64,000 nucleotides of DNA. It comes from Mesorhizobium sp. B2-4-3 (GTDB lineage Bacteria > Pseudomonadota > Alphaproteobacteria > Rhizobiales > Rhizobiaceae). The translations under genes were made by a program, and so were the position numbers. Below, piece after piece: positions 1 through 64,000 of this stretch (position 1 is the stretch's first letter; each line of letters opens with the position of its first letter). The stretch covers positions 62,001 through 126,000 of the forward strand of contig NZ_VFVL01000003.1 in NCBI RefSeq assembly GCF_006442815.1, given 5' to 3'. Under the pieces are notes generated by a model. It ran no database searches, was not told the DNA's origin, and was given only the letters and a program-made list of their open reading frames with translations.

Positions 1-260
1 TCGCAGATGGCGAAGGCCGTCATCGAATGGCTGTGGTCGTGCGGCTCGGCGCAGGCGACGAAGGAGTTGAGGCTTTCGAGCCGATGCACGAAGCCGGACT
101 TCACCAGCGTGTCGAGCGCTCGGTAGACTTGCAGCGGCGCCCGGAAACCGCGCTCGCGTAACTGGTCGAGCAGCGTATAGGCGCTGAGCGGCCCGCTGGA
201 CGCCTCGAGCTTCTCGAGCACGCAAAGCTGGTTCTTGGTCAGCGCATCTCTTGCCGTCAT
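1..260 (-). CDS. zur: Zur/Fur-family zinc uptake regulator, C-terminal part missing at window edge
   Basis: Partial gene; 86 codons are visible from ATG at 260 and the rest lies beyond base 1. The product is the N-terminal winged helix of a Fur-superfamily metal-dependent repressor. The run RLESLNSFVAC followed by a His-rich stretch and AFAICD matches the hinge and first zinc-ligand region of Zur, where the family then has a second CxxC cysteine, cut off here. Zur represses zinc uptake genes when zinc is sufficient. Its target genes are not in the window. Fur, Mur or Irr are less likely, because the 'ES.NS.V.C' pattern is typical of Zur. Confidence 0.75.
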   Translation of the reverse strand, partial: MTARDALTKNQLCVLEKLEASSGPLSAYTLLDQLRERGFRAPLQVYRALDTLVKSGFVHRLESLNSFVACAEPHDHSHSMTAFAIC

Positions 261-408
261 CTTGTTCGCCCAATCGACGCTCGCGCAAGATCTCGCATGC
301 GAACGACTTCAATTCCCCTGAGATAGCGACGAACGAGTGATTTTGCCACTGTTTCCGCAGCACATCCCTTCTGGTGCGCGCTGGACGAGATGGTTCGCCG
401 GCTAATCG

Positions 409-1455
409 CTACTTGCGTGGCGGCCCCTTGCGTTCGGCCGAAGCCGCCCAGAGATTGATGTCGGACTCGCGCGCGTAAGTGTCGATCTCGGCCAACTCGG
501 CATCGGAGAACTCGAGCGCCTTGAGCGCGCCGACGCAATCCTCAACCTGCTCCGGCCGGCTGGCGCCGATCAGCGCCGTGGTCACGCGGCCCTTGCGCAG
601 CACCCAGGCCAGCGCCATCTGCGCCAGGGTCTGGCCGCGGCGGCCGGCAATGGCGCTGAGCGCCTGGATGTTGGCGATCGACTTGTCGTTGATGAAGGCG
701 GGCTTGAGCGACTTGCCTTGGGATGCGCGGCTGCCGTCGGGGATGCCGCCGAGATATTTGTCGGTCAGCATGCCCTGCGCCAGCGGCGAGAACACGATCG
801 AGCCGATGCCGAGCCCCTCCAGCGTGTCGAGCAGCCCGTCCTCCTCGATCCAGCGGTTGAGCATCGAATAGCTCGGCTGGTGGATCAGGCATGGCGTGCC
901 GAGCTGCCGCAATATATCGGCCGCCTCGCGCGTGCGCTGCGAATTGTAGGAGGAGATGCCGGCATAGAGCGCCTTGCCCGAGCGCACCGCATGGTCGAGC
1001 GCGCCCATCGTTTCCTCGAGCGGCGTCTCGGGATCGAAACGGTGCGAATAGAAGATGTCGACATAGTCGAGCCCCATGCGCTTGAGGCTCTGGTCGAGGC
1101 TGGCCAGCACATATTTGCGGCTGCCCCATTCGCCGTAGGGGCCGGCCCACATCTCGTAGCCGGCCTTGGTCGAGATGATCATCTCGTCGCGATAGGCGGC
1201 GAAATCGGTGCGCAGGATCTCGCCGAACGCGGTTTCGGCCGAGCCGGGCGGCGGGCCGTAATTGTTGGCAAGGTCGAAATGCGTGATGCCGAGGTCGAAG
1301 GCCTTGCGCGCGATCGCCTGCTTGGTTCTGTGCGGCGTGTCGTTGCCGAAATTGTGCCACAGCCCGAGCGAGATGGCCGGCAGCTTCAGGCCGGACCGTC
1401 CGCAGCGGTTATAGATCATCTTCTCGTAGCGGTTTTCGGCGGCGACATAGGGCAT
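409..1455 (-). CDS. yghZ: Aldo/keto reductase, L-glyceraldehyde 3-phosphate reductase type
   Basis: 348 residues, close to the 346 of E. coli YghZ (Gpr), and similar along its whole length (for example SLGLWHNFG and HFDLANNYGPPPGSAE). Family chemistry is NADPH-dependent reduction of aldehydes such as L-glyceraldehyde 3-phosphate and methylglyoxal in the cytoplasm. Active-site residues in place are Asp61, Tyr66, Lys97 and His138. The frame stays open 14 codons further upstream, but ATG at 1455 matches the family N terminus. It lies downstream of the sugar operon on the same strand, separated by a strong hairpin, so it may be only partly co-transcribed. A role in detoxifying aldehydes from that pathway is inference. 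Confidence 0.88.
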   Translation of the reverse strand: MPYVAAENRYEKMIYNRCGRSGLKLPAISLGLWHNFGNDTPHRTKQAIARKAFDLGITHFDLANNYGPPPGSAETAFGEILRTDFAAYRDEMIISTKAGYEMWAGPYGEWGSRKYVLASLDQSLKRMGLDYVDIFYSHRFDPETPLEETMGALDHAVRSGKALYAGISSYNSQRTREAADILRQLGTPCLIHQPSYSMLNRWIEEDGLLDTLEGLGIGSIVFSPLAQGMLTDKYLGGIPDGSRASQGKSLKPAFINDKSIANIQALSAIAGRRGQTLAQMALAWVLRKGRVTTALIGASRPEQVEDCVGALKALEFSDAELAEIDTYARESDINLWAASAERKGPPRK

Positions 1456-1531
1456 GGGGAATCCTCGGGATCGAAACGGCGCGGCGACCACCGCCAACCT
1501 GATTTGAATCGATGCGTGCCCCTAACCCTTA

Positions 1532-1560
1532 CCCTCTCCCCGCCGGAACGGGGAGAGGGG
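1532..1560. repeat. Short palindromic repeat, terminator-like hairpin
   Basis: Perfect 11-bp inverted arms (CCCTCTCCCCG and its complement) around a 6-nt loop, just downstream of the Gfo/Idh gene and upstream of the AKR gene. The arms and the nearby CCCTAACCCTTA resemble a widespread rhizobial intergenic hairpin. There is no T-tract on the minus strand, so it is more likely an mRNA-stabilising or partial stop structure than a classic terminator. Confidence 0.6.
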
Positions 1561-1567
1561 TTGCCAC

Positions 1568-2710
1568 CTACTTTTTCTTCGCCAGCAGCGCCTTCGCGTC
1601 CTTGACGCCGAGCGCGGCCGGCCGCTCGCAGGTCGTCTGCATGGCGACATATTTGCCGCTTTCGCCGGAACGCAGGATGCCGGTCATGACATCGACCGCG
1701 TGCAGCGCCAGCTCCATCGAGCAGCGATGCGGCCGCCCTTCGGCAATCGCGACCGCCATGTCGGCAAGGCCGGCGGTGCGGTAGTTCGCCATCATGCCAT
1801 GGCCGTGCATCTCGTTCGGCACGCCGAACGGATGGTTCCATTTCGGCAGCTTCTTCACCGGCTTGGCCGAGTCGGTGAAGCGCACCTCGCCGCCGAAGAA
1901 ATTCGGATCCGGCACGAAGACGGTGCCCAACTCGCCGTAGAGCTCCATTGGCGCGTGGCCATGGCTCCAGACGTCCCAGCTGGTGTTGAGCGTGATCACC
2001 GCGCCATTGGCGAATTCGAGTAGCGCATGGATGGTGGTAGGCGTGTTCACCGGGATCTTTTCACCCGCCCGCGGTTTCGACGAGATCGTCCGCTCCTTGG
2101 CCGGCGTCGTCGCGAAAGCCGCCACCTGCTTCACGGGCCCGACCAGCTGGATCAGGTTGGTGACATAATACGGCCCGATGTCGAGCACCGGACCGGCGCC
2201 CGGCTGGAAGAAGAAATCCGGGTTGGGGTGCCAGTGCTCCATGCCGTGGCCCATCACATGGCAGGTGCCGCTGGTGATCGCGCCGAGCTTGCCGCTGTCG
2301 ATGAGATCGCGGACCAGTTGGTGCGCGCCGCCGAGGAACGTGTCTGGCGCCGAACCGATGCGCAGGCCCCTCTTCTCGGCCCGTTTCTTGAGATCGAGCC
2401 CTTCCCCGATCGACAGCACGAACGGCTTTTCCGAATAGACATGCTTGCCGGCGTCGAGCACCGCTTTGGAGATTTCGTAATGCACCGCCGGAACTGTCAG
2501 GTTGACGATGATATCGATCTCGTCGTCCCTGAGCAGGTCGTCGACCGTCTCGGCGCGCAGCTTGAACTCCTTTGCCCGCGCTTTCGCGGCATCCATGTTG
2601 ATATCGGCGCAGGCGCGCATCTTGATGCCGCGGAACAGCGGCGACAGCGAGAAATACGCCTTCGAGATGTTGCCGCAGCCGATGACGCCGACGCCAAGTT
2701 TCTCTGCCAT
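1568..2710 (-). CDS. Gfo/Idh/MocA-family sugar oxidoreductase
   Basis: 380 residues. An N-terminal Rossmann fold opens with VGVIGCGNIS (residues 7-16), and the family EKP motif falls at 94-96, with Lys95 the usual catalytic lysine. In the C-terminal domain the motif is DIGPYY (Asp177, Tyr181): many family members have His where Tyr181 stands, and this variant occurs in a recognisable subset. It should oxidise or reduce a sugar or inositol-like substrate with NAD(P). It sits five bases downstream of the isomerase gene and completes the sugar operon controlled by the LacI regulator at 8146. The substrate cannot be read from the sequence. Confidence 0.88.
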   Translation of the reverse strand: MAEKLGVGVIGCGNISKAYFSLSPLFRGIKMRACADINMDAAKARAKEFKLRAETVDDLLRDDEIDIIVNLTVPAVHYEISKAVLDAGKHVYSEKPFVLSIGEGLDLKKRAEKRGLRIGSAPDTFLGGAHQLVRDLIDSGKLGAITSGTCHVMGHGMEHWHPNPDFFFQPGAGPVLDIGPYYVTNLIQLVGPVKQVAAFATTPAKERTISSKPRAGEKIPVNTPTTIHALLEFANGAVITLNTSWDVWSHGHAPMELYGELGTVFVPDPNFFGGEVRFTDSAKPVKKLPKWNHPFGVPNEMHGHGMMANYRTAGLADMAVAIAEGRPHRCSMELALHAVDVMTGILRSGESGKYVAMQTTCERPAALGVKDAKALLAKKK

Positions 2711-2715
2711 TTCGA

Positions 2716-3468
2716 TTACTCCTGCCAGCTCTTGGCTGCCGCGATCGAGCGGCGGGCATAGCGCTCGATGTCGTTGGGGTTGTCCTGCTCCATGATGAAA
2801 TACTGCGCCGCGCTCTTGGCGCGCAATGTCTTGAACAGGCCCGCCCAGTCGATCGTGCCGTGACCGACATCGGACCAGCCGTCCTCGTCCAGCCCCTCAC
2901 CCGGCTTTGCCATGTCCTTGACGTGCACGGCGACGATGCGCTTGCCGTGCTTTTCGATCCAGGGCAGCGGATCGGCGCCACCACGGATCACCCAGGCGAC
3001 GTCCATCTCCCAGCCGATGTCGGGCGCCGCGGACAGGATGTATTCCTGCGGCAGCGAGCCGTCCGCAAGCGCCTTGAACTCGAAATCGTGGTTGTGCCAG
3101 GCAAAGCCGTAGCCGGCCTTCTTTGCCACCTCGCCGACCTTGGCCAGGCGCTCGCCGAAGCCGCGCCAGCCGGCGGCGTCGGACGGGCGCTGATCGGGCA
3201 TCAGATGGGGGCAGATCAGCAGCTTGATGCCGAGCGCGTCGGCGATCTCGCGCACGCCATCGAAATCGTTCTCCAGCGCATCGATTGAGAAATGCCCGGT
3301 CGGCATCGCAAGCCCGTTCTTGTCGAGCTCGGCGCGAAACGCCTTCGGGTCGTCATAGACGCCGCCAAAGCCTTCGACCTGGCTGTAGCCGAGCTCGCCG
3401 AGCATTTTCACCACGCCGCTCCATGGTTGGAAATTGCGGGCGCTGTAGAGTTGGAATGACCAGTTCAT
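2716..3468 (-). CDS. Sugar phosphate isomerase/epimerase (xylose isomerase-like TIM barrel)
   Basis: 250 residues from ATG at 3468. The frame runs upstream into the ATPase gene, but MNWSFQLYSARNF is the natural family start. Metal-site motifs of the AP-endonuclease-2-like TIM barrel are visible: WHNHDFEF, WEMDVAW, VHVKDMAKPGEG and IMEQDNP. Such enzymes (IolE, IolI, DTE and hydroxypyruvate-isomerase relatives) rearrange ketoses, inososes or keto-sugars. Pairing with a Gfo/Idh gene and an ABC importer is common, with the dehydrogenase making a keto-sugar that the barrel enzyme then epimerises or dehydrates. That pathway is inference here. Confidence 0.85.
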   Translation of the reverse strand: MNWSFQLYSARNFQPWSGVVKMLGELGYSQVEGFGGVYDDPKAFRAELDKNGLAMPTGHFSIDALENDFDGVREIADALGIKLLICPHLMPDQRPSDAAGWRGFGERLAKVGEVAKKAGYGFAWHNHDFEFKALADGSLPQEYILSAAPDIGWEMDVAWVIRGGADPLPWIEKHGKRIVAVHVKDMAKPGEGLDEDGWSDVGHGTIDWAGLFKTLRAKSAAQYFIMEQDNPNDIERYARRSIAAAKSWQE

Positions 3469-3506
3469 CTGTCCTGTCCGTTCTGCTTGGGGGATGGTTT
3501 TCAGCG

Positions 3507-4619
3507 TTAAAGGCGGCTGTCGGTTTGAGCGTCGAAGAGCGAGGCGCGCGCCGGATCGAAGCCGATGCGGATCGCATCGCCGTTGCGCAGCGTCTTGTCG
3601 GCTTCGACGCGGAAGGAGATGATCTGGCCGGCGAGCTTCGTCCACACCAGCGTATCGGACCCCATCGGGTCGACGATCTCGACCGTCGATTCGGCGGTAA
3701 ACGGCATGGCCTTGGCGGCATCGCCGAAGGCGATGTGCTCGGGCCGGATGCCGAACACGCAGGACTTGGCCGTGCGCCCACCATCGCCCTCGAACTGATA
3801 GCGGTCGAGGGGCACCGAAACGCCATCGCCCTTGAACGTCGGCGTGGCGCCCGTCTCCAGCTCCCCTTTGAGAAAATTCATTGCCGGCGAGCCTAGGAAA
3901 CCGGCGACGAAGCGGTTGACCGGACGGTTGTAGATGGTCTGCGGCGCGTCGAGCTGCTGGATCACGCCGCCCTTCATCACCGCGATGCGGTCGGCCAGGG
4001 TCATCGCCTCGATCTGGTCGTGGGTGACGTAGATCATCGTGTTCTGCAAGCGGCGGTGCAAAAGCTTGATCTCGACGCGCAGCTCCGAACGCAGCTTGGC
4101 GTCGAGATTGGAGAGCGGCTCGTCGAACAGGAAGACGTCGACGTCGCGCACCAGCGCGCGCCCGATCGCGACCCGCTGGCGCTGGCCGCCGGACAGCGCC
4201 GAGGGCTTCCTCTGCAGCAGCGGCTCGATCTGCAGGATCTCGGCGGCGCGCGCGATGCGCTTGGCGATCTCGTCCTTCGCCACGCCGGCGACGCGCAGGC
4301 CGAAGGAAAGGTTCTTCTCGACCGTCATCTGCGGATAAAGCGCGTAGGACTGGAAGACCATGCCGATGCCGCGGTCCTTCGGCTCCTCCCAGGTGACGTT
4401 CTTGCCTTTGATGAAGATACGGCCTTCCGAGATGTCGAGCAGGCCGGCGATGCAGTTGAGCAAGGTGGATTTGCCGCAGCCGGACGGTCCCAGAAGCACG
4501 ATGAACTCTCCCTCGGCGACGTCGAGATTGAGCGTCTTCAGCACCGACATCACACCGAAATTGAGCGACAGGTCCTGGATCGAAACGCTGGGATTGGCGA
4601 TTGCCGCTGCCATCATCAT
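3507..4619 (-). CDS. Sugar ABC transporter ATP-binding protein (MalK/UgpC type)
   Basis: 370 residues. Walker A GPSGCGKST (44-52), Q-loop VFQSYALYPQ, signature LSGGQRQR, Walker B FLFDEP and switch His in VTHDQIEAM are intact. A MalK-type TOBE/regulatory domain follows, with FGIRPEHI. It powers import by the two permeases encoded upstream. Its first ATG overlaps the stop of the permease gene (ATGA, 4616-4619), so the two are translationally coupled. Two further ATGs follow immediately, giving three stacked possible starts. Confidence 0.93.
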   Translation of the reverse strand: MMMAAAIANPSVSIQDLSLNFGVMSVLKTLNLDVAEGEFIVLLGPSGCGKSTLLNCIAGLLDISEGRIFIKGKNVTWEEPKDRGIGMVFQSYALYPQMTVEKNLSFGLRVAGVAKDEIAKRIARAAEILQIEPLLQRKPSALSGGQRQRVAIGRALVRDVDVFLFDEPLSNLDAKLRSELRVEIKLLHRRLQNTMIYVTHDQIEAMTLADRIAVMKGGVIQQLDAPQTIYNRPVNRFVAGFLGSPAMNFLKGELETGATPTFKGDGVSVPLDRYQFEGDGGRTAKSCVFGIRPEHIAFGDAAKAMPFTAESTVEIVDPMGSDTLVWTKLAGQIISFRVEADKTLRNGDAIRIGFDPARASLFDAQTDSRL

Positions 4620-5548
4620 CCTTTCACCGCGCCGGCGGCGATGCCGCGCACGAAGAGCTTGCCGGAAATGAAATAGACGATGAGCGGAACCAGCCCGGTC
4701 AGGATGGTGGCCGCCATGTTGACGTTGTATTCCTTAACGCCTTGCACCGAATTGACGATATTGTTGAGCTGCACCGTCATCGGATAGGTGTCGGGGCGCG
4801 TGTAGACGACGCCGAACAGGAAGTCGTTCCAGATGCCGGTCACCTGCAGGATGATGGCGACGACGAAGATCGGCAGCGACATCGGCAGCATGATGCGCAG
4901 ATAAATGCCCCAGAAGCCGGCGCCGTCGACGCGCGCCGCGCGGAACAGCTCCTCCGGCATCGACGTGAAATAGTTGCGGAACAAGAGCGTCAGGATCGGC
5001 ATGCCGAAGATCGAATGCACGATCACCAAGCCGGTCAGCGTGCCGTATATGCCGATCTCGCGCAGGATGATGACGATCGGGTAGATCATCACCTGGTAGG
5101 GGATGAAGGCACCGACGATCAGGATGATGAAGAAGGTGTCGGCGCCCTTGAAGCGCCAGTTGGCCAAGGCATAGCCGTTCACCGAGGCGATCGCGATCGA
5201 CAGCAGCACCGACGGCACGGTGATGCGCACCGAATTCCAGAAGCCGCGCGAGAGCCCGTCGCAGTTGAGGCCGGTGCAGGCGGTCGCCCAGGCTTTCACC
5301 CAGGGTTCGAAGGTGATTTCCACCGGCGGCGAGAAGATGTTGCCGAGGCGGATTTCCGGCATGCCCTTCAGCGACGTGACGATCATCACATAAAGCGGCA
5401 AAAGGTAATAGAGCGCCACGACGATCAGCGTGCCGTAGAGGAAGATGTTGCGGCGCGAGAGCGCATGCCGCGGCTTCGCTCCGGCGGGCCCGGCTTCGTC
5501 GCGCCGAAGGACGACCGCATCGGACGGGGAGGCAGCGACATCAACCAC
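4616..5548 (-). CDS. Sugar ABC transporter permease (MalG family)
   Basis: 310 residues with about six membrane segments and the family EAA loop (EELFRAARVDGAG...LPM). It forms one half of the inner-membrane channel with the product at 5541. The start is a GTG at 5548; the first in-frame ATG lies inside the first membrane helix, so GTG is preferred. The N-terminal 30 residues are charged and cytoplasmic. It overlaps the upstream permease gene by eight bases and the ATPase gene by four, the tight spacing of one operon. Confidence 0.9.
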   Translation of the reverse strand: MVDVAASPSDAVVLRRDEAGPAGAKPRHALSRRNIFLYGTLIVVALYYLLPLYVMIVTSLKGMPEIRLGNIFSPPVEITFEPWVKAWATACTGLNCDGLSRGFWNSVRITVPSVLLSIAIASVNGYALANWRFKGADTFFIILIVGAFIPYQVMIYPIVIILREIGIYGTLTGLVIVHSIFGMPILTLLFRNYFTSMPEELFRAARVDGAGFWGIYLRIMLPMSLPIFVVAIILQVTGIWNDFLFGVVYTRPDTYPMTVQLNNIVNSVQGVKEYNVNMAATILTGLVPLIVYFISGKLFVRGIAAGAVKG

Positions 5549-6434
5549 GCCGGCGGCCTCCGAATTCGAGATAGGCCCATGGCACGATGACGATCATCAC
5601 CGAGAGCAGCATCATGGTCGAGGCGGCGAAACCCTGGCCGAGATTCTGGGCGAAGAACATGTAGTCGTAGACGTATTTTGCCGGCACTTCGGAGGCGATG
5701 CCTGGCCCGCCGCTGGTCTGCGCCACGACGAGATCATAGACCTTGACGATGCCGGCGGCGATGATGACCAGCGTGGTGATGAAGACCGGCCGCATCATCG
5801 GGATGACGATGAACAGGTAGGTCTTCCACATCGGGATGCCGTCCACCCGCGCCGCCTTCCATATGTCCTCGTCGATGCCGCGCAGGCCGGCAAGCATCAG
5901 GCACATGATCAGCCCCGTGCCCTGCCAGAGCGCGGCGATGGAAATGCCGTAGATGACGATGCTGGAATTATAGAGCGGGTCGAAGCTGAAACTCGTCCAG
6001 CCGAGGTCGCGCACGACGCGCTGGATGCCGAAATCCGGGTTGAGCAGCCATTGCCAGACCAGCCCGGTGACGATGAAGGAGAGCGCGAAGGGATAGAGGA
6101 AGATGGTGCGGAACGTATCCTCGAAGCGGATCTTCTGGTCGAGGAGCGCCGCCAGGACGAAGCCGATCACCAGCGAGAACACCAGCGAGATCACGCCGTA
6201 GATCAGGAGGTTCTCGATCGAGATCAGCCAGCGCGGCGTCGCCCACAACCGATGATACTGGTCGAGCCCGACGAAGTTGAGCCGTGGCAGCAGCTTCGAA
6301 TTGGTGAAGGAGTAGAGTACCGTCCACGCCGTGCCGCCGACGAACACCACAAGCGCGGTGAGCACCATCGGAATCGATGCGATCTTCGCATTGAGGTTAC
6401 GGAAAAGCTGGTTGGGGCGTTCGCTATTGCTCAT
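5541..6434 (-). CDS. Sugar ABC transporter permease (MalF family)
   Basis: 297 residues, six predicted membrane helices and an EAA loop reading DIWKAARVDGIPMWK...IPMM. It partners the MalG-type protein. ATG at 6434 gives the usual short cytoplasmic N terminus. It is separated from the binding-protein gene by 85 bases holding a hairpin, which probably lowers expression of the channel relative to the binding protein. Confidence 0.9.
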   Translation of the reverse strand: MSNSERPNQLFRNLNAKIASIPMVLTALVVFVGGTAWTVLYSFTNSKLLPRLNFVGLDQYHRLWATPRWLISIENLLIYGVISLVFSLVIGFVLAALLDQKIRFEDTFRTIFLYPFALSFIVTGLVWQWLLNPDFGIQRVVRDLGWTSFSFDPLYNSSIVIYGISIAALWQGTGLIMCLMLAGLRGIDEDIWKAARVDGIPMWKTYLFIVIPMMRPVFITTLVIIAAGIVKVYDLVVAQTSGGPGIASEVPAKYVYDYMFFAQNLGQGFAASTMMLLSVMIVIVPWAYLEFGGRRRG

Positions 6435-6468
6435 CTCGACAGCCGGGCTGGGGCAATGAGGACATCAT

Positions 6469-6501
6469 GCTCCCAACCCCCGATAGGCAGGGGCCGGGAG
6501 C
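6469..6501. terminator. Intercistronic hairpin after the binding-protein gene
   Basis: Inverted repeat GCTCCC-aa-CCCC / GGGG-cc-GGGAGC between the binding-protein gene (stop 6520) and the first permease. It has no T-tract, so it probably stabilises the upstream mRNA or partly stops transcription. The same arrangement recurs at 18248 and 51167. Confidence 0.5.
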
Positions 6502-6519
6502 TGGCGGGGCGCCGGTAAA

Positions 6520-7758
6520 TCAATCGGCCGAAGCGATGATGGCGGCGAAGCGCTTCTGCGCTTCTTCGACTGTCATGTCCGGCTTGGCGAAGAACTCGGA
6601 GAACAGGTCCTCCTTCTGCTTCTGGCTGTCCTGCGAAAGCAGTTGGTCCGTCCACGGCATGACGGCGCCCTTGGCGAGGATGGCGAGGCCCTTCTTCATG
6701 CAGTCGTTCGCCGCGTTGAGGTCGACGTCGCCACGCACCGGCAGCGAACCCTTCTTGAGGTTGAAGGCGACCTGGGTCTTCGGATCGAGCAAGGTCTCGG
6801 CGAGCACCGCCTGCGCCTTCGTCTTTGCCTCGTCCTTGAGCAGCGGGAAGTAGAAGGCGTCGCCGCCGGTGGCGATGACTTCGTTCAGGCCAAGGCCGGG
6901 CAGGCAGGTATAGTCCTTGCCGGCGGTCTTGCCGGCGACCTGGAACTCGCCCTGCGCCCAGTCGCCCATGATCTGGCCGGCGGCCTTGCCGGTGATGACC
7001 AAGTTGGTGGCCTGGTTCCAGTCCTGCACATTGGTGTTCTTGGCCATCTTGCGGGCATCGTCCGCCGCCTTGAACACCTTGGCGATCTCCGGGCCGGCCG
7101 CGAAGGTGGCGTCCTTGTCCTTGTAGACCTTGAGGAACGTGTCGGTGCCCCCGGTCGCGGCCATCAGCACGTCGAAGGCGCCCGAGGCCTGCCAGGCCTG
7201 TCCGCCGACCGCGAGCGGAATGATGCCGGCTTTTTCCAGCGCCGGCGCGTCCGCCACGAATTCATTCCAGTCCTTCGGCACCGGCAGGCCGGCCTTCTGG
7301 AAGGCCTCGTTGGACAGCCACAGCCACTGCCAGGAATGGATGTTGACCGGCACGCAGTATATCTTGCCGTCGATGGTGCAGCTATCGAGCAGGCTCTTCG
7401 GCCGCACGATTTCCGTCCACTTGTCCTTGGTGGCGATATCGGTGAGGTCGCGCATCAGCCCGGCCTGCACCAGCTCCTCCGCCTGGCGGCCGTGGTTGAA
7501 CTGGGTGGCGCCCATCGGGTCGCCGCCGGTGATGCGGCTGATCATGATCGGCCGCGCTGTGCCGCCGGAGCCTGCAATGGCGCCGTCGACCCAGTGATTG
7601 CCTGTCGCGTCGAACGCCTTGGCAAGCTCGGCCACCGCCGCCGCCTCGCCGCCGGAAGTCCACCAGTGAGTGACTTCCAGGTCGGTCGCGGCCGCTGGAC
7701 CGGCGAAGTTGAGCGCAACCGTCGCGGCAAAGGCGGCAGTCAGGAATTTGTATCGCAT
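6520..7758 (-). CDS. Sugar ABC transporter substrate-binding protein
   Basis: 412 residues with a Sec signal peptide ending near residue 24 (AGPAAA before TDLEV). The mature start DLEVTHWWTSGGE is typical of bacterial family-1 solute-binding proteins for glucose, mannose and glycosides. It captures the sugar in the periplasm and delivers it to the MalF/MalG channel. ATG at 7758 is preceded by GGGAGGAAG. It is the first gene of the operon and is transcribed away from the LacI regulator, with an operator only 17-36 bases upstream of its ATG. The substrate is unknown; a monosaccharide or glucoside is the best guess. Confidence 0.9.
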   Translation of the reverse strand: MRYKFLTAAFAATVALNFAGPAAATDLEVTHWWTSGGEAAAVAELAKAFDATGNHWVDGAIAGSGGTARPIMISRITGGDPMGATQFNHGRQAEELVQAGLMRDLTDIATKDKWTEIVRPKSLLDSCTIDGKIYCVPVNIHSWQWLWLSNEAFQKAGLPVPKDWNEFVADAPALEKAGIIPLAVGGQAWQASGAFDVLMAATGGTDTFLKVYKDKDATFAAGPEIAKVFKAADDARKMAKNTNVQDWNQATNLVITGKAAGQIMGDWAQGEFQVAGKTAGKDYTCLPGLGLNEVIATGGDAFYFPLLKDEAKTKAQAVLAETLLDPKTQVAFNLKKGSLPVRGDVDLNAANDCMKKGLAILAKGAVMPWTDQLLSQDSQKQKEDLFSEFFAKPDMTVEEAQKRFAAIIASAD

Positions 7759-7774
7759 TTCGGCTTCCTCCCAG

Positions 7775-7794
7775 AATCTGAAACGTTACAGATT
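7775..7794. promoter_or_regulatory. LacI-family operator O1
   Basis: AATCTGAAACGTTACAGATT, a 20-bp palindrome with one mismatched pair and the central AACGTT typical of LacI-family operators. It sits just upstream of the ribosome-binding site of the binding-protein gene. Confidence 0.75.
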
Positions 7795-8028
7795 TTCGAT
7801 ACGGCAAATGATCCGCCTAGGCAACCCCTCGCCTTGAAGCCAATCAAGATTTTTTCGAAGCGCGAACAAAATCTTTCTTCTGAGGCGGCAACGCCGGCGC
7901 CGGAACAGTCGATTGGTGCCAAAAGCAGGCCTGGACCGATATTTCTTTGTGATTCCAGCGACTTTCGGTTCATTGCCGCACCCGAGATGCAAGGGGCGCG
8001 GCCTTGCCGGTCGATCACGAAGATTGGC

Positions 8029-8048
8029 AATCTGTAACGTTTCAGTAT
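8029..8048. promoter_or_regulatory. LacI-family operator O2
   Basis: AATCTGTAACGTTTCAGTAT. Its 14-bp core (8032-8045) is the exact reverse complement of the core of the 7775 site (7778-7791). It lies about 100 bases upstream of the regulator gene and suggests looping between both sites plus autoregulation. Confidence 0.75.
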
Positions 8049-8145
8049 ATTGAACCGGGCCGCAGGGCTGAAGGTCGCGCAAATGTCACCGCCGCACGAT
8101 TGCCGGTCGGCCCCGCGGCTGCTATGCGCCTGACGGGCGGGACGA

Positions 8146-9192
8146 ATGGATAGACGGGTAACCAAGAAGGGCGACGACGGCACGTCGGGCAAGGAACGGC
8201 CGACGCTGAAGACGCTTGCCTTCATGACCGGGCTTGGCGTCACGACCGTCTCGCGCGCGCTGAAGGATGCGCCCGAGATCGGCGCCGAGACCAGGCGCCG
8301 TGTCCAGTTGGTGGCCAAACAGATCGGCTACCGCCCGAACCGAGCCGGCGTCCGCTTGAGGACCGGCAAGACCAACGTCATCTCGCTTGTGCTAAACACC
8401 GAGCACGAGTTGATGAGCTTCGTCTCCGACATCATCTACGGCGTCACCGAGGTGATCGCCGACACGCCCTACCACCTGATCGTCACGCCCTATTCGCGCT
8501 CGCAGGATCCGCTGGATCCCGTGCGCTATCTGGTCGAGACGGGCTCGGCCGACGGCGTCATCATCTCGCGCACCCAGCCCAGCGATCCGCGGGCGCGCTA
8601 CATGCTGGAGCGCGGCATTCCCTTCGCCACGCATGGCCGCACCGACATGGGCCTGGTGCATCCCTATCACGACTTCGACAATTACGCCTTTGCCGGCGAA
8701 GCCGTCCGCTACCTCGCCGGCCGGGGCCGCAACCGACTTGCCCTGGTGACGCCGCCGGTTGGCCTCACCTATCACGGCCATACGGTCGCCGGCTTTGCCG
8801 ATGCGCTGAGCGAGGTGGGTGCCAGCGAGGTGCCGTTCAACACCGTCTCCATCGATCAGTCGATCGAGCAGATCAGGATGCGCACAGCGCAATTGATGCG
8901 GCGCAAGGACCGGCCGGACGGTTTCGTCAGCAGCGCCGCCGCAGCGACGCTCGCCATCGTGGCCGGCATCGAGGACGCCGGGCTGAAGCTCGGCCGCGAC
9001 GTCGACGTGGTGTCGAAACAGTCGTCGGAACTGCTGCATCTGTTCAGGCGCGAACTGCTCGTCGTCAACGAGAATTTCAGGCTGGCCGGCTCCGAGCTCG
9101 CCCGCGCGGTGCTCGGCTGGATCGGCGGCGCCGACCCAGGCACGCTGCAGTCGCTCAGCACGCCGAGCGAGGTTCTGCCCTATCGGGGTTAA
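8146..9192 (+). CDS. LacI-family transcriptional regulator
   Basis: 348 residues. The helix-turn-helix is at residues 21-41 (LKTLAFMTGLGVTTVSRALK), followed by the hinge helix and, from about residue 76, a periplasmic-binding-like sensor domain. The first 18 residues are an unusual charged extension before the HTH. It is transcribed divergently from the sugar ABC operon, and two matching operators lie between them, so it very likely represses that operon until the imported sugar or a derivative binds. Its stop codon overlaps that of gnd on the other strand (9189-9192). Confidence 0.92.
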   Translation: MDRRVTKKGDDGTSGKERPTLKTLAFMTGLGVTTVSRALKDAPEIGAETRRRVQLVAKQIGYRPNRAGVRLRTGKTNVISLVLNTEHELMSFVSDIIYGVTEVIADTPYHLIVTPYSRSQDPLDPVRYLVETGSADGVIISRTQPSDPRARYMLERGIPFATHGRTDMGLVHPYHDFDNYAFAGEAVRYLAGRGRNRLALVTPPVGLTYHGHTVAGFADALSEVGASEVPFNTVSIDQSIEQIRMRTAQLMRRKDRPDGFVSSAAAATLAIVAGIEDAGLKLGRDVDVVSKQSSELLHLFRRELLVVNENFRLAGSELARAVLGWIGGADPGTLQSLSTPSEVLPYRG

Positions 9193-10616
9193 TGCCCCGC
9201 CCCGCTGCCCCACGGGCCATGAAACGCCCCCTGCTCGCCAATGCGCTCAAACCCGTGCGCGCCGAAGAAGTCGCGCTGCGCCTGGATCAGGTTCGACGTG
9301 CCGCGGCCCTGGCGGTAGCTGTCGAAATAGGCGAGCGCCGACGACAGCGCGGGAACCGGCGTGCCGGCCTCGGAAGCGCGCGCCACGACGCGCCTGAGCG
9401 ACGGATGCGCCTCCTTCATCAAGGCGATGAAGGCCGGCGCCATCAGCAGGTTGGTCGAAGCGCTGCCTGAACCGAACGCCTCGGCCATCGTGTCCAGCAT
9501 CTGCGAGCGGATGATGCAGCCGGCGCGCCAGATCTTGGCGATGGTCGGCATCGGCAGGTTCCAGTTGAATTCCTTCGAGGCGCCGCTCATCACCGCGAAA
9601 CCCTGCGCGTAAGCCGCGATCTTGCCGGCGAACAACGCCAGCTCGAGATCCTTCAAGAGGGTCGCCTTGTCGCCGGCAATCTTCTCGACACCGATATTGC
9701 CATAGGCCTTTTCCGCCGCCTGCCGCTCGTCCTTGATCGACGACAGCACGCGCGCCGCGACCGCCGCCTCGATCGCAGTCGCCGGAATGCCGAGTTGCTG
9801 CGCCTCGATCACCGACCATTTGCCGGTGCCCTTCTGTCCGGCGCGATCGAGGATTATGTCGACCACCGGCTTGCCGGTCTTGGGATCGTCGGCGGCCAGC
9901 ACCTTGGCGGTGATCTCGATCAGGTAGGAGTTGAGCCGGCCCTTGTTCCAGCCGTCGAAGACCTTGCCGATCTCCTTGGGCGCCATGCCGAGCCCGTCGC
10001 GCAATATGCCGTAGATCTCGGCGATCATCTGCATGTCGGCATATTCGATGCCGTTGTGGATGGTCTTGACGAAATGGCCGGCGCCGTCGGTGCCGAGCCA
10101 GGCGGCGCAGGGCTCGTCCTTGAACTTGGCGGAGATCGCCGTCAGCACCTTCTCGACGCGCTTCCAGGACTCCTCTGTGCCGCCGACCATGATCGACGGC
10201 CCGTGGCGCGCGCCCTCCTCGCCGCCCGAAACGCCCATACCGATGAAGGTCAGGCCCGAGCCGGACAGCTCCGAGAAGCGGCGCATCGTGTCGCGGAAAT
10301 TGGCATTGCCGGCATCGATGACGATGTCGTTGTCGGAGAGCACGCCGCGCAATGCCGCGATCTGCTCGTCGACCGGCTTGCCGGCCAGCACCATGATGAT
10401 GATCGGGCGCGGCGGCCGGATGGCGGCGGCGAGTTCCTCCAGGCTGTAGCATGGCACCACCCTGTCCCTGAGAGCGCCGGCGCTTTCGAGGAATGCGTCG
10501 GTGCGCGCGCTTGTGCGGTTGAAGACGGCGATGCGGTGCCCGTGCTCGGCGATGTTGAACGCCAGGTTGGAGCCCATCGTGCCAAGGCCGATCAGGCCGA
10601 TTTCGGCTTTTTCCAT
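9189..10616 (-). CDS. gnd: 6-phosphogluconate dehydrogenase, decarboxylating
   Basis: 475 residues, the normal length of the long bacterial form. The NADP site IGLIGLGTMGSN lies at residues 6-17, and the catalytic segments FVKTIHNGIEY and GTGKWS are present. It converts 6-phosphogluconate to ribulose 5-phosphate, CO2 and NADPH in the oxidative pentose phosphate pathway. ATG at 10616 follows GGGAAGAAACG. It stands alone on the minus strand and converges on the LacI gene. Nothing suggests it belongs to the sugar operon. Confidence 0.95.
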   Translation of the reverse strand: MEKAEIGLIGLGTMGSNLAFNIAEHGHRIAVFNRTSARTDAFLESAGALRDRVVPCYSLEELAAAIRPPRPIIIMVLAGKPVDEQIAALRGVLSDNDIVIDAGNANFRDTMRRFSELSGSGLTFIGMGVSGGEEGARHGPSIMVGGTEESWKRVEKVLTAISAKFKDEPCAAWLGTDGAGHFVKTIHNGIEYADMQMIAEIYGILRDGLGMAPKEIGKVFDGWNKGRLNSYLIEITAKVLAADDPKTGKPVVDIILDRAGQKGTGKWSVIEAQQLGIPATAIEAAVAARVLSSIKDERQAAEKAYGNIGVEKIAGDKATLLKDLELALFAGKIAAYAQGFAVMSGASKEFNWNLPMPTIAKIWRAGCIIRSQMLDTMAEAFGSGSASTNLLMAPAFIALMKEAHPSLRRVVARASEAGTPVPALSSALAYFDSYRQGRGTSNLIQAQRDFFGAHGFERIGEQGAFHGPWGSGAGH

Positions 10617-10738
10617 CGTTTCTTCCCTGCGTTTGGATGCTTGTTGTGGGCTGCGTCCTGGAGAACGCCTTTCCCAGATGAATGACGGGCCTTGGCGGCG
10701 GCGTCAACCGTCTCACCGAATTGTGTCGGTGGGTTGGG

Positions 10739-12367
10739 TTATTGCGCCCTGATCTCTATGGGAGCCTCGATCTTCACCACCTCGAAGTCCGAGACGAGGA
10801 TGTCGAGCCGCGCATTCCAGCGGCCGGGCAGCGGGATGACGAGATTGTCGACGCGCCATGTTCCGTCGCCCGGTTTGGTCGCCGGTCGCTTGATCGGCTC
10901 GATGCCGGAATCCGGCTTCGACAGCACCAGCGTCACCGCCTTAGCGTCGAGTGGTCCGAAATCGCCGGTCATGATCATCATCGAAGCGGCGACCTCGCCG
11001 GCATGGCCCGGCGTGATGCTGAGATCGGCCATCGCCTTCAGCGCGTGGATGTGGATCGACACCGGCTGCGCGGCGGCGATCGCCAGCGCGCGCGGCGGCG
11101 GGGTGAAGCGCCAGCCGGCGGCGACGCCGAAGATCGCAAGCACGATGACCACCTCGATGCGGATGGAGCGCGCCAGCCGCCGCTGCACCTCGGTGTCGCC
11201 GGCCTCCGCGGGCGCCGTCAGCGTCCAGCGGTTGACCGCGGCAAGCGTGAACAGGAAGAGCAGCAGAGCCAGCTTCAAGAGCAGCAGCCGGCCATAGGAC
11301 GTGTCGATCAACGCCGCCGGCTGCTGCACCTGGATGATCGCCAGCACGATCCCGCTTGCGGCAAGCAGGATGACGACCGGCAGGATCGCGCGGGAGAAGC
11401 GACGCAGAAAGGCTTTTGCTTCCGCCGGCTCCCGCCGCAATGCCAGGCCAAGCGGAGCTAGCGAACCGGCCCAGAAGGCAATCGCAGTGCCATGCAGGAA
11501 CACCAGCGGCCGCGTCAGCCATTGCGGTTCGGCCGCACTTGCGTGGCCGCTTGCGGCAAGAGCGCCGCCGACGCAAAGCAGTGCCACGCCTGCCGACAGC
11601 TTGCGAAGGCCGGGCGGTCCGGCAAGCGAAACCAGTGCGAGGCCAAGCGCGATCAGGCCGATCAGCACCGTCCAGACATAGCTCGTCTCCAGCGCGGTCT
11701 TCCAGACGGCCGGTGTCGCAAACCGGGCGAGCGGGGCGCCAAGCCCATCCAATCCCTGCAGGCCGAGCGACAACGGCGCGCCGACCAGGCCGAAAAGCAG
11801 TGCCGCGGCGACGAAGCGCTGGCCGCGGCGCCGGTCCCCGGCCAGCCAGGCGAGCGCGAACGCGCCGCCGACGCCGAGGAAGAGCCCGGCATAGAGAAAC
11901 AGCCTCGCCGCCCAGATCGCCGCGCGCAGCGTCCAGTCGACGGCTTCGCCCGCCACAGGCGCGGCGCTTGGCGCGCCTACGGAAAACAGCGCCGAGCCAC
12001 CGACAGGATGACCATCCACCGACACCACCCGCCAACTCAGCACATGCGTGCCGGATCTGAGCGTTTCGGGATTGTCGATCTCGACCGTCTGGTCGTTGAG
12101 ACGGAAGGATGTAAGCGCAAGCTGCGAGCCGTCCGGCCGCACGAGCGTCAGGACCAGTGGCGAGACGGGCTCGCTGAAGGTCAGCGAAAATCGCGCCGGG
12201 CTTTGCGTCAGCACGGCGCCGTCAGCCGGGTCGGTCGCGACCAGCGCCGCATGCGCGAAAGCGCGGCCGGGCACGGCCAACACCGCCATCGCCATGAGCG
12301 CCGCGACCAGCCAGGTAAGCGGGCCGGTATGCATGCGGATCGTCGAGGAAGCCTGTGCTGCGTTCAT
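10739..12367 (-). CDS. CopC-CopD fusion, copper resistance/uptake membrane protein (YcnJ-like)
   Basis: 542 residues. A signal peptide ends after Ala38 (AFA before HAALVATDP), so the mature protein starts with His39, the Cu(II)-binding N terminus of CopC domains. The CopC fold spans about 39-130 with another candidate ligand in VDGHPVGG. An eight-helix CopD membrane domain follows (about 145-420), then a periplasmic C-terminal domain, as in B. subtilis YcnJ. It probably moves copper across the inner membrane. It is last in a four-gene copper operon, and its upstream region carries six 14-bp tandem repeats. ATG at 12334 is an alternative start. Confidence 0.88.
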   Translation of the reverse strand: MNAAQASSTIRMHTGPLTWLVAALMAMAVLAVPGRAFAHAALVATDPADGAVLTQSPARFSLTFSEPVSPLVLTLVRPDGSQLALTSFRLNDQTVEIDNPETLRSGTHVLSWRVVSVDGHPVGGSALFSVGAPSAAPVAGEAVDWTLRAAIWAARLFLYAGLFLGVGGAFALAWLAGDRRRGQRFVAAALLFGLVGAPLSLGLQGLDGLGAPLARFATPAVWKTALETSYVWTVLIGLIALGLALVSLAGPPGLRKLSAGVALLCVGGALAASGHASAAEPQWLTRPLVFLHGTAIAFWAGSLAPLGLALRREPAEAKAFLRRFSRAILPVVILLAASGIVLAIIQVQQPAALIDTSYGRLLLLKLALLLFLFTLAAVNRWTLTAPAEAGDTEVQRRLARSIRIEVVIVLAIFGVAAGWRFTPPPRALAIAAAQPVSIHIHALKAMADLSITPGHAGEVAASMMIMTGDFGPLDAKAVTLVLSKPDSGIEPIKRPATKPGDGTWRVDNLVIPLPGRWNARLDILVSDFEVVKIEAPIEIRAQ

Positions 12368-12376
12368 GCCGTCTTA

Positions 12377-12460
12377 CAGGAAATGGTGGCCAGGAAATGG
12401 TGGCCAGGAAATGGTGGCCAGGAAATGGTGGCCAGGAAATGGTGGCCAGGAAATGGTGGC
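12377..12460. repeat. Six perfect 14-bp tandem repeats (CAGGAAATGGTGGC)
   Basis: Six identical head-to-tail copies, 84 bases in all, end nine bases upstream of the copCD ATG on the minus strand. The unit is not a multiple of three. Perfect identity suggests recent slippage expansion. Copy number would change spacing in the translation-initiation region of copCD. Confidence 0.95.
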
Positions 12461-12480
12461 GCGCCCCGATGGGGCGCGCC
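12458..12480. terminator. GC-rich hairpin between ycnI and copCD
   Basis: Perfect 10-bp arms GGCGCGCCCC / GGGGCGCGCC around a 3-nt loop, directly after the ycnI stop (12490) and abutting the 14-bp repeats. There is no T-tract. It may stabilise the upstream mRNA or attenuate copCD. Confidence 0.55.
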
Positions 12481-12489
12481 AACGAAAGA

Positions 12490-13008
12490 TCATTTCTTCG
12501 GCAGCAATTTGATGCCGGGCGCCGGAGTTTCCAAGGCGTCCTCATCCTGGCCCGCCGCGGGGATCTCGATCCAGCGGTCGGTGGCGTCGCCGCATTCCTG
12601 CACCACCGGGAAATAGAGCATCTGGCCGGCCGGCAGGTCGGCCGCCAGCGAGGCGCGGAAAACGAACTCGTCATAGAACTCGTCGGGCAAATTGCCGCCG
12701 CTCCAGTCCACTTCCTTGACGCCGGCGGTCAGCGTCTCGCCATAGAGCTGGTAAGATTTCTCGTACTTGCCCTTCTTGGTCTGCAGCGTCCAGCCGGGCT
12801 TGGGCATCGGCTTCACCGAAATCACGCCCTCGGGGATCTGCACGCGCACGGCCGTCGTCGCCTTGCCCTCGCAGCCATGCGGCACGCGAAGGACCGCCTT
12901 GTAGGTGGAGCCGACAGCCGCTTCCTGCGTTTCGAGCGTGATGTGGGCGAGCGCGGCATTGGTCCCGAGCGCGCAAAGCACGCCCGCCGCCAAAAGATAC
13001 TTTCTCAT
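12490..13008 (-). CDS. YcnI-family (DUF1775) periplasmic copper-binding protein
   Basis: 172 residues. The signal peptide ends after residue 21 (NAALA), exposing His22 at the mature N terminus (HITLE). In studied YcnI homologues this His helps hold one Cu(II) ion in a single-histidine brace. VPHGC and the VQIPEG region are characteristic of the family. Between PCuAC and CopCD it most likely acts as a periplasmic copper chaperone feeding CopCD. ATG at 13008 is preceded by GAGGGAC. Confidence 0.9.
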   Translation of the reverse strand: MRKYLLAAGVLCALGTNAALAHITLETQEAAVGSTYKAVLRVPHGCEGKATTAVRVQIPEGVISVKPMPKPGWTLQTKKGKYEKSYQLYGETLTAGVKEVDWSGGNLPDEFYDEFVFRASLAADLPAGQMLYFPVVQECGDATDRWIEIPAAGQDEDALETPAPGIKLLPKK

Positions 13009-13038
13009 GAATTGTCCCTCTGATTTCGAATTGGCGGA

Positions 13039-13590
13039 TTACTCGGCGTGGTCCATGTCCATATCGCCGCTGCCCGTCTCGCCCATGCCTTCGACGGCGA
13101 ACTCGACGGTGACGCTGCCGGCCTTCTCGAAGGTCAGCGTCGCCGGGAATTTCTCGCCCTGCTTCGGCTGCCGCTTCAGGCCGGTGAACATCAGGTGATA
13201 GGCGGCCGGCTTCAGCGCGACCTTGCCGCCGGCCGGGATCTCCAGCCCGCCCTCGACCGGCCGCATGGTCATGACGCCGTCCTTGACGCCCATCTCATGC
13301 AGCTCGGCCTTGTCGGAGATGTCGGAGGAGATCGACAGCAGCCGGTCCGACGCGCTGCCCTTGTTGATCACGGTGAAATAACCGCCGGCCACCTTGGCGC
13401 CAGGTGGCGTCGCCCGCGACCAGGGATGCTCGATCTCGAGATCGCCGACCTTGAACTCATGCGCCAAGGCGGCGGGAATGCAGGCCAGAAGAAGAAGGGC
13501 AAGCACGGCAAGGCCGATGCGCAGCTGGAGGTAGAACGGCGGCGCGCGGCGAAGGGCATAGGTCCGAGCCCTGGGAAGAAGATTGGACAT
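13039..13590 (-). CDS. PCu(A)C copper chaperone
   Basis: 183 residues from ATG at 13590, which has GGAG seven bases upstream; the frame stays open to 13647. A membrane-targeting segment (about 24-42) precedes the mature domain starting HEFKVGD. The Cu(I) motif H-x10-M-x22-H-x-M is intact at His98, Met109, His132 and Met134. A Met/Asp/His tail (GDMDMDHAE) adds further possible ligands. PCuAC proteins deliver copper to the CuA centre of cytochrome oxidase or to other periplasmic targets. It lies 30 bases upstream of ycnI in the same operon. Confidence 0.92.
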   Translation of the reverse strand: MSNLLPRARTYALRRAPPFYLQLRIGLAVLALLLLACIPAALAHEFKVGDLEIEHPWSRATPPGAKVAGGYFTVINKGSASDRLLSISSDISDKAELHEMGVKDGVMTMRPVEGGLEIPAGGKVALKPAAYHLMFTGLKRQPKQGEKFPATLTFEKAGSVTVEFAVEGMGETGSGDMDMDHAE

Positions 13591-13680
13591 GGTTGCTCCA
13601 TGAATGTGAGGATCGCGCCGCTTCGCGGCCGCGAACAGTCTGATCATTGGATGAATAGGCCCGCGAAAAGGTTCCGCGGA

Positions 13681-14055
13681 TCAGACCATTGCCGGCGGCG
13701 CGCGCGGATTGGCCGGAGAGCGGTCGCGCGCGAAATCCTGGTGCCGGAAGGCCGGAAGCTGGAAGGCGACCGCCTCGAAAAGCTGGGTCCTGGCCAGCGC
13801 GCCTGCTTCCGGCGGCGGCAGATGCGCCGGCGAAACCATGCTGCAGCCGAGCGAGCAGCAGGCCGGCATATGCCGCTGGTGTGGATCGCCGCCGGGGAGC
13901 TTTACCGCGCCTTCATGCGTGCAGATGACGTTGCCGAAGGCGTCGAGCTGCGAAGGCGCGCCGAACGCGAAAGCGCCGAGAGAGGACTGAAGCAATAGAA
14001 GCAGCGCCGCGACGAACGCGGCCGGCATGCTCCATCGTCTCAGCCGGATATTCAA
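13681..14055 (-). CDS. DUF2946-family small secreted Cys/His protein
   Basis: 124 residues with a hydrophobic N-terminal signal (about 10-32) and a Cys/His-rich centre containing ICTHEG, a His pair, and ACCSLGC, the expected family pattern. DUF2946 genes often accompany copper genes, and here it is first in the PCuAC-YcnI-CopCD operon, so metal binding in the periplasm is a fair inference. The biochemical role is not established. Confidence 0.75.
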   Translation of the reverse strand: MNIRLRRWSMPAAFVAALLLLLQSSLGAFAFGAPSQLDAFGNVICTHEGAVKLPGGDPHQRHMPACCSLGCSMVSPAHLPPPEAGALARTQLFEAVAFQLPAFRHQDFARDRSPANPRAPPAMV

Positions 14056-14087
14056 CGGAAAGCCTCTCCCGGAAACTTGATCGACTC

Positions 14088-14156
14088 TAGAGCAATTCCA
14101 GGAAAAGTGTGAAACGGTTGGGTTCGGCGACTTCGCCGTAGCCTTCCGGAATTGCG
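14088..14156. repeat. Rhizobial palindromic repeat (GCAATTCC...GGAATTGC)
   Basis: Inverted arms at 14092-14099 and 14148-14155 with AGTGTGAAACGGTT between. It resembles a frequent intergenic element of Mesorhizobium and its relatives. It lies between the copper operon promoter and the 3' end of the GntR gene; the rest of the 203-base gap shows nothing else. Confidence 0.7.
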
Positions 14157-14258
14157 CCCAAAAGGGAATAACACGGACGATGCGGCCGGAAAATCGGCAA
14201 AACCGCGCTGCGGCAACGCGGCGCGATACCGGTCAAACGCGCCCTGACAGATACGCCT

Positions 14259-15161
14259 TCAGGCGGGTTGCGCCTGCCGCCCTTCGGGAATGGAGGTCAG
14301 CAGCGTCTGGCGCGCCGACTTCAGGTGCTTGCGGCAGGCGGCGTCCACCTTGCCGGGATCGCGCGATTTCAGCGCCGCTATATAGGCGAGATGCTCCTGG
14401 ACCGCGACCTCGTTGCGCTGGCGCTCCTCGGCCTTGTTCCACTGATAGTGGTAGTGGAAGATCATCGCGATCACGTCGTAGAAGTCGACGATGAAGCGGT
14501 TGTGCGAGGCGCGGTGGATCAGCCGGTGGAAGCGCTCGTCAAGCTCGGAGAATTCGTTGAAGCGCGTGGCGATCTCGCTGGCGAGCTGGCGGTGCTGGAT
14601 CTCCAGCATGTCGAGGTCCACCCAGACCGCGCTGTCTTCCGGAAGCGCGGCGAAAGCCGCCGCCGAGCGCAGCTCGAACATCTCGCGGATCTCGGTCAGC
14701 TCCAGCGCGAAGGCGCGCGTGAAACCCTTCAGCACCCAGTGGCTGTTGCGCCGCTTCTCGATCAGCCCGAAACGCGAGAAGCGGATCAGGAATTCGCGCA
14801 CGCTGGTGGTGCCGACGCCGATCTCGCGCGCCAGCTCCAGCTCGTTGATCTGCATGCCTGCTTCCGCGCCTTCCGCAAGCAGACGCCGCATGAAGGAGCG
14901 CTCGATGATCTCGGCGAGCGAATCGGTCTCTTCCTCGGGGAAGAAATCCTCCGGCCGCGGCGCCCTGAGCACCGTCTTGTTGCGCTTGTTCCAGTCGATC
15001 AGCCCGGTTTCTTCCATGCGCGCAAGGATGCTGCGCACCGTGGTGCGGCTGACGCCAAGCAGTGTGCCGAGCTCCGGTTCCGATGGCAGGCTCTTGGTCT
15101 CGTCGAGCAGCCTGAGGCAGCGGTTGAAGGCGTCCTTGTAGACATTGTTGCTCTTCGACAT
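14259..15161 (-). CDS. GntR-family regulator with two winged-helix domains and an FCD domain
   Basis: 300 residues from ATG at 15161; an in-frame upstream extension does not look like protein. Residues about 5-68 form one winged helix (ELGTLLGVSRTTVRSIL) and about 78-150 a second (ELAREIGVGTTSVREFL), followed by an all-helical FCD effector domain (about 155-285) with the FxxLDERFHRLIH motif. Typical FadR-type proteins have only one DNA-binding domain. It is divergent from the altronate dehydratase gene, and a perfect A/T-rich inverted repeat lies between them, so it likely controls the acid-sugar locus in response to an organic acid. Confidence 0.88.
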   Translation of the reverse strand: MSKSNNVYKDAFNRCLRLLDETKSLPSEPELGTLLGVSRTTVRSILARMEETGLIDWNKRNKTVLRAPRPEDFFPEEETDSLAEIIERSFMRRLLAEGAEAGMQINELELAREIGVGTTSVREFLIRFSRFGLIEKRRNSHWVLKGFTRAFALELTEIREMFELRSAAAFAALPEDSAVWVDLDMLEIQHRQLASEIATRFNEFSELDERFHRLIHRASHNRFIVDFYDVIAMIFHYHYQWNKAEERQRNEVAVQEHLAYIAALKSRDPGKVDAACRKHLKSARQTLLTSIPEGRQAQPA

Positions 15162-15310
15162 GCCCCGTATCCCCCAACGCTTGCCGCGGCCTGCCGGAAG
15201 CGCGATATGATCGGTGTTCCTAGAGCAAGCTTCCGAAAAGCGGAACGCCTTTCGCCGGCTTGCCAGAAGGACAATCATGCACGTCCCAGCGACGCGCATT
15301 GCCCACGACG

Positions 15311-15339
15311 AAAAAACAATTGACGCAAAATTGTTTTTT
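15311..15339. promoter_or_regulatory. Perfect inverted repeat, candidate operator of the GntR regulator
   Basis: AAAAAACAATT and its exact complement AATTGTTTTTT flank a 7-base spacer. It sits between the divergent regulator (ATG 15161) and uxaA (GTG 15417). Its A/T content contrasts sharply with the surrounding DNA. Confidence 0.6.
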
Positions 15340-15416
15340 CCCGATAAAAGACATTACCTTTAAACGGGCGCAAGTCAATCCGCCCGCATTCCCAGGATCA
15401 CCCAGGACAGCCGCCC

Positions 15417-16922
15417 GTGACCATTGCAAACACCATCCTTCTCTCGCCTTCCGATAATGTCGCCGTCGCCAACGGACGCATCGAAATCGGAACGCCATTG
15501 CCGGGCGGCGCCGCCGCGACCGCCGTGATCGAGCCTGGCCACAAGGTGGCGATCAAGTCGATCGCCGCGGGCGAAGCGGTGGTGAAATACGCGCAGGCGA
15601 TCGGCCGCGCCACGCAAGCCATCACGGCTGGCGAGCATGTCCATTCGCACAATCTGGTCTTCGAGAGCGGCCGCTTGCCGGTGGTGCCGCCGAGCGAGGC
15701 CGAGCACGCCACCGAGGCCGACCGCAAGCGCACCTTCATGGGCTACCGCCGCGCCGACGGGCGCTCCGGCACGCGCAACTTCATCGGCATCATCGCCAGC
15801 GTCAATTGCTCGTCGACCGTCTGCCACGCCATTGCGGACGAAGCCAACCGCACGCTTCTGCCGAAATATCCCGGCATCGACGGCTTCGTGCCGATCGTTC
15901 ACGGCCAGGGCTGCGGCATGAGCGCCACCGGCGACGGCATGATGGTCCTGCACCGCACTTTAGCCGGCTATGCCCGCCACCCGAATTTCGGCGGCATCCT
16001 GATGGTGGGGCTAGGCTGCGAGGTCAACCAGCTCACGCTTTACGGCCAGAAGGGCGCGGCCGCCGGAAAACGCCATTTCAACATCCAGGAAGCCGGCGGC
16101 TCGCGCAAATCGGTCGAGCGCGCGATGGGCGTGCTGGCCGAGATCGCCGATGAGGTCGGCCACTTGCAGCGCGAGCCGATCCCGGTCTCGGAGATCGTCG
16201 TCGGCCTGCAATGCGGTGGCTCGGACGGCATGTCCGGCATCACGGCAAATCCGGCATTGGGTGCCGCTGTCGATATCCTGGCCGGCTGCGGCGGCGTCGG
16301 CATCCTGTCGGAGACGACAGAAATCTACGGCGCCGAGCATCTGCTGGCCTACCGCGCCGCCTCTCCCGAGATCGCCGCCAAGCTCGACGGCTTTGTGAAA
16401 TGGTGGGAGGACCATACCGCCAAGCACGGTGCCTCGATCGACAACAACCCCTCGCCCGGCAACAAGCGCGGCGGCCTGACCACGATCCTCGAGAAATCGC
16501 TGGGCGCCGTCGCCAAGGGCGGCCAGACGCCGCTCAACGGCGTCTTCGGCTATGCCGAGAAGGTGTCGGGCAGCGGCCTGGTGTTCATGGATACGCCCGG
16601 CTACGACCCGGTCTCGGCCACCGGGCAGGTGGCCGGCGGCGCCAATGTCATCGTCTTCACCACCGGCCGCGGCTCCTGCTTCGGCTGCCGGCCGACGCCG
16701 TCGATCAAGGTCGCCACCAATTCGACCATGTATCACCAGATGGAAGAGGACATGGACGTCAATTGCGGCGTCATCGCCTCGGGCGAGAAGACCATCGCCG
16801 GCATGGGCCGCGAGCTCTTCGAGCTGATCATCGAAACGGCGTCCGGCCGCAAGACCAAGAGCGAGGCGTTCGGCTACGGCGACAACGAATTCGTGCCCTG
16901 GCACCTCGGCGCGACGCTTTAG
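15417..16922 (+). CDS. uxaA: Altronate dehydratase family protein (UxaA; SAF plus catalytic domain)
   Basis: 501 residues, near the 495 of E. coli UxaA. An N-terminal SAF-like domain (about 8-90) is fused to the dehydratase core, with conserved HGQGCGMS, GLGCEVN, QCGGSDG and RGSCFGCRPTPSIK segments that hold the iron-sulfur or metal site. UxaA removes water from D-altronate to give 2-keto-3-deoxygluconate; the related GarD acts on galactarate, so the exact acid is uncertain. The start is a GTG at 15417. It heads a locus with a ribose-type importer and a zinc dehydrogenase, consistent with uptake and breakdown of a hexuronate or aldonate. Confidence 0.85.
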   Translation: MTIANTILLSPSDNVAVANGRIEIGTPLPGGAAATAVIEPGHKVAIKSIAAGEAVVKYAQAIGRATQAITAGEHVHSHNLVFESGRLPVVPPSEAEHATEADRKRTFMGYRRADGRSGTRNFIGIIASVNCSSTVCHAIADEANRTLLPKYPGIDGFVPIVHGQGCGMSATGDGMMVLHRTLAGYARHPNFGGILMVGLGCEVNQLTLYGQKGAAAGKRHFNIQEAGGSRKSVERAMGVLAEIADEVGHLQREPIPVSEIVVGLQCGGSDGMSGITANPALGAAVDILAGCGGVGILSETTEIYGAEHLLAYRAASPEIAAKLDGFVKWWEDHTAKHGASIDNNPSPGNKRGGLTTILEKSLGAVAKGGQTPLNGVFGYAEKVSGSGLVFMDTPGYDPVSATGQVAGGANVIVFTTGRGSCFGCRPTPSIKVATNSTMYHQMEEDMDVNCGVIASGEKTIAGMGRELFELIIETASGRKTKSEAFGYGDNEFVPWHLGATL

Positions 16923-17234
16923 TCGCGGGCCATTGTCGTGGAGGAAGCGCTGCCAGAAAGGAAGTTGCCTTCACAATCGCGCGACCCTGAGATGGAATGA
17001 ATATTCCACGTTGACAGTATCGTGAAATTATCGTTCCGTATCGACAAGAAGGAGCGGACGCGCCATGTCCTGCCAGGGAGAGCTGGCAGAGCCACCAGAC
17101 GCCGCTTGCATCGACCATGGCGATGCATTATCAAAAAAAGGCATCTGTTTTTTATTGATAAAGTTCTGTTCGGGCCGCGCCTATCCAGACGGAGCTTCCG
17201 CAACCTTCACCAGGCGACCTTAGGGAGGAACCTA
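16923..17234. promoter_or_regulatory. Regulatory region upstream of the ribose-type importer
   Basis: 312 bases without a gene. It contains TTGACA at 17011-17016, a small inverted repeat TGGAAT-gaat-ATTCCA (16993-17008), and a long A/T-rich imperfect palindrome whose outer arms are TTATCAA (17128-17134) and TTGATAA (17155-17161), with A6/T6 runs inside like those of the 15311 site. I could not place a convincing -10 box 16-18 bases after the TTGACA. Confidence 0.5.
17128..17161. promoter_or_regulatory. A/T-rich imperfect palindrome, candidate second operator
   Basis: Outer arms TTATCAA / TTGATAA are separated by 20 bases containing runs of seven A and six T. It resembles the 15311-15339 inverted repeat in having A-run and T-run arms around a short GC-containing centre. 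Position upstream of the importer suggests control by the same regulator. Confidence 0.4.
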
Positions 17235-18230
17235 ATGAAATTCGTGACCAGCCTTCTCAACCGCCGTGCCTTCGTGGCCTTGGCCGCTGCTTCCATGCTT
17301 GCCGGCGCGATGCATTCCGCGCCCGCCTCGGCCGCCGACGTGACCATTCCGATCATCGTCAAGGACACCACGTCCTTCTACTGGCAGATCGTGCTGGCCG
17401 GCGCCCGCAAGGCCGGCAAGGATCTCGGCGTCAACGTGCCGGAGCTCGGCGCCCAGGCCGAAACCGACGTCAACGGCCAGATCTCGATTCTCGAAAACGC
17501 GGTTGCCAGCAGCCCTGCCGCGATCGTCATCTCGCCGACCGAGTTCAAGGCGCTCGGCAAGCCGATCGACGAGGCGGCCTCCAAGGTCAAGGTCATCGGC
17601 ATCGACTCCGGCGCCGACTCCAAGGCCTTCACCTCCTTCCTCACCACCGATAACGTCCAGGGCGGCCGCGTCGCCGCCGACGGCCTCGCCGCCGCCATCG
17701 GCGCCGCCAATGGCGGCAAGGTGGAAGGCAAGGTCGCCCTGATCACGGCGCTTCCCGGCGCCGGCTCGCTCGAGCAGCGCAAGCAAGGCTTCATCGAACA
17801 GATCAAGGCCAAGTATCCGGGCCTCGAGTTGGTCGCCGACAAATATGCCGACGGCCAGGCCACCACGGGCCTCAACATCGCGACCGACCTGATCACCGCC
17901 AACCCGGACCTCAAGGGCATCTTCGCCTCGAACCTGATCATGGCGCAGGGCGTCGGCCAGGCGATCGCCGAGAACAGCCTCGGCGGCAAGATGGCGCTGA
18001 TCGGTTTCGACAGCGACGAGAAGCTGATCAAGTTCTTGAACGACGGCGTCATCTCCGGCCTCGTCGTCCAGGATCCGTACCGGATGGGCTATGACGGCAT
18101 CAAGACCGCCTTGGCCGCCTCCAAGGGCGAGAAGGTCGAGGCCAATGTCGACACCGGCGCGAACCTCGTCACCAAGGACAACATGAAGGATCCGAAGATC
18201 GACGCGCTGCTCAATCCGAAGCTCAACTGA
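17235..18230 (+). CDS. Ribose-type sugar ABC transporter substrate-binding protein
   Basis: 331 residues; ATG at 17235 follows GGGAGGAA. The leader contains NRRAFVALAAA, a possible twin-arginine signal, with cleavage near residue 33 (ASA before ADVTIP). The mature protein is a family-4 periplasmic binding fold (PIIVKDTTSFYWQIVLAGARKAG, VIGIDSGAD, GFDSD), as in ribose, xylose and autoinducer-2 receptors. It feeds the RbsA/RbsC-like proteins encoded next. With uxaA upstream, the ligand may be an acid sugar or a ketose; this is not provable here. Confidence 0.9.
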   Translation: MKFVTSLLNRRAFVALAAASMLAGAMHSAPASAADVTIPIIVKDTTSFYWQIVLAGARKAGKDLGVNVPELGAQAETDVNGQISILENAVASSPAAIVISPTEFKALGKPIDEAASKVKVIGIDSGADSKAFTSFLTTDNVQGGRVAADGLAAAIGAANGGKVEGKVALITALPGAGSLEQRKQGFIEQIKAKYPGLELVADKYADGQATTGLNIATDLITANPDLKGIFASNLIMAQGVGQAIAENSLGGKMALIGFDSDEKLIKFLNDGVISGLVVQDPYRMGYDGIKTALAASKGEKVEANVDTGANLVTKDNMKDPKIDALLNPKLN

Positions 18231-18247
18231 GCAGCGTCGCGACAGTC

Positions 18248-18274
18248 GTTTCCGGGGCCTCGCGCCCCGGAAAC
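18248..18274. terminator. Hairpin after binding-protein gene
   Basis: Perfect 11-bp stem GTTTCCGGGGC / GCCCCGGAAAC with a 5-nt loop, 17 bases after the binding-protein stop and about 110 bases before the ATPase gene. It has no T-tract. It probably stabilises the binding-protein message. Confidence 0.6.
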
Positions 18275-18386
18275 ATCCATCAGGCGATTTGGAAATTCGC
18301 CGGCCTGATTTAGGCTCCGCCTTCAAGATGCGCGCCGGACGCATCGCCGCGTACCCAATGGTTGAGACCAATCTGGGAGGATTGTC

Positions 18387-19940
18387 ATGACGTCGACGGC
18401 GCAGGAACTGCATCCGGCCCCCACGCTGGAACCGGGCAGGACGATCCTCGAGCTCAACGGCCTGGAAAAGCGCTACCCCGGCACGCATGCGCTGAAGCCG
18501 GTGCACCTTGCCTTCAAGGCGGGCGAGATCCACGCCATCGTCGGCGAGAACGGCGCCGGCAAGTCCACCCTCATCAAGCTTCTCACCGGCGTCATGCCGC
18601 GCACTTCCGGCGAGGTGATCTGGGAAGGCAAAACCGAGGCGCTCGCCACACCGTACGAGGCGATGGCGCTCGGCATCAACGCCGTCCACCAGGAGGTGGT
18701 GCTGTGCCGCCATCTCACCGTCGCCGCCAACATGTTCCTCGGCGAGGAGGAGTCCCGCTTCGGCCTGCTGCAGCAGCGCGCCATGGTGAAGGAAGCGCAG
18801 AAGATCATCGACGGGCTGGGCTTCGACCTGCCGGCGCATGTGGTTCTCGGCGACCTCACCATCGGCCAGCAGCAGTTGATCGCCGCTGCCCGCGCCACCG
18901 TGCGCGGCACGAAATTCCTGATCTTCGACGAGCCGACCGCCTACCTCACCCGCAAGGAGGCCGACCAGCTCTTCAAGCTGATCCGCCGCCTGAAGGGCGA
19001 AGGCGTCACCATCATCTATATCAGCCACCGCATGGAGGAAGTGTTCGAGCTCGCCGACCGCGTTTCTGTGCTGCGCGACGGCACTTTGGTCGGCACGCGC
19101 AACATCGCCGAGACCGACGAGGCCGAGCTGGTCAAGCTGATGATCAACCGCTCGATCGAGCAGATCTACCACAAGGAGCATTTCACCCCTGGCGCCACCA
19201 TCGTCGAGACGAAGAACCTCTCGGGCAAAGGCTTCGAGAATGTCTCGGTGACCGTCCGCGCCGGCGAGATCGTCGGCCTCTACGGCCTGATCGGCGCCGG
19301 CCGTAGCGAGTTCGTCACCACGCTTTACGGCCGCCACAGAAAATCTGCGGGCCAGATCCTGTGGCAAGGCAAGGAGGTCCAGGTCAACTCCGAGCACGAC
19401 GCGATCCGGCTCGGCATGGCGCTGGCCCCGGAAAGCCGCCGCGACCAGGGCCTGTGCCTCAATTTGCCCGTCGGCACGAACCTCAACCTGCCGATCTACA
19501 AGCGCATCTCCAGCAACCTTTTGATTTCCGGCGCCAAGGAGAAGGCCGAGGCCGACCGCCAGATCGCCGACCTGCGCATCAAGACGCCGACGCGCCATGC
19601 GCTGGCTTCAAGCCTGTCGGGCGGCAACCAGCAGAAGATCGTCATCGGCAAATGGCTGGCGCATGGCGCCAAGCTGTTCATCTTCGACGAGCCGACGGTG
19701 GGCGTCGATGTCGGCACCAAGGCCGAGATCTACCGCCTGTTCTCGACGCTCTTGTCCAAGGGCGCCGGCATCATCCTGATCTCGTCCTACCTGCCGGAAG
19801 TCTACGAGCTTGCCGACACGCTGCATGTGTTCCGGCGCGGCAAGCTGGTCGCCACGCACGGTTTCCGGACCGCGAGCCACGAGGACATTTTGGGTCAGGC
19901 ACTGGCCGAGAAACAAGAAAAGTCGGGAGGACAGATATGA
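18387..19940 (+). CDS. Ribose-type ABC transporter ATP-binding protein (RbsA/MglA, two NBDs)
   Basis: 517 residues with two ATPase halves. The first has Walker A GENGAGKST (54-62), an LTIGQQQ signature and Walker B LIFDEPTAYL. The second has the expected degenerate Walker A (GLIGAGRSE), signature LSGGNQQK and FIFDEPTVGVD. It drives the ribose-type permease encoded next. Its TGA stop overlaps the permease ATG (ATGA at 19937). Length and motif pattern are normal for the family. Confidence 0.93.
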   Translation: MTSTAQELHPAPTLEPGRTILELNGLEKRYPGTHALKPVHLAFKAGEIHAIVGENGAGKSTLIKLLTGVMPRTSGEVIWEGKTEALATPYEAMALGINAVHQEVVLCRHLTVAANMFLGEEESRFGLLQQRAMVKEAQKIIDGLGFDLPAHVVLGDLTIGQQQLIAAARATVRGTKFLIFDEPTAYLTRKEADQLFKLIRRLKGEGVTIIYISHRMEEVFELADRVSVLRDGTLVGTRNIAETDEAELVKLMINRSIEQIYHKEHFTPGATIVETKNLSGKGFENVSVTVRAGEIVGLYGLIGAGRSEFVTTLYGRHRKSAGQILWQGKEVQVNSEHDAIRLGMALAPESRRDQGLCLNLPVGTNLNLPIYKRISSNLLISGAKEKAEADRQIADLRIKTPTRHALASSLSGGNQQKIVIGKWLAHGAKLFIFDEPTVGVDVGTKAEIYRLFSTLLSKGAGIILISSYLPEVYELADTLHVFRRGKLVATHGFRTASHEDILGQALAEKQEKSGGQI

Positions 19941-20902
19941 GCACCGAGGCGATCCCCGCCGAACGATCCAAGCGCAATTTCAACGCCCTGTTCGGCCTGA
20001 CGCTGCTTGGCCTTCTCCTCCTGATGTGGATCGTGCTGGCTGTCGCCACGCCGTCCTTCGCCACGACCCTCAACATCACCAATCTTCTGCGCCAGGGCTC
20101 GCTGATCGCCATTCTGGCCGTCGGCCAGACCTTCGTCATCATCACCGGCGGCATCGACCTGTCCGTCGGCGCGGTGGTCGGTTTCACCACGGTCATCGTC
20201 GCGCTGTTGATCAATGCCGGCTGGCCGATCTGGGCGGCGGTGCTGGCGACCTTGCTGGTCGGTGTCGCCATCGGCCTCTTCCACGGCTTCGGCATCGTCA
20301 AGATGGGCCTGCCGCCCTTCATCATCACCTTGGCCACCATGACCTCGCTGCGCGGCATCGGCCTTCTGATGACCAACGGCAACTCGATCTCCATCAACAG
20401 CGACCCGTTCCAGGCGTTTTCGCGCGGCTCGCTGCTCGGCATCCCCTATCTATTCTGGATGGTGATCCTGGTCGCCATCCCGTCCTACATCTTCCTGCAC
20501 CACACACGCTGGGGCCGTTACCTGTTCTCGGTCGGCTCCAATGCGGAGGCCGCGCGCCTGTCGGGCGTCAACGTGCCGCGTACCATCTTCATGGCCTACA
20601 TCCTGTCCGGTCTGCTCGCCGCCATCGTCGGCGTGCTGCTGGCCTCGCGCATCGGCATCGGCAACCCGACACAGGGCGACACCTATGAGCTTCAGGCCAT
20701 CGCCTCGTCGGTGATCGGCGGCACCTCGCTGTTCGGCGCCATCGGCTCCGTGCATGGGCCGCTGATCGGCTCCTTCATCCTTTCGACGATCAACAACGGC
20801 GCCAACCTGCTCAACGTCAACACCTTCTGGCAGCGCGTCATCACCGGCCTGCTGATCATCGTCATCGTCTACTTCGACGGCCTGCGCCGTCGCGGCAAAT
20901 GA
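19937..20902 (+). CDS. Ribose-type ABC transporter permease (RbsC family)
   Basis: 321 residues from ATG at 19937. About eight to ten hydrophobic helices and the family motifs FVIITGGIDLSVGAVVGF and SRIGIGNPTQGDTYEL are visible. It is the membrane channel for the preceding binding protein and ATPase. A strong rho-independent terminator follows at 20921. Confidence 0.93.
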   Translation: MSTEAIPAERSKRNFNALFGLTLLGLLLLMWIVLAVATPSFATTLNITNLLRQGSLIAILAVGQTFVIITGGIDLSVGAVVGFTTVIVALLINAGWPIWAAVLATLLVGVAIGLFHGFGIVKMGLPPFIITLATMTSLRGIGLLMTNGNSISINSDPFQAFSRGSLLGIPYLFWMVILVAIPSYIFLHHTRWGRYLFSVGSNAEAARLSGVNVPRTIFMAYILSGLLAAIVGVLLASRIGIGNPTQGDTYELQAIASSVIGGTSLFGAIGSVHGPLIGSFILSTINNGANLLNVNTFWQRVITGLLIIVIVYFDGLRRRGK

Positions 20903-20920
20903 ACGCTCCCTGAACCTTCC

Positions 20921-20955
20921 GCGCCGGCCCGCTCAAGCGAGGCCGGCGCTTTTTG
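20921..20955 (+). terminator. Rho-independent terminator
   Basis: Perfect 9-bp GC stem GCGCCGGCC / GGCCGGCGC followed at once by TTTTT (20950-20954). It lies between the permease stop (20902) and the dehydrogenase start (20969), so it should separate or attenuate expression of the two. Confidence 0.8.
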
Positions 20956-20968
20956 CCTTGGATTGCCC

Positions 20969-21985
20969 ATGAAAGCCGTTGTCTGCCGCTCGCCCGGCGA
21001 GCTTGTCCTCGAAGACCGCGCCGGGCCCGGCGCACCGCCGCCCGGCTGGGCGCGCGTCGCGGTCAGCCATGTCGGCATCTGCGGCACCGACTACCACATC
21101 TTCGAAGGCAAGCACCCATTTCTAGCCTATCCGCGCATCATGGGCCATGAGGTCGCCGGCACGATCGTCGAGAAGGGCGAAGGCGTCGAGATCAGCGTCG
21201 GCGAGCCGGTCGTCATCAACCCCTATCTTTCATGCGGCAAATGCATTGCCTGCCGGCGCGGCAAGCCGAACTGCTGCGTGAAGATCGAGGTGCTGGGCGT
21301 CCACCGCGACGGCGCCATGTGCGACGAGATCCTGGTGCCGGCGCAGAACCTCTACCCGGCGAACGGCCTGTCGCTGGCCGACGCCGCGGCGGTCGAATTC
21401 CTGGCCATCGGCGCGCATGCGGTGCGCCGATCGCTCGGGCTGCCCGGCCAGCGCACGCTGGTCGTCGGCGCCGGACCGATCGGCCTCGGCACGGCGATCT
21501 TCGCGCGCATCGCCGGGCTGGATGTCAGCCTGCTCGACATGAGCGCCGAACGTCTCGGCTTCGCCGAAAAGGAGCTCGGCTTTGCCCCGCTGGACAGTTC
21601 GAAGGCAGCGGCTGCCGACCTGGTCCGACAGGCGACCGGCGGCGAAGGATTCGACCTCGTGTTCGACGCGACCGGCAACACCCAATCCGTGCAGTCGGCC
21701 TTCGCCCATGTCGCGCATGGCGGCACGCTGGTGCTGGTCAGCGTCGTCAAGGACGACATCACCTTCTCCGACCCCGAATTCCACAAGCGCGAGATGATGC
21801 TGATCGGCAGCCGCAACGCGCTGAAGGCCGATTTCGACCATGTCGCAGATTCGATTCGCAACGGCGCCGTGCCGTTGAACAAGCTCGTGACCCATCGAAC
21901 CACGCTTGCCGAGACGCCGCGCGACCTTGCCAGGTGGGCTCATGAGAAGTCGGGGCTGATCAAGGCGGTCATCGAGGTCGGGTGA
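20969..21985 (+). CDS. Zinc-dependent alcohol/polyol dehydrogenase (MDR family)
   Basis: 338 residues from ATG at 20969; a TTG two codons upstream is an alternative. Catalytic zinc ligands Cys38, His60 and Glu61, structural-zinc cysteines 89, 92, 95 and 103, and the NAD motif VVGAGPIGLG are all present. The protein is of the threonine/sorbitol dehydrogenase type that includes L-gulonate and L-galactonate 5-dehydrogenases, so oxidation of an aldonate to a ketouronate upstream of UxaA is plausible. That substrate is inferred from context only. A terminator just 14 bases upstream implies read-through or its own promoter. Confidence 0.88.
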   Translation: MKAVVCRSPGELVLEDRAGPGAPPPGWARVAVSHVGICGTDYHIFEGKHPFLAYPRIMGHEVAGTIVEKGEGVEISVGEPVVINPYLSCGKCIACRRGKPNCCVKIEVLGVHRDGAMCDEILVPAQNLYPANGLSLADAAAVEFLAIGAHAVRRSLGLPGQRTLVVGAGPIGLGTAIFARIAGLDVSLLDMSAERLGFAEKELGFAPLDSSKAAAADLVRQATGGEGFDLVFDATGNTQSVQSAFAHVAHGGTLVLVSVVKDDITFSDPEFHKREMMLIGSRNALKADFDHVADSIRNGAVPLNKLVTHRTTLAETPRDLARWAHEKSGLIKAVIEVG

Positions 21986-22063
21986 GCTATCGATTCGGTG
22001 CCTGACGGGTGCTGGATTTGGCAGAGTGCGCGCCTTTGCGATTAGCCGCAGCGCTTGTTCCTT

Positions 22064-22240
22064 CGTCATCCACGGGCGGAGCAAGGAGCGAAGCGACGCG
22101 CGCAGACCCGAGGATCCATTCCGTGAAGTTGAGGCGTTGCCACGATGCAGAATTCTGCTCCGCAGCACCCTACGATTAAAGTCACGGAATGGATCCTCGG
22201 GTCTACGCTCCGCTTCGCGTCGCTCCGCCCGTGGATGACG
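22064..22240. repeat. 177-bp long inverted-repeat element
   Basis: The left end CGTCATCCACGGGCGGA is mirrored exactly at the right end (22224-22240). The arms continue through a CCCGAGGATCCATTCCGTGA block and its complement, with a small internal hairpin. It looks like a non-autonomous palindromic element of rhizobial intergenic DNA. No ORF or transposase is inside. Confidence 0.8.
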
Positions 22241-22272
22241 ACCGTCTGGGGTTATCGCCTGCGAATGAAGAC

Positions 22273-23019
22273 CTAATCGCCGGCCAAGAGCCTGAGCTCC
22301 ACCCGTTCCGCCGGAAAGCGCGACTCCGCGAACTGGATCGGCTGGCCGTCGAGCGTGACATTCACCGCGACGGTGACCAGCACGATGGCGCCAGGCTGCA
22401 AATCGAGGGCGGCAAGGTCGTCAGCGTCGGCGTGCCGTGCCGACAGCACGGTCGATTGCCGCAGATAATCGTTGATGCCGAAGCGCTTGAGCGATGCGGT
22501 GATCGATCCCGTTTCCGCCATTGCCGCCTCGATGCCGGCGAAGCGTTTGGCGTCGAACCAGGTCGTCGCCCGCGACACCGCATGACCGTCGGCCTCGCCG
22601 CGCGTCTCCAGGCGGATGACGGCCGCGCCCTTGGCGATGCCCAGCGCCTCGGCGATGCGCCGGCCGGCCGGCTCGGTGGACGACGACAAGAGCGCAATAT
22701 GCCGCTCGCTCGTCTGCCCCTGCAGCCCGGTCGAGAAGCGCGTGCGCGCGCCGATCGGATAGGACAGCCGCTTGCGCGACAAGACGAAGGTGCCGCGTCC
22801 CTGCTCGGCCTTCAGCACGCCTTCCTGCACAAGCGCTGCAATGGCGCTGCGCACCGTGTGGCGGTTGACGCCGTAGCGTTCCGCCAACGCGACTTCAGGC
22901 GGCAGCGCGGCATTCTCGGCGAAATCGCCATTGGCGATCGCCTGCAGGATCCGATCGGCGATCTGCCGCCACAGCGATACCCCGTTACGTCTCTCGATGC
23001 TGCTTGCCAGCCCGGTCAT
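22273..23019 (-). CDS. phnF: PhnF-type GntR regulator of phosphonate uptake/degradation
   Basis: 248 residues from ATG at 23019. A GntR winged helix (about 12-80, LAERYGVNRHTVRSAIAAL) is followed by a UTRA ligand-binding domain (about 90-240), the HutC subgroup to which PhnF belongs. It is divergent from phnG. An 8-bp-arm inverted repeat of GntR type lies 27-46 bases before phnG. It likely represses phnGHIJKL until a phosphonate or phosphate-ester ligand is bound. Confidence 0.88.
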   Translation of the reverse strand: MTGLASSIERRNGVSLWRQIADRILQAIANGDFAENAALPPEVALAERYGVNRHTVRSAIAALVQEGVLKAEQGRGTFVLSRKRLSYPIGARTRFSTGLQGQTSERHIALLSSSTEPAGRRIAEALGIAKGAAVIRLETRGEADGHAVSRATTWFDAKRFAGIEAAMAETGSITASLKRFGINDYLRQSTVLSARHADADDLAALDLQPGAIVLVTVAVNVTLDGQPIQFAESRFPAERVELRLLAGD

Positions 23020-23059
23020 TTCCCCGCCCCCAACGTCCTCACCCCAACTTTTGCACCCG

Positions 23060-23077
23060 CTGTCATCCACCCGTCAT
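23060..23077 (+). promoter_or_regulatory. Pho box upstream of phnG
   Basis: CTGTCAT-ccac-CCGTCAT: the first heptamer is a perfect PhoB consensus and the second matches six of seven. TATAAT follows at 23099-23104. It indicates activation by PhoB under phosphate starvation. Confidence 0.75.
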
Positions 23078-23098
23078 GGACTCCCGTTACGAAGTGAG

Positions 23099-23104
23099 TA
23101 TAAT
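23099..23104 (+). promoter_or_regulatory. -10 box of the phnG promoter
   Basis: Exact TATAAT, 21 bases after the Pho box and 9 bases before the inverted repeat. The spacing from the Pho box is about one helical turn longer than in the best-known PhoB promoters. Confidence 0.5.
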
Positions 23105-23112
23105 TTGTATAG

Positions 23113-23132
23113 TTGTCTATATCAATAGACAA
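23113..23132. promoter_or_regulatory. Candidate PhnF operator
   Basis: TTGTCTAT-atca-ATAGACAA, perfect 8-bp arms with the GTCTA/TAGAC core common in HutC/GntR operators. It lies just downstream of the TATAAT, where a bound repressor would block transcription start. Confidence 0.7.
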
Positions 23133-23158
23133 ATTTATGCATGTAACGGAGCGATGCC

Positions 23159-23620
23159 ATGCGAGGACAGGAAGCGCGCGAGCAGGCCGGGCGGAAGGCC
23201 TTGATGGCGACGCTGGCGCATGCCGCGGCCGACGAGATCGCCCGACTGTGGAACGAAGCGGGCCTGCCTTCCGAGGCCGAGCTTTTGCGTGGCCCCGAAA
23301 CCGGACTGGTGACGGTGCGCGGGCGGATCGGCGGCGGCGGCGCGCCGTTCAATGTCGGCGAGGCGACGGTCACCCGCGCCACGGTGCGGCTGCCATCCGG
23401 CCAGGTCGGCCATTCCTATGCGCTCGGCCGCGACAAGGGCAAGGCCAGGCTCACGGCGATCGCCGACGCGCTCTGGCAGGACCCGGCGCATCGCGAGGCG
23501 GTCGAGACGAAGCTCGCGGCGCCCTTGCGTGCGGCGCTCGATGCGGCGCGCGAGACAAAGCGTGTCGAGACGGCGGCCACGAAAGTGGATTTCTTCACCA
23601 TGGTGCGCGGAGAGGACTGA
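23159..23620 (+). CDS. phnG: C-P lyase subunit PhnG
   Basis: 153 residues. The family core RGRIGGGGAPFNVGEATVTR and the SYALGRDKGKARLTAIADAL stretch are clear. PhnG is a subunit of the cytoplasmic PhnGHIJ complex that converts phosphonates to ribose-1-methylphosphonate-type adducts and then cleaves the C-P bond. ATG at 23159 follows a GGAG. It overlaps phnH by one base. It is the first gene under Pho box and PhnF control. Confidence 0.95.
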   Translation: MRGQEAREQAGRKALMATLAHAAADEIARLWNEAGLPSEAELLRGPETGLVTVRGRIGGGGAPFNVGEATVTRATVRLPSGQVGHSYALGRDKGKARLTAIADALWQDPAHREAVETKLAAPLRAALDAARETKRVETAATKVDFFTMVRGED

Positions 23621-24231
23621 TGGACATCGCCACGCAATCGATCGACGGCGGCTTCACCGAGCCGGTTTTCGACGCGCAGACCGTCTTCCGCGCCATCATG
23701 GACGCGATGGCGCGCCCCGGCACCGTCCAGGACCTGCCGCAGATCGCCCGCCCGCCGGCGCCTTTGTCGGCGACGGCAGGTGCCGTGGCGCTGGCGCTCT
23801 GCGACAACGATACGCCAATCTGGCTCGATCCGCCCTTGCAGGCGGACGCCTCGGTCAAGGCCTGGCTCGGCTTCCACACCGGCGCGCCCTTGGCCAACAC
23901 CCCGGCCGACGCGCATTTCGCCTTGATCGCCAATCCCAGGGAGATGGCGGCGCTCGACGGTTTTGCGCAGGGCACGCAAGAATATCCCGATCGCTCGACG
24001 ACGCTGATCCTCTTGGTCGACGACCTCGCCTCAGGCCCCTCGCTGCTGCTCGAAGGTCCTGGGATCGAAAAGACGTCGATGATCGCGCCCCCAGGCATGC
24101 CGCGCCATTTCGTCGAGCAGTGGAAGCAGAACAACCAGCGTTTCCCGCGCGGCGTCGACATCATCCTGGCCGCGCCCGGCAGCCTCGCCTGCCTGCCGCG
24201 CACCACCCGCATCAAATCGATGGAGGCATGA
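23620..24231 (+). CDS. phnH: C-P lyase subunit PhnH
   Basis: 203 residues. The family opening GGFTEPVFDAQTVFRAIMDA, the MARPG element and the PGI region are recognisable. PhnH joins the PhnGHI core complex. Its start overlaps the phnG stop (TGATG), and phnI begins just after its own stop. Confidence 0.95.
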   Translation: MDIATQSIDGGFTEPVFDAQTVFRAIMDAMARPGTVQDLPQIARPPAPLSATAGAVALALCDNDTPIWLDPPLQADASVKAWLGFHTGAPLANTPADAHFALIANPREMAALDGFAQGTQEYPDRSTTLILLVDDLASGPSLLLEGPGIEKTSMIAPPGMPRHFVEQWKQNNQRFPRGVDIILAAPGSLACLPRTTRIKSMEA

Positions 24232-24232
24232 C

Positions 24233-25345
24233 ATGTATGTCGCGGTGAAAGGCGGCGAAGCCGCCATTGCCAATGCGCACCGCCTGCTTGCCGACCGCCG
24301 CCGCGGCGACCGATCGGTGCCGGCGCTGCGCCTCGACCAGATCGTCGAGCAGCTGGCGCTCGGCGTCGACCGGGTGATGAGCGAAGGCTCGCTCTATGAC
24401 CGCGAGCTTGCGGCTCTCGCCGTCGTCCAGGCGCGCGGCGATATGATCGAGGCGATCTTCCTGGTGCGCGCCTACCGCACCACGTTGCCGCGCTTCGGCT
24501 ACACCAATCCGGTCGATACCGGCGCGATGCGGCTCGAGCGGCGCGTCTCGGCCACCTACAAGGACCTGCCCGGCGGCCAGGTGCTCGGCCCGACCTTCGA
24601 CTATACCCACCGCCTGCTCGATCCCGAGCTTGCCGCCGGCGCCGAGGTCGAGACGCCGGCGCAGCGCCCGGTCGAGCCGGAGGCCATGCCGCGTGTTTCG
24701 GCGATCCTTGCCCACGAAGGCCTGATCGAGGCCGACGGCGAAATGCCGCTGGACCACGTGCCCGGCGACATCACGCGCGAGCCGCTGGAATTCCCGATGG
24801 CGCGCGACATCCGCCTGCAGGCGCTGTCGCGCGGCGACGAAGGCTTTTTGCTGGCGCTCGGCTATTCGACGCAGCGCGGCTATGCCCGCAATCACCCCTT
24901 TGTCGGCGAGATACGTATCGGGGAGGTCGAGCTTGAACTCGACGTGCCGGAGCTGCCCTTCGCCGTGCCGCTCGGCTCGATCCGCGTCACCGAATGCCAG
25001 ATGGTCAACCAGTTCAAGGGCTCGGCCAAGGCGCCGCCGCAGTTCACCCGCGGCTACGGCCTGGTCTTCGGCCAGAGCGAGCGCAAGGCGATGGCGATGG
25101 CGCTATGCGACCGGGCGCTACGCGCGAGCGAGCTTGGCGAGGATGTCGTCGCCGCCGCGCAAGACGAGGAGTTCGTTATCTCGCATTCCGACAATGTGCA
25201 GGCGACCGGCTTCGTCGAGCATCTGAAGCTGCCGCATTATGTCGACTTCCAGGCCGAACTCGGCCTAGTTCGCCGCATGCGCGCCGAATACGAAGCCCGT
25301 GAAAATCCCGGCAAGTCGGAAGAGAAGCGGGAGGCTGCCGAATGA
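24233..25345 (+). CDS. phnI: C-P lyase subunit PhnI
   Basis: 370 residues, typical length. The motif order YVAVKGGEAAI, SEGSLYDRELAALA, GYTNPVDTGAMRLERRVSAT, FDYTHRLLD and GYSTQRGYARNHPFVGEIR is that of PhnI. In the pathway PhnI, with PhnG, H and L, catalyses displacement of adenine from ATP by the phosphonate. A 253-base spacer follows before phnJ, unlike the tight joins elsewhere in the operon. Confidence 0.96.
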   Translation: MYVAVKGGEAAIANAHRLLADRRRGDRSVPALRLDQIVEQLALGVDRVMSEGSLYDRELAALAVVQARGDMIEAIFLVRAYRTTLPRFGYTNPVDTGAMRLERRVSATYKDLPGGQVLGPTFDYTHRLLDPELAAGAEVETPAQRPVEPEAMPRVSAILAHEGLIEADGEMPLDHVPGDITREPLEFPMARDIRLQALSRGDEGFLLALGYSTQRGYARNHPFVGEIRIGEVELELDVPELPFAVPLGSIRVTECQMVNQFKGSAKAPPQFTRGYGLVFGQSERKAMAMALCDRALRASELGEDVVAAAQDEEFVISHSDNVQATGFVEHLKLPHYVDFQAELGLVRRMRAEYEARENPGKSEEKREAAE

Positions 25346-25347
25346 TT

Positions 25348-25533
25348 TCAGCCATCTCCGCCAGCGCTGTAGTGGCCACTATGCGCCTCGTTGAACCCTT
25401 TGCTGCCAGTAATAGTCTCACCGCTCGCACTTTCTTTTGGCACGGGCAGAAACATGCGCCGAAGGAAAAAGACGGCGGCGCCAACAAATACCGGCAGCAG
25501 AATTCCGAGATGTATCCAACCGGTTTGGGTCAT
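25348..25533 (-). CDS. Possible small antisense membrane peptide between phnI and phnJ
   Basis: 61 codons on the opposite strand, ATG at 25533 with AAGGGCG nearby. The product would have one hydrophobic helix (about residues 8-24, HLGILLPVFVGAAVFFL) followed by a basic patch and a Gly/Ser/His tail. The spacer is less GC-rich than its neighbours. An alternative is a plus-strand frame 25342-25593 that starts in the phnI stop (ATGA) and runs to phnJ but looks less protein-like. Either could be chance. No family recognised. Confidence 0.3.
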   Translation of the reverse strand: MTQTGWIHLGILLPVFVGAAVFFLRRMFLPVPKESASGETITGSKGFNEAHSGHYSAGGDG

Positions 25534-25598
25534 CCGGTTTCGCCCTTGTTTCCGAGTCTTGGACGCGAATTCAATAGCACAGAGCGGACGTGATCGCC

Positions 25599-26498
25599 AT
25601 GACCGACATCGCCACCTACAACTTCGCCTATCTCGACGAGCAGACCAAGCGGATGATCCGCCGCGCCATCCTCAAGGGCATCGCCATCCCCGGCTACCAG
25701 GTGCCTTTCGCCTCGCGCGAGATGCCGATGCCTTACGGCTGGGGCACCGGCGGCGTGCAAGTCACCGCCTCGATCATCGGCCCCGACGATGTGCTCAAGG
25801 TCATCGACCAGGGCGCCGACGACACCACTAATGCCGTGTCGATCCGCGCCTTCTTCAAGAAAGTCGCCAACGTCGCCGTCACCACCGAGACGGCGAAGGC
25901 AACGATCATCCAGACCCGCCACCGCATCCCCGAGCATCCGCTCAACGCGGACCAGGTGCTGGTCTTCCAGGTGCCGATCCCCGAGCCGCTGCGCTTCCTC
26001 GAGCCGCGCGAGACCGAAACGCGCAAAATGCATGCGCTGGAGGAATACGGCCTCATGCATGTGAAGCTCTACGAGGACATCGCCAGGCATGGCCGCATCG
26101 CCACCACCTACGCCTATCCGGTGAAGGTCGAGGGCCGTTACGTGATGGATCCTTCGCCGACGCCCAAATTCGACAATCCGAAGATGCACCGCTCGCCGGC
26201 TTTGCAGTTGTTCGGCGCCGGCCGCGAGAAGCGCATTTATGCGGTGCCGCCCTTCACCGACGTCGTCAGCCTCGACTTCGAGGACCATCCCTTCGAGGTG
26301 CAGACCTTCGACCAGCCTTGCGCGCTGTGCGGCGCCGGGAATGTCTATCTCGACGAAGTCATCCTCGACGACCATGGCGGCCACATGTTCGTCTGCTCGG
26401 ACACCGACCATTGCGAGAAGCGCCGCGCCGATGGCCATCACGGCCACCTTGCGCCGGAAACCCATCTCGCCCTTGAAGCAAAGGAGCCGGCAGAATGA
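25599..26498 (+). CDS. phnJ: C-P lyase catalytic subunit PhnJ (radical SAM)
   Basis: 299 residues from ATG at 25599 (GTG at 25590 is an alternative). The four functional cysteines fall at exactly the E. coli positions: Cys241, Cys244 and Cys266 for the 4Fe-4S cluster and Cys272 for the thiyl radical. The family segment YNFAYLDEQTKRMIRRAI opens the protein. PhnJ splits the C-P bond of 5-phosphoribosyl-1-phosphonate to a hydrocarbon and cyclic ribose phosphate. The stop overlaps the phnK start (ATGA). Confidence 0.97.
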   Translation: MTDIATYNFAYLDEQTKRMIRRAILKGIAIPGYQVPFASREMPMPYGWGTGGVQVTASIIGPDDVLKVIDQGADDTTNAVSIRAFFKKVANVAVTTETAKATIIQTRHRIPEHPLNADQVLVFQVPIPEPLRFLEPRETETRKMHALEEYGLMHVKLYEDIARHGRIATTYAYPVKVEGRYVMDPSPTPKFDNPKMHRSPALQLFGAGREKRIYAVPPFTDVVSLDFEDHPFEVQTFDQPCALCGAGNVYLDEVILDDHGGHMFVCSDTDHCEKRRADGHHGHLAPETHLALEAKEPAE

Positions 26499-27271
26499 CC
26501 GACGAACCGTTGCTGCGCGTTTCAGCGCTGTCCAAATTCTACGGCTCGCGCGTCGGCTGCGAGAACGTCACCTTCGACCTCTGGCCGGGCGAGGTTCTGG
26601 CGGTGGTCGGCGAGTCCGGCTCCGGCAAGACGACGCTGCTCAACTGCCTGTCGACCAGGCTGCTGCCCTCGTCCGGCACTGCGAGCTACCGCATGCGCGA
26701 CGGCCAGTGGCGCGAGCTCTACCGCATGAGCGAGGCCGAGCGTCGCTTCCTGATGCGCACCGACTGGGGTTTTGTTCACCAGAACCCGGCGGACGGGCTG
26801 CGCATGACCGTGTCGGCCGGCGCCAATGTCGGCGAGCGGCTGATGGCGGTCGGCGACCGCCACTACGGCAGGATCCGCGCCACCGCCGTCGATTGGCTGT
26901 CGCGCGTCGAGATCGACGAGGACCGCATCGACGACGAGCCGCGCGCCTTTTCCGGCGGCATGCGCCAGCGCCTGCAGATCGCCCGCAACCTGGTAACCAG
27001 CCCGCGCCTCGTCTTCATGGACGAGCCGACCGGCGGCCTCGATGTCTCGGTGCAGGCGCGCCTGCTCGACCTGTTGCGCGGGCTGGTCACCGACCTCGGG
27101 CTGGCGGCGATCGTCGTCACCCACGACCTCGCCGTGGCGCGGCTTCTGTCGCAGCGCATGATGGTGATGAAGGATGGCCGCGTCGTCGAAAGCGGCCTCA
27201 CCGACCGCGTGCTCGACGATCCGCGCGCGCCCTACACCCAGTTGCTTGTTTCTTCGATTTTGCAGGTGTGA
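26495..27271 (+). CDS. phnK: C-P lyase accessory ATPase PhnK
   Basis: 258 residues, ABC-type ATPase: Walker A GESGSGKT (about 39-46), VHQNPADGLRM Q-loop, signature FSGGMRQR, Walker B LVFMDEPTGGLD. Despite the fold it is not a transporter part but binds the PhnGHIJ core. It overlaps phnJ by four bases, and phnL begins two bases after its stop. Confidence 0.95.
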   Translation: MTDEPLLRVSALSKFYGSRVGCENVTFDLWPGEVLAVVGESGSGKTTLLNCLSTRLLPSSGTASYRMRDGQWRELYRMSEAERRFLMRTDWGFVHQNPADGLRMTVSAGANVGERLMAVGDRHYGRIRATAVDWLSRVEIDEDRIDDEPRAFSGGMRQRLQIARNLVTSPRLVFMDEPTGGLDVSVQARLLDLLRGLVTDLGLAAIVVTHDLAVARLLSQRMMVMKDGRVVESGLTDRVLDDPRAPYTQLLVSSILQV

Positions 27272-27273
27272 AC

Positions 27274-27981
27274 ATGGCCACTCCTCTCGTTGTCTCGGAC
27301 GTCGCCAAAAGCTTCACCATGCATCTGCGCGACGGTATCACGCTGCCGGTGGTGGCGGGTGTCTCCTTCTCGATCCGCGCTGGCGAATGCGCCGTGCTGG
27401 GCGGCCCGTCAGGTGCGGGAAAAAGCTCGATCCTGAAGATGCTCTACGGCAACTACGCCGTCGATGAAGGCCAGATCATCGTCCAGCATGGCAGCGGGTT
27501 GATCGACCTCGCCTCCGCCAGCCCGCGCACCGTGCTTTCCGTGCGCCGCCATACCATCGGCTATGTCAGCCAGTTCCTGCGCACCGTGCCGCGTGTCTCC
27601 GCGCTCGACGTCGTCGCCGAGCCTTTGGTCGAGCGAGGCGAGGACAGGGAAAGCGCGCGGACGAGAGCGCGTGCCCTGTTGGCGCAACTCAACCTGCCCG
27701 AAAAGCTCTGGGCGCTGCCGCCCGCGACCTTCTCGGGCGGCGAGCAGCAGCGCGTCAACATCGCGCGCGGCTTCATCACCGAGCATCCGATCCTGCTGCT
27801 CGACGAGCCGACCGCTTCGCTCGACGCGAAGAACCGCGATGTCGTGGTCGAGCTTATCGCCGCCAAGAAGGCGGCAGGCGTTGCGCTGCTCGGCATCTTC
27901 CACGACGTCGATGTGCGTGAGGCTGTCGCCGACCGCGTCATCGACGTCACCGCCTTCGCCGCCGGAAAGATCGCCGCATGA
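27274..27981 (+). CDS. phnL: C-P lyase accessory ATPase PhnL
   Basis: 235 residues. Walker [11 protein letters not shown], signature [14 protein letters not shown] and Walker [12 protein letters not shown] are present, with the PhnL-specific start [15 protein letters not shown]. PhnL works with PhnGHI on nucleoside-phosphonate formation. Its stop overlaps the start of the acetyltransferase gene (ATGA at 27978). Confidence 0.95.
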
Positions 27982-28592
27982 AAAAGCTTTCGGAGGCGCC
28001 GCTGATCCATCCGACGGCGCAGGTCGAAAACTCGACGCTCGGCCGCTGGACCGAGATCGCCGAGCGCAGCCGCGTCGCCGAATGCGAGCTCGGCGACTAT
28101 TCCTACATGATGCAGGACTGCGCCGTGTGGTGCGCGACCATCGGCAAGTTCTCCAACATCGCGGCGAGCGTGCGCATCAACGCCACCAACCATCCGACCT
28201 GGCGGCCGACGCTGCATCATTTCACCTATCGCGCCTCCGACTATTGGGACGATGCCGAGCATGAAAGCGCGTTCTTCGCCGAGCGCCGCGCCAAACGCGT
28301 CACGATCGGCCACGACACCTGGCTCGGCCATGGCTCGACCATCCTGCCCGGCGTCACCGTCGGTGACGGCGCGGCGGTCGGCGCGGGCGCCGTGGTGTCG
28401 AAGGACGTCGCGCCCTACACCATCGTCGGCGGCGTGCCGGCCAAGCCGATCCGCGAACGCTTCGACCGCCGCACCGCCGAGCGGTACCAGGCTTTAGCCT
28501 GGTGGGACTGGGATCATGCCCGGTTGCGCGCCGCGCTCGACGATTTCCGCGAGCTGGAGGCCGAGGCGTTTTTGGAGAAGCATGGCGGTTGA
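27978..28592 (+). CDS. Phosphonate-locus hexapeptide-repeat acetyltransferase
   Basis: 204 residues. A left-handed beta helix of hexapeptide repeats ([58 protein letters not shown]) contains a loop with the [15 protein letters not shown] catalytic-type histidines, as in chloramphenicol/streptogramin acetyltransferases. A distinct subfamily of this kind is regularly encoded in C-P lyase operons, presumably acetylating an aminoalkylphosphonate. It is coupled to phnL by ATGA overlap. It may do the job of PhnO, which belongs to another family. Confidence 0.85.
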
Positions 28593-28594
28593 TG

Positions 28595-28672
28595 TTCGTG
28601 AATGGTCAATGGTCAATAGTGAATGGCAACGAAGCCCTTCTTTCTCACCATTCACCATTCACACCGTTGACA
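28595..28672. repeat. Inverted repeats of TGAATGG/CCATTCA type
   Basis: Several copies of TGAATGG-like words (28599-28626) face CCATTCACCATTCACA (28650-28665). They can form a long imperfect hairpin between the acetyltransferase and the 2H-phosphoesterase genes. No coding potential seen. Confidence 0.55.
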
Positions 28673-28712
28673 CATGACTCGGACAGGACGCCATCTCCCC
28701 AAGGAGATCGCC

Positions 28713-29423
28713 ATGCTCGACAAAGTCAGACCCTCGCTCGCAGGATTCTTCGAAGGCACCAATCCCAAGTCGCCGACACATCTTGGCACGCGTTACGATG
28801 CGGCAGGCAATTTCCTGCTTGAACACGGCAACACGGTGGTCTGCCACCTCGTTGAAGGATCACCCTCCGAAGCTGCGATCATCGAAGCGCGCAAGCGCAT
28901 GCTGGCCATGCCCGACGCGGACCGCCTCGCCTTCACGCCGATCTCCAGCCTGCACATGACGCTCTTCCAGGGCATCATCGAATACCGGCGCCGGCTCCCC
29001 TACTGGCCCTCCGACGTGCCGCTCGACACCGGCATCGACGACATGACGCGTCTCTATCTCGAGCGGTTGCAGCGCTTTGAACCTTGCCCTCCCTTCCGCA
29101 TCAGGGCCATCAGCGTCACGCCGAACGGCCTTACGGTCGCCGGCGCTTCCAACGAGGATGAGCGCATCCTGCGCCTGTGGCGCGACGCCCTTTCAGTGCC
29201 GTTCGGCTACCGCCATCCCGACCACGACGTGTATGTCTTCCACATCACCTTCGCCTACCAGATCCGCCGCCTCGCCGACGAGCGCGCCGGCGCCTGGCAG
29301 GAATTGTTCGACGACTGCCTGTCGTTCCTCGAGCGCGAGGCTCCGGTGATCGAGCTCGGGCCGCCGGCCTTCTGCAGCTTCAAGGACATGAAGCATTTCG
29401 AGGAATTGCTGGTGCTTGGTTGA
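28713..29423 (+). CDS. DUF1868-type 2H phosphoesterase-like protein
   Basis: 236 residues from ATG at 28713, with AAGGAGAT upstream. Two H-x-T motifs, SLHMTLFQG (about residue 80) and VFHITFAYQ (about 170), are the paired catalytic histidines of the 2H phosphoesterase superfamily, which acts on cyclic phosphates or RNA ends. C-P lyase produces a 5-phosphoribosyl cyclic phosphate, so a role in opening it is possible but unproven. Many phn loci carry a different 2H family, DUF1045. It is separated from phnC by a Pho box. Confidence 0.75.
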   Translation: MLDKVRPSLAGFFEGTNPKSPTHLGTRYDAAGNFLLEHGNTVVCHLVEGSPSEAAIIEARKRMLAMPDADRLAFTPISSLHMTLFQGIIEYRRRLPYWPSDVPLDTGIDDMTRLYLERLQRFEPCPPFRIRAISVTPNGLTVAGASNEDERILRLWRDALSVPFGYRHPDHDVYVFHITFAYQIRRLADERAGAWQELFDDCLSFLEREAPVIELGPPAFCSFKDMKHFEELLVLG

Positions 29424-29451
29424 ACCTCCAAGCCTGTGGGACGTAACAAAA

Positions 29452-29469
29452 CTGACATCAATCCGACAC
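29452..29469 (+). promoter_or_regulatory. Pho box upstream of phnC
   Basis: CTGACAT-caat-CCGACAC: the first heptamer matches the PhoB consensus at six of seven positions, the second at four. Position 71 bases before the phnC ATG fits a PhoB-activated promoter for phosphonate import. Confidence 0.6.
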
Positions 29470-29539
29470 CCCAGCTTCATCGGCCTGCGCTAGCGAAGGT
29501 TAACAGACCTGCAAAAGCGCAACGGACTGGAGTTTTGGT

Positions 29540-30397
29540 ATGTCAGCATCATCGGCCACGCTCGAAATCCGCGGCGTAACCCGACGATTTGGCAAGAACA
29601 CCGCTGTCAGCGACATCAACATCTCGATCCCGCGCGGCCAGATGGTCGGCATCATCGGCCGTTCCGGCGCCGGCAAGTCGACGCTTTTGCGCATGATCAA
29701 TCGTCTCATCGATCCGAGCCAAGGGTCGATTTTTTTTGAGGGCGCGGAGGTTTCCAGCCTGCAAGGCTCGCCGCTGCGCCGCTGGCAGCGCGACTGCGCC
29801 ATGATCTTCCAGCAGTTCAACCTCGTGCCGCGCCTCGACGTGCTGACCAATGTGCTGCTCGGCCGCCTCAACCACCGCTCGACGGTTTCCAACCTGCTTG
29901 GCATGTTCACGCGCACCGAATGCGCCGAGGCCGTGGCCGCGCTCGAGCGCCTCGACATCGCCCGCACCGCGCTGCAGCCGGCCGGCACGCTGTCCGGCGG
30001 CCAGCAGCAGCGTGTGGCGATCGCCCGCGCCATGATGCAGCAACCGAAAGTGCTTCTGGCCGACGAGCCGATCGCCTCGCTCGACCCGCTCAACGCCAAG
30101 GTGGTGATGGATTCGCTGCGCGACATCAATCTGCGCGAAGGCATCACCGTCGTCACCAACCTGCACACGCTGGACACCGCGCGCGCCTATTGCAACCGCA
30201 TCATCGGCATGGCCTCCGGAAAGGTCGTCTTCGATGGCGCACCGGAAGACCTCGACCGCGACGCCGTGCGCACGGTCTACGGCGCCGATGCCAGCGGCGC
30301 CGAGATCTCCGAAGCCATCACGTCGACCAGCGTGACCATCAAGCCGAAGATCACCGCATCCGCCGGACCGCTCGAACCAGCCTTCCCTGGCTACTGA
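29540..30397 (+). CDS. phnC: Phosphonate ABC transporter ATPase PhnC
   Basis: 285 residues. Walker [10 protein letters not shown] (40-48), Q-loop [20 protein letters not shown], signature LSGGQQQR and Walker [13 protein letters not shown] are intact; the ISLHTLD-like [12 protein letters not shown] is PhnC-typical. It powers phosphonate or phosphate import through PhnE1/E2. A C-terminal tail of about 30 residues beyond the ATPase core is longer than in E. coli. GGAG precedes the ATG. Confidence 0.95.
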
Positions 30398-30538
30398 GTC
30401 CACCGTCCCGGCGCCAGCCGGTGCCGGCAAATCGTGGACTTCAGCAGAGCAACCCGGATCGCCCGCCAGCGTCAAAGGCAAGACTTGAAAAATCAGAACG
30501 CCGCCGGCGCGCAGCCGGAGCAACAGGAGAGAGACAAA

Positions 30539-31447
30539 ATGTTCAGGAAGATGGTTTTTGGGGCGGTTTCGCTGCTCGCCATGGCGGCAAGCGCCGCGCA
30601 CGCCGCTGACATCAAGGAATTCCGCGTCGGCATCCTCGGCGGCGAGAACGAGACCGACCGCCTGCGCAACTACCAGTGCCTCGCCGATCACCTGAAGTCG
30701 GAATTCGGCTTCGAGAAGGTGTCGCTGTTCCCGGCCGCCGACTATGATGGCGTCATCCAGGGCCTGCTCGGCGGCACGCTCGACTTCGCCGAGCTCGGCG
30801 CCTCCGGTTACGCCAGCGTCTATATCAAGGACCCGAAGGCGGTCACGCCGATCCTCACCACCAAGCAGACCGACGGCTCGACCGGCTATTACTCGATCGG
30901 CCTGGCGCTGAAGACCTCGGGGATCACCGACATCAAGTCGGCCAAGGGCAAGAAGCTCGGCTATGCCGATCCGGACTCGACCTCCGGCTATCTGATCCCG
31001 CTGACCCAGATTCCGAAGGACACCGGCGCGTCCAACGAAACCTACTTCGCCTCGACCCAGTTCAACGGCGGCCACGAGAACAACGTGCTGGCCGTGCGCG
31101 ACGGCAAGGTCGACGTGGCGGTGGACGATTCCTCAGGCATCGGCGACTTCAAGAACGGCTACACCTCCGGCACCTTCCACAAGGAAGTCGCCAAGGGCGC
31201 TGTCGACCCGAACGACTTCGTCGAAGTGTGGCGCTCGGGCCTGATCCCGAACGGCCCGCTGGTTGTCCGCACCGCGCTTGGCGACGACATGACCGCCAAG
31301 CTCACCGCTTTCTTCACCGCGCTGCCGGCCAAGGACAAGGCCTGCTTCGAAGGCGTCGAAGGTGGCGATTTCACTGGCTATGTCCCGGTGAAGCCTGATT
31401 TCTACAGCGTCATCGTCGAAGCCCGCAAAGCCGCTATCGGCGGCTGA
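30539..31447 (+). CDS. phnD: Phosphonate ABC transporter binding protein PhnD
   Basis: 302 residues from ATG at 30539 (AGGAGAGAG upstream); the frame stays open further 5' without sense. Signal peptide residues 1-24 end in AHA before ADIKEFR. Family features FRVGILGGENETDRLRNYQCLADHL and the YGVIQGLLGGTLDFAELG region match PhnD. It binds phosphonates in the periplasm with high affinity. 141 bases separate it from phnC. Confidence 0.95.
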   Translation: MFRKMVFGAVSLLAMAASAAHAADIKEFRVGILGGENETDRLRNYQCLADHLKSEFGFEKVSLFPAADYDGVIQGLLGGTLDFAELGASGYASVYIKDPKAVTPILTTKQTDGSTGYYSIGLALKTSGITDIKSAKGKKLGYADPDSTSGYLIPLTQIPKDTGASNETYFASTQFNGGHENNVLAVRDGKVDVAVDDSSGIGDFKNGYTSGTFHKEVAKGAVDPNDFVEVWRSGLIPNGPLVVRTALGDDMTAKLTAFFTALPAKDKACFEGVEGGDFTGYVPVKPDFYSVIVEARKAAIGG

Positions 31448-31477
31448 CGGCAAGATCAGAAAGGGCGGCGGCTTCCT

Positions 31478-31522
31478 CTAAAGCGACGTGCGTCCAGTTG
31501 GACGCACAAAGTACGCTTTAGC
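31478..31522. repeat. Nested hairpin repeat between phnD and phnE1
   Basis: Outer arms CTAAAGCG / CGCTTTAG and inner arms GTGCGTCC / GGACGCAC form a two-level hairpin. It resembles another common rhizobial intergenic palindrome and also fits the pattern of a structure just after a binding-protein gene. Confidence 0.65.
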
Positions 31523-31613
31523 ACTTTGAATGGCCGCATCGGCTTTTTCCGAAGATCGGGATTTCGATTTTCGGGCCGATGCGGCGACGCCGCCCTTTTT
31601 GCATGTCCCGATC

Positions 31614-32567
31614 ATGACATCAGCGACACTCCATTCCGACGCCACCCGCCGGCAAGCCGACGCCTGGCGGCGCCAGACCTCGCTGCGCCGCTTCTACACC
31701 GCGCTCGGCGTCGGCCTGCTGCTTGTCGCCATGTGCGCCACCATGTGGTTCGCCGACGAAGCCAATGCCGGGCATTTCTTCGACCGGCTGCCGCACATCC
31801 TCGATTTCCTGAGCTGGCTGGTCCCGAAGGACTGGAGCGACGTCTGGCGGGCCCTGTTCGACATCGCCTCGCCCAACGACAAGGGCACGCAGGAGTTCAA
31901 CTTCCCGCTCGGCCGCGTCTATGTCTGGGGTGGCTTCTACATCCCCGAATATTTCGAGCTGATGCTGACCACGGTGAACGTGGCGCTGGTCTCGACCTTC
32001 ATCGGCTTCGTCTTCGCGGTGCCCTTCTCCTTCATCGCCGCGCGCAACCTGACGCCGAGCCCGGTCCTGCGGCTCTTCGTCAAGCGCTTCATGGAATTGC
32101 TGCGCGCCTTCCCCGAAATCGTCATTGCCGGCCTGTTCGCGGCCATCGTCTCGATCGGGCCTGTCGCCGCCATCATCGCCATCGGCCTGCATTCGATCGG
32201 CGCGCTGGGCAAGCTGTTCTATGAGATCAACGAGAACATCGACATGCGCCCGGAAGAGGGCCTGCGCGCCGTCGGTGCCAACTGGTTCGAGCGCGTGCGT
32301 TTCGCCGACCTGCCGCAGGTGCTGCCCAATTTCATGTCCTACACGCTGCTTCGGATCGAGATCAACGTGCGCATCTCGACCATCATGGGCGCGGTCGGCG
32401 GCGGCGGTATCGGCGAGGAATTGAAGCTTTCGATCTCGCGCGGCTTCGGCGCCAAGACGCTGGCGCTGGTGCTGCTGCTCTTCATCACCATTTTCCTCGT
32501 CGACCAGTTCTCCGCCTGGCTGCGCCGCAAGCTTGTCGGCGAGCAAGCATTTTTGATGAGCGCTTGA
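31614..32567 (+). CDS. phnE: Phosphonate ABC transporter permease PhnE1
   Basis: 317 residues from ATG at 31614. Membrane helices begin at about residue 30, and the permease core includes FELMLTTVNVALVSTFIGF and the RAVGANWFERVRFADLPQVLP coupling loop. The extra residues between the first and second helix (FDRLPHILDFLSWL) are usual. It pairs with PhnE2, whose ATG starts two bases after its stop. Confidence 0.93.
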   Translation: MTSATLHSDATRRQADAWRRQTSLRRFYTALGVGLLLVAMCATMWFADEANAGHFFDRLPHILDFLSWLVPKDWSDVWRALFDIASPNDKGTQEFNFPLGRVYVWGGFYIPEYFELMLTTVNVALVSTFIGFVFAVPFSFIAARNLTPSPVLRLFVKRFMELLRAFPEIVIAGLFAAIVSIGPVAAIIAIGLHSIGALGKLFYEINENIDMRPEEGLRAVGANWFERVRFADLPQVLPNFMSYTLLRIEINVRISTIMGAVGGGGIGEELKLSISRGFGAKTLALVLLLFITIFLVDQFSAWLRRKLVGEQAFLMSA

Positions 32568-32568
32568 T

Positions 32569-33933
32569 ATGGCTATGACCGCCGACGAACTAAGCGCCAT
32601 CGAAAGCCGCCACCCGCAGGTGTTCCAGCGGCCGGCCTACAAGCGCTTTTGGCCACTGCTGCTGATCGCGGGCACGGTGCTCTACCTCGCCTACGCCCTC
32701 TGGTTCTTCAGCCTGCCGCAGGTGCTGCGCGAGTCGCACTGGGAACGCCTGCCGCTCTTCCTGTCGCAATGGATCAGCTACGACCTGCAGCCGGAATTCC
32801 GTCTCGACCAGCCTGAGATCACGCCCAAATATCCGCGCTTCTCGGCGCTCGGCGAGCATCCTGATCCCGACTGGGTGATCAAGAATCCGGACGGCACCTT
32901 CACCGTACTGATCGACGGTCGGGACAAGTCCGTCACCTTCGACAAGACCAGGGCAACGATCGTCGCCAACGGCCAGACGGTGCCGGTGTCGCTTACCGGC
33001 GGCAAGCCAGAGGTGACGGGTCCGGTGCCTGACTGGGTGACCGTCCATGACGACGAGATCGTCGCCAAGATGGGCTTCGCCGGCGAGGTGCGCGTCACCG
33101 TCGACCGCGTCAAGGTTCGCAAGCGCTTCCTCGGCTGGGCCAATTTCGTCTTCGACACGCGCTCGCCCTTCTTCGGCAAATCGGCCGGCGAGGTCATCTC
33201 GCTGATCGTCTCCGGGCCTGAGCTTCAGCCCGGCACTTCGAACCTCGCCTTGGCCGCCGACAACATCTGGAACAACGCGCAGTGGCAGCACGGCGACGTT
33301 TGGACGAAACTCCTGCAGACCATCGTCATGGCGTTTCTCGGCACGCTGCTCGGCGGTATCGTCGCCTTCCCGCTCGCCTTCTTCGCCGCCCGCAACATCA
33401 CGCCGAGCGGCCTGCTCAGCCAGGTGCTGAAACGCTTCTTCGATTTCATGCGCTCGGTCGACATGCTGATCTGGGCGCTGTTCTTCACCCGCGCCTTCGG
33501 CCCCGGGCCGCTGGCCGGCAGTGCCGCGATCTTCTTCACCGAGATCGGCACATTGGGCAAAACCTATTCCGAAGCGCTCGAGAACATCGACGACAAGCCG
33601 CGCGAAGGCGTGCTCTCGACCGGCGCCAACGGCCTGCTCGTGCAGCGCTACGGCGTGATGCCGGAAGTGGTGCCGGTCTTTATCAGCCAGACGCTCTACC
33701 AGTGGGAATCCAACACCCGCGGCGCCACCATCATCGGCGCCGTCGGCGCCGGCGGCATCGGCCTGAAACTATGGGAAGCGATGCGCACCAACTCGAACTG
33801 GGCCAACGTCTTCTACATGGTGCTGCTGACGCTGCTCGTCGTCTTCATCTTCGACAACATCTCGAACTTCCTGCGCCGAAGGCTGAGCCGCACGCTGCAT
33901 GATTACAACAGGCTGCAGGCGGCGCAGGGGTAA
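32569..33933 (+). CDS. phnE: Phosphonate ABC transporter permease PhnE2, with large periplasmic insert
   Basis: 454 residues. After a first helix (about 25-45) comes a roughly 170-residue hydrophilic stretch (about 65-235) before the standard PhnE core (ETLGIA-type segment, LSTGANGLLVQRYGVMPEVVP coupling loop). Rhizobial second PhnE proteins share this long insert, which should be periplasmic. No phnM, phnN or phnP follows: the next genes are on the other strand. Confidence 0.93.
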   Translation: MAMTADELSAIESRHPQVFQRPAYKRFWPLLLIAGTVLYLAYALWFFSLPQVLRESHWERLPLFLSQWISYDLQPEFRLDQPEITPKYPRFSALGEHPDPDWVIKNPDGTFTVLIDGRDKSVTFDKTRATIVANGQTVPVSLTGGKPEVTGPVPDWVTVHDDEIVAKMGFAGEVRVTVDRVKVRKRFLGWANFVFDTRSPFFGKSAGEVISLIVSGPELQPGTSNLALAADNIWNNAQWQHGDVWTKLLQTIVMAFLGTLLGGIVAFPLAFFAARNITPSGLLSQVLKRFFDFMRSVDMLIWALFFTRAFGPGPLAGSAAIFFTEIGTLGKTYSEALENIDDKPREGVLSTGANGLLVQRYGVMPEVVPVFISQTLYQWESNTRGATIIGAVGAGGIGLKLWEAMRTNSNWANVFYMVLLTLLVVFIFDNISNFLRRRLSRTLHDYNRLQAAQG

Positions 33934-33998
33934 TCTTGCTGTGCTGAACCGGCGAGAGGGGGGCGCGAAGGATCGCCAACGCTCGTTAGGCGGCGCGC

Positions 33999-34850
33999 CT
34001 AAGCCGCCTTTTTCCACCCATCCCTGATATGCCGATACCCCTCGCGATAAACCGCCTCTGGGCTCTCCGCGAAATCGCGCCACACCTTCGTCGCCGCAGC
34101 AAGATCCTTGAGCGAGCGCCCGAACGACTCGATGGTCAGCCAGTCGTCATAGCCGCTCTTGCGGATGGCGGAGAACGTCTCCTTCCAGGGGATGTTGCCG
34201 CGCCCGGGCACGCCGCGGTCGTTCTCCGAAATATGGACATGGACGATATTTTTGCGATTGCGCGTGTAGGCGCCGATCGGATCGGCCTCCTCGATATTGG
34301 CGTGGAACGTGTCGTACATCGCCTTGATATGCGGCTGGTCGATCGCGTCGATATGCTCCGACAGGTCGGCCATGGTGTTGACGAGATAGCATTCGAAGCG
34401 GTTGAGCGCTTCGAGCCCGATGGTCACGCTCTTCTTGCCGGCATGGTCGCCGATGGCGCGCTGCGAGGCGACCGAGCGCTTCTTCTCGGCCGCCGTCGGG
34501 CCACTGCCGGAAAAGGCGCCGAGCGTCGAATGCAGGGGCCCGCTGAGGGTATCCGCGCCGAGCGCGGCACTGCAGTCGATCGCCCATTTCATATAATCGA
34601 CGCCGGCCTTGCGGGTCGCCGCATCTGGCGAGATTAGGTTCATCGCCGGATCGCCCATCGCCGAGACCGCGGTGCGCTCCAGGCCGATGCGGTCGAGCAT
34701 CTCGCCGAGCCTTTTGTAGTCGTCGGGCGCCCCGGCAAAGACCGGTATCTCGACGCCATCGAAGCCGGTCGCCTTGATGTCCCTCAGCAGCGCCTCGTGC
34801 TTCTTCGAGACGCTGGTCGTCCACAAGAACATGCACATGCCGATCTTCAT
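33999..34850 (-). CDS. D-tagatose 3-epimerase-type sugar isomerase/epimerase
   Basis: 283 residues from ATG at 34850, which has GGAGGGG six bases upstream; a GTG two codons earlier is less well placed. Motifs follow the D-tagatose/D-psicose 3-epimerase pattern: GLEALNRFE, DTFHANIEE, HVHISENDRGVPGRG and IESF carry the metal and catalytic Glu, Asp and His residues. It likely epimerises a ketose or rearranges a keto-acid sugar. It is the last gene of a three-gene minus-strand operon, separated from the oxidoreductase by a nested palindrome. Confidence 0.87.
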   Translation of the reverse strand: MKIGMCMFLWTTSVSKKHEALLRDIKATGFDGVEIPVFAGAPDDYKRLGEMLDRIGLERTAVSAMGDPAMNLISPDAATRKAGVDYMKWAIDCSAALGADTLSGPLHSTLGAFSGSGPTAAEKKRSVASQRAIGDHAGKKSVTIGLEALNRFECYLVNTMADLSEHIDAIDQPHIKAMYDTFHANIEEADPIGAYTRNRKNIVHVHISENDRGVPGRGNIPWKETFSAIRKSGYDDWLTIESFGRSLKDLAAATKVWRDFAESPEAVYREGYRHIRDGWKKAA

Positions 34851-34875
34851 CGACACCCCTCCCCATCACCTTCGA

Positions 34876-35021
34876 TTAGGGGTGATGAGATTCAGGTCAG
34901 GCCGAGTCGAGAACCGTGGCTTCCGAGAACCGGAGCGGAGCGTACTTTAAGTACGTGAGCACCGGAAGCGCAGGAAGCCGCCGTTCGCAGACCGGCCTCA
35001 CCTGAATATCGGCACCCCTAA
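34876..35021. repeat. 146-bp nested palindromic element
   Basis: Outer arms TTAGGGGTG / CACCCCTAA, then TTCAGGT / ACCTGAA, GGCTTCC / GGAAGCC and a central GTACTT / AAGTAC form nested stems. It fills the gap between two operon genes and its right end supplies the stop codon of the Gfo/Idh gene. It looks like a mobile-type intergenic palindrome. Confidence 0.8.
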
Positions 35022-36205
35022 AGCTTCGTCCACGCCCCGTTTTTCTTCGACGACTTCACGCAGGCCTCGATGAAGGCCATGCCCTCGACGCCGTCCGCGA
35101 TCGTCGGGAAGACGACATCCTTGGCCGGCTTGCCGCCTTTCCTGCGCGCCGCGCGGATGGCCCGTGCGGCCTCCTGGTAGATATTGGCAAAACCTTCGAG
35201 ATAGCCCTCCGGATGGCCGGACGGCACGCGGCTGACGCGGGCCGCGACCGGCATCGCGCCGGCGCCGGCCCGGGTGAGCAACTGCTTCGGCTGGCCGAAC
35301 GGCGTGTACCAGAGATAGTTCGGGTCGGCCTGCACCCATTCCAGCCCGCCCTTGGAGCCATAGATGCGCAGCTTCAGCCCGTTCTCGTGGCCGGGCGCCA
35401 CCTGGCTTGCCCAGATCATGCCCTTGGCCGGATGCCTGTTGCCGACCGGCTTGAAGCGCAGCATGACATTGACATTGTCGTCGAGCTGGCGCCCAGGCAC
35501 GAAGGCGTCGAGATCGGCTGAGAGCGTATCGAGCTCCAGCCCGGACACGAAGCGGGCAAGATTATAGGCATGCGTGCCGATGTCGCCCAGCGCGCCGCCG
35601 GCGCCGGCCTGCTTGGGATCGGAGCGCCACGAGGCCTGCTTCTGGCCTGTGGCGGCGAGGTCTTCGGTCAGCCAGTCCTGCGGATATTCCGACTGCACGA
35701 TGCGGATGTCGCCGAGCTGGCCCTTGGCCACCATCTCGCGCGCCTGCCGGATCATCGGGTAGGCGGTGTAGTTGTGGGTCAGCACGAACACCTTGCCGGT
35801 CTTCTCGACCAGGGCGGCAAGCTTCTTCGCCTCGGCCAGCGACGTCGCCAGCGGCTTGTCGCAGATGACATGGATGCCGGCCTCGAGGAAGGCTTTGGCC
35901 GCCGGCACATGCACGTTGTTGGGCGTGACGATCGCCACGGCCTCGATGCCGTCTGGACGCTTGGCCTCGGCCTTGGCCATCTCGGCATAGGAGCTGTAGC
36001 TGCGCGCCGGATCGAGTCCGAGTTCTTCGGCCGATGCCTTCGCCCGCGCCGGATCCGACGACAGCGCGCCGGCCACCAGCACGAAGTCGTTGTCCATGCG
36101 CGCCGCGATGCGGTGCACCGCGCCGATGAAGGCACCCTGCCCGCCGCCGACCATGCCATAGCGGATCGGGCCGCCTCCCGCTTCCGACTTCGATGCGCCG
36201 ACCAT
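35018..36205 (-). CDS. Gfo/Idh/MocA-family oxidoreductase
   Basis: 395 residues. The Rossmann start YGMVGGGQGAFIG (about 16-28), the catalytic motif DKPLATS (about 118) and GGALGDIGTHAYN (DxGxH form, usual catalytic His present) are clear. It probably oxidises a sugar or keto-sugar with NAD(P). AGAGGAC precedes the ATG. Co-transcribed with two TIM-barrel isomerases, it likely makes a keto intermediate for one of them. It is not closely similar to the Gfo/Idh protein at 1568. Confidence 0.88.
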   Translation of the reverse strand: MVGASKSEAGGGPIRYGMVGGGQGAFIGAVHRIAARMDNDFVLVAGALSSDPARAKASAEELGLDPARSYSSYAEMAKAEAKRPDGIEAVAIVTPNNVHVPAAKAFLEAGIHVICDKPLATSLAEAKKLAALVEKTGKVFVLTHNYTAYPMIRQAREMVAKGQLGDIRIVQSEYPQDWLTEDLAATGQKQASWRSDPKQAGAGGALGDIGTHAYNLARFVSGLELDTLSADLDAFVPGRQLDDNVNVMLRFKPVGNRHPAKGMIWASQVAPGHENGLKLRIYGSKGGLEWVQADPNYLWYTPFGQPKQLLTRAGAGAMPVAARVSRVPSGHPEGYLEGFANIYQEAARAIRAARRKGGKPAKDVVFPTIADGVEGMAFIEACVKSSKKNGAWTKL

Positions 36206-36218
36206 TTCTTGTCCTCTC

Positions 36219-36350
36219 TTTAGCTCCTCACCCTCCCCCTTGCGGGAAGGGTCGACGCGCGGCGTCGGAGTGGGGGTATAAGAGTCCGCTGCGACTTGGG
36301 ATTCAACCCCACCCGGACCCGCGGCCGAACCTCCTCAAGGGAGCTGCGGG
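36219..36350. repeat. Mosaic of rhizobial intergenic palindromes
   Basis: Contains ACCCTCCCCCTTGCGGGAAGGGT-like stems, GGGTATAAG, and a CCCGCGG...GGGAGCTGCGGGTC stem. It fills the gap between two co-directional genes and has no convincing promoter. Confidence 0.45.
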
Positions 36351-37406
36351 TCAAATCCCCATCATCGCCCGCAGCAGCTTTTTATCGGTCGTGCCGGCGG
36401 CGAAATCATCGAAGGCCTTCTCGGTCACCCGGATGATGTGGTGCTGGATAAAAGGCGCGCCTTCGGCGGCCCCGTCCTCGGGATGTTTCAGGCAGCATTC
36501 CCATTCCAGCACCGCCCAGGAATCGTAATTGTACTGCGTAAGCTTGGAGAAGATGCCGCTGAAATCCACCTGCCCGTCGCCAAGCGAGCGGAAGCGGCCT
36601 GCCCGGTTCACCCAGCCCTGGTAGCCGGAATAGACGCCTTGCCGTCCGGTCGGGTTGAACTCGGCGTCCTTGACGTGGAACGCCTTGATCCGCTCGTGGT
36701 AGATGTCGATGAACTCGAGATAGTCGAGTTGCTGCAACAGGAAGTGCGACGGATCGTAGTTGATGTTGCAGCGCTTGTGTCCACCGACCGCGTCGAGGAA
36801 CATCTCGAAGGTAGCGCCGTCGAACACGTCCTCCGAGGGATGGATCTCGTAGCCGACATCGACCCCGTTGTCCTCGTAGACATCGAGGATCGGCTTCCAG
36901 CGTTTGCCGAGTTCGCCGAAGGCTTCCTCGATGAGGCCGGCCGGGCGCTGCGGGAAGGGGTAAAGGTAAGGAAAAGCCAGCGAGCCGGTGAATGAGACCG
37001 AGGCGTTCAGCCCGAGATTGCGCGATGCCTTGGCGCCGAACTCCATCTGCTCGACGGCCCATTTCTGCCGCGCCTTGGGATTGTTGTGGACCGAAGGCGG
37101 AGCAAAGCCATCCATCTGCGCGTCATAGGCTGGATGCACCGCCACCAGTTGCCCCTGCAGATGCGTCGACAGTTCGGTGATCTCGACGTCGGCGTCGGCG
37201 CAGATGCCTTTCACCTCGTCGCAATAGGCCTTCGACGACGCCGCCTTCTTGAGGTCGAACAGGCGCCCGTCCCAGGTCGGGATCTGCACGCCCTTGTAGC
37301 CCAGGCCGGCCGCCCATTTGGTGATCGAAGCCAGGGAATTGAACGGCGCGGCATCGCCCGCGAACTGCGCCAGAAACAGGCCGGGACCCTTCATCGTCGT
37401 CGGCAT
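36351..37406 (-). CDS. Sugar phosphate isomerase/epimerase (TIM barrel)
   Basis: 351 residues from ATG at 37406, chosen because GGGAGG lies six bases upstream; an ATG at 37412 touches that site. Motifs VGYEIHPSEDVFDG, CNINYDPSHFLLQ, AFHVKDAEFNPTGRQG and AVLEWECC give the metal-binding Glu, Asp and His positions of the xylose isomerase-like family. This longer subfamily is usually found with Gfo/Idh genes. It heads the minus-strand operon; a TGGTATTACCA site lies about 100 bases upstream. Confidence 0.87.
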   Translation of the reverse strand: MPTTMKGPGLFLAQFAGDAAPFNSLASITKWAAGLGYKGVQIPTWDGRLFDLKKAASSKAYCDEVKGICADADVEITELSTHLQGQLVAVHPAYDAQMDGFAPPSVHNNPKARQKWAVEQMEFGAKASRNLGLNASVSFTGSLAFPYLYPFPQRPAGLIEEAFGELGKRWKPILDVYEDNGVDVGYEIHPSEDVFDGATFEMFLDAVGGHKRCNINYDPSHFLLQQLDYLEFIDIYHERIKAFHVKDAEFNPTGRQGVYSGYQGWVNRAGRFRSLGDGQVDFSGIFSKLTQYNYDSWAVLEWECCLKHPEDGAAEGAPFIQHHIIRVTEKAFDDFAAGTTDKKLLRAMMGI

Positions 37407-37508
37407 CGGCATCCTCCCTCATTGTTTTCGCGACCAAGCATAGCGCCGATTGAAGTGAGGGCCAGCCTGTTTGGTCAATACTGTCGGCGTCCATGCGTTG
37501 CGCCATTC

Positions 37509-37519
37509 TGGTATTACCA
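37509..37519. promoter_or_regulatory. FadR-type operator TGGTATTACCA
   Basis: TGGT-N3-ACCA palindrome, the core recognised by FCD-domain GntR regulators such as FadR and LldR. The same 11 bases, preceded by TC or TTC, recur at 52689. Confidence 0.65.
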
Positions 37520-37688
37520 AATCTCGTAATTCGGTCAAGCGGCCGAAATCGACGAAGACGCGGCTGACTTTCAAACGGATGAGCAAAATTCCCTTGTGAA
37601 ATCAGCCTATTGACGAGATGATTTGGCTTCCCCTACCCACTTCTTGCTGTGCATTAAAATTTGCTGTAGAGGTCATGGCAGACCCAAT

Positions 37689-37699
37689 TGGTCGAACCA
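37689..37699. promoter_or_regulatory. FadR-type operator TGGTCGAACCA
   Basis: TGGT-N3-ACCA palindrome 108 bases before the ATG at 37807; the identical 11-mer recurs at 52865. Confidence 0.65.
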
Positions 37700-37806
37700 G
37701 TTTGGAGGAAAATGCTGGCAACGCCTTGGGGAGGAATCATGCGGCCGCCTCTGTCGGAGGCGTCGCGGGGTAAAATGTGACAGGCGAATTCTGGGAAGGA
37801 TAGACC

Positions 37807-38694
37807 ATGCATCTTTCGACGCACAATTGGATGCGGGCGGAGCCGCTGGAGGTGACGCTCAAGCGCATCAAGAAATTCGGCTATGAATCGATCGAGATTT
37901 CCGGCGAGCCCGAGCAGTACAAGACCAACGAGACGCGTGCGCTGCTCAAGGAGCACGGCATCCGCTGCTGGGGTTCGGTGACGCTGATGCTGGGCGAGCG
38001 CAACCTTGCCGCCAGGGACCAGGGCCAGCGCGAGCGCTCGGTTCAATATGTCAAGGACGTGCTCACCATGGTGAGCGAGCTCGACGGCGAGATCATCACG
38101 CTGGTGCCCGCGACCGTCGGCAAGGTCGTGCCGGACGGCACCGAGGCGGAGGAATGGGGCTGGGTGGTCGACGCCACGCGCGAGTGTTTCACCCATGCCA
38201 AGAAGGTCGGCGTCAGGATCGCCGTCGAGCCGCTCAACCGCTTCGAGACCTATCTCTTCAACCGCGGCGCCCAGGCGCTGGCGCTTGCCGATGCGGTGAG
38301 CCCCGAATGCGGCGTCTGCCTCGACGCCTACCATATCCACATGGAGGAATTTAACGTCTATGACGCGATCCGGCAGGTCGGCAAGCGCCTGTTCGATTTC
38401 CATGTCGCCGACAACAACCGCTTCGCTGCCGGCCTTGGCCAGATCGACTGGCCGAAGATCGTGCGCACGCTGAAGGAAGTCGGCTATGACGGCGCGCTGA
38501 CCAACGAGTTCGTCGCGCCCGTCGACCGCACGCCGGCGGCGCCTTATCCGGAGATGGTCGAGCGCAATCCGGTCGACATCTCGCCCGAGCAGCTCAAGTT
38601 CATCCAGGACCACGGCTCCAGCGTGCTTACGGAAAAATTCTACACCGACCAGATGCGCATCACCGCCGAAACGCTGCTGCCACTGATCAAGTAG
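37807..38694 (+). CDS. Sugar phosphate isomerase/epimerase (DTE-like TIM barrel)
   Basis: 295 residues; ATG at 37807 follows GGAAGGA. VEPLNRFETYLF, LDAYHIHMEEFN, FHVADNNRFAAGLGQ and LTNEFVAP correspond to the metal ligands of the tagatose 3-epimerase-type barrel. It is the third such enzyme in 5 kb and is not nearly identical to the others. Its neighbours are an acid-sugar dehydratase, a GntR regulator and a hydroxyacid dehydrogenase, so it probably handles a keto-acid sugar or ketose intermediate. Confidence 0.86.
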   Translation: MHLSTHNWMRAEPLEVTLKRIKKFGYESIEISGEPEQYKTNETRALLKEHGIRCWGSVTLMLGERNLAARDQGQRERSVQYVKDVLTMVSELDGEIITLVPATVGKVVPDGTEAEEWGWVVDATRECFTHAKKVGVRIAVEPLNRFETYLFNRGAQALALADAVSPECGVCLDAYHIHMEEFNVYDAIRQVGKRLFDFHVADNNRFAAGLGQIDWPKIVRTLKEVGYDGALTNEFVAPVDRTPAAPYPEMVERNPVDISPEQLKFIQDHGSSVLTEKFYTDQMRITAETLLPLIK

Positions 38695-38751
38695 GCCTCC
38701 GATTGAAACCTATCCCTTCCACCCGGCGGGCGGAGGGGCCGAAGGGAAAAC

Positions 38752-39921
38752 ATGCGCATCAAAAGCGTCCAGGCCTGGTGGGTTCGTATCCCGATCGAAG
38801 TCGCGAAGCAGCATCGCAGCGACTTCGGCCAGGTGACGACGTTCGACGCCGCCATTCTGCGCATCGAGACCGATGACGGCCTGGTCGGCTGGGGCGAGGG
38901 CAAGAACGCCGCCGGCAGCGCCGGCAGCTATGGCGCGCTCGTCCATCTGCTCAACCACGAGATCGGCCCGCAGCTCATCGGTTGCGATCCGGCCGACATC
39001 GGCATCATCTGGGAAATGCTCTACAACGGCGTTCGGCATGAGACGGCGGCGCATGCCGGCCATGCCATGCCGCAGCTGGCCCGGCGCGGCATGAGCGTGG
39101 CGGCGATCAGCGCCGTCGACATCGCGCTCTGGGACATCCTCGGCAAGTCGCTGGGGCAGCCGGTGTGGCGGCTGCTCGGCGGCCGCAAGGTCGAGCGCAT
39201 GCAGGCCTATGCCTCGGGCGGCTGGGCCTCTGCCGACGCGATCGGCGAGCAGTTGAAATCCTATATCGCCAAGGGCGGCTTCAAGGCGCTGAAGATGCGC
39301 GTCGGCGCCATGGACGGCGCCCCGCATGTCTCGGCCGCGCGCGTGCGCGCCGCAAGGCAGGCGATCGGGCCCGATATCGAGCTGATGGTCGACGCGCACG
39401 GCACCTACACCGTCGCCGAGGCCAAGCGCTTCATCAAGCTGACCGCCGATCTCGACCTTGCCTGGTTCGAGGAACCGGTGATCGCCGACGACAAGGCGGG
39501 CATGGCCGAAGTGCGTGCCTCGGGCGCGACGCCGATTGCCACCGGCGAAAGCGAGGCGACGCGCTACGCCTTCCGCGATCTGGCGGTGCTGAAATCGGCC
39601 GACATCTTCCAGCCGGATCCCGCCTTCTGCGGCGGCATCAGCGAGGCGATGAAGATCGGCACCATCGCCAGCGCCTTCAACCTGCGCTTCGCGCCGCATC
39701 TATGGGCCGGCGCACCCTGCTTCTTTGCCGGGCTGCATGTCTGTGCCGCCTCGCCCGCCAGCTTCATCATCGAATATTCGCTCGGCGCCAATCCGATGAT
39801 CCACGACCTTGTCGAGGAGACTGTCGAAGCGAAGGACGGTATGATAGCGATCCCTGAAAAGCCGGGATTGGGTTTCACCATCTCCGAGCGACTCCTGGAG
39901 GCGCACGCGCAACGTATTTGA
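38752..39921 (+). CDS. Enolase-superfamily (mandelate racemase group) acid-sugar dehydratase
   Basis: 389 residues. Metal ligands Asp214, Glu240 and Glu266 are in place; the second-strand base motif reads Lys181-Met-Arg183 and the Asp289/His316 dyad completes an MR-group active site. Such enzymes abstract the proton alpha to a carboxylate and usually dehydrate aldonates or aldarates. The exact acid cannot be assigned. It lies between the isomerase and the GntR regulator, only two bases before the latter's ATG, so they are one operon. Confidence 0.88.
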   Translation: MRIKSVQAWWVRIPIEVAKQHRSDFGQVTTFDAAILRIETDDGLVGWGEGKNAAGSAGSYGALVHLLNHEIGPQLIGCDPADIGIIWEMLYNGVRHETAAHAGHAMPQLARRGMSVAAISAVDIALWDILGKSLGQPVWRLLGGRKVERMQAYASGGWASADAIGEQLKSYIAKGGFKALKMRVGAMDGAPHVSAARVRAARQAIGPDIELMVDAHGTYTVAEAKRFIKLTADLDLAWFEEPVIADDKAGMAEVRASGATPIATGESEATRYAFRDLAVLKSADIFQPDPAFCGGISEAMKIGTIASAFNLRFAPHLWAGAPCFFAGLHVCAASPASFIIEYSLGANPMIHDLVEETVEAKDGMIAIPEKPGLGFTISERLLEAHAQRI

Positions 39922-39923
39922 CG

Positions 39924-40640
39924 ATGAAAGAAAAGAACCTTCTCGCGGAACTTGCCGCCTACCTCTTCGCCAACTCGGACAAGGAGTCCGGCCGCACGCC
40001 CTCGGAGCGCGAGCTGGCGGAACATTTCGGCGTCAGCCGCGGCCAGATCCGCGAAGCGTTGGCCATCCTGGAAGCCATGCGCATCGTCGAGCGACGCGCC
40101 AAGTCCGGCATCTATATCGACACCAAGCAGGCGAGCGTGGAAGCGTTGGCGCTTTTCGCCCGCGCGGGCCTGCCGCTCGATCCGGTGCAGATCTACGAGA
40201 CCGTAGAGTTGCGCAAGATCCACGAGATCAAGGCGGCCGAGCTTGCCTGCTCGCGCGCCACCGAGGAGAACTTCGAACGCCTGCGCGAGATCCTGAAGGC
40301 TTCGGAAGAGCGCATCGCCGCCGGCGAAGGCCTCGCCAAGGAGGATCGCGAGTTCCACCTCGAGATCGTGCGCGCGACCAAGAACAGCGTCTTCCACAAC
40401 ATCTGCAGCGTCTATTACCTGATGGGCGAGCAGCGCCTGCCGATCTATTTCAACGATCCCGAACGCAGCGTGCGCTCGCATGCCGAGCATATCCAGATCT
40501 ACGAGGCGCTGCTGCGCCGCGACGGCAACCTCGCCCAGGCCCTGATGAATGCCCATTTGCAGGGCGCCGAAAGCTACTGGAAGGGGATCATCGAAGGCCT
40601 CGGAACGGAACCGAAAAGCGCGGCGCTCGAAAAGGCCTAG
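39924..40640 (+). CDS. FadR-type GntR transcriptional regulator
   Basis: 238 residues from ATG at 39924 (a TTG two codons upstream overlaps the preceding stop). Winged helix about 5-70 (ELAEHFGVSRGQIREALAIL) and FCD domain about 95-225 (EDREFHLEIVRATKN, HAEHIQIYEAL) with the His/Asp residues that bind a metal and carboxylate ligand. Its family binds TGGT-N3-ACCA sites, and two lie upstream of this operon with four more in the window. It is the best candidate controller of all of them, responding to an organic or sugar acid. Confidence 0.88.
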   Translation: MKEKNLLAELAAYLFANSDKESGRTPSERELAEHFGVSRGQIREALAILEAMRIVERRAKSGIYIDTKQASVEALALFARAGLPLDPVQIYETVELRKIHEIKAAELACSRATEENFERLREILKASEERIAAGEGLAKEDREFHLEIVRATKNSVFHNICSVYYLMGEQRLPIYFNDPERSVRSHAEHIQIYEALLRRDGNLAQALMNAHLQGAESYWKGIIEGLGTEPKSAALEKA

Positions 40641-40686
40641 AGCATTTTGCAGCCAAGCATTATCGCTTGGCGTCGCAGAAATGCGG
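40638..40686. repeat. Palindromic repeat overlapping a stop codon
   Basis: Arms around AGCATTTtgCAGCCAAGC and GCTTGGCG...GAAATGCG form a hairpin that begins inside the TAG stop of the GntR gene. It resembles other rhizobial GAGCATTTT-type repeats and fills the gap to the hydroxyacid dehydrogenase gene. Confidence 0.65.
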
Positions 40687-40702
40687 AGAAAAACAAAACC
40701 TC

Positions 40703-41680
40703 ATGCGCAAGATCCTGTCGACGCATTCGCTGCATCCTCGCGCCACGGCCATGCTGGCGGGCGCCGGGCGGCTTGCGATCGCTTCCGCGCTCGATCCCAA
40801 GACCCTGACCACTGAGGCCCGCGACGCCGACATAGTCATCGTGCGCGCGCCGCTGCCGCCTGAGCTGTTTGCGGGTGCTTCGAGCCTGCGCGCCGCGATC
40901 CGCCACGGTGCCGGGCTGGACATGATCCCGGTCGAGGCCGCGACCGCCGCCGGCGTGCTGGTGGCGAACGTGCCCGCCGTCAATGCCCGCTCGGTCGCCG
41001 AGCATGTGATGTTCGTGGCTCTTGCCCTGCTGCGGCGATTCCGCATGATGGACCGCGACCTGCGCGCCAAGGGCTGGCTTGCCGGGCGCGAGCACGCCAA
41101 CTCGACCAGCGAGCTTGCCGGCAAGACGATCGGCATCGTCGGCCTCGGCGCGGTCGGCCAGGCCGTCGGCCATATCGCCGCGCACGGCTTCGACCTCAAT
41201 GTCGTGGCGACGACGCGCAGCCTGCGTCCGGCGCCCGAACGTGTCGGCTTCCTGTCGATCGACGCGCTGGTCGAGCAGAGCGATATCATCGTGCTCTGCT
41301 GTCCGCTGACGGAGGAAACGCGCGGCCTGATCGGCCGCGAGCGCATCGCCCGCATGAAGCCCAACGCGCTGCTGATCAATGTCTCGCGCGGCCCGGTTGT
41401 CGACGACGAGGCGCTGATCGAAGCGTTGCGAGAGGACCGCATCGGCGGCGCAGCGCTCGACGTTTTTGCGACCCAACCGCTGCCGCCAAGCCACCCCTAT
41501 TTCGGCTTCGACAATGTCATCGTCACCCCGCATATGGCCGGCATCACCGAGGAATCGATGATGCGCATGGGCGTCGGCGCCGCCGGCGAGGCGTTGCTGG
41601 TGCTCGCTGGCAAGCTGCCGGTCAACCTGCGCAATCCGGAAGTTATCGAGCATTACCGGCGGCGCTTTCCGGCCGACTGA
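40703..41680 (+). CDS. D-isomer specific 2-hydroxyacid dehydrogenase
   Basis: 325 residues from ATG at 40703. NAD motif GIVGLGAVGQAVG (about 144-156), catalytic Arg229 (NVSRGPVVD) and His277 (VTPHMAGIT) are conserved. The usual catalytic Glu of the DVFxxEP motif is Gln258 here (DVFATQPL), a feature of some subfamilies. It would interconvert a 2-keto acid and a 2-hydroxy acid, possibly reducing the product of the dehydratase. Last gene of the GntR operon. Confidence 0.88.
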   Translation: MRKILSTHSLHPRATAMLAGAGRLAIASALDPKTLTTEARDADIVIVRAPLPPELFAGASSLRAAIRHGAGLDMIPVEAATAAGVLVANVPAVNARSVAEHVMFVALALLRRFRMMDRDLRAKGWLAGREHANSTSELAGKTIGIVGLGAVGQAVGHIAAHGFDLNVVATTRSLRPAPERVGFLSIDALVEQSDIIVLCCPLTEETRGLIGRERIARMKPNALLINVSRGPVVDDEALIEALREDRIGGAALDVFATQPLPPSHPYFGFDNVIVTPHMAGITEESMMRMGVGAAGEALLVLAGKLPVNLRNPEVIEHYRRRFPAD

Positions 41681-41726
41681 AGTCCGCGCCTCAATTTTCG
41701 CCGATTTGGCGGCGACCTTCATCGTC

Positions 41727-42113
41727 ATGGCCAAGCACCTCGCCGAAATCCTGGTTCTGATTGCCGGCATCTGCGTCGCCGCGACTGGCGCTCAAGCTGA
41801 TCAAGGCAGCTATGTGCCCTGCGACAACGGCTTGCGCTGCGTGATGGCACCCTGCCCTTCGAACAGCGCGCTCGACCTCGCCACCGGCAAGATCGTCAAG
41901 GGAGTGTGGATCGACGTCGACGGCCTGCCACAGCAGGACAAGGCGCTCGACCTTCCAGACAAGCTTTATGCCGGCAAGATCGTCGTCGCAGGCACGATCG
42001 CAAACCGGCGGCATACCTTCAACGGCAAGCAATACAGTCTGCCGACGCTGATCGCGACCGGCATCGAGCGCGCGTCAAAGAATAGCGAACGCGCTCACTG
42101 CTCGGGCCACTGA
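41727..42113 (+). CDS. Small secreted protein of unknown function
   Basis: 128 residues from ATG at 41727. A signal peptide (residues 1-23, ending GAQA before DQGSYVP) is followed by a compact domain with three cysteines early (VPCDNGLRCVMAPC) and one near the end. I do not recognise the family with certainty; DUF-type periplasmic proteins with a 'PCDNG..C....CPS' start occur in rhizobia. No operon partner: the amidase downstream is on the other strand. Confidence 0.6.
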   Translation: MAKHLAEILVLIAGICVAATGAQADQGSYVPCDNGLRCVMAPCPSNSALDLATGKIVKGVWIDVDGLPQQDKALDLPDKLYAGKIVVAGTIANRRHTFNGKQYSLPTLIATGIERASKNSERAHCSGH

Positions 42114-42141
42114 GGACTCGTACTCCTCCGGAGCCGCGCAT

Positions 42142-43437
42142 TCAACTTGCGATCGATGTCTCCACCGCCGCCGCGACCGCGAAAAGATGCCGATCGTGCC
42201 CGTGCTTGCCCACCAGCATCAATCCCGCGGGCAATTTGGTGCCGGGCATGGGCAGCGAGATCGCGCAAAGGTCGAACTGGTTGGCGACCTGCGTGTTGCG
42301 CAGGAGCAGCCCTTCCGTCTTGTCGCGCAGCGCTTCATCGGCGGCCATAGCGGCAATGGAGGGCGCGACCATCGGCACGGTCGGCAATGCAAGGAGATCG
42401 ACCGCCTCAAGCCGTCCCGCCATGGCCGCTACAAGTTCGCCGCGACGGCGGATCGTGCGGATATAGGCGGAAGCGGGAACGGCCAGCGCGCGCGTCAATG
42501 GCCCAGTGACATGCGGATCGACCGGCACCGAGGCGCCGCTCGTCAGCCAATCGGCATGCACCTCAGCGCCTTCCATGGACGCGATGGTCCCGCGCCTGGT
42601 GGCAGCCCGCATCTCGGCGACAAGATCATCGATGGACAAATCGACAGCGCGGGCGCCGGCCCGCCCGATCCTGTCGATGCAGCCCTCGAAAGCCGCGGCG
42701 ACCTCCACTTGCGTCTCGCCGAACAAGACGCCGCGCGGAATGCCGATGCGCAGGCCGGCCAGCGAAGCCGGCTGAAGGACCGCCGGCTCTTCTGCGGCCA
42801 TGATCGCATCGGCGATCGCGCAATCGGCGACGCTGCGGGCAAGCGGGCCGATCGAATCCAGCGTCATCGACAGCGGAAAAGCGCCTGCCAAAGGCACCCG
42901 CCCCGCCGTCGGCTTGAAGCCGACGACACCGTTGAGCGAGGCCGGGATGCGCACCGAGCCGCCGGTATCGGAACCGATGGAGATCTCACTCGTGCCCTCG
43001 CCGACCGCAACGCCCGCCCCGGACGACGAGCCGCCCGGGATGAGGCTCGCATCGGCGGCATTGCCCGGCGTGCCGTGATGCGGATTATCGCCGATCGCGG
43101 TGAAGGCGAATTCGGTCATGTTGGTCTTGCCGAGGATGACAGCACCCGCCTGGCGCAGCCTTTGCACGATCGCCGCGTCTCGCGTGGCGGCTGCGGCCTC
43201 GGCGCGGATCAGCGACCCGGCCGTCGTCGACTCGCCTGCGACATCGAAGAGGTCCTTGATCGAGACGATGCGCCCGTCGGGGGGTCCGAGGCTCACGCCG
43301 GCCTTGCGGCGGGCATCGGCCGCATCGGCGGCTGCCCGCGCGGCCTCGGCGTAGAGCTTCGTATAGACCTTCTCGTCGGCCGCGCGATTGGCAAGACGTG
43401 ACAGGATGATCTCAAGCCGGTCTCGGATGGATTGCAT
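42142..43437 (-). CDS. Amidase-signature family hydrolase
   Basis: 431 residues from ATG at 43437. The Ser-cisSer-Lys triad is intact: Lys61 (SIKDLFDV), cis-Ser137 (IPGGSSSGAG) and nucleophile Ser161 (GSDTGGSVRIP). The family cleaves amides, including indoleacetamide, urea derivatives and amino-acid amides, and includes GatA. The C terminus LPMPGTKLPAGLMLVG is typical. Substrate unknown. It diverges from the GFA gene and is probably monocistronic. Confidence 0.88.
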   Translation of the reverse strand: MQSIRDRLEIILSRLANRAADEKVYTKLYAEAARAAADAADARRKAGVSLGPPDGRIVSIKDLFDVAGESTTAGSLIRAEAAAATRDAAIVQRLRQAGAVILGKTNMTEFAFTAIGDNPHHGTPGNAADASLIPGGSSSGAGVAVGEGTSEISIGSDTGGSVRIPASLNGVVGFKPTAGRVPLAGAFPLSMTLDSIGPLARSVADCAIADAIMAAEEPAVLQPASLAGLRIGIPRGVLFGETQVEVAAAFEGCIDRIGRAGARAVDLSIDDLVAEMRAATRRGTIASMEGAEVHADWLTSGASVPVDPHVTGPLTRALAVPASAYIRTIRRRGELVAAMAGRLEAVDLLALPTVPMVAPSIAAMAADEALRDKTEGLLLRNTQVANQFDLCAISLPMPGTKLPAGLMLVGKHGHDRHLFAVAAAVETSIAS

Positions 43438-43556
43438 TTTCGATGTCGGGCCTTGCAAAGTTGCAACGTCTTTTAGGCACGGCCTGATGTTGGGCCGGCG
43501 CAAGAGATAACCCGGCAAGCGTGCCTTTGCACCCTGCCAGCGATGGGAAGATGCTG

Positions 43557-43904
43557 ATGCTGTACAAAGGCAGCTGCCACTGCGGCAAGGTGGCGTTCGA
43601 GGTCGAGGGTGAGCTCTGCATGGCCGTGCGCTGCAACTGCTCGATCTGCTCACGCAAGGGCGCGCTTTTGTGGGCCGTGCCGCATGAGAAGCTCAATCTG
43701 ATCGCCTGGGGCGACGACCTCGGCCGCTACACCTTCGGCAAGGCTCAAATCGCGCACCGCTTCTGCCGCACCTGCGGCATGCACCCTTTCGCCGAGGATG
43801 TCAGCCAGGGCAACGAACGATCCGCCTATGTCAACATCAACTGCCTCGACGGCGTCGACCTCAAGACCGTCGAAGTGTTCGAGTTCGACGGCCGTTCGGC
43901 TTGA
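43557..43904 (+). CDS. GFA-family (glutathione-dependent formaldehyde-activating-like) protein
   Basis: 115 residues from ATG at 43557, six bases after GGGAAG; an ATG at 43551 is too close to that site. Zinc ligands: Cys7 and Cys9 (CHC), Cys26, Cys28 and Cys31 (CNCSIC), Cys70 and Cys73 (CRTC). The fold is that of GFA/CENP-V proteins. Few members have proven enzyme activity, so formaldehyde processing is only a possibility. Confidence 0.85.
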   Translation: MLYKGSCHCGKVAFEVEGELCMAVRCNCSICSRKGALLWAVPHEKLNLIAWGDDLGRYTFGKAQIAHRFCRTCGMHPFAEDVSQGNERSAYVNINCLDGVDLKTVEVFEFDGRSA

Positions 43905-43972
43905 AGCTAAATTGACGGCCCGGCGCGCGTGAGAGCCGCCGGGCCGATGCCAGACAAGGCGAGCAGGCTTGC

Positions 43973-45190
43973 CTACTCAGTGGCCTGCTTGGGCCCCATC
44001 AGGAAGGCCACCAGCGCCGCGAGCAAGGTCGCCACGCCGCTATAGGCGAAGGCGGTGGCGACACCGGCATGATCGACCAGAAGGCCGCCGACGATGGCGC
44101 CGAGCGCGATCGCCACCTGGAAGGTCGCGACCATCAGGCCGCCGGCGCTCTCGGCCTGATCGGGCGCGGCGCGCACCAGCCAGGTCTGCAGGCCGACCGG
44201 AACGGCGCCGAAGGCAAAGCCCCAGGCGGTGACCGCGACAGCCGCCGTTATCGGCGAGGCGCCAAGCACGAGCAGCGTCGCCGCCGACAAGGCGATCAGC
44301 AGCGGCGCCAGGCCGACCGCCATCTTCAGGTTGCGCTCGGCCAGGAAGGCGCCGGCGAAATTGCCGAAGAAGCCGCCGATGCCATAGGCGAGCAGCACCA
44401 GCGAGATGGTCTCGATCGGCATCGCCGGCACCGTCTCCAGGAACGGCCGCACATAGGTGAAGCCGGCGAACTGACCGGACGCGACCAGCAACACGACGAG
44501 CAGCGCGATGCGGATCATCGGCCGCTTCAGCACCTCGGCCAGCGTGCGGAAGCTCGCGACCGCCGTCGGCGGCAGGCTTGGCAGGGTGGCGAGCTGCACC
44601 AGCAGCGCCAGCCCGCCGACGACCGCCGCGATCATGAAGGCGGTGCGCCAACCCCAGACGTCGCCGACATAGGCGCCGACAGGCGCCGCCGTGACCGTGG
44701 CGACCGAGACGCCGGTCAGGATGATCGACATGGCGCGCGGCATCAGCCGCATCGGCACCAGCCTGAGCGCCATGGCCGCCGACATCGACCAGAAACCGCC
44801 AAGCGCGACGCCCAGCACGACGCGGGCAAGAAGCAGCATGATGAGCGAGGACGCGAAGGCGGCGACGACGTTGGAGACGATCAAAAGGACGGAGAGGATC
44901 CACATGACCAGCCGGCGGTCGAGCCGCTTGGTGACGATCGCCATGGTCGGCGCGGCGATCGCGCCGACGACAGCCGTCGCGGTCACCGCTTGGCCGGCGG
45001 CGCCTTCGCTGACACCGAGGTCCTGCGCCAGCCGCGTCAACAGGCTGGCGGGCAGGAATTCGGCGGTCACCAGGCCGAAGACGCCGAGCGCCAGCGAGAC
45101 CACCGCGCCCCACGCAGGCTCACTTCGTTCTTCAGGTTCGGTTCTGTCGAGGACAGCGGCGTCGATGGCGCCTGTGGCAGGCTCGGTCAT
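43973..45190 (-). CDS. MFS efflux transporter (DHA1/NepI-AraJ type)
   Basis: 405 residues with 12 predicted membrane helices. The LGVALGGFWSMSAAMALRLVP segment and the GAIAAPTMAIVTKRLDRR loop resemble the NepI/AraJ drug:H+ antiporter branch. The frame is open upstream to 46258, but ATG at 45190 fits the family start. It is divergent from an AraC regulator with direct repeats between them, which suggests inducible export of a compound sensed by that regulator. Confidence 0.88.
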   Translation of the reverse strand: MTEPATGAIDAAVLDRTEPEERSEPAWGAVVSLALGVFGLVTAEFLPASLLTRLAQDLGVSEGAAGQAVTATAVVGAIAAPTMAIVTKRLDRRLVMWILSVLLIVSNVVAAFASSLIMLLLARVVLGVALGGFWSMSAAMALRLVPMRLMPRAMSIILTGVSVATVTAAPVGAYVGDVWGWRTAFMIAAVVGGLALLVQLATLPSLPPTAVASFRTLAEVLKRPMIRIALLVVLLVASGQFAGFTYVRPFLETVPAMPIETISLVLLAYGIGGFFGNFAGAFLAERNLKMAVGLAPLLIALSAATLLVLGASPITAAVAVTAWGFAFGAVPVGLQTWLVRAAPDQAESAGGLMVATFQVAIALGAIVGGLLVDHAGVATAFAYSGVATLLAALVAFLMGPKQATE

Positions 45191-45208
45191 GGCAAATCTC
45201 CGGTGAGT

Positions 45209-45239
45209 TGCAGCGCAACATTTGGCTGCAGTGCAACAT
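45209..45239. promoter_or_regulatory. Two direct repeats, candidate AraC-regulator site
   Basis: TGCAGCGCAACAT (45209-45221) and TGCAGTGCAACAT (45227-45239) are 12/13 identical and start 18 bases apart. Tandem direct repeats between divergent araC-type and transporter genes are the usual binding pattern of AraC-family activators. Confidence 0.6.
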
Positions 45240-45280
45240 AGGGAGTGACTATCTGGACTTTCCATGCTAGAAACGCCGAA

Positions 45281-46249
45281 ATGAACTACAATTCGTCCAA
45301 ATCCGTTTTGGAGACTTCGGGCGACCCGCTCACCGACATGTTGCGCGGTCTGCGCCTGGACGGCGTCGACTACGGCCGCTGCGTGCTTGGCGAGCCCTGG
45401 GCCGTTTCCTTCCCCGCGCAGAAGGCGGCGCGGTTCCATTTCATCGGACAGCAGGGCTGCTGGCTGTTCTCGCCGGCCAAGGAATGGATCGAGCTCTCGG
45501 TGGGCGACGCGCTGCTGATCCCGCGCGGCGACGAGCATGTGCTGGCGAGCGCGCCCGGCGTGCCGCCGGTGCCGATCGGCCGCTACACGATCGAGCCGGT
45601 GTGCGAGAACATCTACGACGTCTCGAACGGCTGCGACGGCTGCAAGACCTTGCTGTTTTGCGGCTCGATGCATTTCAACCTCGACGGCTCGCATCCGCTG
45701 CTGGAGATGATGCCTGATCTCATGCAGGCGCATAAGCTGATGGCGAATGCGCCAGGCATCCAGCATCTGCTCGACGCGATGGCCGGCGAGGTGACGATGG
45801 ACCGGGTCGGCTCCGGCGGCATCCTCGCCCGCCTGGCCGACGTGCTCGCGGCCACCATCATCCGCTCCTGGGTGGAGAATGGCTGCGGCGACGCCACCGG
45901 ATGGATCGCCGCCGTGCGCAACCCGGATGTCGGCAAGGTGCTCGCCGCCATCCACCTGCAGCCGGAGCGCGACTGGACGGTGGAGGCGCTGGCCAGGATG
46001 ATGGGCGCCTCGCGCTCGGCCTTTGCGCAACGCTTCGCCACCGTGGTCGGCGAGACGCCGGCCAAATACGTGCTGCGCGTGCGCATGCATCAGGCGCGGC
46101 AATGGCTTGGCCGCGACGGCATGCGGGTTTCGGTGGCGGCGTCGAGATTGGGCTACGATTCGGAAGCCTCCTTCAGCCGCGCCTTCAAGCGGGTGATGGG
46201 CGTCGCGCCGAGTCATTTCCGCAACAGCAGTAGCGAGGAACACTCCTAA
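45281..46249 (+). CDS. AraC-family transcriptional regulator with cupin domain
   Basis: 322 residues from ATG at 45281. An N-terminal cupin-type sensor domain (about 25-195, with FHFIGQQGCWLFSP and GDALLIPRGDEHVL) precedes two AraC HTH motifs (about 218-316, VEALARMMGASRSAFAQRF and VSVAASRLGYDSEASFSRAFK). Several cysteines near CDGCKTLLFCGSMHF could sense thiol-reactive or redox compounds. It likely activates the divergent MFS gene. Confidence 0.88.
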   Translation: MNYNSSKSVLETSGDPLTDMLRGLRLDGVDYGRCVLGEPWAVSFPAQKAARFHFIGQQGCWLFSPAKEWIELSVGDALLIPRGDEHVLASAPGVPPVPIGRYTIEPVCENIYDVSNGCDGCKTLLFCGSMHFNLDGSHPLLEMMPDLMQAHKLMANAPGIQHLLDAMAGEVTMDRVGSGGILARLADVLAATIIRSWVENGCGDATGWIAAVRNPDVGKVLAAIHLQPERDWTVEALARMMGASRSAFAQRFATVVGETPAKYVLRVRMHQARQWLGRDGMRVSVAASRLGYDSEASFSRAFKRVMGVAPSHFRNSSSEEHS

Positions 46250-46354
46250 AGCAGTCAACCGGCCGCCGCGCTGGAGGAATTGCCAAGTCTTTTGGACACC
46301 GCGTCATTCCCCGCCGGCCGAGGCCGCATAAGCTGGCTGGCGGAGGAAACCGCC

Positions 46355-46786
46355 ATGCCCAATCGTCTTGCACCGCTTGCGCTTGCTGCGCTCGCCATCC
46401 TGCCAGGCCCGGCTTTCGCGCTGGAAGACAGCTACCTGCCCGCCGACAAGATCCCTTACGCCGTCGAGGCGCCGGGCCAGCCGCAGCGCCTCGGTCCGCT
46501 ATGGGGCGAACGAGCAAAAGGTCCGGCCGGCACGCTGCTGAAGGTTCCCGGCAACTGGCGCGCGCCCGTCCATGCCCATACCGCCGATTACCGCGCCGTG
46601 GTCATCAAGGGCCTCTGGGCGCACTGGCAGATGCAGGGTGGCGAAGCCACCAGGGTCGAGTTGCCGCCCGGCTCCTACTGGACCCAGAAGGCCGACGAAA
46701 TGCATGACGATGCCTGCCTGTCGGACACCGAATGCGTGATCCTGCTGATCAACGACACGCCTTACGAGACCTATCTGCCGAAGTAG
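46355..46786 (+). CDS. Secreted cupin, DUF4437-like
   Basis: 143 residues from ATG at 46355 (GGAGGAAA upstream). A signal peptide ends near residue 22 (PAFA before LEDSYL). The domain contains VHAHTADYRAVVIKG and PPGSYWTQKADEMHDDAC, a small beta-barrel cupin pattern with His ligands. Substrate unknown; such proteins may bind a metal or small ligand in the periplasm. It lies about 100 bases downstream of the AraC gene. Confidence 0.7.
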   Translation: MPNRLAPLALAALAILPGPAFALEDSYLPADKIPYAVEAPGQPQRLGPLWGERAKGPAGTLLKVPGNWRAPVHAHTADYRAVVIKGLWAHWQMQGGEATRVELPPGSYWTQKADEMHDDACLSDTECVILLINDTPYETYLPK

Positions 46787-46832
46787 CGCAAGCACCGGCC
46801 GGCGAAATCCCTCCGGCGAAGCGGCGGCCCCG

Positions 46833-47936
46833 TCAGCCGGCGTGGCGCAGGCTGACGCCGCTGCCCTTGTCGAACAGCACCACCTTGTCGGGGTTCCAGG
46901 CAAAGCGCACCGGCTGTTCGATCGCGACATCGGTCCTGGCCGGCACGGTGGCCCGCAACATCGTTTCGCCGACCCTGAGCGTCAGGATCTTTTCCACGCC
47001 GTGGTTCTCGACGTCGTGGACGCGTGCCTCGACCGGCGCGCCGCTCTCCAGGTAGACGTCCTCCGGACGGATGCCGAAGACGAGTGGCCGACCGTCGGTC
47101 GCGCCACTCGTCCTGCCCCCGCCAAAAGTCTTGGCCCCAATTGTCAGCGGCAGCTCGAAATTCATCGGCGCCATCACGGCGCGGTCGTTGACCAGCCTGC
47201 CGTCGATGAGGTTCATCGGCGGCGAACCGACGAAGCTCGCGACATAGGTGTCGCGCGGATTGTTGTAGATCTCATGCGGCGTGCCCGTCTGGACGATGCG
47301 GCCATGGTTGAGCACGCCGACCTTGTCGCCCATCGACATGGCCTCGATCTGGTCATGCGTGACGAACAGGAATGTGGCACCGAGCTGCATTTGCAGGTTC
47401 TTCAGTTCCGTGCGCAACGCCTCGCGCAGCTTGGCGTCGAGCGCCGACAGCGGCTCGTCCATCAGGAACACGCGCGGCTTGCGCACGATGGCGCGGCCGA
47501 TCGAGACGCGCTGCATCTCGCCGCCGGAAAGTCGGTCCGTCTTGCGGTCGAGCAGGTGCTCGATCCTGAGTGTGCGGGCCGCGCGCGCGACGCGGTCCTT
47601 GATCTCGGCGTCCGGCAGCCGGCGGATCTTCGGCTTCAGCGGAAATTCGAGGTTCTGCCGCACCGTGTAGCGCGGATAGAGCGAATATTGCTGCAGCACC
47701 AGCGCCACGTCGCGTTCGGCAGCACCCCAGTCGGCGACGTCGACGCCGTCGATGAAGACCTGGCCCTCGGTCGGCTTTTCGAGACCGGCGACCATCCTCA
47801 GCGTCGTCGTCTTGCCGGCGCCCGTCTCGCCGAGCAGCACGAAGAATTCGCCGTCGGCGATGTCGAGATCGAGATTGGACAGAGCCGTGTGGTTGCCGAA
47901 CGTCTTGGAGATGTTCTTCAGCTGGATCTGGGCCAT
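46833..47936 (-). CDS. ABC transporter ATPase, second of a pair (GlpT-like)
   Basis: 367 residues. Walker A GETGAGKTT, Q-loop LVLQQYSLYPR, signature LSGGEMQR, Walker B FLMDEPLSALD and switch VTHDQIEAM are present, followed by a TOBE domain (FGIRPEDVYLESG). Its ATG overlaps the stop of the preceding ATPase (TAATG). Two separate ATPases in one importer operon, with LSGG(D/E)MQR signatures, is the layout of the rhizobial glycerol transporter glpSTPQUV; whether the substrate here is glycerol or another polyol/sugar is open. Confidence 0.9.
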   Translation of the reverse strand: MAQIQLKNISKTFGNHTALSNLDLDIADGEFFVLLGETGAGKTTTLRMVAGLEKPTEGQVFIDGVDVADWGAAERDVALVLQQYSLYPRYTVRQNLEFPLKPKIRRLPDAEIKDRVARAARTLRIEHLLDRKTDRLSGGEMQRVSIGRAIVRKPRVFLMDEPLSALDAKLREALRTELKNLQMQLGATFLFVTHDQIEAMSMGDKVGVLNHGRIVQTGTPHEIYNNPRDTYVASFVGSPPMNLIDGRLVNDRAVMAPMNFELPLTIGAKTFGGGRTSGATDGRPLVFGIRPEDVYLESGAPVEARVHDVENHGVEKILTLRVGETMLRATVPARTDVAIEQPVRFAWNPDKVVLFDKGSGVSLRHAG

Positions 47937-49039
47937 TACAATCTCACTCCGAGCGACTTGCCGCTCGCGGCGTCGAAGAAATGCGCCTGCGAAGGATCGA
48001 TCCGCGCATAGACCTTTTCCCCCGCACCGCCGATGAAGCCGCTCTTGGTGCGGGCGCGCAGCATCTTGGAGCCGACCTTGAGGTCGACGATATCGAAGGA
48101 TCCCAGCGGCTCGACGATCTGCGTTTCGACAGGCAGGAAACCGTCCGTCGCCTCGCGGCGCACCAGCACGCCTTCCGGCCTGATGCCCAGGGTGAGCTGG
48201 CCACCGGCATGGCCGTTGAGCTTGGAAAGCAGCGCGCGCGGAAACTCGAAGCCGGTGGCCGCGCCGCCGACGGAGACGGAAGCTGCCGACGCATTCTCGG
48301 CGACCGTCGCCTCAGCCACGTTCATCACCGGGCTGCCGACGAACTGCGCGACGAACAGATTGGCCGGATGCGAATAGACCTCGTCCGGCGTGCCGACCTG
48401 CTGCAGCACGCCCTCATGCATGATGACAATGCGGTCGGCGAGGCTCATCGCCTCGATCTGGTCGTGCGTGACATAGATGCTGGTCGAGCCTTGCTTGATA
48501 TGCAGCCGCTTGATCTCGGCACGCATTTCCTCGCGCAGCTTGGCATCGAGGGCGCCGATCGGCTCGTCCATCAGCATCGCCTTCGGGCGCCGCACCAGCG
48601 CCCGGCCGATGGCCACGCGCTGCATGTCGCCGCCCGACAGCGCCGAGGGCTTCTTGTTGAGGAGATCGCTGATCTGCAGCGTCTTGGCTACCGAGCGCAC
48701 CTCGGTGTCGATCTCGCTCCTGCTCTTGCGCGTCGCGCGCAGCGGGAAAGCGATGTTCTCGTAGACGTTCATATGCGGATAGAGCGAGAAGGACTGGAAC
48801 ACCATGGCGATGTCGCGGTCGGCGGCCTTGAGGTGCTGCACCGGCTTGCCATCGATCAGGATATCGCCCTGGTCGATGGTCTCCAGTCCGGCAATGGCGC
48901 GCAGCGTCGTCGTCTTGCCGCAGCCCGACTGTCCGAGCAGCACGATGAACTCGTTGTCGTCGATCTTGAGGTTCAGATCCTTGATGACCTGGACGGCGCC
49001 GAAGAATTTCTGGACGCCGCGAAGCTCGATCTGGGTCAA
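47936..49039 (-). CDS. ABC transporter ATPase, first of a pair (GlpS-like)
   Basis: 367 residues. Walker A GQSGCGKTT, Q-loop VFQSFSLYPHMN, signature LSGGDMQR, Walker B LMDEPIGALD and YVTHDQIEAM are intact, with a TOBE domain. The start is a TTG at 49039 that overlaps the TGA of the small membrane protein gene (TTGA), so its translation depends on that gene. It probably forms a heterodimer with the next ATPase. Confidence 0.9.
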   Translation of the reverse strand: MTQIELRGVQKFFGAVQVIKDLNLKIDDNEFIVLLGQSGCGKTTTLRAIAGLETIDQGDILIDGKPVQHLKAADRDIAMVFQSFSLYPHMNVYENIAFPLRATRKSRSEIDTEVRSVAKTLQISDLLNKKPSALSGGDMQRVAIGRALVRRPKAMLMDEPIGALDAKLREEMRAEIKRLHIKQGSTSIYVTHDQIEAMSLADRIVIMHEGVLQQVGTPDEVYSHPANLFVAQFVGSPVMNVAEATVAENASAASVSVGGAATGFEFPRALLSKLNGHAGGQLTLGIRPEGVLVRREATDGFLPVETQIVEPLGSFDIVDLKVGSKMLRARTKSGFIGGAGEKVYARIDPSQAHFFDAASGKSLGVRL

Positions 49040-49272
49040 TGCTGTGCCCCCGCGTTGCGCGCCTGCTGGTCGGCTCCGTGCCCGGTGCCGGCTTGTTCTT
49101 CGCGCGGGATCTTGGAGGTGACGTTGAAGCCGATCAGGCCGATCAGGATGATCGTCACGCCGTAGGTGTGGAGCGGCATGTTCCAGGGCTGGCAGAGCGC
49201 GACGATGCCCAGCACCATCAGGATCTGCGAGCCCGGCTCGAGATACTTCTCGTTGATGGCGCGAAAGCTCAT
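49036..49272 (-). CDS. Small two-helix membrane protein of the ABC operon (GlpU-like)
   Basis: 78 residues from ATG at 49272, which overlaps the permease stop (ATGA). Two hydrophobic helices (about 16-30, ILMVLGIVALCQPW, and 37-52, YGVTIILIGLIGFNV) flank a short loop; the C terminus is hydrophilic. Position between a MalG-type permease and paired ATPases matches glpU of the rhizobial glycerol transporter, a small membrane protein of unclear function. Easily missed by gene finders because a longer frame runs through it. Confidence 0.8.
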   Translation of the reverse strand: MSFRAINEKYLEPGSQILMVLGIVALCQPWNMPLHTYGVTIILIGLIGFNVTSKIPREEQAGTGHGADQQARNAGAQH

Positions 49273-50228
49273 TTGCGGATCGCTCCGAAGGACATGCCGC
49301 GCAACAGATGGTTGCGGAGCAGGAAGGTGAAGATCGCGACCGGCAGCAGGAACAGGAATGTACCCGCGGCGATCACCGTCCAGTCGGGCAGGCCGGAGCC
49401 GACCTGGCTCGGAATGAAGGGCGGCGCGGTCTGCGCGCGGCGGTTGGTCATGATCAGCGCGAAGGCATATTCGTTCCACGCCGTGATGAAGCAGAACACC
49501 GCAGTTGCGGCGATGCCGGTCGCGGCTTCGGGCAGCACGATCTTGAAAAAGGCATCCATGCGCGTGTAGCCGTCGACGAGCGCCGCCTCCTCGTATTCCT
49601 TCGGAATCTCGTCGATGAAGCCTTTCATCAACCAGACCGAGAAGGACAGGTTGAAGGCGGTGTAGAGGATGATCAGCCCGAGATGGGAATCGTTCAGCCC
49701 CACGGCCCGGTACATCAGGAACATCGGGATCGCGACCACCACCGGCGGCAGCATGCGCGTCGACAGGATGAAGAAGAGCAGGTCCGCCTCCCCCTTCACC
49801 TTGAAGCGCGAGAAGCCGTAGGCGGTGAACGTGCCCATGCCGACTGCGAGCACGGTCGAGGTGATCGCCACGATCAGCGAGTTCAGGAAGCGGCTCGGAT
49901 AGCCCGACCACTGCACCTCGCCCTTGCCGTCGCGCACGATCTTTTCGCCGCCGTCGAAGACGACGCGCTCCCACCACGGGGCGGCCGCATATTCTTCCGG
50001 CGTCGGCGGATTGCGCATCTGGGACCGCTTGGTGAACAGCTTCACGAAGGGCGATATCTCCGGCTGGAAGATGACCGTCGGCGGGATGGTGGTGGCGAGG
50101 GCGCGCGGCTTGAATGCCGTCGAGGCGATCCAGTAGATTGGCGCCAGGAAAATGATCGTCACCAGCAGAACGATGACGATGGCGATGCGGTTGAAGGTGA
50201 TTTCTGAAGAAGTGCGGACGGCGGCCAT
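49269..50228 (-). CDS. ABC transporter permease (MalG family)
   Basis: 319 residues with six membrane helices and a long first periplasmic stretch (about 40-90, including FTKRSQMRNPPTPEEYAAAPWWERVVF). The EAA loop reads KEYEEAALVDGYTRMDAFFKIVLPE. It forms the channel with the product at 50232. Its stop is coupled to the small membrane protein by ATGA. Confidence 0.9.
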   Translation of the reverse strand: MAAVRTSSEITFNRIAIVIVLLVTIIFLAPIYWIASTAFKPRALATTIPPTVIFQPEISPFVKLFTKRSQMRNPPTPEEYAAAPWWERVVFDGGEKIVRDGKGEVQWSGYPSRFLNSLIVAITSTVLAVGMGTFTAYGFSRFKVKGEADLLFFILSTRMLPPVVVAIPMFLMYRAVGLNDSHLGLIILYTAFNLSFSVWLMKGFIDEIPKEYEEAALVDGYTRMDAFFKIVLPEAATGIAATAVFCFITAWNEYAFALIMTNRRAQTAPPFIPSQVGSGLPDWTVIAAGTFLFLLPVAIFTFLLRNHLLRGMSFGAIRK

Positions 50229-50231
50229 CTG

Positions 50232-51125
50232 TCAGCGCTCCTTCACTTTGTTGAGGTATTTGACGTAGATGTTGGTGATCGCCAGCACCATGATCAGCAC
50301 GATGTAGGCCATGGCGCAGGAGCGCCCCGTCTGCCATTCCTGGAAAGCCATCTTGTAGAGCCGGATCGAGATCAGTTCGGCCGTCGGCTGGCTGGTCAGG
50401 ATGTAGGCGAGATCGAAGGTCTTGAACGCTTCCATGGTGCGGAAAATGACCGCGATCATCAGGATCGGCGCGACCAGCGGCAGAGTGATGCGGAAGAAGG
50501 TGTAGAACGGGCCGGCGCGGTCGATCGCCGCGGCCTCGTAGAGATGTTTCGGCACCGCCGAAAGGCCGGCCAGCGACAAGAGCATGACGAAGGGCGACCA
50601 CATCCAGATATCGGTCAAGGCGACTGCATAGAGCGCCATTTTCGGGTCTGCCAGCCACTCGAAATTGCCGAGCCCGAGCGCATAGTTGATGACGCCCCAT
50701 GAAGGGTCATAAAGCAGTTTCCAGAACAGGCCGACGACGGCCATCGACAGCATCATCGGCAGTAGCAGCAGCGTAGTGATAAGGCCCTTGAGCGGAATAT
50801 CCCGGTTGAGCAGCATCGCCACGCCAAAGCCGACAAGCAGTTGTCCGACGACCGAGACGATCACGTATTTCGCGGTGATGGCGAAGTTCGACCAGACATA
50901 GGGGTCGTTAAGCAGATCGCGATAGTTCTGCAGTCCGACGAAATTAGCCGGCGCGTTGGTCGACGCGCGGAAATCGGTGAAGGAATAGCCGAGCGAATAG
51001 ATCAGCGGGAAGATGTTGAAGACGATCAGGAACAGGATCGTCGGGATGATGAAGAGATTGCGGATCGAAATGTCGCTGAGGCCGCGCGCTGCGGCCCGCG
51101 AGGACCTGTCCAGCGTAGTGATCAT
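50232..51125 (-). CDS. ABC transporter permease (MalF family)
   Basis: 297 residues from ATG at 51125; an upstream extension runs into a hairpin and is not real. Six helices and an EAA loop (KHLYEAAAIDRAGPFYTFFRITLPLV) are clear. It lies three bases upstream of the next permease. It follows the binding-protein gene after an 82-base gap containing a terminator-like hairpin. Confidence 0.9.
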   Translation of the reverse strand: MITTLDRSSRAAARGLSDISIRNLFIIPTILFLIVFNIFPLIYSLGYSFTDFRASTNAPANFVGLQNYRDLLNDPYVWSNFAITAKYVIVSVVGQLLVGFGVAMLLNRDIPLKGLITTLLLLPMMLSMAVVGLFWKLLYDPSWGVINYALGLGNFEWLADPKMALYAVALTDIWMWSPFVMLLSLAGLSAVPKHLYEAAAIDRAGPFYTFFRITLPLVAPILMIAVIFRTMEAFKTFDLAYILTSQPTAELISIRLYKMAFQEWQTGRSCAMAYIVLIMVLAITNIYVKYLNKVKER

Positions 51126-51149
51126 CGTGCTCGCCAAAACCCTGCTCCG

Positions 51150-51195
51150 GATTCTCAAAAAAGCAAACGGAGGAGGCATGAGAAGCCTCCTCCGT
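51150..51195 (-). terminator. Hairpin with U-tract between binding protein and permease genes
   Basis: On the minus strand a perfect 11-bp stem (ACGGAGGAGGC / GCCTCCTCCGT, 51167-51195) with a 7-nt loop is followed by GTTTGCTTTTTT. It looks like a partial terminator that makes more binding protein than permease. Confidence 0.75.
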
Positions 51196-51207
51196 GAGGC
51201 ATGTCGG

Positions 51208-52524
51208 TTACTTCACGCGGCCGTATTTCTTGAAGGTCGCGTTCCAGTCGGCGGCAAGCGCGTCCAGCGTTTCCTTGGCGGTGCCCGAGCCGCCGATCAT
51301 GTAGGGATAAACGCGCTGGTTGAGCTGCTGCAGCAGTTCGGCATATTCCGGCACAGCCCAGAAGTCCTTCACCTTGAACATGGTCTCATAGAAGGCCTTG
51401 TTGTACGGCGTTGCACTCTGGAATTCCGGCGATTTCAGCACCGCGGCGCTGCAGGTATAGCCGCCGAGCGCCGCCCATTTCTTCTGGGTGTCGTCCTTGA
51501 TGAACCATTCCAGGAACTTCATCGCCTCGTCCTGCTTCTGCGAATAGGAGACGATGGAGATGCCCTGGCCGCCGAGAGCCGCGAACTGGTCGCCATTCGG
51601 TCCCGGAGGATTGGCGAAGAAACCGGTGTTCTTGGCGTTCGGGTTTGACGACTCGTTGATCAGCGAGGGGAAGAAGGCGAAGTAGTTCATGCTCATCGCC
51701 GCGAGGTTCTCGGTGATCGCCTGGTTGTCCTCGACGAAGAACGACTTGGCCCAGCCCGGAGGCGTGAACTTGTAGAGTTCCTTGTAGGCATCCAGTGCCG
51801 CGACGGCCTTGTCGGAGTTGACGATACCGTCGACCTTGTACGTGGAGTAGTCGCCGAGCTCGCCGCCGTAGGAGAACAGGGCGTTCTCGAAGCCCATCGC
51901 CATCGCGTCATAGGAATTGTCGGTGTAGATGGCGATGCCGTATTTCTTCTGGTCCGGCCGGTAGAAGAATTCAGCGATGTCGCGCAGCGCCTTGAAATCC
52001 TTCGGCACGTCGAGGTCGTAGCCATACTTGGCCTTGAAGGCTTCCTTTTCCTTCGGGTCCTCGAACCAGTCCTTGCGGTAGGACCAGCCGACGGCGTCGC
52101 CCTCGAGCGGGATTGCCCAGTACTTGCCGCTGTTGCCGGGATATTCGGCGTAGTATTTGACCGTCGCCGGCGCCATAACTTCTTTGAGATTGTACTTGTT
52201 GAAGAAGTCGGTCAGGTCGACATAGTGACCGCCGGTCGAGCCGGCGCCGAGCCACTGCGAGTCGCCCACCACCAGGTCGTAGGCGTCGCCATGGGCGTTG
52301 AACTCGGTGAAAGCCTTGGTCTGGAAGTCGGACCACGGCGTGGTTTCGACCGTGATCTTGACGCCGGTTTCCTTCTCATACTCGTTGCCGAGTTCCTGCA
52401 GGTAGTTGGCCGGATCCCATTCCGCCCAGAAGATGGTGAGCGACTTTTCCTGCGCGTGCACGGATGTCCCGCAGGCAAGCGCCAGGCCGACACCAGCAAG
52501 CACGCTGGTCACTAACTTGCGCAT
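51208..52524 (-). CDS. Polyol/sugar ABC transporter substrate-binding protein
   Basis: 438 residues with a signal peptide ending after residue 24 (VHA before QEKSL). The mature start LTIFWAEWDPANYLQELGNEYEKETGVK is typical of family-1 binding proteins. It heads the six-gene importer operon (binding protein, two permeases, small membrane protein, two ATPases). GGGAGGAAAAC precedes the ATG. Two FadR-type operators lie upstream, so uptake is probably induced by the same signal as the 33999-41680 operons. Confidence 0.92.
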   Translation of the reverse strand: MRKLVTSVLAGVGLALACGTSVHAQEKSLTIFWAEWDPANYLQELGNEYEKETGVKITVETTPWSDFQTKAFTEFNAHGDAYDLVVGDSQWLGAGSTGGHYVDLTDFFNKYNLKEVMAPATVKYYAEYPGNSGKYWAIPLEGDAVGWSYRKDWFEDPKEKEAFKAKYGYDLDVPKDFKALRDIAEFFYRPDQKKYGIAIYTDNSYDAMAMGFENALFSYGGELGDYSTYKVDGIVNSDKAVAALDAYKELYKFTPPGWAKSFFVEDNQAITENLAAMSMNYFAFFPSLINESSNPNAKNTGFFANPPGPNGDQFAALGGQGISIVSYSQKQDEAMKFLEWFIKDDTQKKWAALGGYTCSAAVLKSPEFQSATPYNKAFYETMFKVKDFWAVPEYAELLQQLNQRVYPYMIGGSGTAKETLDALAADWNATFKKYGRVK

Positions 52525-52878
52525 AGTTTTCCTCCCTTGTGCGCATTCTACCGTCTCATGCGGGCTGGCAGCGAAAGCCGGCCCTGGTAGTTCCTCCTGT
52601 GATGGCGCCTCTCCGGTTCCAGGCCTCGTCGCCCTGCCGGAAATGGATCGCAGCCCTCACTTTTTGATCCGCTTTATCGGTCTTGATCTGGTATTACCAA
52701 TTCCGGCTTGGCGTCAAGCGCTTTCTTGAGCGGCCAGCGGTAGCCGAAAAAGCGAAGCATTACGATATCTGCCTGTTTTCTCTTGTTTTTCCTACTCTTT
52801 GATATGCGAAGCCCTTGCCACAGGCTGCCCATCAAAATTAACATTCCAAACTGTCCCCTAAATCTGGTCGAACCAGAT
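52525..52878. promoter_or_regulatory. Regulatory region upstream of the polyol/sugar importer
   Basis: 354 bases without a gene. It contains TGGTATTACCA at 52689-52699 and the longer palindrome at 52860-52880. The stretch 52740-52860 is A/T-rich with GAAAAAACAAG-type runs. Nothing coding was seen. Confidence 0.65.
52689..52699. promoter_or_regulatory. FadR-type operator TGGTATTACCA
   Basis: Identical 11-mer to the site at 37509, about 165 bases upstream of the binding-protein ATG. Confidence 0.65.
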
Positions 52879-52880
52879 TT
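52860..52880. promoter_or_regulatory. FadR-type operator, extended palindrome
   Basis: Perfect 9-bp arms AAATCTGGT / ACCAGATTT around CGA. The core TGGTCGAACCA equals the 37689 site. It overlaps the stop codon of the tetR gene. Confidence 0.7.
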
Positions 52881-53562
52881 AGGCCGTTGTCGCCTTTGAC
52901 ATCGCCGATTTCGCCTCCGATTCCGCCATCGCGGCACGCACCAGCGCGCCCGCCGCCCATTGCGCGACCGACATCATCTCGGCGCTGTCCAGCCCCCATA
53001 TATCCTTCAACACCGTGACCACCTCGACGCCGAACACCAGCGATAGCGCCTGGGCAAGGCGCCTGAACTGGCGCGGCTTCAAGCGCCCCTTGAGCGGCGC
53101 GATCGCATCCTTCAGCAAGTCGACGCGATGGCCGCGCTTGAAGGCCGGTTCCGATCCGAGCGTGCCCGCCTGGCGCCGCGCCCATTGATCGAGGGACAGT
53201 TTCAGCGCCGCCTTGAAGGTCGCCTCGAAGGCTTCGATGCGCGGCATCGCGGTGGCGAAGAGATCCGCCACGCGCCGCTCGGCATCGTCGGACGCCGACT
53301 TCCAGGTCAGGATCGGGCCGAGCCCTTCGTCGACCACGGCCTGCACCAGCGCCGCCTGGCTCGGGAAATAGCGGTAGGCGGTCGCGCGCGACACCTCCGC
53401 CGCCTCCGCGACCTCGCTGACCGAAGGGGTCATGCCGGACTGCATCAGCCTCGTCGCCGTCTCCAGCATCAGTCGCCTTGTGCGGGCGCGCGGCCCTTTC
53501 TCGACGGCCGGCGCCTGGGCGGCATCGTCGTTGGAGGCGGCTTGTTGACGTGAGACATCCAT
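52879..53562 (-). CDS. TetR-family transcriptional regulator
   Basis: 227 residues from ATG at 53562; upstream in-frame codons are unlikely. The HTH is at about 48-67 (VSEVAEAAEVSRATAYRYFP). The ligand domain is rich in Ala, Arg and Leu. A 14-bp near-palindrome lies nine bases upstream, suggesting autoregulation. It is divergent from the Tm-1-like gene at 53743, its likely target together with the two genes after it. Its stop lies inside a FadR-type palindrome. Confidence 0.87.
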   Translation of the reverse strand: MDVSRQQAASNDDAAQAPAVEKGPRARTRRLMLETATRLMQSGMTPSVSEVAEAAEVSRATAYRYFPSQAALVQAVVDEGLGPILTWKSASDDAERRVADLFATAMPRIEAFEATFKAALKLSLDQWARRQAGTLGSEPAFKRGHRVDLLKDAIAPLKGRLKPRQFRRLAQALSLVFGVEVVTVLKDIWGLDSAEMMSVAQWAAGALVRAAMAESEAKSAMSKATTA

Positions 53563-53570
53563 ATCAATAC

Positions 53571-53584
53571 GATACGCGCGTCTC
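53571..53584. promoter_or_regulatory. Candidate TetR operator
   Basis: GATACGCGCGTCTC is a 14-bp palindrome with one mismatched pair, located between the divergent tetR and Tm-1-like genes. Confidence 0.4.
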
Positions 53585-53618
53585 AAAAACTTGCAATGGC
53601 GCAACGCCACGCGATATT

Positions 53619-53731
53619 GGGTCCCCACCAGCGACGAGGCTTTTGCCGAGGAGCTTAAGGGTGGGGCAAAAAAACGGGGTCCCCACCAGCGACGAGGCTT
53701 TCGCCGAGGAGCTTAAGCGTGGGGCAAAAAA
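53619..53731. repeat. Two tandem 58-bp repeats with internal hairpins
   Basis: Copies start at 53619 and 53677 and differ at only a few positions, mostly at their 3' ends. Each contains CCCCACC / GGTGGGG-type arms (the second copy has CGTGGGG) and a trailing run of A. They occupy the region where the promoter and 5' leader of the Tm-1-like gene should be. Confidence 0.85.
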
Positions 53732-53742
53732 GGCGGACGGCG

Positions 53743-54972
53743 ATGCCGGACATGCCGGATGACGGGGAACCACCGATGGGGCGCATCTATGTGGTCGGCA
53801 CCGCCGACACCAAGGGTGAGGAACTCGCTTTCCTGGCCGATACTATCGCCAAGGCTGGTGGCTCGGTCATGCGTGTCGATATCGGCACGCGCGGCGCGAC
53901 GGTTCCGGTCGACATCCCCGCAAGCGAGGTCGCCGCGCACCATGCCAAGGGAGTCGGCGCGGTTCTCGGCATCGATGACCGCGGCGCCGCCGTCGCCGGC
54001 ATGGGCGCCGCCTTCGTCAATTTCATCCGGTCGCGCAACGACATCGCCGGCGTCATCGGCATCGGCGGCGGCGGCGGCACGTCGATCGTCACCGCCGGCA
54101 TGCGCGCGTTGCCGCTCGGCCTGCCGAAGCTCATGGTTTCGACGCTGGCCTCCGGCGATACCGCGCCTTACGTCGACGTCTCCGACATCGTCATGATGCC
54201 GTCGGTGACCGACATGGCGGGACTAAACAGGCTCTCCCGCACGGTGCTGCACAATGCCGCCCAGGCTATCGCCGGCATGGCCGCGAAGCCCGCCCCGGCC
54301 GCCGCCGGCAAGCCGGCGCTGGGGCTCACCATGTTCGGCGTCACCACGCCCTGCGTGACCGCGATCGTCGACCGATTGCGCGCCGACTATGACTGCATGG
54401 TCTTCCACGCCACCGGCACCGGCGGCCGCTCGATGGAGAAGCTCGCCGACAGCGGTCTGCTGGCCGGCGTCCTCGACATCACCACGACCGAAGTCTGCGA
54501 CTTCCTGTTCGGCGGCGTGCTGCCCGCGACCGAGGATCGCTTCGGCGCGATTGCCCGCGCGAAGCTGCCCTATGTCGGCTCGGTCGGCGCCCTCGACATG
54601 GTGAACTTCTGGGCGCCGCCGACGATCCCCGATCGTTATCGCGGACGCCTGTTCTACGAGCACAATCCCAACGTCACGCTGATGCGCACCACGGCCGAGG
54701 AATGCCGCAAGATCGGTGAATGGATCGGCGGTCGCCTCGCCCGCTGCGACGGCCCGGTCCGTTTCCTGATCCCGGAAAAGGGCGTCTCCGCGCTTGACAT
54801 CGAGGGCGGCGCCTTCTTCGACGCCGAGGCCGACGCAGTGCTCTTCGACGCCATCGAGCGCACGATCGAGCCGACCAGGAACCGCACGGTGGCGCGCCTG
54901 CCGCTGCACATCAACGACCCCGCCTTCGCCAGGGCCGCCGCAGAGGCGTTCCTCGACATCGCCAAAAACTGA
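53743..54972 (+). CDS. Tm-1-like ATP-binding domain protein (UPF0261)
   Basis: 409 residues from ATG at 53743; ATG at 53776 ([16 protein letters not shown], after GGGGAA) is an equally good start. Features include [34 protein letters not shown]-like glycine-rich loop, [13 protein letters not shown] and [14 protein letters not shown], all characteristic of UPF0261. The family matches the N-terminal domain of tomato Tm-1, which binds ATP; its bacterial function is unknown. It is followed 12 bases later by a gene matching the C-terminal half of Tm-1. Confidence 0.9.
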
Positions 54973-54984
54973 GAGACGACAAGC

Positions 54985-55833
54985 ATGGCCGCCATTCCCC
55001 GCAAAACGATCCTGGAAAAATTCCGCAACATGATCGCCGACGGCGTGCCGATCGTCGGCGGCGGCGCCGGCACCGGCCTGTCGGCCAAGGCCGAGGAAGC
55101 CGGCGGCATCGACCTGATCATCATCTACAATTCCGGCCGCTACCGCATGGCCGGGCGCGGCTCGGCCGCCGGCCTGCTCGCCTATGGCAACGCCAACGAG
55201 ATCGTCAAGGAGATGGCCTATGAGGTGCTGCCGGTGGTGAAGAAGACGCCGGTGCTGGCCGGCGTCAACGGCACCGACCCCTTCGTCATCATGCCGCTGC
55301 TTTTGGCCGAACTGAAGACGATGGGCTTTTCCGGCGTGCAGAATTTTCCGACCGTCGGCCTGTTCGACGGCACCATGCGCCAAAGCTTCGAAGAGACCGG
55401 CATGGGTTTTGGGCTCGAGGTCGACATGATCGCCGAGGCGCACAAGCTTAACTTGCTCACAACGCCTTATGTCTTCAACCCCGACGAGGCGCGCGCCATG
55501 ACGCGAGCCGGCGCCGACATCGTCGTCGCCCATATGGGCGTCACGACCGGCGGCTCGATCGGCGCCACCTCGGCGAAAACGCTCGACGCCTGCGTCAAGG
55601 AAATCGACGCCATCGCCGACGCCGCACGCTCGGTGCGCAAGGACGTCATCCTGCTTTGCCATGGCGGGCCGATCTCGATGCCCGACGATGCGCGCTACAT
55701 CCTCGATCGCTGCGAGGGGCTGCACGGCTTCTATGGCGCGAGCTCGATGGAACGGCTGCCGGCCGAAGCGGCGATCGCCAGGCAGACGGCGGATTTCAAA
55801 GCGGTCGCGCTGGAGCATCGGACCCAAAAGTAG
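54985..55833 (+). CDS. PEP hydrolase/TIM-barrel signal-transduction family protein
   Basis: 282 residues. A predicted TIM barrel of the phosphoenolpyruvate-hydrolase-like family: [63 protein letters not shown] and [10 protein letters not shown] are conserved. It corresponds to the C-terminal domain of plant Tm-1 proteins. Substrate not established. The last seven residues (LEHRTQK) and the stop are encoded by a palindromic repeat, so the C terminus may be modified from the ancestral form. Confidence 0.88.
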
Positions 55834-55862
55834 AAGCCGGTTTTGGGAAAATCCGATGCTCC
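55812..55862. repeat. Palindromic repeat forming the 3' end of the TIM-barrel gene
   Basis: Perfect 11-bp arms GGAGCATCGGA / TCCGATGCTCC with inner CCCAAAA / TTTTGGG. The TAG stop at 55831-55833 lies in its loop. It belongs to a rhizobial repeat type also seen in a related form at 63469. Confidence 0.8.
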
Positions 55863-55890
55863 GACAAAAACGAAAGGAAGGGATGAGGCA

Positions 55891-56307
55891 ATGGCCGACA
55901 AGAGCAAGGTGTTCGTCTACCCGAAGGATGTCAGCGCCTTCGGCTTCGACTGGGGCAAGCTGTCGCTGACCGTCGCGCCGGAAGTGAACGGCGCCGAACG
56001 CTTTTCCGGCGGCGTCGTCGACCTGCCGCCGGGCAAGGGCCACACCCGCCACAACCATCGGGGCGCCGAAGAGATCATCTTCGTTATCTCCGGCAATGGC
56101 GAGCAGATGGTCGAGGACGAGAACGGCAATCCGGTGGTGGCCAAGGTCGGTCCCGGCTGCACCATCTACGTACCGGAAAGCCGCTTCCACTCGACGCTGA
56201 ACACCGGCGACCAGCCGATGCAGCTTTTCGTCGTCTATTCCCCGGCCGGCCCGGAGCTGGCGCTGCGCGACCTGCCGGATTTCAGGCTGCTGCCGGCGGG
56301 CAAATAA
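55891..56307 (+). CDS. Cupin-domain protein
   Basis: 138 residues from ATG at 55891. The cupin motifs are DLPPGKGHTRHNHRGAEEI (three His and one Glu metal ligands) and the second half with PESRFHSTLNTGD. It probably binds a metal and may act on a small carbonyl or acid compound. It is the third gene after the Tm-1-like pair and likely shares their operon and TetR control. Confidence 0.85.
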   Translation: MADKSKVFVYPKDVSAFGFDWGKLSLTVAPEVNGAERFSGGVVDLPPGKGHTRHNHRGAEEIIFVISGNGEQMVEDENGNPVVAKVGPGCTIYVPESRFHSTLNTGDQPMQLFVVYSPAGPELALRDLPDFRLLPAGK

Positions 56308-56322
56308 TCTTCAGCGTTGCAG

Positions 56323-56470
56323 CCCCCTCATCCGGCCGCTTCGCGGCCACCTTCTCCCCGGCGGGGAGAAGAGGTTGGCGCCGGCGCCGCCCGCTCCTCT
56401 CCCCTGGGGGAGAGGTCGGGTTGCCCCGAATTGCCCTTCGCAATTCGGCTGGCAATCCGGGTGAGGGGGA
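56323..56470. repeat. Composite intergenic palindrome block
   Basis: Contains CCGGCCGCTTCGCGGCC, CTTCTCCCCGGCGGGGAGAAG, CTCTCCCCTGGGGGAGAG and GAATTGCCCTTCGCAATTC hairpins between outer CCCTCATCCGG / CCGGGTGAGGGG arms. It is a mosaic of several rhizobial hairpins between two convergent genes and may act as a bidirectional terminator. Confidence 0.75.
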
Positions 56471-56483
56471 GCGCCGTCGAGCG

Positions 56484-57677
56484 CTATGCTGCCGTCCCAC
56501 CCCGGTTCCACCCGCGCCCGCGATCGCCGAACATCACATAGCCGGCGTCGGTGACGGCCACCGTGTCCTCCAGCTTGATGAAGCCGCGTGTCGGGTGAAG
56601 CATGGTCGTCTCGACCGAAAGCACCATGTTCCTTTCCAGCGGCTTCGCCGCATAGGTGCCTTCATAGGCGACCGGGTGGTTGGTCATCAGGAACGGCGCC
56701 TCGTGCGTGATCAGCCCCATGCCATGCGCGAAGAAATCCGTGTAGGCCGCGACCTTGGAGGCCTTCAGCACGCTCTCCGCATGCGCGATCATGTCGCCGC
56801 CCAGCACGCCGGCCTTGACCTTGGAAAAGGCCGCCTGCTGCACCGTTTCCACTTCGGCCAGAAGATCCTCCAGCTCGGCGTCCGGCTCGCCGAGCACGCC
56901 CATGCGGCAGAGGTCGCCGATATAGCCGTGATAGTTGCCGCCGGAATCGATCGACAACACCTCGCCCTTCTTCCAGGCCTGGCTGGACGCCGCGCGGTTG
57001 TGGCTGGAACCCAGCGTCAGCAGGCAATATTCGAAATGCGCGCCGCGATTGGTCTCCTCGCGCCTGAGCTGCTCGATGATGTCGGTCTTGCTCGTGCCTT
57101 CCCGCGCCCAGCCAATCGTCGCCAGCATGGAATCGGTGATGAGCTCGGAGGCGATGCGCAGCTGCTCCAGCTCCGCGTCGGTCTTGATGGCGCGCATGCG
57201 CTCCAGCATGTCGGTCGCGTCGATCAGCTTGGCATCCGGCAACGCCTTGCGGATCAGCATATAGGCGTCGGAGGGCAGGAAACCCGGTTCGATGCCGATG
57301 CGGGCCGCCGACTTGCCGATCTGGCGCAGATGCTCCACCGCCAGATTGGCGGCATCGAGCGTGCCCCAGCAGGCCGTGTGCAAGGTCGGCGTCCAGAACG
57401 GATGGTTCTGGTGTTCGCTGCCTTCCATCTTGTTGCCGATATAAGCGGCATGTTCCGGCGCGCCTTTCTCGTAAAGGACGATCGGCAAATAGCGGCTGTG
57501 ACCGATCGCGTCCATCGCCGCGAAGAAGATGAACTTGTAGCCGCCGAGCAGATATTGCGTGTTGTGCTTGGAGGTGGCGAAGAGCACGTCGATGCCGGCC
57601 TCTTCCATCAGCCGGTCCACCCGCGCCTGATCGAACGGGACATTGCTGACCTCGGTTTTGCCCGGAGCGATGTTCAT
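56484..57677 (-). CDS. M24-family metallopeptidase (Xaa-Pro aminopeptidase/creatinase fold)
   Basis: 397 residues from ATG at 57677. The five dimetal ligands are present: Asp244, Asp255, His318, Glu356 and Glu370 (SGGNYHGYIGDLCRMG and FFAHGMGLITHEAP). The N-terminal creatinase-type domain is complete. It likely cleaves a dipeptide or similar amide in the cytoplasm. It is divergent from a peptide-type ABC importer, with two FadR-type sites between them, so it may process the imported compound. Confidence 0.9.
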   Translation of the reverse strand: MNIAPGKTEVSNVPFDQARVDRLMEEAGIDVLFATSKHNTQYLLGGYKFIFFAAMDAIGHSRYLPIVLYEKGAPEHAAYIGNKMEGSEHQNHPFWTPTLHTACWGTLDAANLAVEHLRQIGKSAARIGIEPGFLPSDAYMLIRKALPDAKLIDATDMLERMRAIKTDAELEQLRIASELITDSMLATIGWAREGTSKTDIIEQLRREETNRGAHFEYCLLTLGSSHNRAASSQAWKKGEVLSIDSGGNYHGYIGDLCRMGVLGEPDAELEDLLAEVETVQQAAFSKVKAGVLGGDMIAHAESVLKASKVAAYTDFFAHGMGLITHEAPFLMTNHPVAYEGTYAAKPLERNMVLSVETTMLHPTRGFIKLEDTVAVTDAGYVMFGDRGRGWNRGGTAA

Positions 57678-57764
57678 CTGCCTCTCCCTTTTTTCATCGG
57701 CCGCAGGAGCGCCGAACGTCATGATTTATGGCTGTCGGCCAAATCTGCATCATTTTGACCACTC

Positions 57765-57775
57765 TGGTCCAGCCA
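57765..57775. promoter_or_regulatory. FadR-type operator variant TGGTCCAGCCA
   Basis: One mismatch from TGGT-N3-ACCA; flanks CTCTGG and CCAGAA extend the symmetry. About 90 bases upstream of the peptidase ATG. Confidence 0.5.
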
Positions 57776-57839
57776 GAATTGATCACTTTCGCGCCAAAGG
57801 CGGTTTCTGCCCGAATCCAGATCCTGTTTCTCTATAATC

Positions 57840-57850
57840 TGGTCCTACCA
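57840..57850. promoter_or_regulatory. FadR-type operator TGGTCCTACCA overlapping transcription start
   Basis: Extended palindrome ATCTGGT-cct-ACCAGAT, directly downstream of TATAAT (57833-57838), the position expected for repression. Confidence 0.65.
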
Positions 57851-58010
57851 GATAGGGGCATGGGAGACTCTTTCGGCCGGCTGGTCCAGTGGACGGAAAT
57901 TTCAAAGCCAAGCCATGATGCGCCAAATCCGTCTCTGGCGAAACCTCTGCCAAGGGCCATAATTGCCGGATTGCCGCGCCTGCCACGGCGCGAAGAGGGG
58001 AGTTTGAGCG

Positions 58011-59621
58011 ATGTCCGACTTGACGATTTCACGCCGCGGCCTGCTGGCCGGCTCGGCGCTGCTTCTGGCCTCGACCGCGCTGCCGACCATCGGCTTCGCG
58101 CAGACGCCGAAGAAGGGAGGCCGGCTGATCCTTGCCGCCGATTCCGAGCCGCGCAACCTCAACCCGGCGATCGTCGCCTCCAACGGTGTCTTCTTCATCT
58201 CGAGCAAGATCGTCGAGACGCTGGCCGAAGCCTCCTTCGACGGCAAGGACGGGCTCGAACCGCGCCTGGCCCTTTCCTGGGAAGGTGCCGCCGACGGCCT
58301 GACGGTGACCTTCAAGTTGCGCGACGGCGTCAAATGGCATGACGGCAAGCCCTTCACCTCCGCCGACGTCGCCTTCTCGGCGCTGCAGATCTGGAAGCCG
58401 CTGCAAAATCTCGGCCGCACGGTGTTCAAGGACCTGGAGGCCGTGGACACGCCGGACGAGCTGACGGCGGTCTTCAAATTCGCCAAGCCGACGCCGTTCC
58501 AGCTGATCCGCAACGCGCTGCCGGCGCTGTCGAGCGTCGTGCCGAAGCACCTTTATGAGGTGGGCAAGATCGAGGACAATCCGGCCAACAACGCGCCGGT
58601 CGGCACCGGCCCGTTCAAGTTCGCCGAATACAAGGCCGGGCAATATTACCGTCTGGCCAGGAACGACGCCTATTGGGGCAAGGACGAACCCTATCTCGAC
58701 GAGATCGTCTACCAGGTGCTCCCCGATCGCACCTCGGCCGCCGCTGCGCTCGAGGCGGAAGAGATCCAGCTTGCCGCCTTCTCCGCCGTGCCGCTCGCCG
58801 ATCTCGACCGCATTTCCAAGGTGCCGGGTCTCAAGGTCATCACCAAGGGCTATGAGGGGCTGACCTACCAGCTCGTCGTCGAGATCAACCACCGCCGCAA
58901 GGAGCTGGCCGACCTGAAAGTGCGGCAGGCGATCGCGCATGCCATCGACAAGGATTTCGTCATCAAGACGATCTTCCTCGGCTACGCCGCGGCCGCCACC
59001 GGCCCGGTGCCGAAAAACGATCCGCAATTCTACACCGCCGACGTGCCGACCTATGCCTTCGACGTCGCCAAGGCCAATGCGCTTCTCGACGAGGCCGGCT
59101 ACAAGCGCGCCGACGACGGCAAGCGCTTTGCGCTGAAGCTGCTGCCGGCGCCCTACTTCAACGAGACGAAACAGTTCGGCGACTATCTGCGCCAGGCGCT
59201 CGCGGCAATCGGCATCGACGCCGAGATCGTCAACAACGACTCGGCGGCCCACATCAAGGCCGTCTATACCGATCATGCCTTCGACCTCGCCGTCGGCCCG
59301 CCGGTGTTCCGCGGCGACCCGGCGATTTCCACCACCATCCTGGTGCAGAGCGGCATCCCGGACGGCGTGCCCTTCTCCAACCAGGGCGGCTACAAGAACG
59401 CCGACCTCGACGCGCTGATCATCAAGGCATCCGAGACGCTGGATACGTCAGCCCGCACCGAGCTCTACAAGGAGTTCCAGAAGAAGGTGGCGGCCGATCT
59501 GCCGCTGATCAACGTCGCCGAATGGAGCTTCATCTCCGTCGCCCGCGACACGGTCGGCAACATCGCCAACAACCCGCGCTGGGCGGTGTCGAACTGGGCA
59601 GACACCTATCTCGCGGGCTAG
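58011..59621 (+). CDS. Peptide/nickel-type ABC transporter substrate-binding protein
   Basis: 536 residues. A twin-arginine signal (ISRRGLLAGSALLLAS, Arg8-Arg9) with cleavage after about residue 30 (GFA before QTPKKGG). The mature protein is a family-5 extracellular binding protein (DSEPRNLNPAI, VTFKLRDGVKWHDGKPFTSADVAFS). Such proteins bind di/oligopeptides, nickel, opines or glycosides. GGGGAG lies nine bases before the ATG. It heads the importer operon with two permeases and two ATPases. Confidence 0.92.
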   Translation: MSDLTISRRGLLAGSALLLASTALPTIGFAQTPKKGGRLILAADSEPRNLNPAIVASNGVFFISSKIVETLAEASFDGKDGLEPRLALSWEGAADGLTVTFKLRDGVKWHDGKPFTSADVAFSALQIWKPLQNLGRTVFKDLEAVDTPDELTAVFKFAKPTPFQLIRNALPALSSVVPKHLYEVGKIEDNPANNAPVGTGPFKFAEYKAGQYYRLARNDAYWGKDEPYLDEIVYQVLPDRTSAAAALEAEEIQLAAFSAVPLADLDRISKVPGLKVITKGYEGLTYQLVVEINHRRKELADLKVRQAIAHAIDKDFVIKTIFLGYAAAATGPVPKNDPQFYTADVPTYAFDVAKANALLDEAGYKRADDGKRFALKLLPAPYFNETKQFGDYLRQALAAIGIDAEIVNNDSAAHIKAVYTDHAFDLAVGPPVFRGDPAISTTILVQSGIPDGVPFSNQGGYKNADLDALIIKASETLDTSARTELYKEFQKKVAADLPLINVAEWSFISVARDTVGNIANNPRWAVSNWADTYLAG

Positions 59622-59677
59622 CATTTTCCTAAGGCTTGCACATCGCCTAATCGGGTGCTCAGCTTCCACGGTGAGAG

Positions 59678-59854
59678 TTCCTTCGCGCCCCCCTCTGTCC
59701 TGCCGGACATCTCCCCCATTAGGGGGGAGATTGGCGGCTTCCGCGCCCCTTACCTCTCTGCAACCTTGGAGATTGGCGAACGCCGTGACGACAGCTGATC
59801 TCCCCCCAAGTGGGGGAGATGTCCGGCAGGACAGAGGGGGGCGCCGTAGAGCGC
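59678..59854. repeat. 177-bp palindromic repeat, intergenic copy
   Basis: Left end TTCCTTCGCGCCC...CTGTCCTGCCGGACATCTCCCCC and right end GGGGGAGATGTCCGGCAGG...GGCGCCGTAGAGCGC form inverted arms of about 33 bases. Further small hairpins (CTCCCCCATTAGGGGGGAG) lie inside. A second copy of the same family lies within the downstream ATPase gene at 61929. It occupies most of the 267-base gap between the binding protein and first permease. Confidence 0.85.
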
Positions 59855-59888
59855 GACCTCAGAGGCTTGCGAACAGCGTACTTTCGCC

Positions 59889-60875
59889 ATGACCCGCGCC
59901 CTCGCCCTCCTCCACCGCCGTCTCGTCGGCAGCGTCTTCGTGCTCCTCATCGTCGTCATCGGCAGCTTCCTGCTGCTCGAAGCCGCCCCCGGTGATGCCG
60001 TCGACGCCTATATCGTCTCGACCGGCGGCGATGCCGGCATGATCGAATTGCTGCGCCATCGATGGGGCCTCGACCAGTCGGAACTGACGCGGCTAGCCAA
60101 CTACCTCTGGGCGCTGCTGCATCTCGACCTCGGCCAGTCGGTCACCTTCTCGCGGCCGATCCGCGAAATCATCTTCGAGCGCCTGCCGACCACGCTGATC
60201 CTGATGGGCAGCGCCACCGCGCTCTCCTTCTGCCTGGGCTCGGCGCTTGGCATCTATGCCGGTGCCCGGCCCGGCAGCTTTCGCGACCGCCTCCTGTCGA
60301 TCGGCTCGCTGGCGCTCTATGCCGTGCCCGGCTTCTGGCTCGGCCTTGTGCTCATCGTCGTCTTTGCCGTCGACCTGCGCTGGCTGCCGATCGGCGGCAT
60401 CGAGACCATCGCGTCGGCCAAGACCGGGCTGGCGCGGGCCCACGACATCGCCACTCATCTCGTGCTGCCGGTCTCGGCGCTCGGCTTTATTTATCTCGCG
60501 CTCTATCTGCGCATGATGCGCGCCGGCATGGCAGAGGCCTGGCGGCAGGATTTCGTGCTTGCCGCTCGAGCGCGAGGCCTGTCGCGCCGCCGCATCGTGC
60601 TTGCCCATGTTGCCCGCAACGCGCTTCTGCCCTTGGTCACCATGCTTGGCCTGCAATCGGCACAGATGCTGGGCGGCAGCGTCGTCATCGAAAGCGTTTT
60701 CGCCGTGCCGGGTCTCGGCCGCCTGGCGCAGGAAGCCGTCGCCGGACGCGACACGCCGCTGCTGCTCGGCATCATCCTGGTCAGCACCGTCCTGGTCATC
60801 ATCATCAATCTTCTGGTCGACCTCGCCTACGCTGTCCTCGATCCGCGCGTCGGCGCCAGCGAGGCAAGCGCATGA
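59889..60875 (+). CDS. Peptide/nickel-type ABC transporter permease (DppB family)
   Basis: 328 residues with six helices and DppB-type motifs: GDAVDAYIVSTGGDAGMIELLRHRWGLDQ at the periplasmic start and the EAA loop ARARGLSRRRIVLAHVARNALLPLV. No clear ribosome-binding site precedes ATG at 59889. Its stop overlaps the next permease (ATGA). Confidence 0.9.
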   Translation: MTRALALLHRRLVGSVFVLLIVVIGSFLLLEAAPGDAVDAYIVSTGGDAGMIELLRHRWGLDQSELTRLANYLWALLHLDLGQSVTFSRPIREIIFERLPTTLILMGSATALSFCLGSALGIYAGARPGSFRDRLLSIGSLALYAVPGFWLGLVLIVVFAVDLRWLPIGGIETIASAKTGLARAHDIATHLVLPVSALGFIYLALYLRMMRAGMAEAWRQDFVLAARARGLSRRRIVLAHVARNALLPLVTMLGLQSAQMLGGSVVIESVFAVPGLGRLAQEAVAGRDTPLLLGIILVSTVLVIIINLLVDLAYAVLDPRVGASEASA

Positions 60876-61702
60876 ACCGCCTGCGTCGTTTCTTGCAGAC
60901 GCCGGAGGCGATTGCCGGCGCAATCATCCTGGCCTTGCTCATCGTGATGGCGTTGGCGGCGCCGCTGCTGTTTCCCGGCGACCCGCAGGCGATCGCCGGG
61001 CCGGCGCTGCTGCCGCCGTTCCAGGACCTGTCGCTGCCGCTCGGCACCGACCGGCTCGGCCGCGACGTGCTGGCCGAGCTGTTCCATGGCGCCCGCACGT
61101 CGCTGGCGGTGGGGCTGGCGGCGGCCGCCGCTGCGCTCCTCATCGGCTCGGTCGTCGGCACTTTGGCCGGCTTTGCCGGCGGCCTGGTCGACGATGTGCT
61201 GATGCGCATCACGGATGCCTTCCAGACCGTGCCGGGCTTCCTGCTCGCGCTCGCTTTCGTCAGCATTGTTGGCCCCTCGCTCGGCGTCGTCGTCGCCGCG
61301 ATCGCGCTCGGCGCCTGGACCGGACCGGCGCGGGTGGCACGCGCGGAAGTCCTGTCGATCCGCGAGCGCGATTATGTCGCCGGCGCCCGCGTCATCGGCA
61401 TGCATCCGCTCGAAATAGCCTTTCGCGAGGTGCTGCCCAACGCCCTGCCGCCGGTGCTGGCGCTGTCCTCGGTGATCGTCGCAGCGGCGATCCTCACTGA
61501 GGCAGCGCTCTCTTTCCTCGGCCTCGGCGACCCCAACCGCGTTACCTGGGGCGGCATGATCGCCGAGGGACGTACGGTGCTGCGAACCGCTCCCTTCCTG
61601 TCGGTCGTTCCCGGTATCGCGCTGGTGCTGACCGTGCTCGGCGTCTACCTCGCCGGCGAAGGCGTGGTGGAAAGCACCGCCGTGCGCAGGAGCCTGTCGT
61701 GA
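60872..61702 (+). CDS. Peptide/nickel-type ABC transporter permease (DppC family)
   Basis: 276 residues, DppC type: LGTDRLGRDVLAELFHGARTSL, EAA loop RERDYVAGARVIGMHPLEIAFREVLPN and the ending LSFLGLGDPNRVTWGGMI. It overlaps the DppB gene by four bases and the ATPase gene by four. Confidence 0.92.
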   Translation: MNRLRRFLQTPEAIAGAIILALLIVMALAAPLLFPGDPQAIAGPALLPPFQDLSLPLGTDRLGRDVLAELFHGARTSLAVGLAAAAAALLIGSVVGTLAGFAGGLVDDVLMRITDAFQTVPGFLLALAFVSIVGPSLGVVVAAIALGAWTGPARVARAEVLSIRERDYVAGARVIGMHPLEIAFREVLPNALPPVLALSSVIVAAAILTEAALSFLGLGDPNRVTWGGMIAEGRTVLRTAPFLSVVPGIALVLTVLGVYLAGEGVVESTAVRRSLS

Positions 61703-62703
61703 CGGCGCTGCTGTCCATTCGCGATCTGTCGGTGCGCTATCGGCGCGATGGTGTGGGGGCACTGAAAGGTGTGAGCCTGCACGTCGAGGCCGGAGAGCGC
61801 CTGGCGATCATCGGCGAAAGCGGCTCGGGCAAGAGCACGCTGGCGCTGGCGGTCGCGGGGCTGTTGGCGAAGGGTGCTGTGATCGACGGAACCATCGAGT
61901 GGACGATACCAAAATCGCAAACGTCTCATTCCTTCGCGCCCCTCTCTGTCCTGCCGGACATCTCCCCCACAAGGGGGGAGATTGAGCCCTCATCGCCGCT
62001 TTCGCCAATCTCCAACGTTGTAGGAGAGATGCCGGCGGCGAAACCGCCAATCTCCCCCCTTGTGGGGGAGATGTCCGGCAGGACAGAGGGGGGCGCCGTA
62101 GAGCGCCAGCCTTCTCATCCACGCGATACCATCCCCCACCTCGGCCGTGACATCGGCTTCGTCTTCCAGGACCCCTCTTCCAGCCTCGACCCCGTAATGC
62201 CGGTCGGCAAGCAAATCGCGGAAGTAGCCCGCGCTCATCTTGGCCTCGGCTGGCCGCAATCCATGACCCTGGCCAAAACCCTGCTCGACCGCGTGCGCCT
62301 GCCTAGCCCGGACGCCGTGCTCTACGCCTACCCGCACCAGCTCTCCGGCGGCCAGAAGCAGCGCGTGGCGATTGCCGCGGCAATCGCTGCTGGACCAAAG
62401 CTCTTGATCGCCGACGAAGCGACCAGCGCCCTCGATACCATCGTCCAGGCCGAGATTGTCGCCCTGATCCGCAGGCTGGTCGCCGAGGACGGCATGACGC
62501 TGCTCTTCATCAGCCACGACATCGCGCTCGCCGCCACGCTTGCCGATCGTATCGCGGTACTGCGCCACGGCGAACTGATCGAGCTCGGCGAGACGGACCA
62601 GATCCTCAATGCGCCGCGCCATGCCTATACGCGGTCCCTGCTCGATGCCCATCTCGGCCTCGACGCCAGACCGCTGCTTGACCGGCAAGGCGCGTCGGCA
62701 TGA
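61699..62703 (+). CDS. Peptide/nickel-type ABC ATPase (DppD family) with in-frame repeat insertion
   Basis: 334 residues from GTG at 61699, overlapping the permease stop (GTGA). Walker A GESGSGKST (39-47), Q-loop GFVFQDP (Gln157), signature LSGGQKQR (215-222), Walker B LLIADEATSALD are intact. Between Walker A and the Q-loop, residues about 77-136 come from a palindromic repeat that also occurs at 59678. That stretch is Pro/Ser/Gly-rich (for example PISPLVGEMSGRTEGGAVER) and has no counterpart in normal DppD. The C-terminal oligopeptide-type tail is short. Activity is probably retained, but this needs testing. Confidence 0.88.
   Translation: MTALLSIRDLSVRYRRDGVGALKGVSLHVEAGERLAIIGESGSGKSTLALAVAGLLAKGAVIDGTIEWTIPKSQTSHSFAPLSVLPDISPTRGEIEPSSPLSPISNVVGEMPAAKPPISPLVGEMSGRTEGGAVERQPSHPRDTIPHLGRDIGFVFQDPSSSLDPVMPVGKQIAEVARAHLGLGWPQSMTLAKTLLDRVRLPSPDAVLYAYPHQLSGGQKQRVAIAAAIAAGPKLLIADEATSALDTIVQAEIVALIRRLVAEDGMTLLFISHDIALAATLADRIAVLRHGELIELGETDQILNAPRHAYTRSLLDAHLGLDARPLLDRQGASA
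61929..62106. repeat. 178-bp palindromic repeat, copy inserted in frame in the ATPase gene
   Basis: Matches the 59678 copy at both ends (TTCCTTCGCGCCC...GACATCTCCCCC and GGGGGAGATGTCCGGCAGGA...CGCCGTAGAGCGC), with a more diverged middle. It reads open in the ATPase frame throughout. Confidence 0.88.
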
Positions 62704-63476
62704 CCGTGCTTGCCGTCTCCAATCTGGCCAAGCGCTACCGTCGCGGCGGCAAGCCTTTCGCGGCGGTCGACGACGTGTCTTTCGAGATCGGCCGAGCGGA
62801 AACGCTGGCGCTCGCCGGCCCCTCCGGCAGCGGCAAATCCACCATCGCGCGGCTGGTGCTGCGTCTGATCGAGCCCGATGCCGGCCGCATCGACTTCGAA
62901 GGCGCGGATTTCCTCGCGCTGTCGGGCGCCGCGCTACGCGCCCGCCGCGCCCGCCTGCAAATGGTGTTCCAGGATCCGCTCGCCGCCTTCAATCCGCGCG
63001 CCACGGTGGCGCGCGTGCTGGACGATCCATTGCGCATTCACAACATCGCCTCGCGCGCGGAGCGTCCGCGCCGGATCGCGGCGCTGCTCGAGCGCGTCGG
63101 CCTCGACGCCAGCCTTGCCAGCCGCGCCATCCACGAGATTTCCGGCGGCCAGCGCCAGCGCGTTGCGATCGCCCGCGCCATCGCCACGCGACCGTCGCTG
63201 ATCGTCCTCGATGAGGCGGTGTCGGCGCTCGACGTATCGGTGCGCGGGCAGATCCTGGAACTGCTGCTCGACCTGCAGCGGCAGGAACGGATCGCCTATC
63301 TGTTCATTTCCCATGACCTCGGCGTCATCCGCGCCGTGGCGCACCGCATCATCGTCCTCGATTCCGGCAGGGTCGCCGAGAGCGGAGATGCCCGCGCCGT
63401 CATCGCCAACCCGCAATCGGCGATCGGCAAGGCGCTGGTGGCGGCGACGCCAAGATTGACTAGGAGCCGACCATGA
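62700..63476 (+). CDS. Peptide/nickel-type ABC ATPase (DppF family)
   Basis: 258 residues, shorter than typical DppF (about 320) because the C-terminal Cys-rich tail region is absent. Walker A GPSGSGKST, Q-loop MVFQDPLAAFNPR, signature ISGGQRQR and Walker B LIVLDEAVSALD are intact. It pairs with the DppD-like ATPase; the start overlaps that gene by ATGA. The stop codon lies in a palindromic repeat. Confidence 0.9.
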   Translation: MTVLAVSNLAKRYRRGGKPFAAVDDVSFEIGRAETLALAGPSGSGKSTIARLVLRLIEPDAGRIDFEGADFLALSGAALRARRARLQMVFQDPLAAFNPRATVARVLDDPLRIHNIASRAERPRRIAALLERVGLDASLASRAIHEISGGQRQRVAIARAIATRPSLIVLDEAVSALDVSVRGQILELLLDLQRQERIAYLFISHDLGVIRAVAHRIIVLDSGRVAESGDARAVIANPQSAIGKALVAATPRLTRSRP

Positions 63477-63517
63477 TCCCGCAAAGTGGGACCCGGTTTG
63501 CGGACAAGACCATGGTC
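63469..63517. repeat. Palindromic repeat at the 3' end of the DppF gene
   Basis: GACCATG...CCCGCAAA and TTTGCGG...CATGGTC form inverted arms. The TGA stop at 63474-63476 is inside the left arm. It resembles the frequent Mesorhizobium-type CATGATCC...GGTCAAAC intergenic repeat. Confidence 0.75.
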
Positions 63518-63540
63518 AAACAACAACATCAGGACACGCC

Positions 63541-64000
63541 ATGACCGATCCCGAATCCGCCAGAGCCGAAAAGCTGTCGGGCGAGCTCGACTCCGCCTTC
63601 CGCAACCGCGCCGACCTCTACCGCCTTTTCCTCGAAGAGCTGACCGCCGAGATCGGCGCCGAGAAGGCCGAGGCGGTGATGATCCGCAGCATCGAGAAGC
63701 GCGGCCGGGAGGTCGCGGCGGCGGCCTTCGCCGGCTTCGGCCCCAATGACGCGCCGGCGATCGGCGAAGCGTTTCTCGCCGTCAGCCCGGATGGCGGGCG
63801 CATGTATCCCACCGATGTCGAGCGAGGGCAGGACCACATCGCCTTCAAGGTGAAGCGCTGCCCGCTGAAAGACGCCTGGATCGAAGCCGGCGTCGGCGAG
63901 GGAAAACTCGCCACGCTCTGCCGCATCGCCGGCGCCTTCGACCGCGGCCTGTTCGAGGCGACCGGCGTGCGCTTCGCCAATATCACCTGGACGCCTGGCC
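63541..64000 (+). CDS. L-2-amino-thiazoline-4-carboxylic acid hydrolase-like protein, cut by window edge
   Basis: 153 codons visible from ATG at 63541; the 3' end is beyond the window. The sequence (RSIEKRGREVAAAAFAG, GRMYPTDVERGQDHIAFKVKRCPLKDAW, ATLCRIAGAFDRG) fits the ATC-hydrolase family, one step in the Pseudomonas conversion of a thiazoline to cysteine. Many family members have other, unknown roles. It follows a peptide-type importer on the same strand, so hydrolysis of the imported compound is a reasonable inference. Confidence 0.7.
   Translation, partial: MTDPESARAEKLSGELDSAFRNRADLYRLFLEELTAEIGAEKAEAVMIRSIEKRGREVAAAAFAGFGPNDAPAIGEAFLAVSPDGGRMYPTDVERGQDHIAFKVKRCPLKDAWIEAGVGEGKLATLCRIAGAFDRGLFEATGVRFANITWTPG

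Follow-up and report, generated by a model that had tools for sequence, protein, structure and literature searches.

A Mesorhizobium palindromic repeat resembling the Rickettsia palindromic elements, carried in frame by a DppD-like transporter ATPase

To our knowledge, protein-coding palindromes are known chiefly from the obligate intracellular Rickettsia and Wolbachia. The accessible portions of the literature describe the Rickettsia palindromic elements (RPEs) as palindromes that occupy in-frame positions in genes unrelated to one another (Ogata et al., 2000, 2002; PMC10969869; PMC2229807), and report for the one enzyme tested, a guanylate kinase with an RPE insert, that it is translated and active (PMC2229807). 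In several bacteria, ORFs have also been seen to contain in-frame GTAG/CGTC-tagged REPs, which lengthen the product by 20-82 residues (PMC3733652). Here we analyze a stretch of 64,000 nucleotides from Mesorhizobium sp. B2-4-3 (“the window”), in which a palindromic repeat sits in frame within a DppD-like ATPase gene. In our judgement it is probably an RPE-like protein-coding palindrome of Mesorhizobium placed in a surface loop. Recombination among dispersed copies would overwrite or invert its interior, and selection would keep only the readable outcomes.

The host gene belongs to a complete dppABCDF-like operon on the + strand, which comprises a DppA-like solute-binding protein (SBP_bac_5; 58011-59621; PF00496, 8.3e-87), a DppB-like permease (59889-60875; PF00528), a DppC-like permease (60872-61702, searched as 60875-61699; PF00528/PF12911), the DppD-like oligopeptide/dipeptide ABC transporter ATPase (61699-62703, 334 aa; PF00005, 5.6e-27) and a DppF-like ATPase (62700-63476; PF00005). 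Start and stop codons overlap at dppC/dppD, where the end of dppC covers the GTG start of dppD, and at dppD/dppF. The dppD frame remains open through the insert, situated between Walker A and the Q-loop, and Walker A, Q-loop, signature and Walker B are all intact. When aligned, solved DppD and OppD proteins match both sides of the insert and not the insert itself. The predicted structure gives residues 72-143 a pLDDT below 50 and most of the core values above 85; as modelled, the insert is a disordered surface loop lying between two strands of a DppD fold that is itself predicted with confidence, and such a surface position, compatible with the fold, is the one expected of an RPE-type insert. 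Elsewhere in the window, six 14-base units (CAGGAAATGGTGGC) form a perfect tandem array (12377-12460), and a 58-base near-perfect tandem duplication occupies 53619-53731.

The full element is a palindrome of about 160 bp (61936-62096, + strand; nhmmer E 4.6e-46), built from two 49-bp arms and a 64-nt loop and reading in frame alpha as APLSVLPDISPTRGEI-loop-ISPLVGEMSGRTEGGA. Its left (61936-61984) and right (62048-62096) arms, also given on the + strand, are 98% complementary over 49 nt and enclose a loop (61984-62047, +) in orientation A. Its RNA fold reaches -144.9 kcal/mol (z -17), and across 50 orthologous dppD copies 94% of the arm pairs are Watson-Crick over 42 positions, with 35 compensatory cells. 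A second full copy occupies the dppA-dppB intergenic region on the - strand (59685-59844, within a broader repeat at 59678-59854). Block comparison of the repeat copies within 59000-64000 matched 61929-61984 to 59678-59733 (95%) and 62043-62106 to 59791-59854 (92%). The preliminary description is borne out in two respects: a repeat of about 178 bases in the DppD-like gene matching an upstream intergenic palindrome, and an insert open between Walker A and the Q-loop with the ATPase motifs unharmed. A profile made from 30 genome copies detected exactly two elements in the window, each with E ~1e-46; the coding one lies on the + strand, and the intergenic one scores best on the - strand. As regards the target-site duplication of a MITE, TCTCAT-like direct repeats flank the dppD copy, and none were seen around the intergenic copy; one congener locus (L076) corresponds to the exact deletion between them.

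This pair belongs to a large dispersed family. The stem core CCTGCCGGACATCTCCCCC, allowing up to 3 mismatches, gives 118 + 118 matches in the 6.2-Mb genome, where the reversed control gives 0, and a palindrome of ~100-180 bp dispersed in so many copies (118 half-site pairs) is characteristic of the RPE type. Full-length copies number 57 in the 813 kb inspected of this genome. Stem half-sites fall at many contig ends (contigs C2, C6, C25, C45 and C67 of assembly G000, at position ~80-190), and congener contigs (L081, L083) terminate within the element; the copy counts are lower bounds because the repeat breaks assemblies. Rfam returned no match above the gathering score, and a known RNA family was discarded, the sub-threshold matches being mostly microRNA hairpin models and taken as chance. 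Relatives of the element are present on Rhizobium and Sinorhizobium plasmids, where no annotated gene lies beneath the matches among the annotated records.

Roughly one in two of the sampled Mesorhizobium species carries the insert, and the others have an in-frame remnant or an empty site. Searching the congeners found a match in 136 of 147 genomes, and in 66 of these 136 the full query aligns with its insert, the rest starting only at about residue 81-149. Seventy congener dppD loci, 3 more with the insert and 10 from other genera were compared, with insert length measured between fixed flanking residues. In outgroup genera without the insert, all 9 measurable loci have a 6-nt gap, as against 219 nt in the window gene, so that its absence from homologues, anticipated in the preliminary description, holds outside the genus. 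Within Mesorhizobium, the alleles include full inserts of 201-255 nt, in-frame remnants of 30-162 nt and sites that are empty (6 nt). Only L078, L080 and L087, whose frame is broken, and L090, which contains N, depart from lengths divisible by three. In L076 and L084 the remnants resemble losses of sequence bounded by short direct repeats, and in L092 a loss of the palindrome centre; the deletion in L076 is precise (SQTSH/PRDTI). Given the empty outgroups together with full, remnant and empty alleles, the element therefore entered within Mesorhizobium and the frame-keeping deletions came later. A recent insertion private to the strain is ruled out by this genus-wide spread, and an assembly artefact by the presence of the insert in single-contig genomes (G076, G101, G106, G079 and G077). 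The alleles L078, L080 and L087, whose frame breaks near the insert, may be homopolymer sequencing errors or true pseudogenes; L078 and L080 sit in long single contigs. The insert of L089 holds an additional in-frame segment of ~14 residues (GAPSAAAAQLLRRTG) inside its right arm, a second event within the element.

Besides DppD, two vitamin B12 enzymes host the element: CobG, with NIR/SIR domains, and CobN. These three account for the in-frame, gene-internal copies in recognisable genes, 3 of the 57 full copies, in a count spanning the 813 kb chosen around copies out of 6.2 Mb; the count excludes further ORFs that run across copies, C16:41739-43883 and C10:58467-60371 among them, since they have the look of antisense shadow frames. 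CobG aligns continuously through the insert region in 96 of 142 congener matches, and inserts were verified in 29 CobG and 27 CobN copies, picked from the best full-length matches, a choice that favours open frames. They occur in many species, complete genomes included. CobN carries the element in frame at two sites; at the second, near residue 203, it is partly in another frame, reduced to SHPPLSCRTEGGVT, or supplanted by a different repeat family. A proline/glycine-rich family (..PGPAGHPPLEGEGN.., SPSPLWGGSVRD..GHPPHKGEGKS) fills both sites in some species (CobN loci L381-L393, L174, L182 and L184), so that more than one kind of repeat can settle at these sites. At G000:C4:109973-115020 (L122), neighbouring CobG and CobN both hold an in-frame element, and insertion-tolerant genes may cluster in this way. 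The 82-nt CobG loops were discarded as proof of inversion, their two orientations being two sequence lineages. As in the RPE type, the insert thus stands in frame in intact conserved genes, namely DppD, CobG and CobN, and the outgroups are empty at the DppD site.

The earlier interpretation of an RPE-type in-frame palindrome within a rhizobial repeat family fits the nine empty outgroup loci and the 118 half-site pairs, and the further in-frame hosts that it led one to expect were found in CobG and CobN. Its suggestion that the element may spread as protein-coding sequence did not fare as well: only 3 of the 57 inspected copies read in frame inside a recognisable gene, the sites occupied in host genes are fixed and small in number, and it is mainly the interior that moves, by replacement or inversion, while the outer junctions stay. 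The insertion itself stood, refined to one that is old within the genus and not private to the strain; what had been missed is that the insert ranges across the genus, that its loop takes either orientation and that parts of it have been deleted in frame.

Loop length and stop codons bear on whether the insert is read as protein. DppD loops measure 64 (47 sequences), 67 (2) or 58 nt (1), i.e., 1 mod 3 in 50 of 50, while the intergenic loops of the same genome peak at 63 and 62 nt and are 1 mod 3 in 5 of 54. Pooling DppD, CobN and CobG gives 106/106 vs. 5/54, with a Fisher p of 7e-36 that is only indicative, since the sequences are related and the CobN/CobG copies were best-match choices. No in-frame stop occurs in the 50 DppD loops as read, 13 would contain one if flipped, and 10-11 of the 54 intergenic loops have a stop in that frame. 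By virtue of these two filters the insert is very probably translated, as an extra segment of ~60 residues, and filtered for frame. Against simple read-through stands the 49-bp hairpin (-145 kcal/mol) that the mRNA would hold, which would likely hinder ribosomes or be open to cleavage by RNase III. Its extreme stability, together with the few frame-broken alleles (L078, L080 and L087), speaks for a segment that is not translated at all, being excised from the mRNA, hopped over, or part of a decaying gene; we consider this highly improbable, as excision or hopping would require neither 1 mod 3 loops nor stop avoidance, both of which hold, and the flanks of the insert are under normal coding constraint (diversity of.13-.22/.08-.14/.32-.40 at codon positions 1/2/3). 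A single ancient insertion, vertically inherited and domesticated, its peptide conserved for function, would suit both the constancy of site and frame across the genus and an arm peptide that is nearly constant (APPSVLPDISP..GEMSGRTEGG), but the arms show the same level of variation at each codon position, just as noncoding copies do (.071/.091/.092 in dppD vs..072/.091/.106), and at position 3 far less than the gene flanks (.32-.40), and purifying selection on the arm peptide was ruled out on this ground. The arm partners also covary (one position is A-T in 16, T-A in 15 and G-C in 16 of 50 sequences), so that the arms bear the signature of a DNA palindrome and not of a selected peptide. Added to this, the loops carry no locus-specific signature and are found in both orientations, and the insert has been lost in frame in many species, all of which makes domestication extremely unlikely.

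The loops tell of a different kind of change. Among 51 scored dppD-site loops, 20 are in orientation A and 31 in B, the outer junctions remaining unchanged in direction; on the flank-based gene tree, orientation changes 16 times, against 16.0 +/- 1.7 for shuffled labels, and phylogenetic signal in loop orientation was dismissed accordingly. Pairs with 6-8% flank divergence mostly have loops 18-31% different, as in random pairs, and nearly identical loops were seen in few pairs only (L055/L065 and L045/L087); the weak loop-flank correlation (r ~0.2) shows some vertical inheritance. In the closest pair sampled (G091/G141), 12 orthologous sites could be matched by both flanks: 6 are conserved, with loops 0-5% different (d <=.05), 5 are replaced (d >.19 in either orientation), and 1, inside cobG, is inverted (d_same.356, d_inv.048). 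The gap between these classes favours replacement from a pool over fast point mutation. The orthologous dppA-dppB intergenic copy has an identical loop in both genomes. No donor loop near-identical to the window copy was found, the nearest loop in its own genome differing by 11%. Two loops from one genome resemble each other no more than two from different genomes do, each genome having one or two near-identical pairs, and the donors may therefore be local copies or other strains' DNA. Repeated independent insertion could produce a similar picture if DppD, CobG and CobN were preferred targets at which lineages lose and regain elements, only in-frame arrivals surviving. Loop sequence and orientation that look random with respect to phylogeny would agree with it, and so would the empty sites, the precise short-direct-repeat deletions (SQTSH/PRDTI in L076) and the different repeat family held by CobN sites in some species. 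We nevertheless find it rather unlikely: the insertion point never varies, the outer junctions (SFAPP..AVERQ and similar) keep one orientation while the loop flips, and G091/G141 combine one clean in-place inversion with six conserved sites.

The reading that we favour, an RPE-like palindrome with a recombining interior, would start from an inverted-repeat element of ~160 bp, mostly intergenic, that entered the surface loop of the DppD-like ATPase within Mesorhizobium. Since the length of the element (64-nt loop) and its sequence leave the frame open, dppD would be read through it, adding a disordered segment of ~60 residues and leaving the ATPase motifs untouched. Because the long near-identical arms act as homology, the loop would then repeatedly be exchanged for that of another family member, and at times be inverted where it lies. 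Outcomes that shift the frame or bring in stops would be removed by selection acting on the host protein; this selection would tolerate the loss of some or the whole of the element so long as the frame is kept. The route of loop change would be recombination between copies, by gene conversion or by exchange with other strains' DNA, and the insert peptide is presumably neutral or mildly costly for the enzyme. It is also conceivable, though we think it very unlikely, that in-frame palindromes work as recombination cassettes with a large intergenic silent library, replacement and inversion by way of the arms continually supplying DppD, CobG and CobN with new, frame-compatible surface segments of ~20 residues that are possibly useful to the cell and more than just tolerated.

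Carried by a free-living soil genus in three conserved enzymes of many species, the Mesorhizobium inserts constitute a natural experiment, since alleles that are full, partial, empty or broken exist side by side, and one segment separates two forces: overwriting from a repeat pool at the DNA level, and a strict frame and stop filter at the protein level. Two matters become testable, namely whether selfish repeats can turn into a lasting supply of new protein segments, and how the ribosome handles a 49-bp hairpin in a coding region.

Among described systems, and as far as the accessible text of the sources goes, RIMEs (Osteras, 1995, cited in PMC2573895) are likewise palindromic repeats of rhizobia, but they are described as intergenic, while the Mesorhizobium element is also coding; the two are likened by description alone. 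Intragenic REPs share the in-frame position inside an ORF, but they are 20-40 bp units or clusters, and the Mesorhizobium element is one palindrome of ~160 bp (PMC3733652). The Wolbachia palindromic elements (Ogata et al., 2005, cited in PMC2229807) are, from what is available of that source, also protein-coding palindromic repeats of an alphaproteobacterium, in a different host and likened here by description, not residue by residue. By anatomy and behaviour the element is of the RPE kind, a likeness to the RPE and RIME families drawn from description and not from sequence. It shares with the Rickettsia elements, as the accessible parts of those reports present them, a palindrome of ~100-150 bp in many copies, placed in frame in conserved genes and adding tens of residues at tolerated positions. 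Unlike them, it resides in a free-living rhizobial genus, in few host genes, and is kept across much of the genus; its loop occurs in both orientations, is replaced at the same coding site and passes a clear length (mod 3) filter. Many subscription papers lay outside our search, within which no published report of a loop in both orientations, of coding-site replacement or of a mod-3 filter was found. As far as the literature searched goes, the novelty thus lies in the fact that a free-living genus has retained such an element in three of its conserved enzymes, in the length filter, and in the overwriting and inversion of its loop at a coding site.
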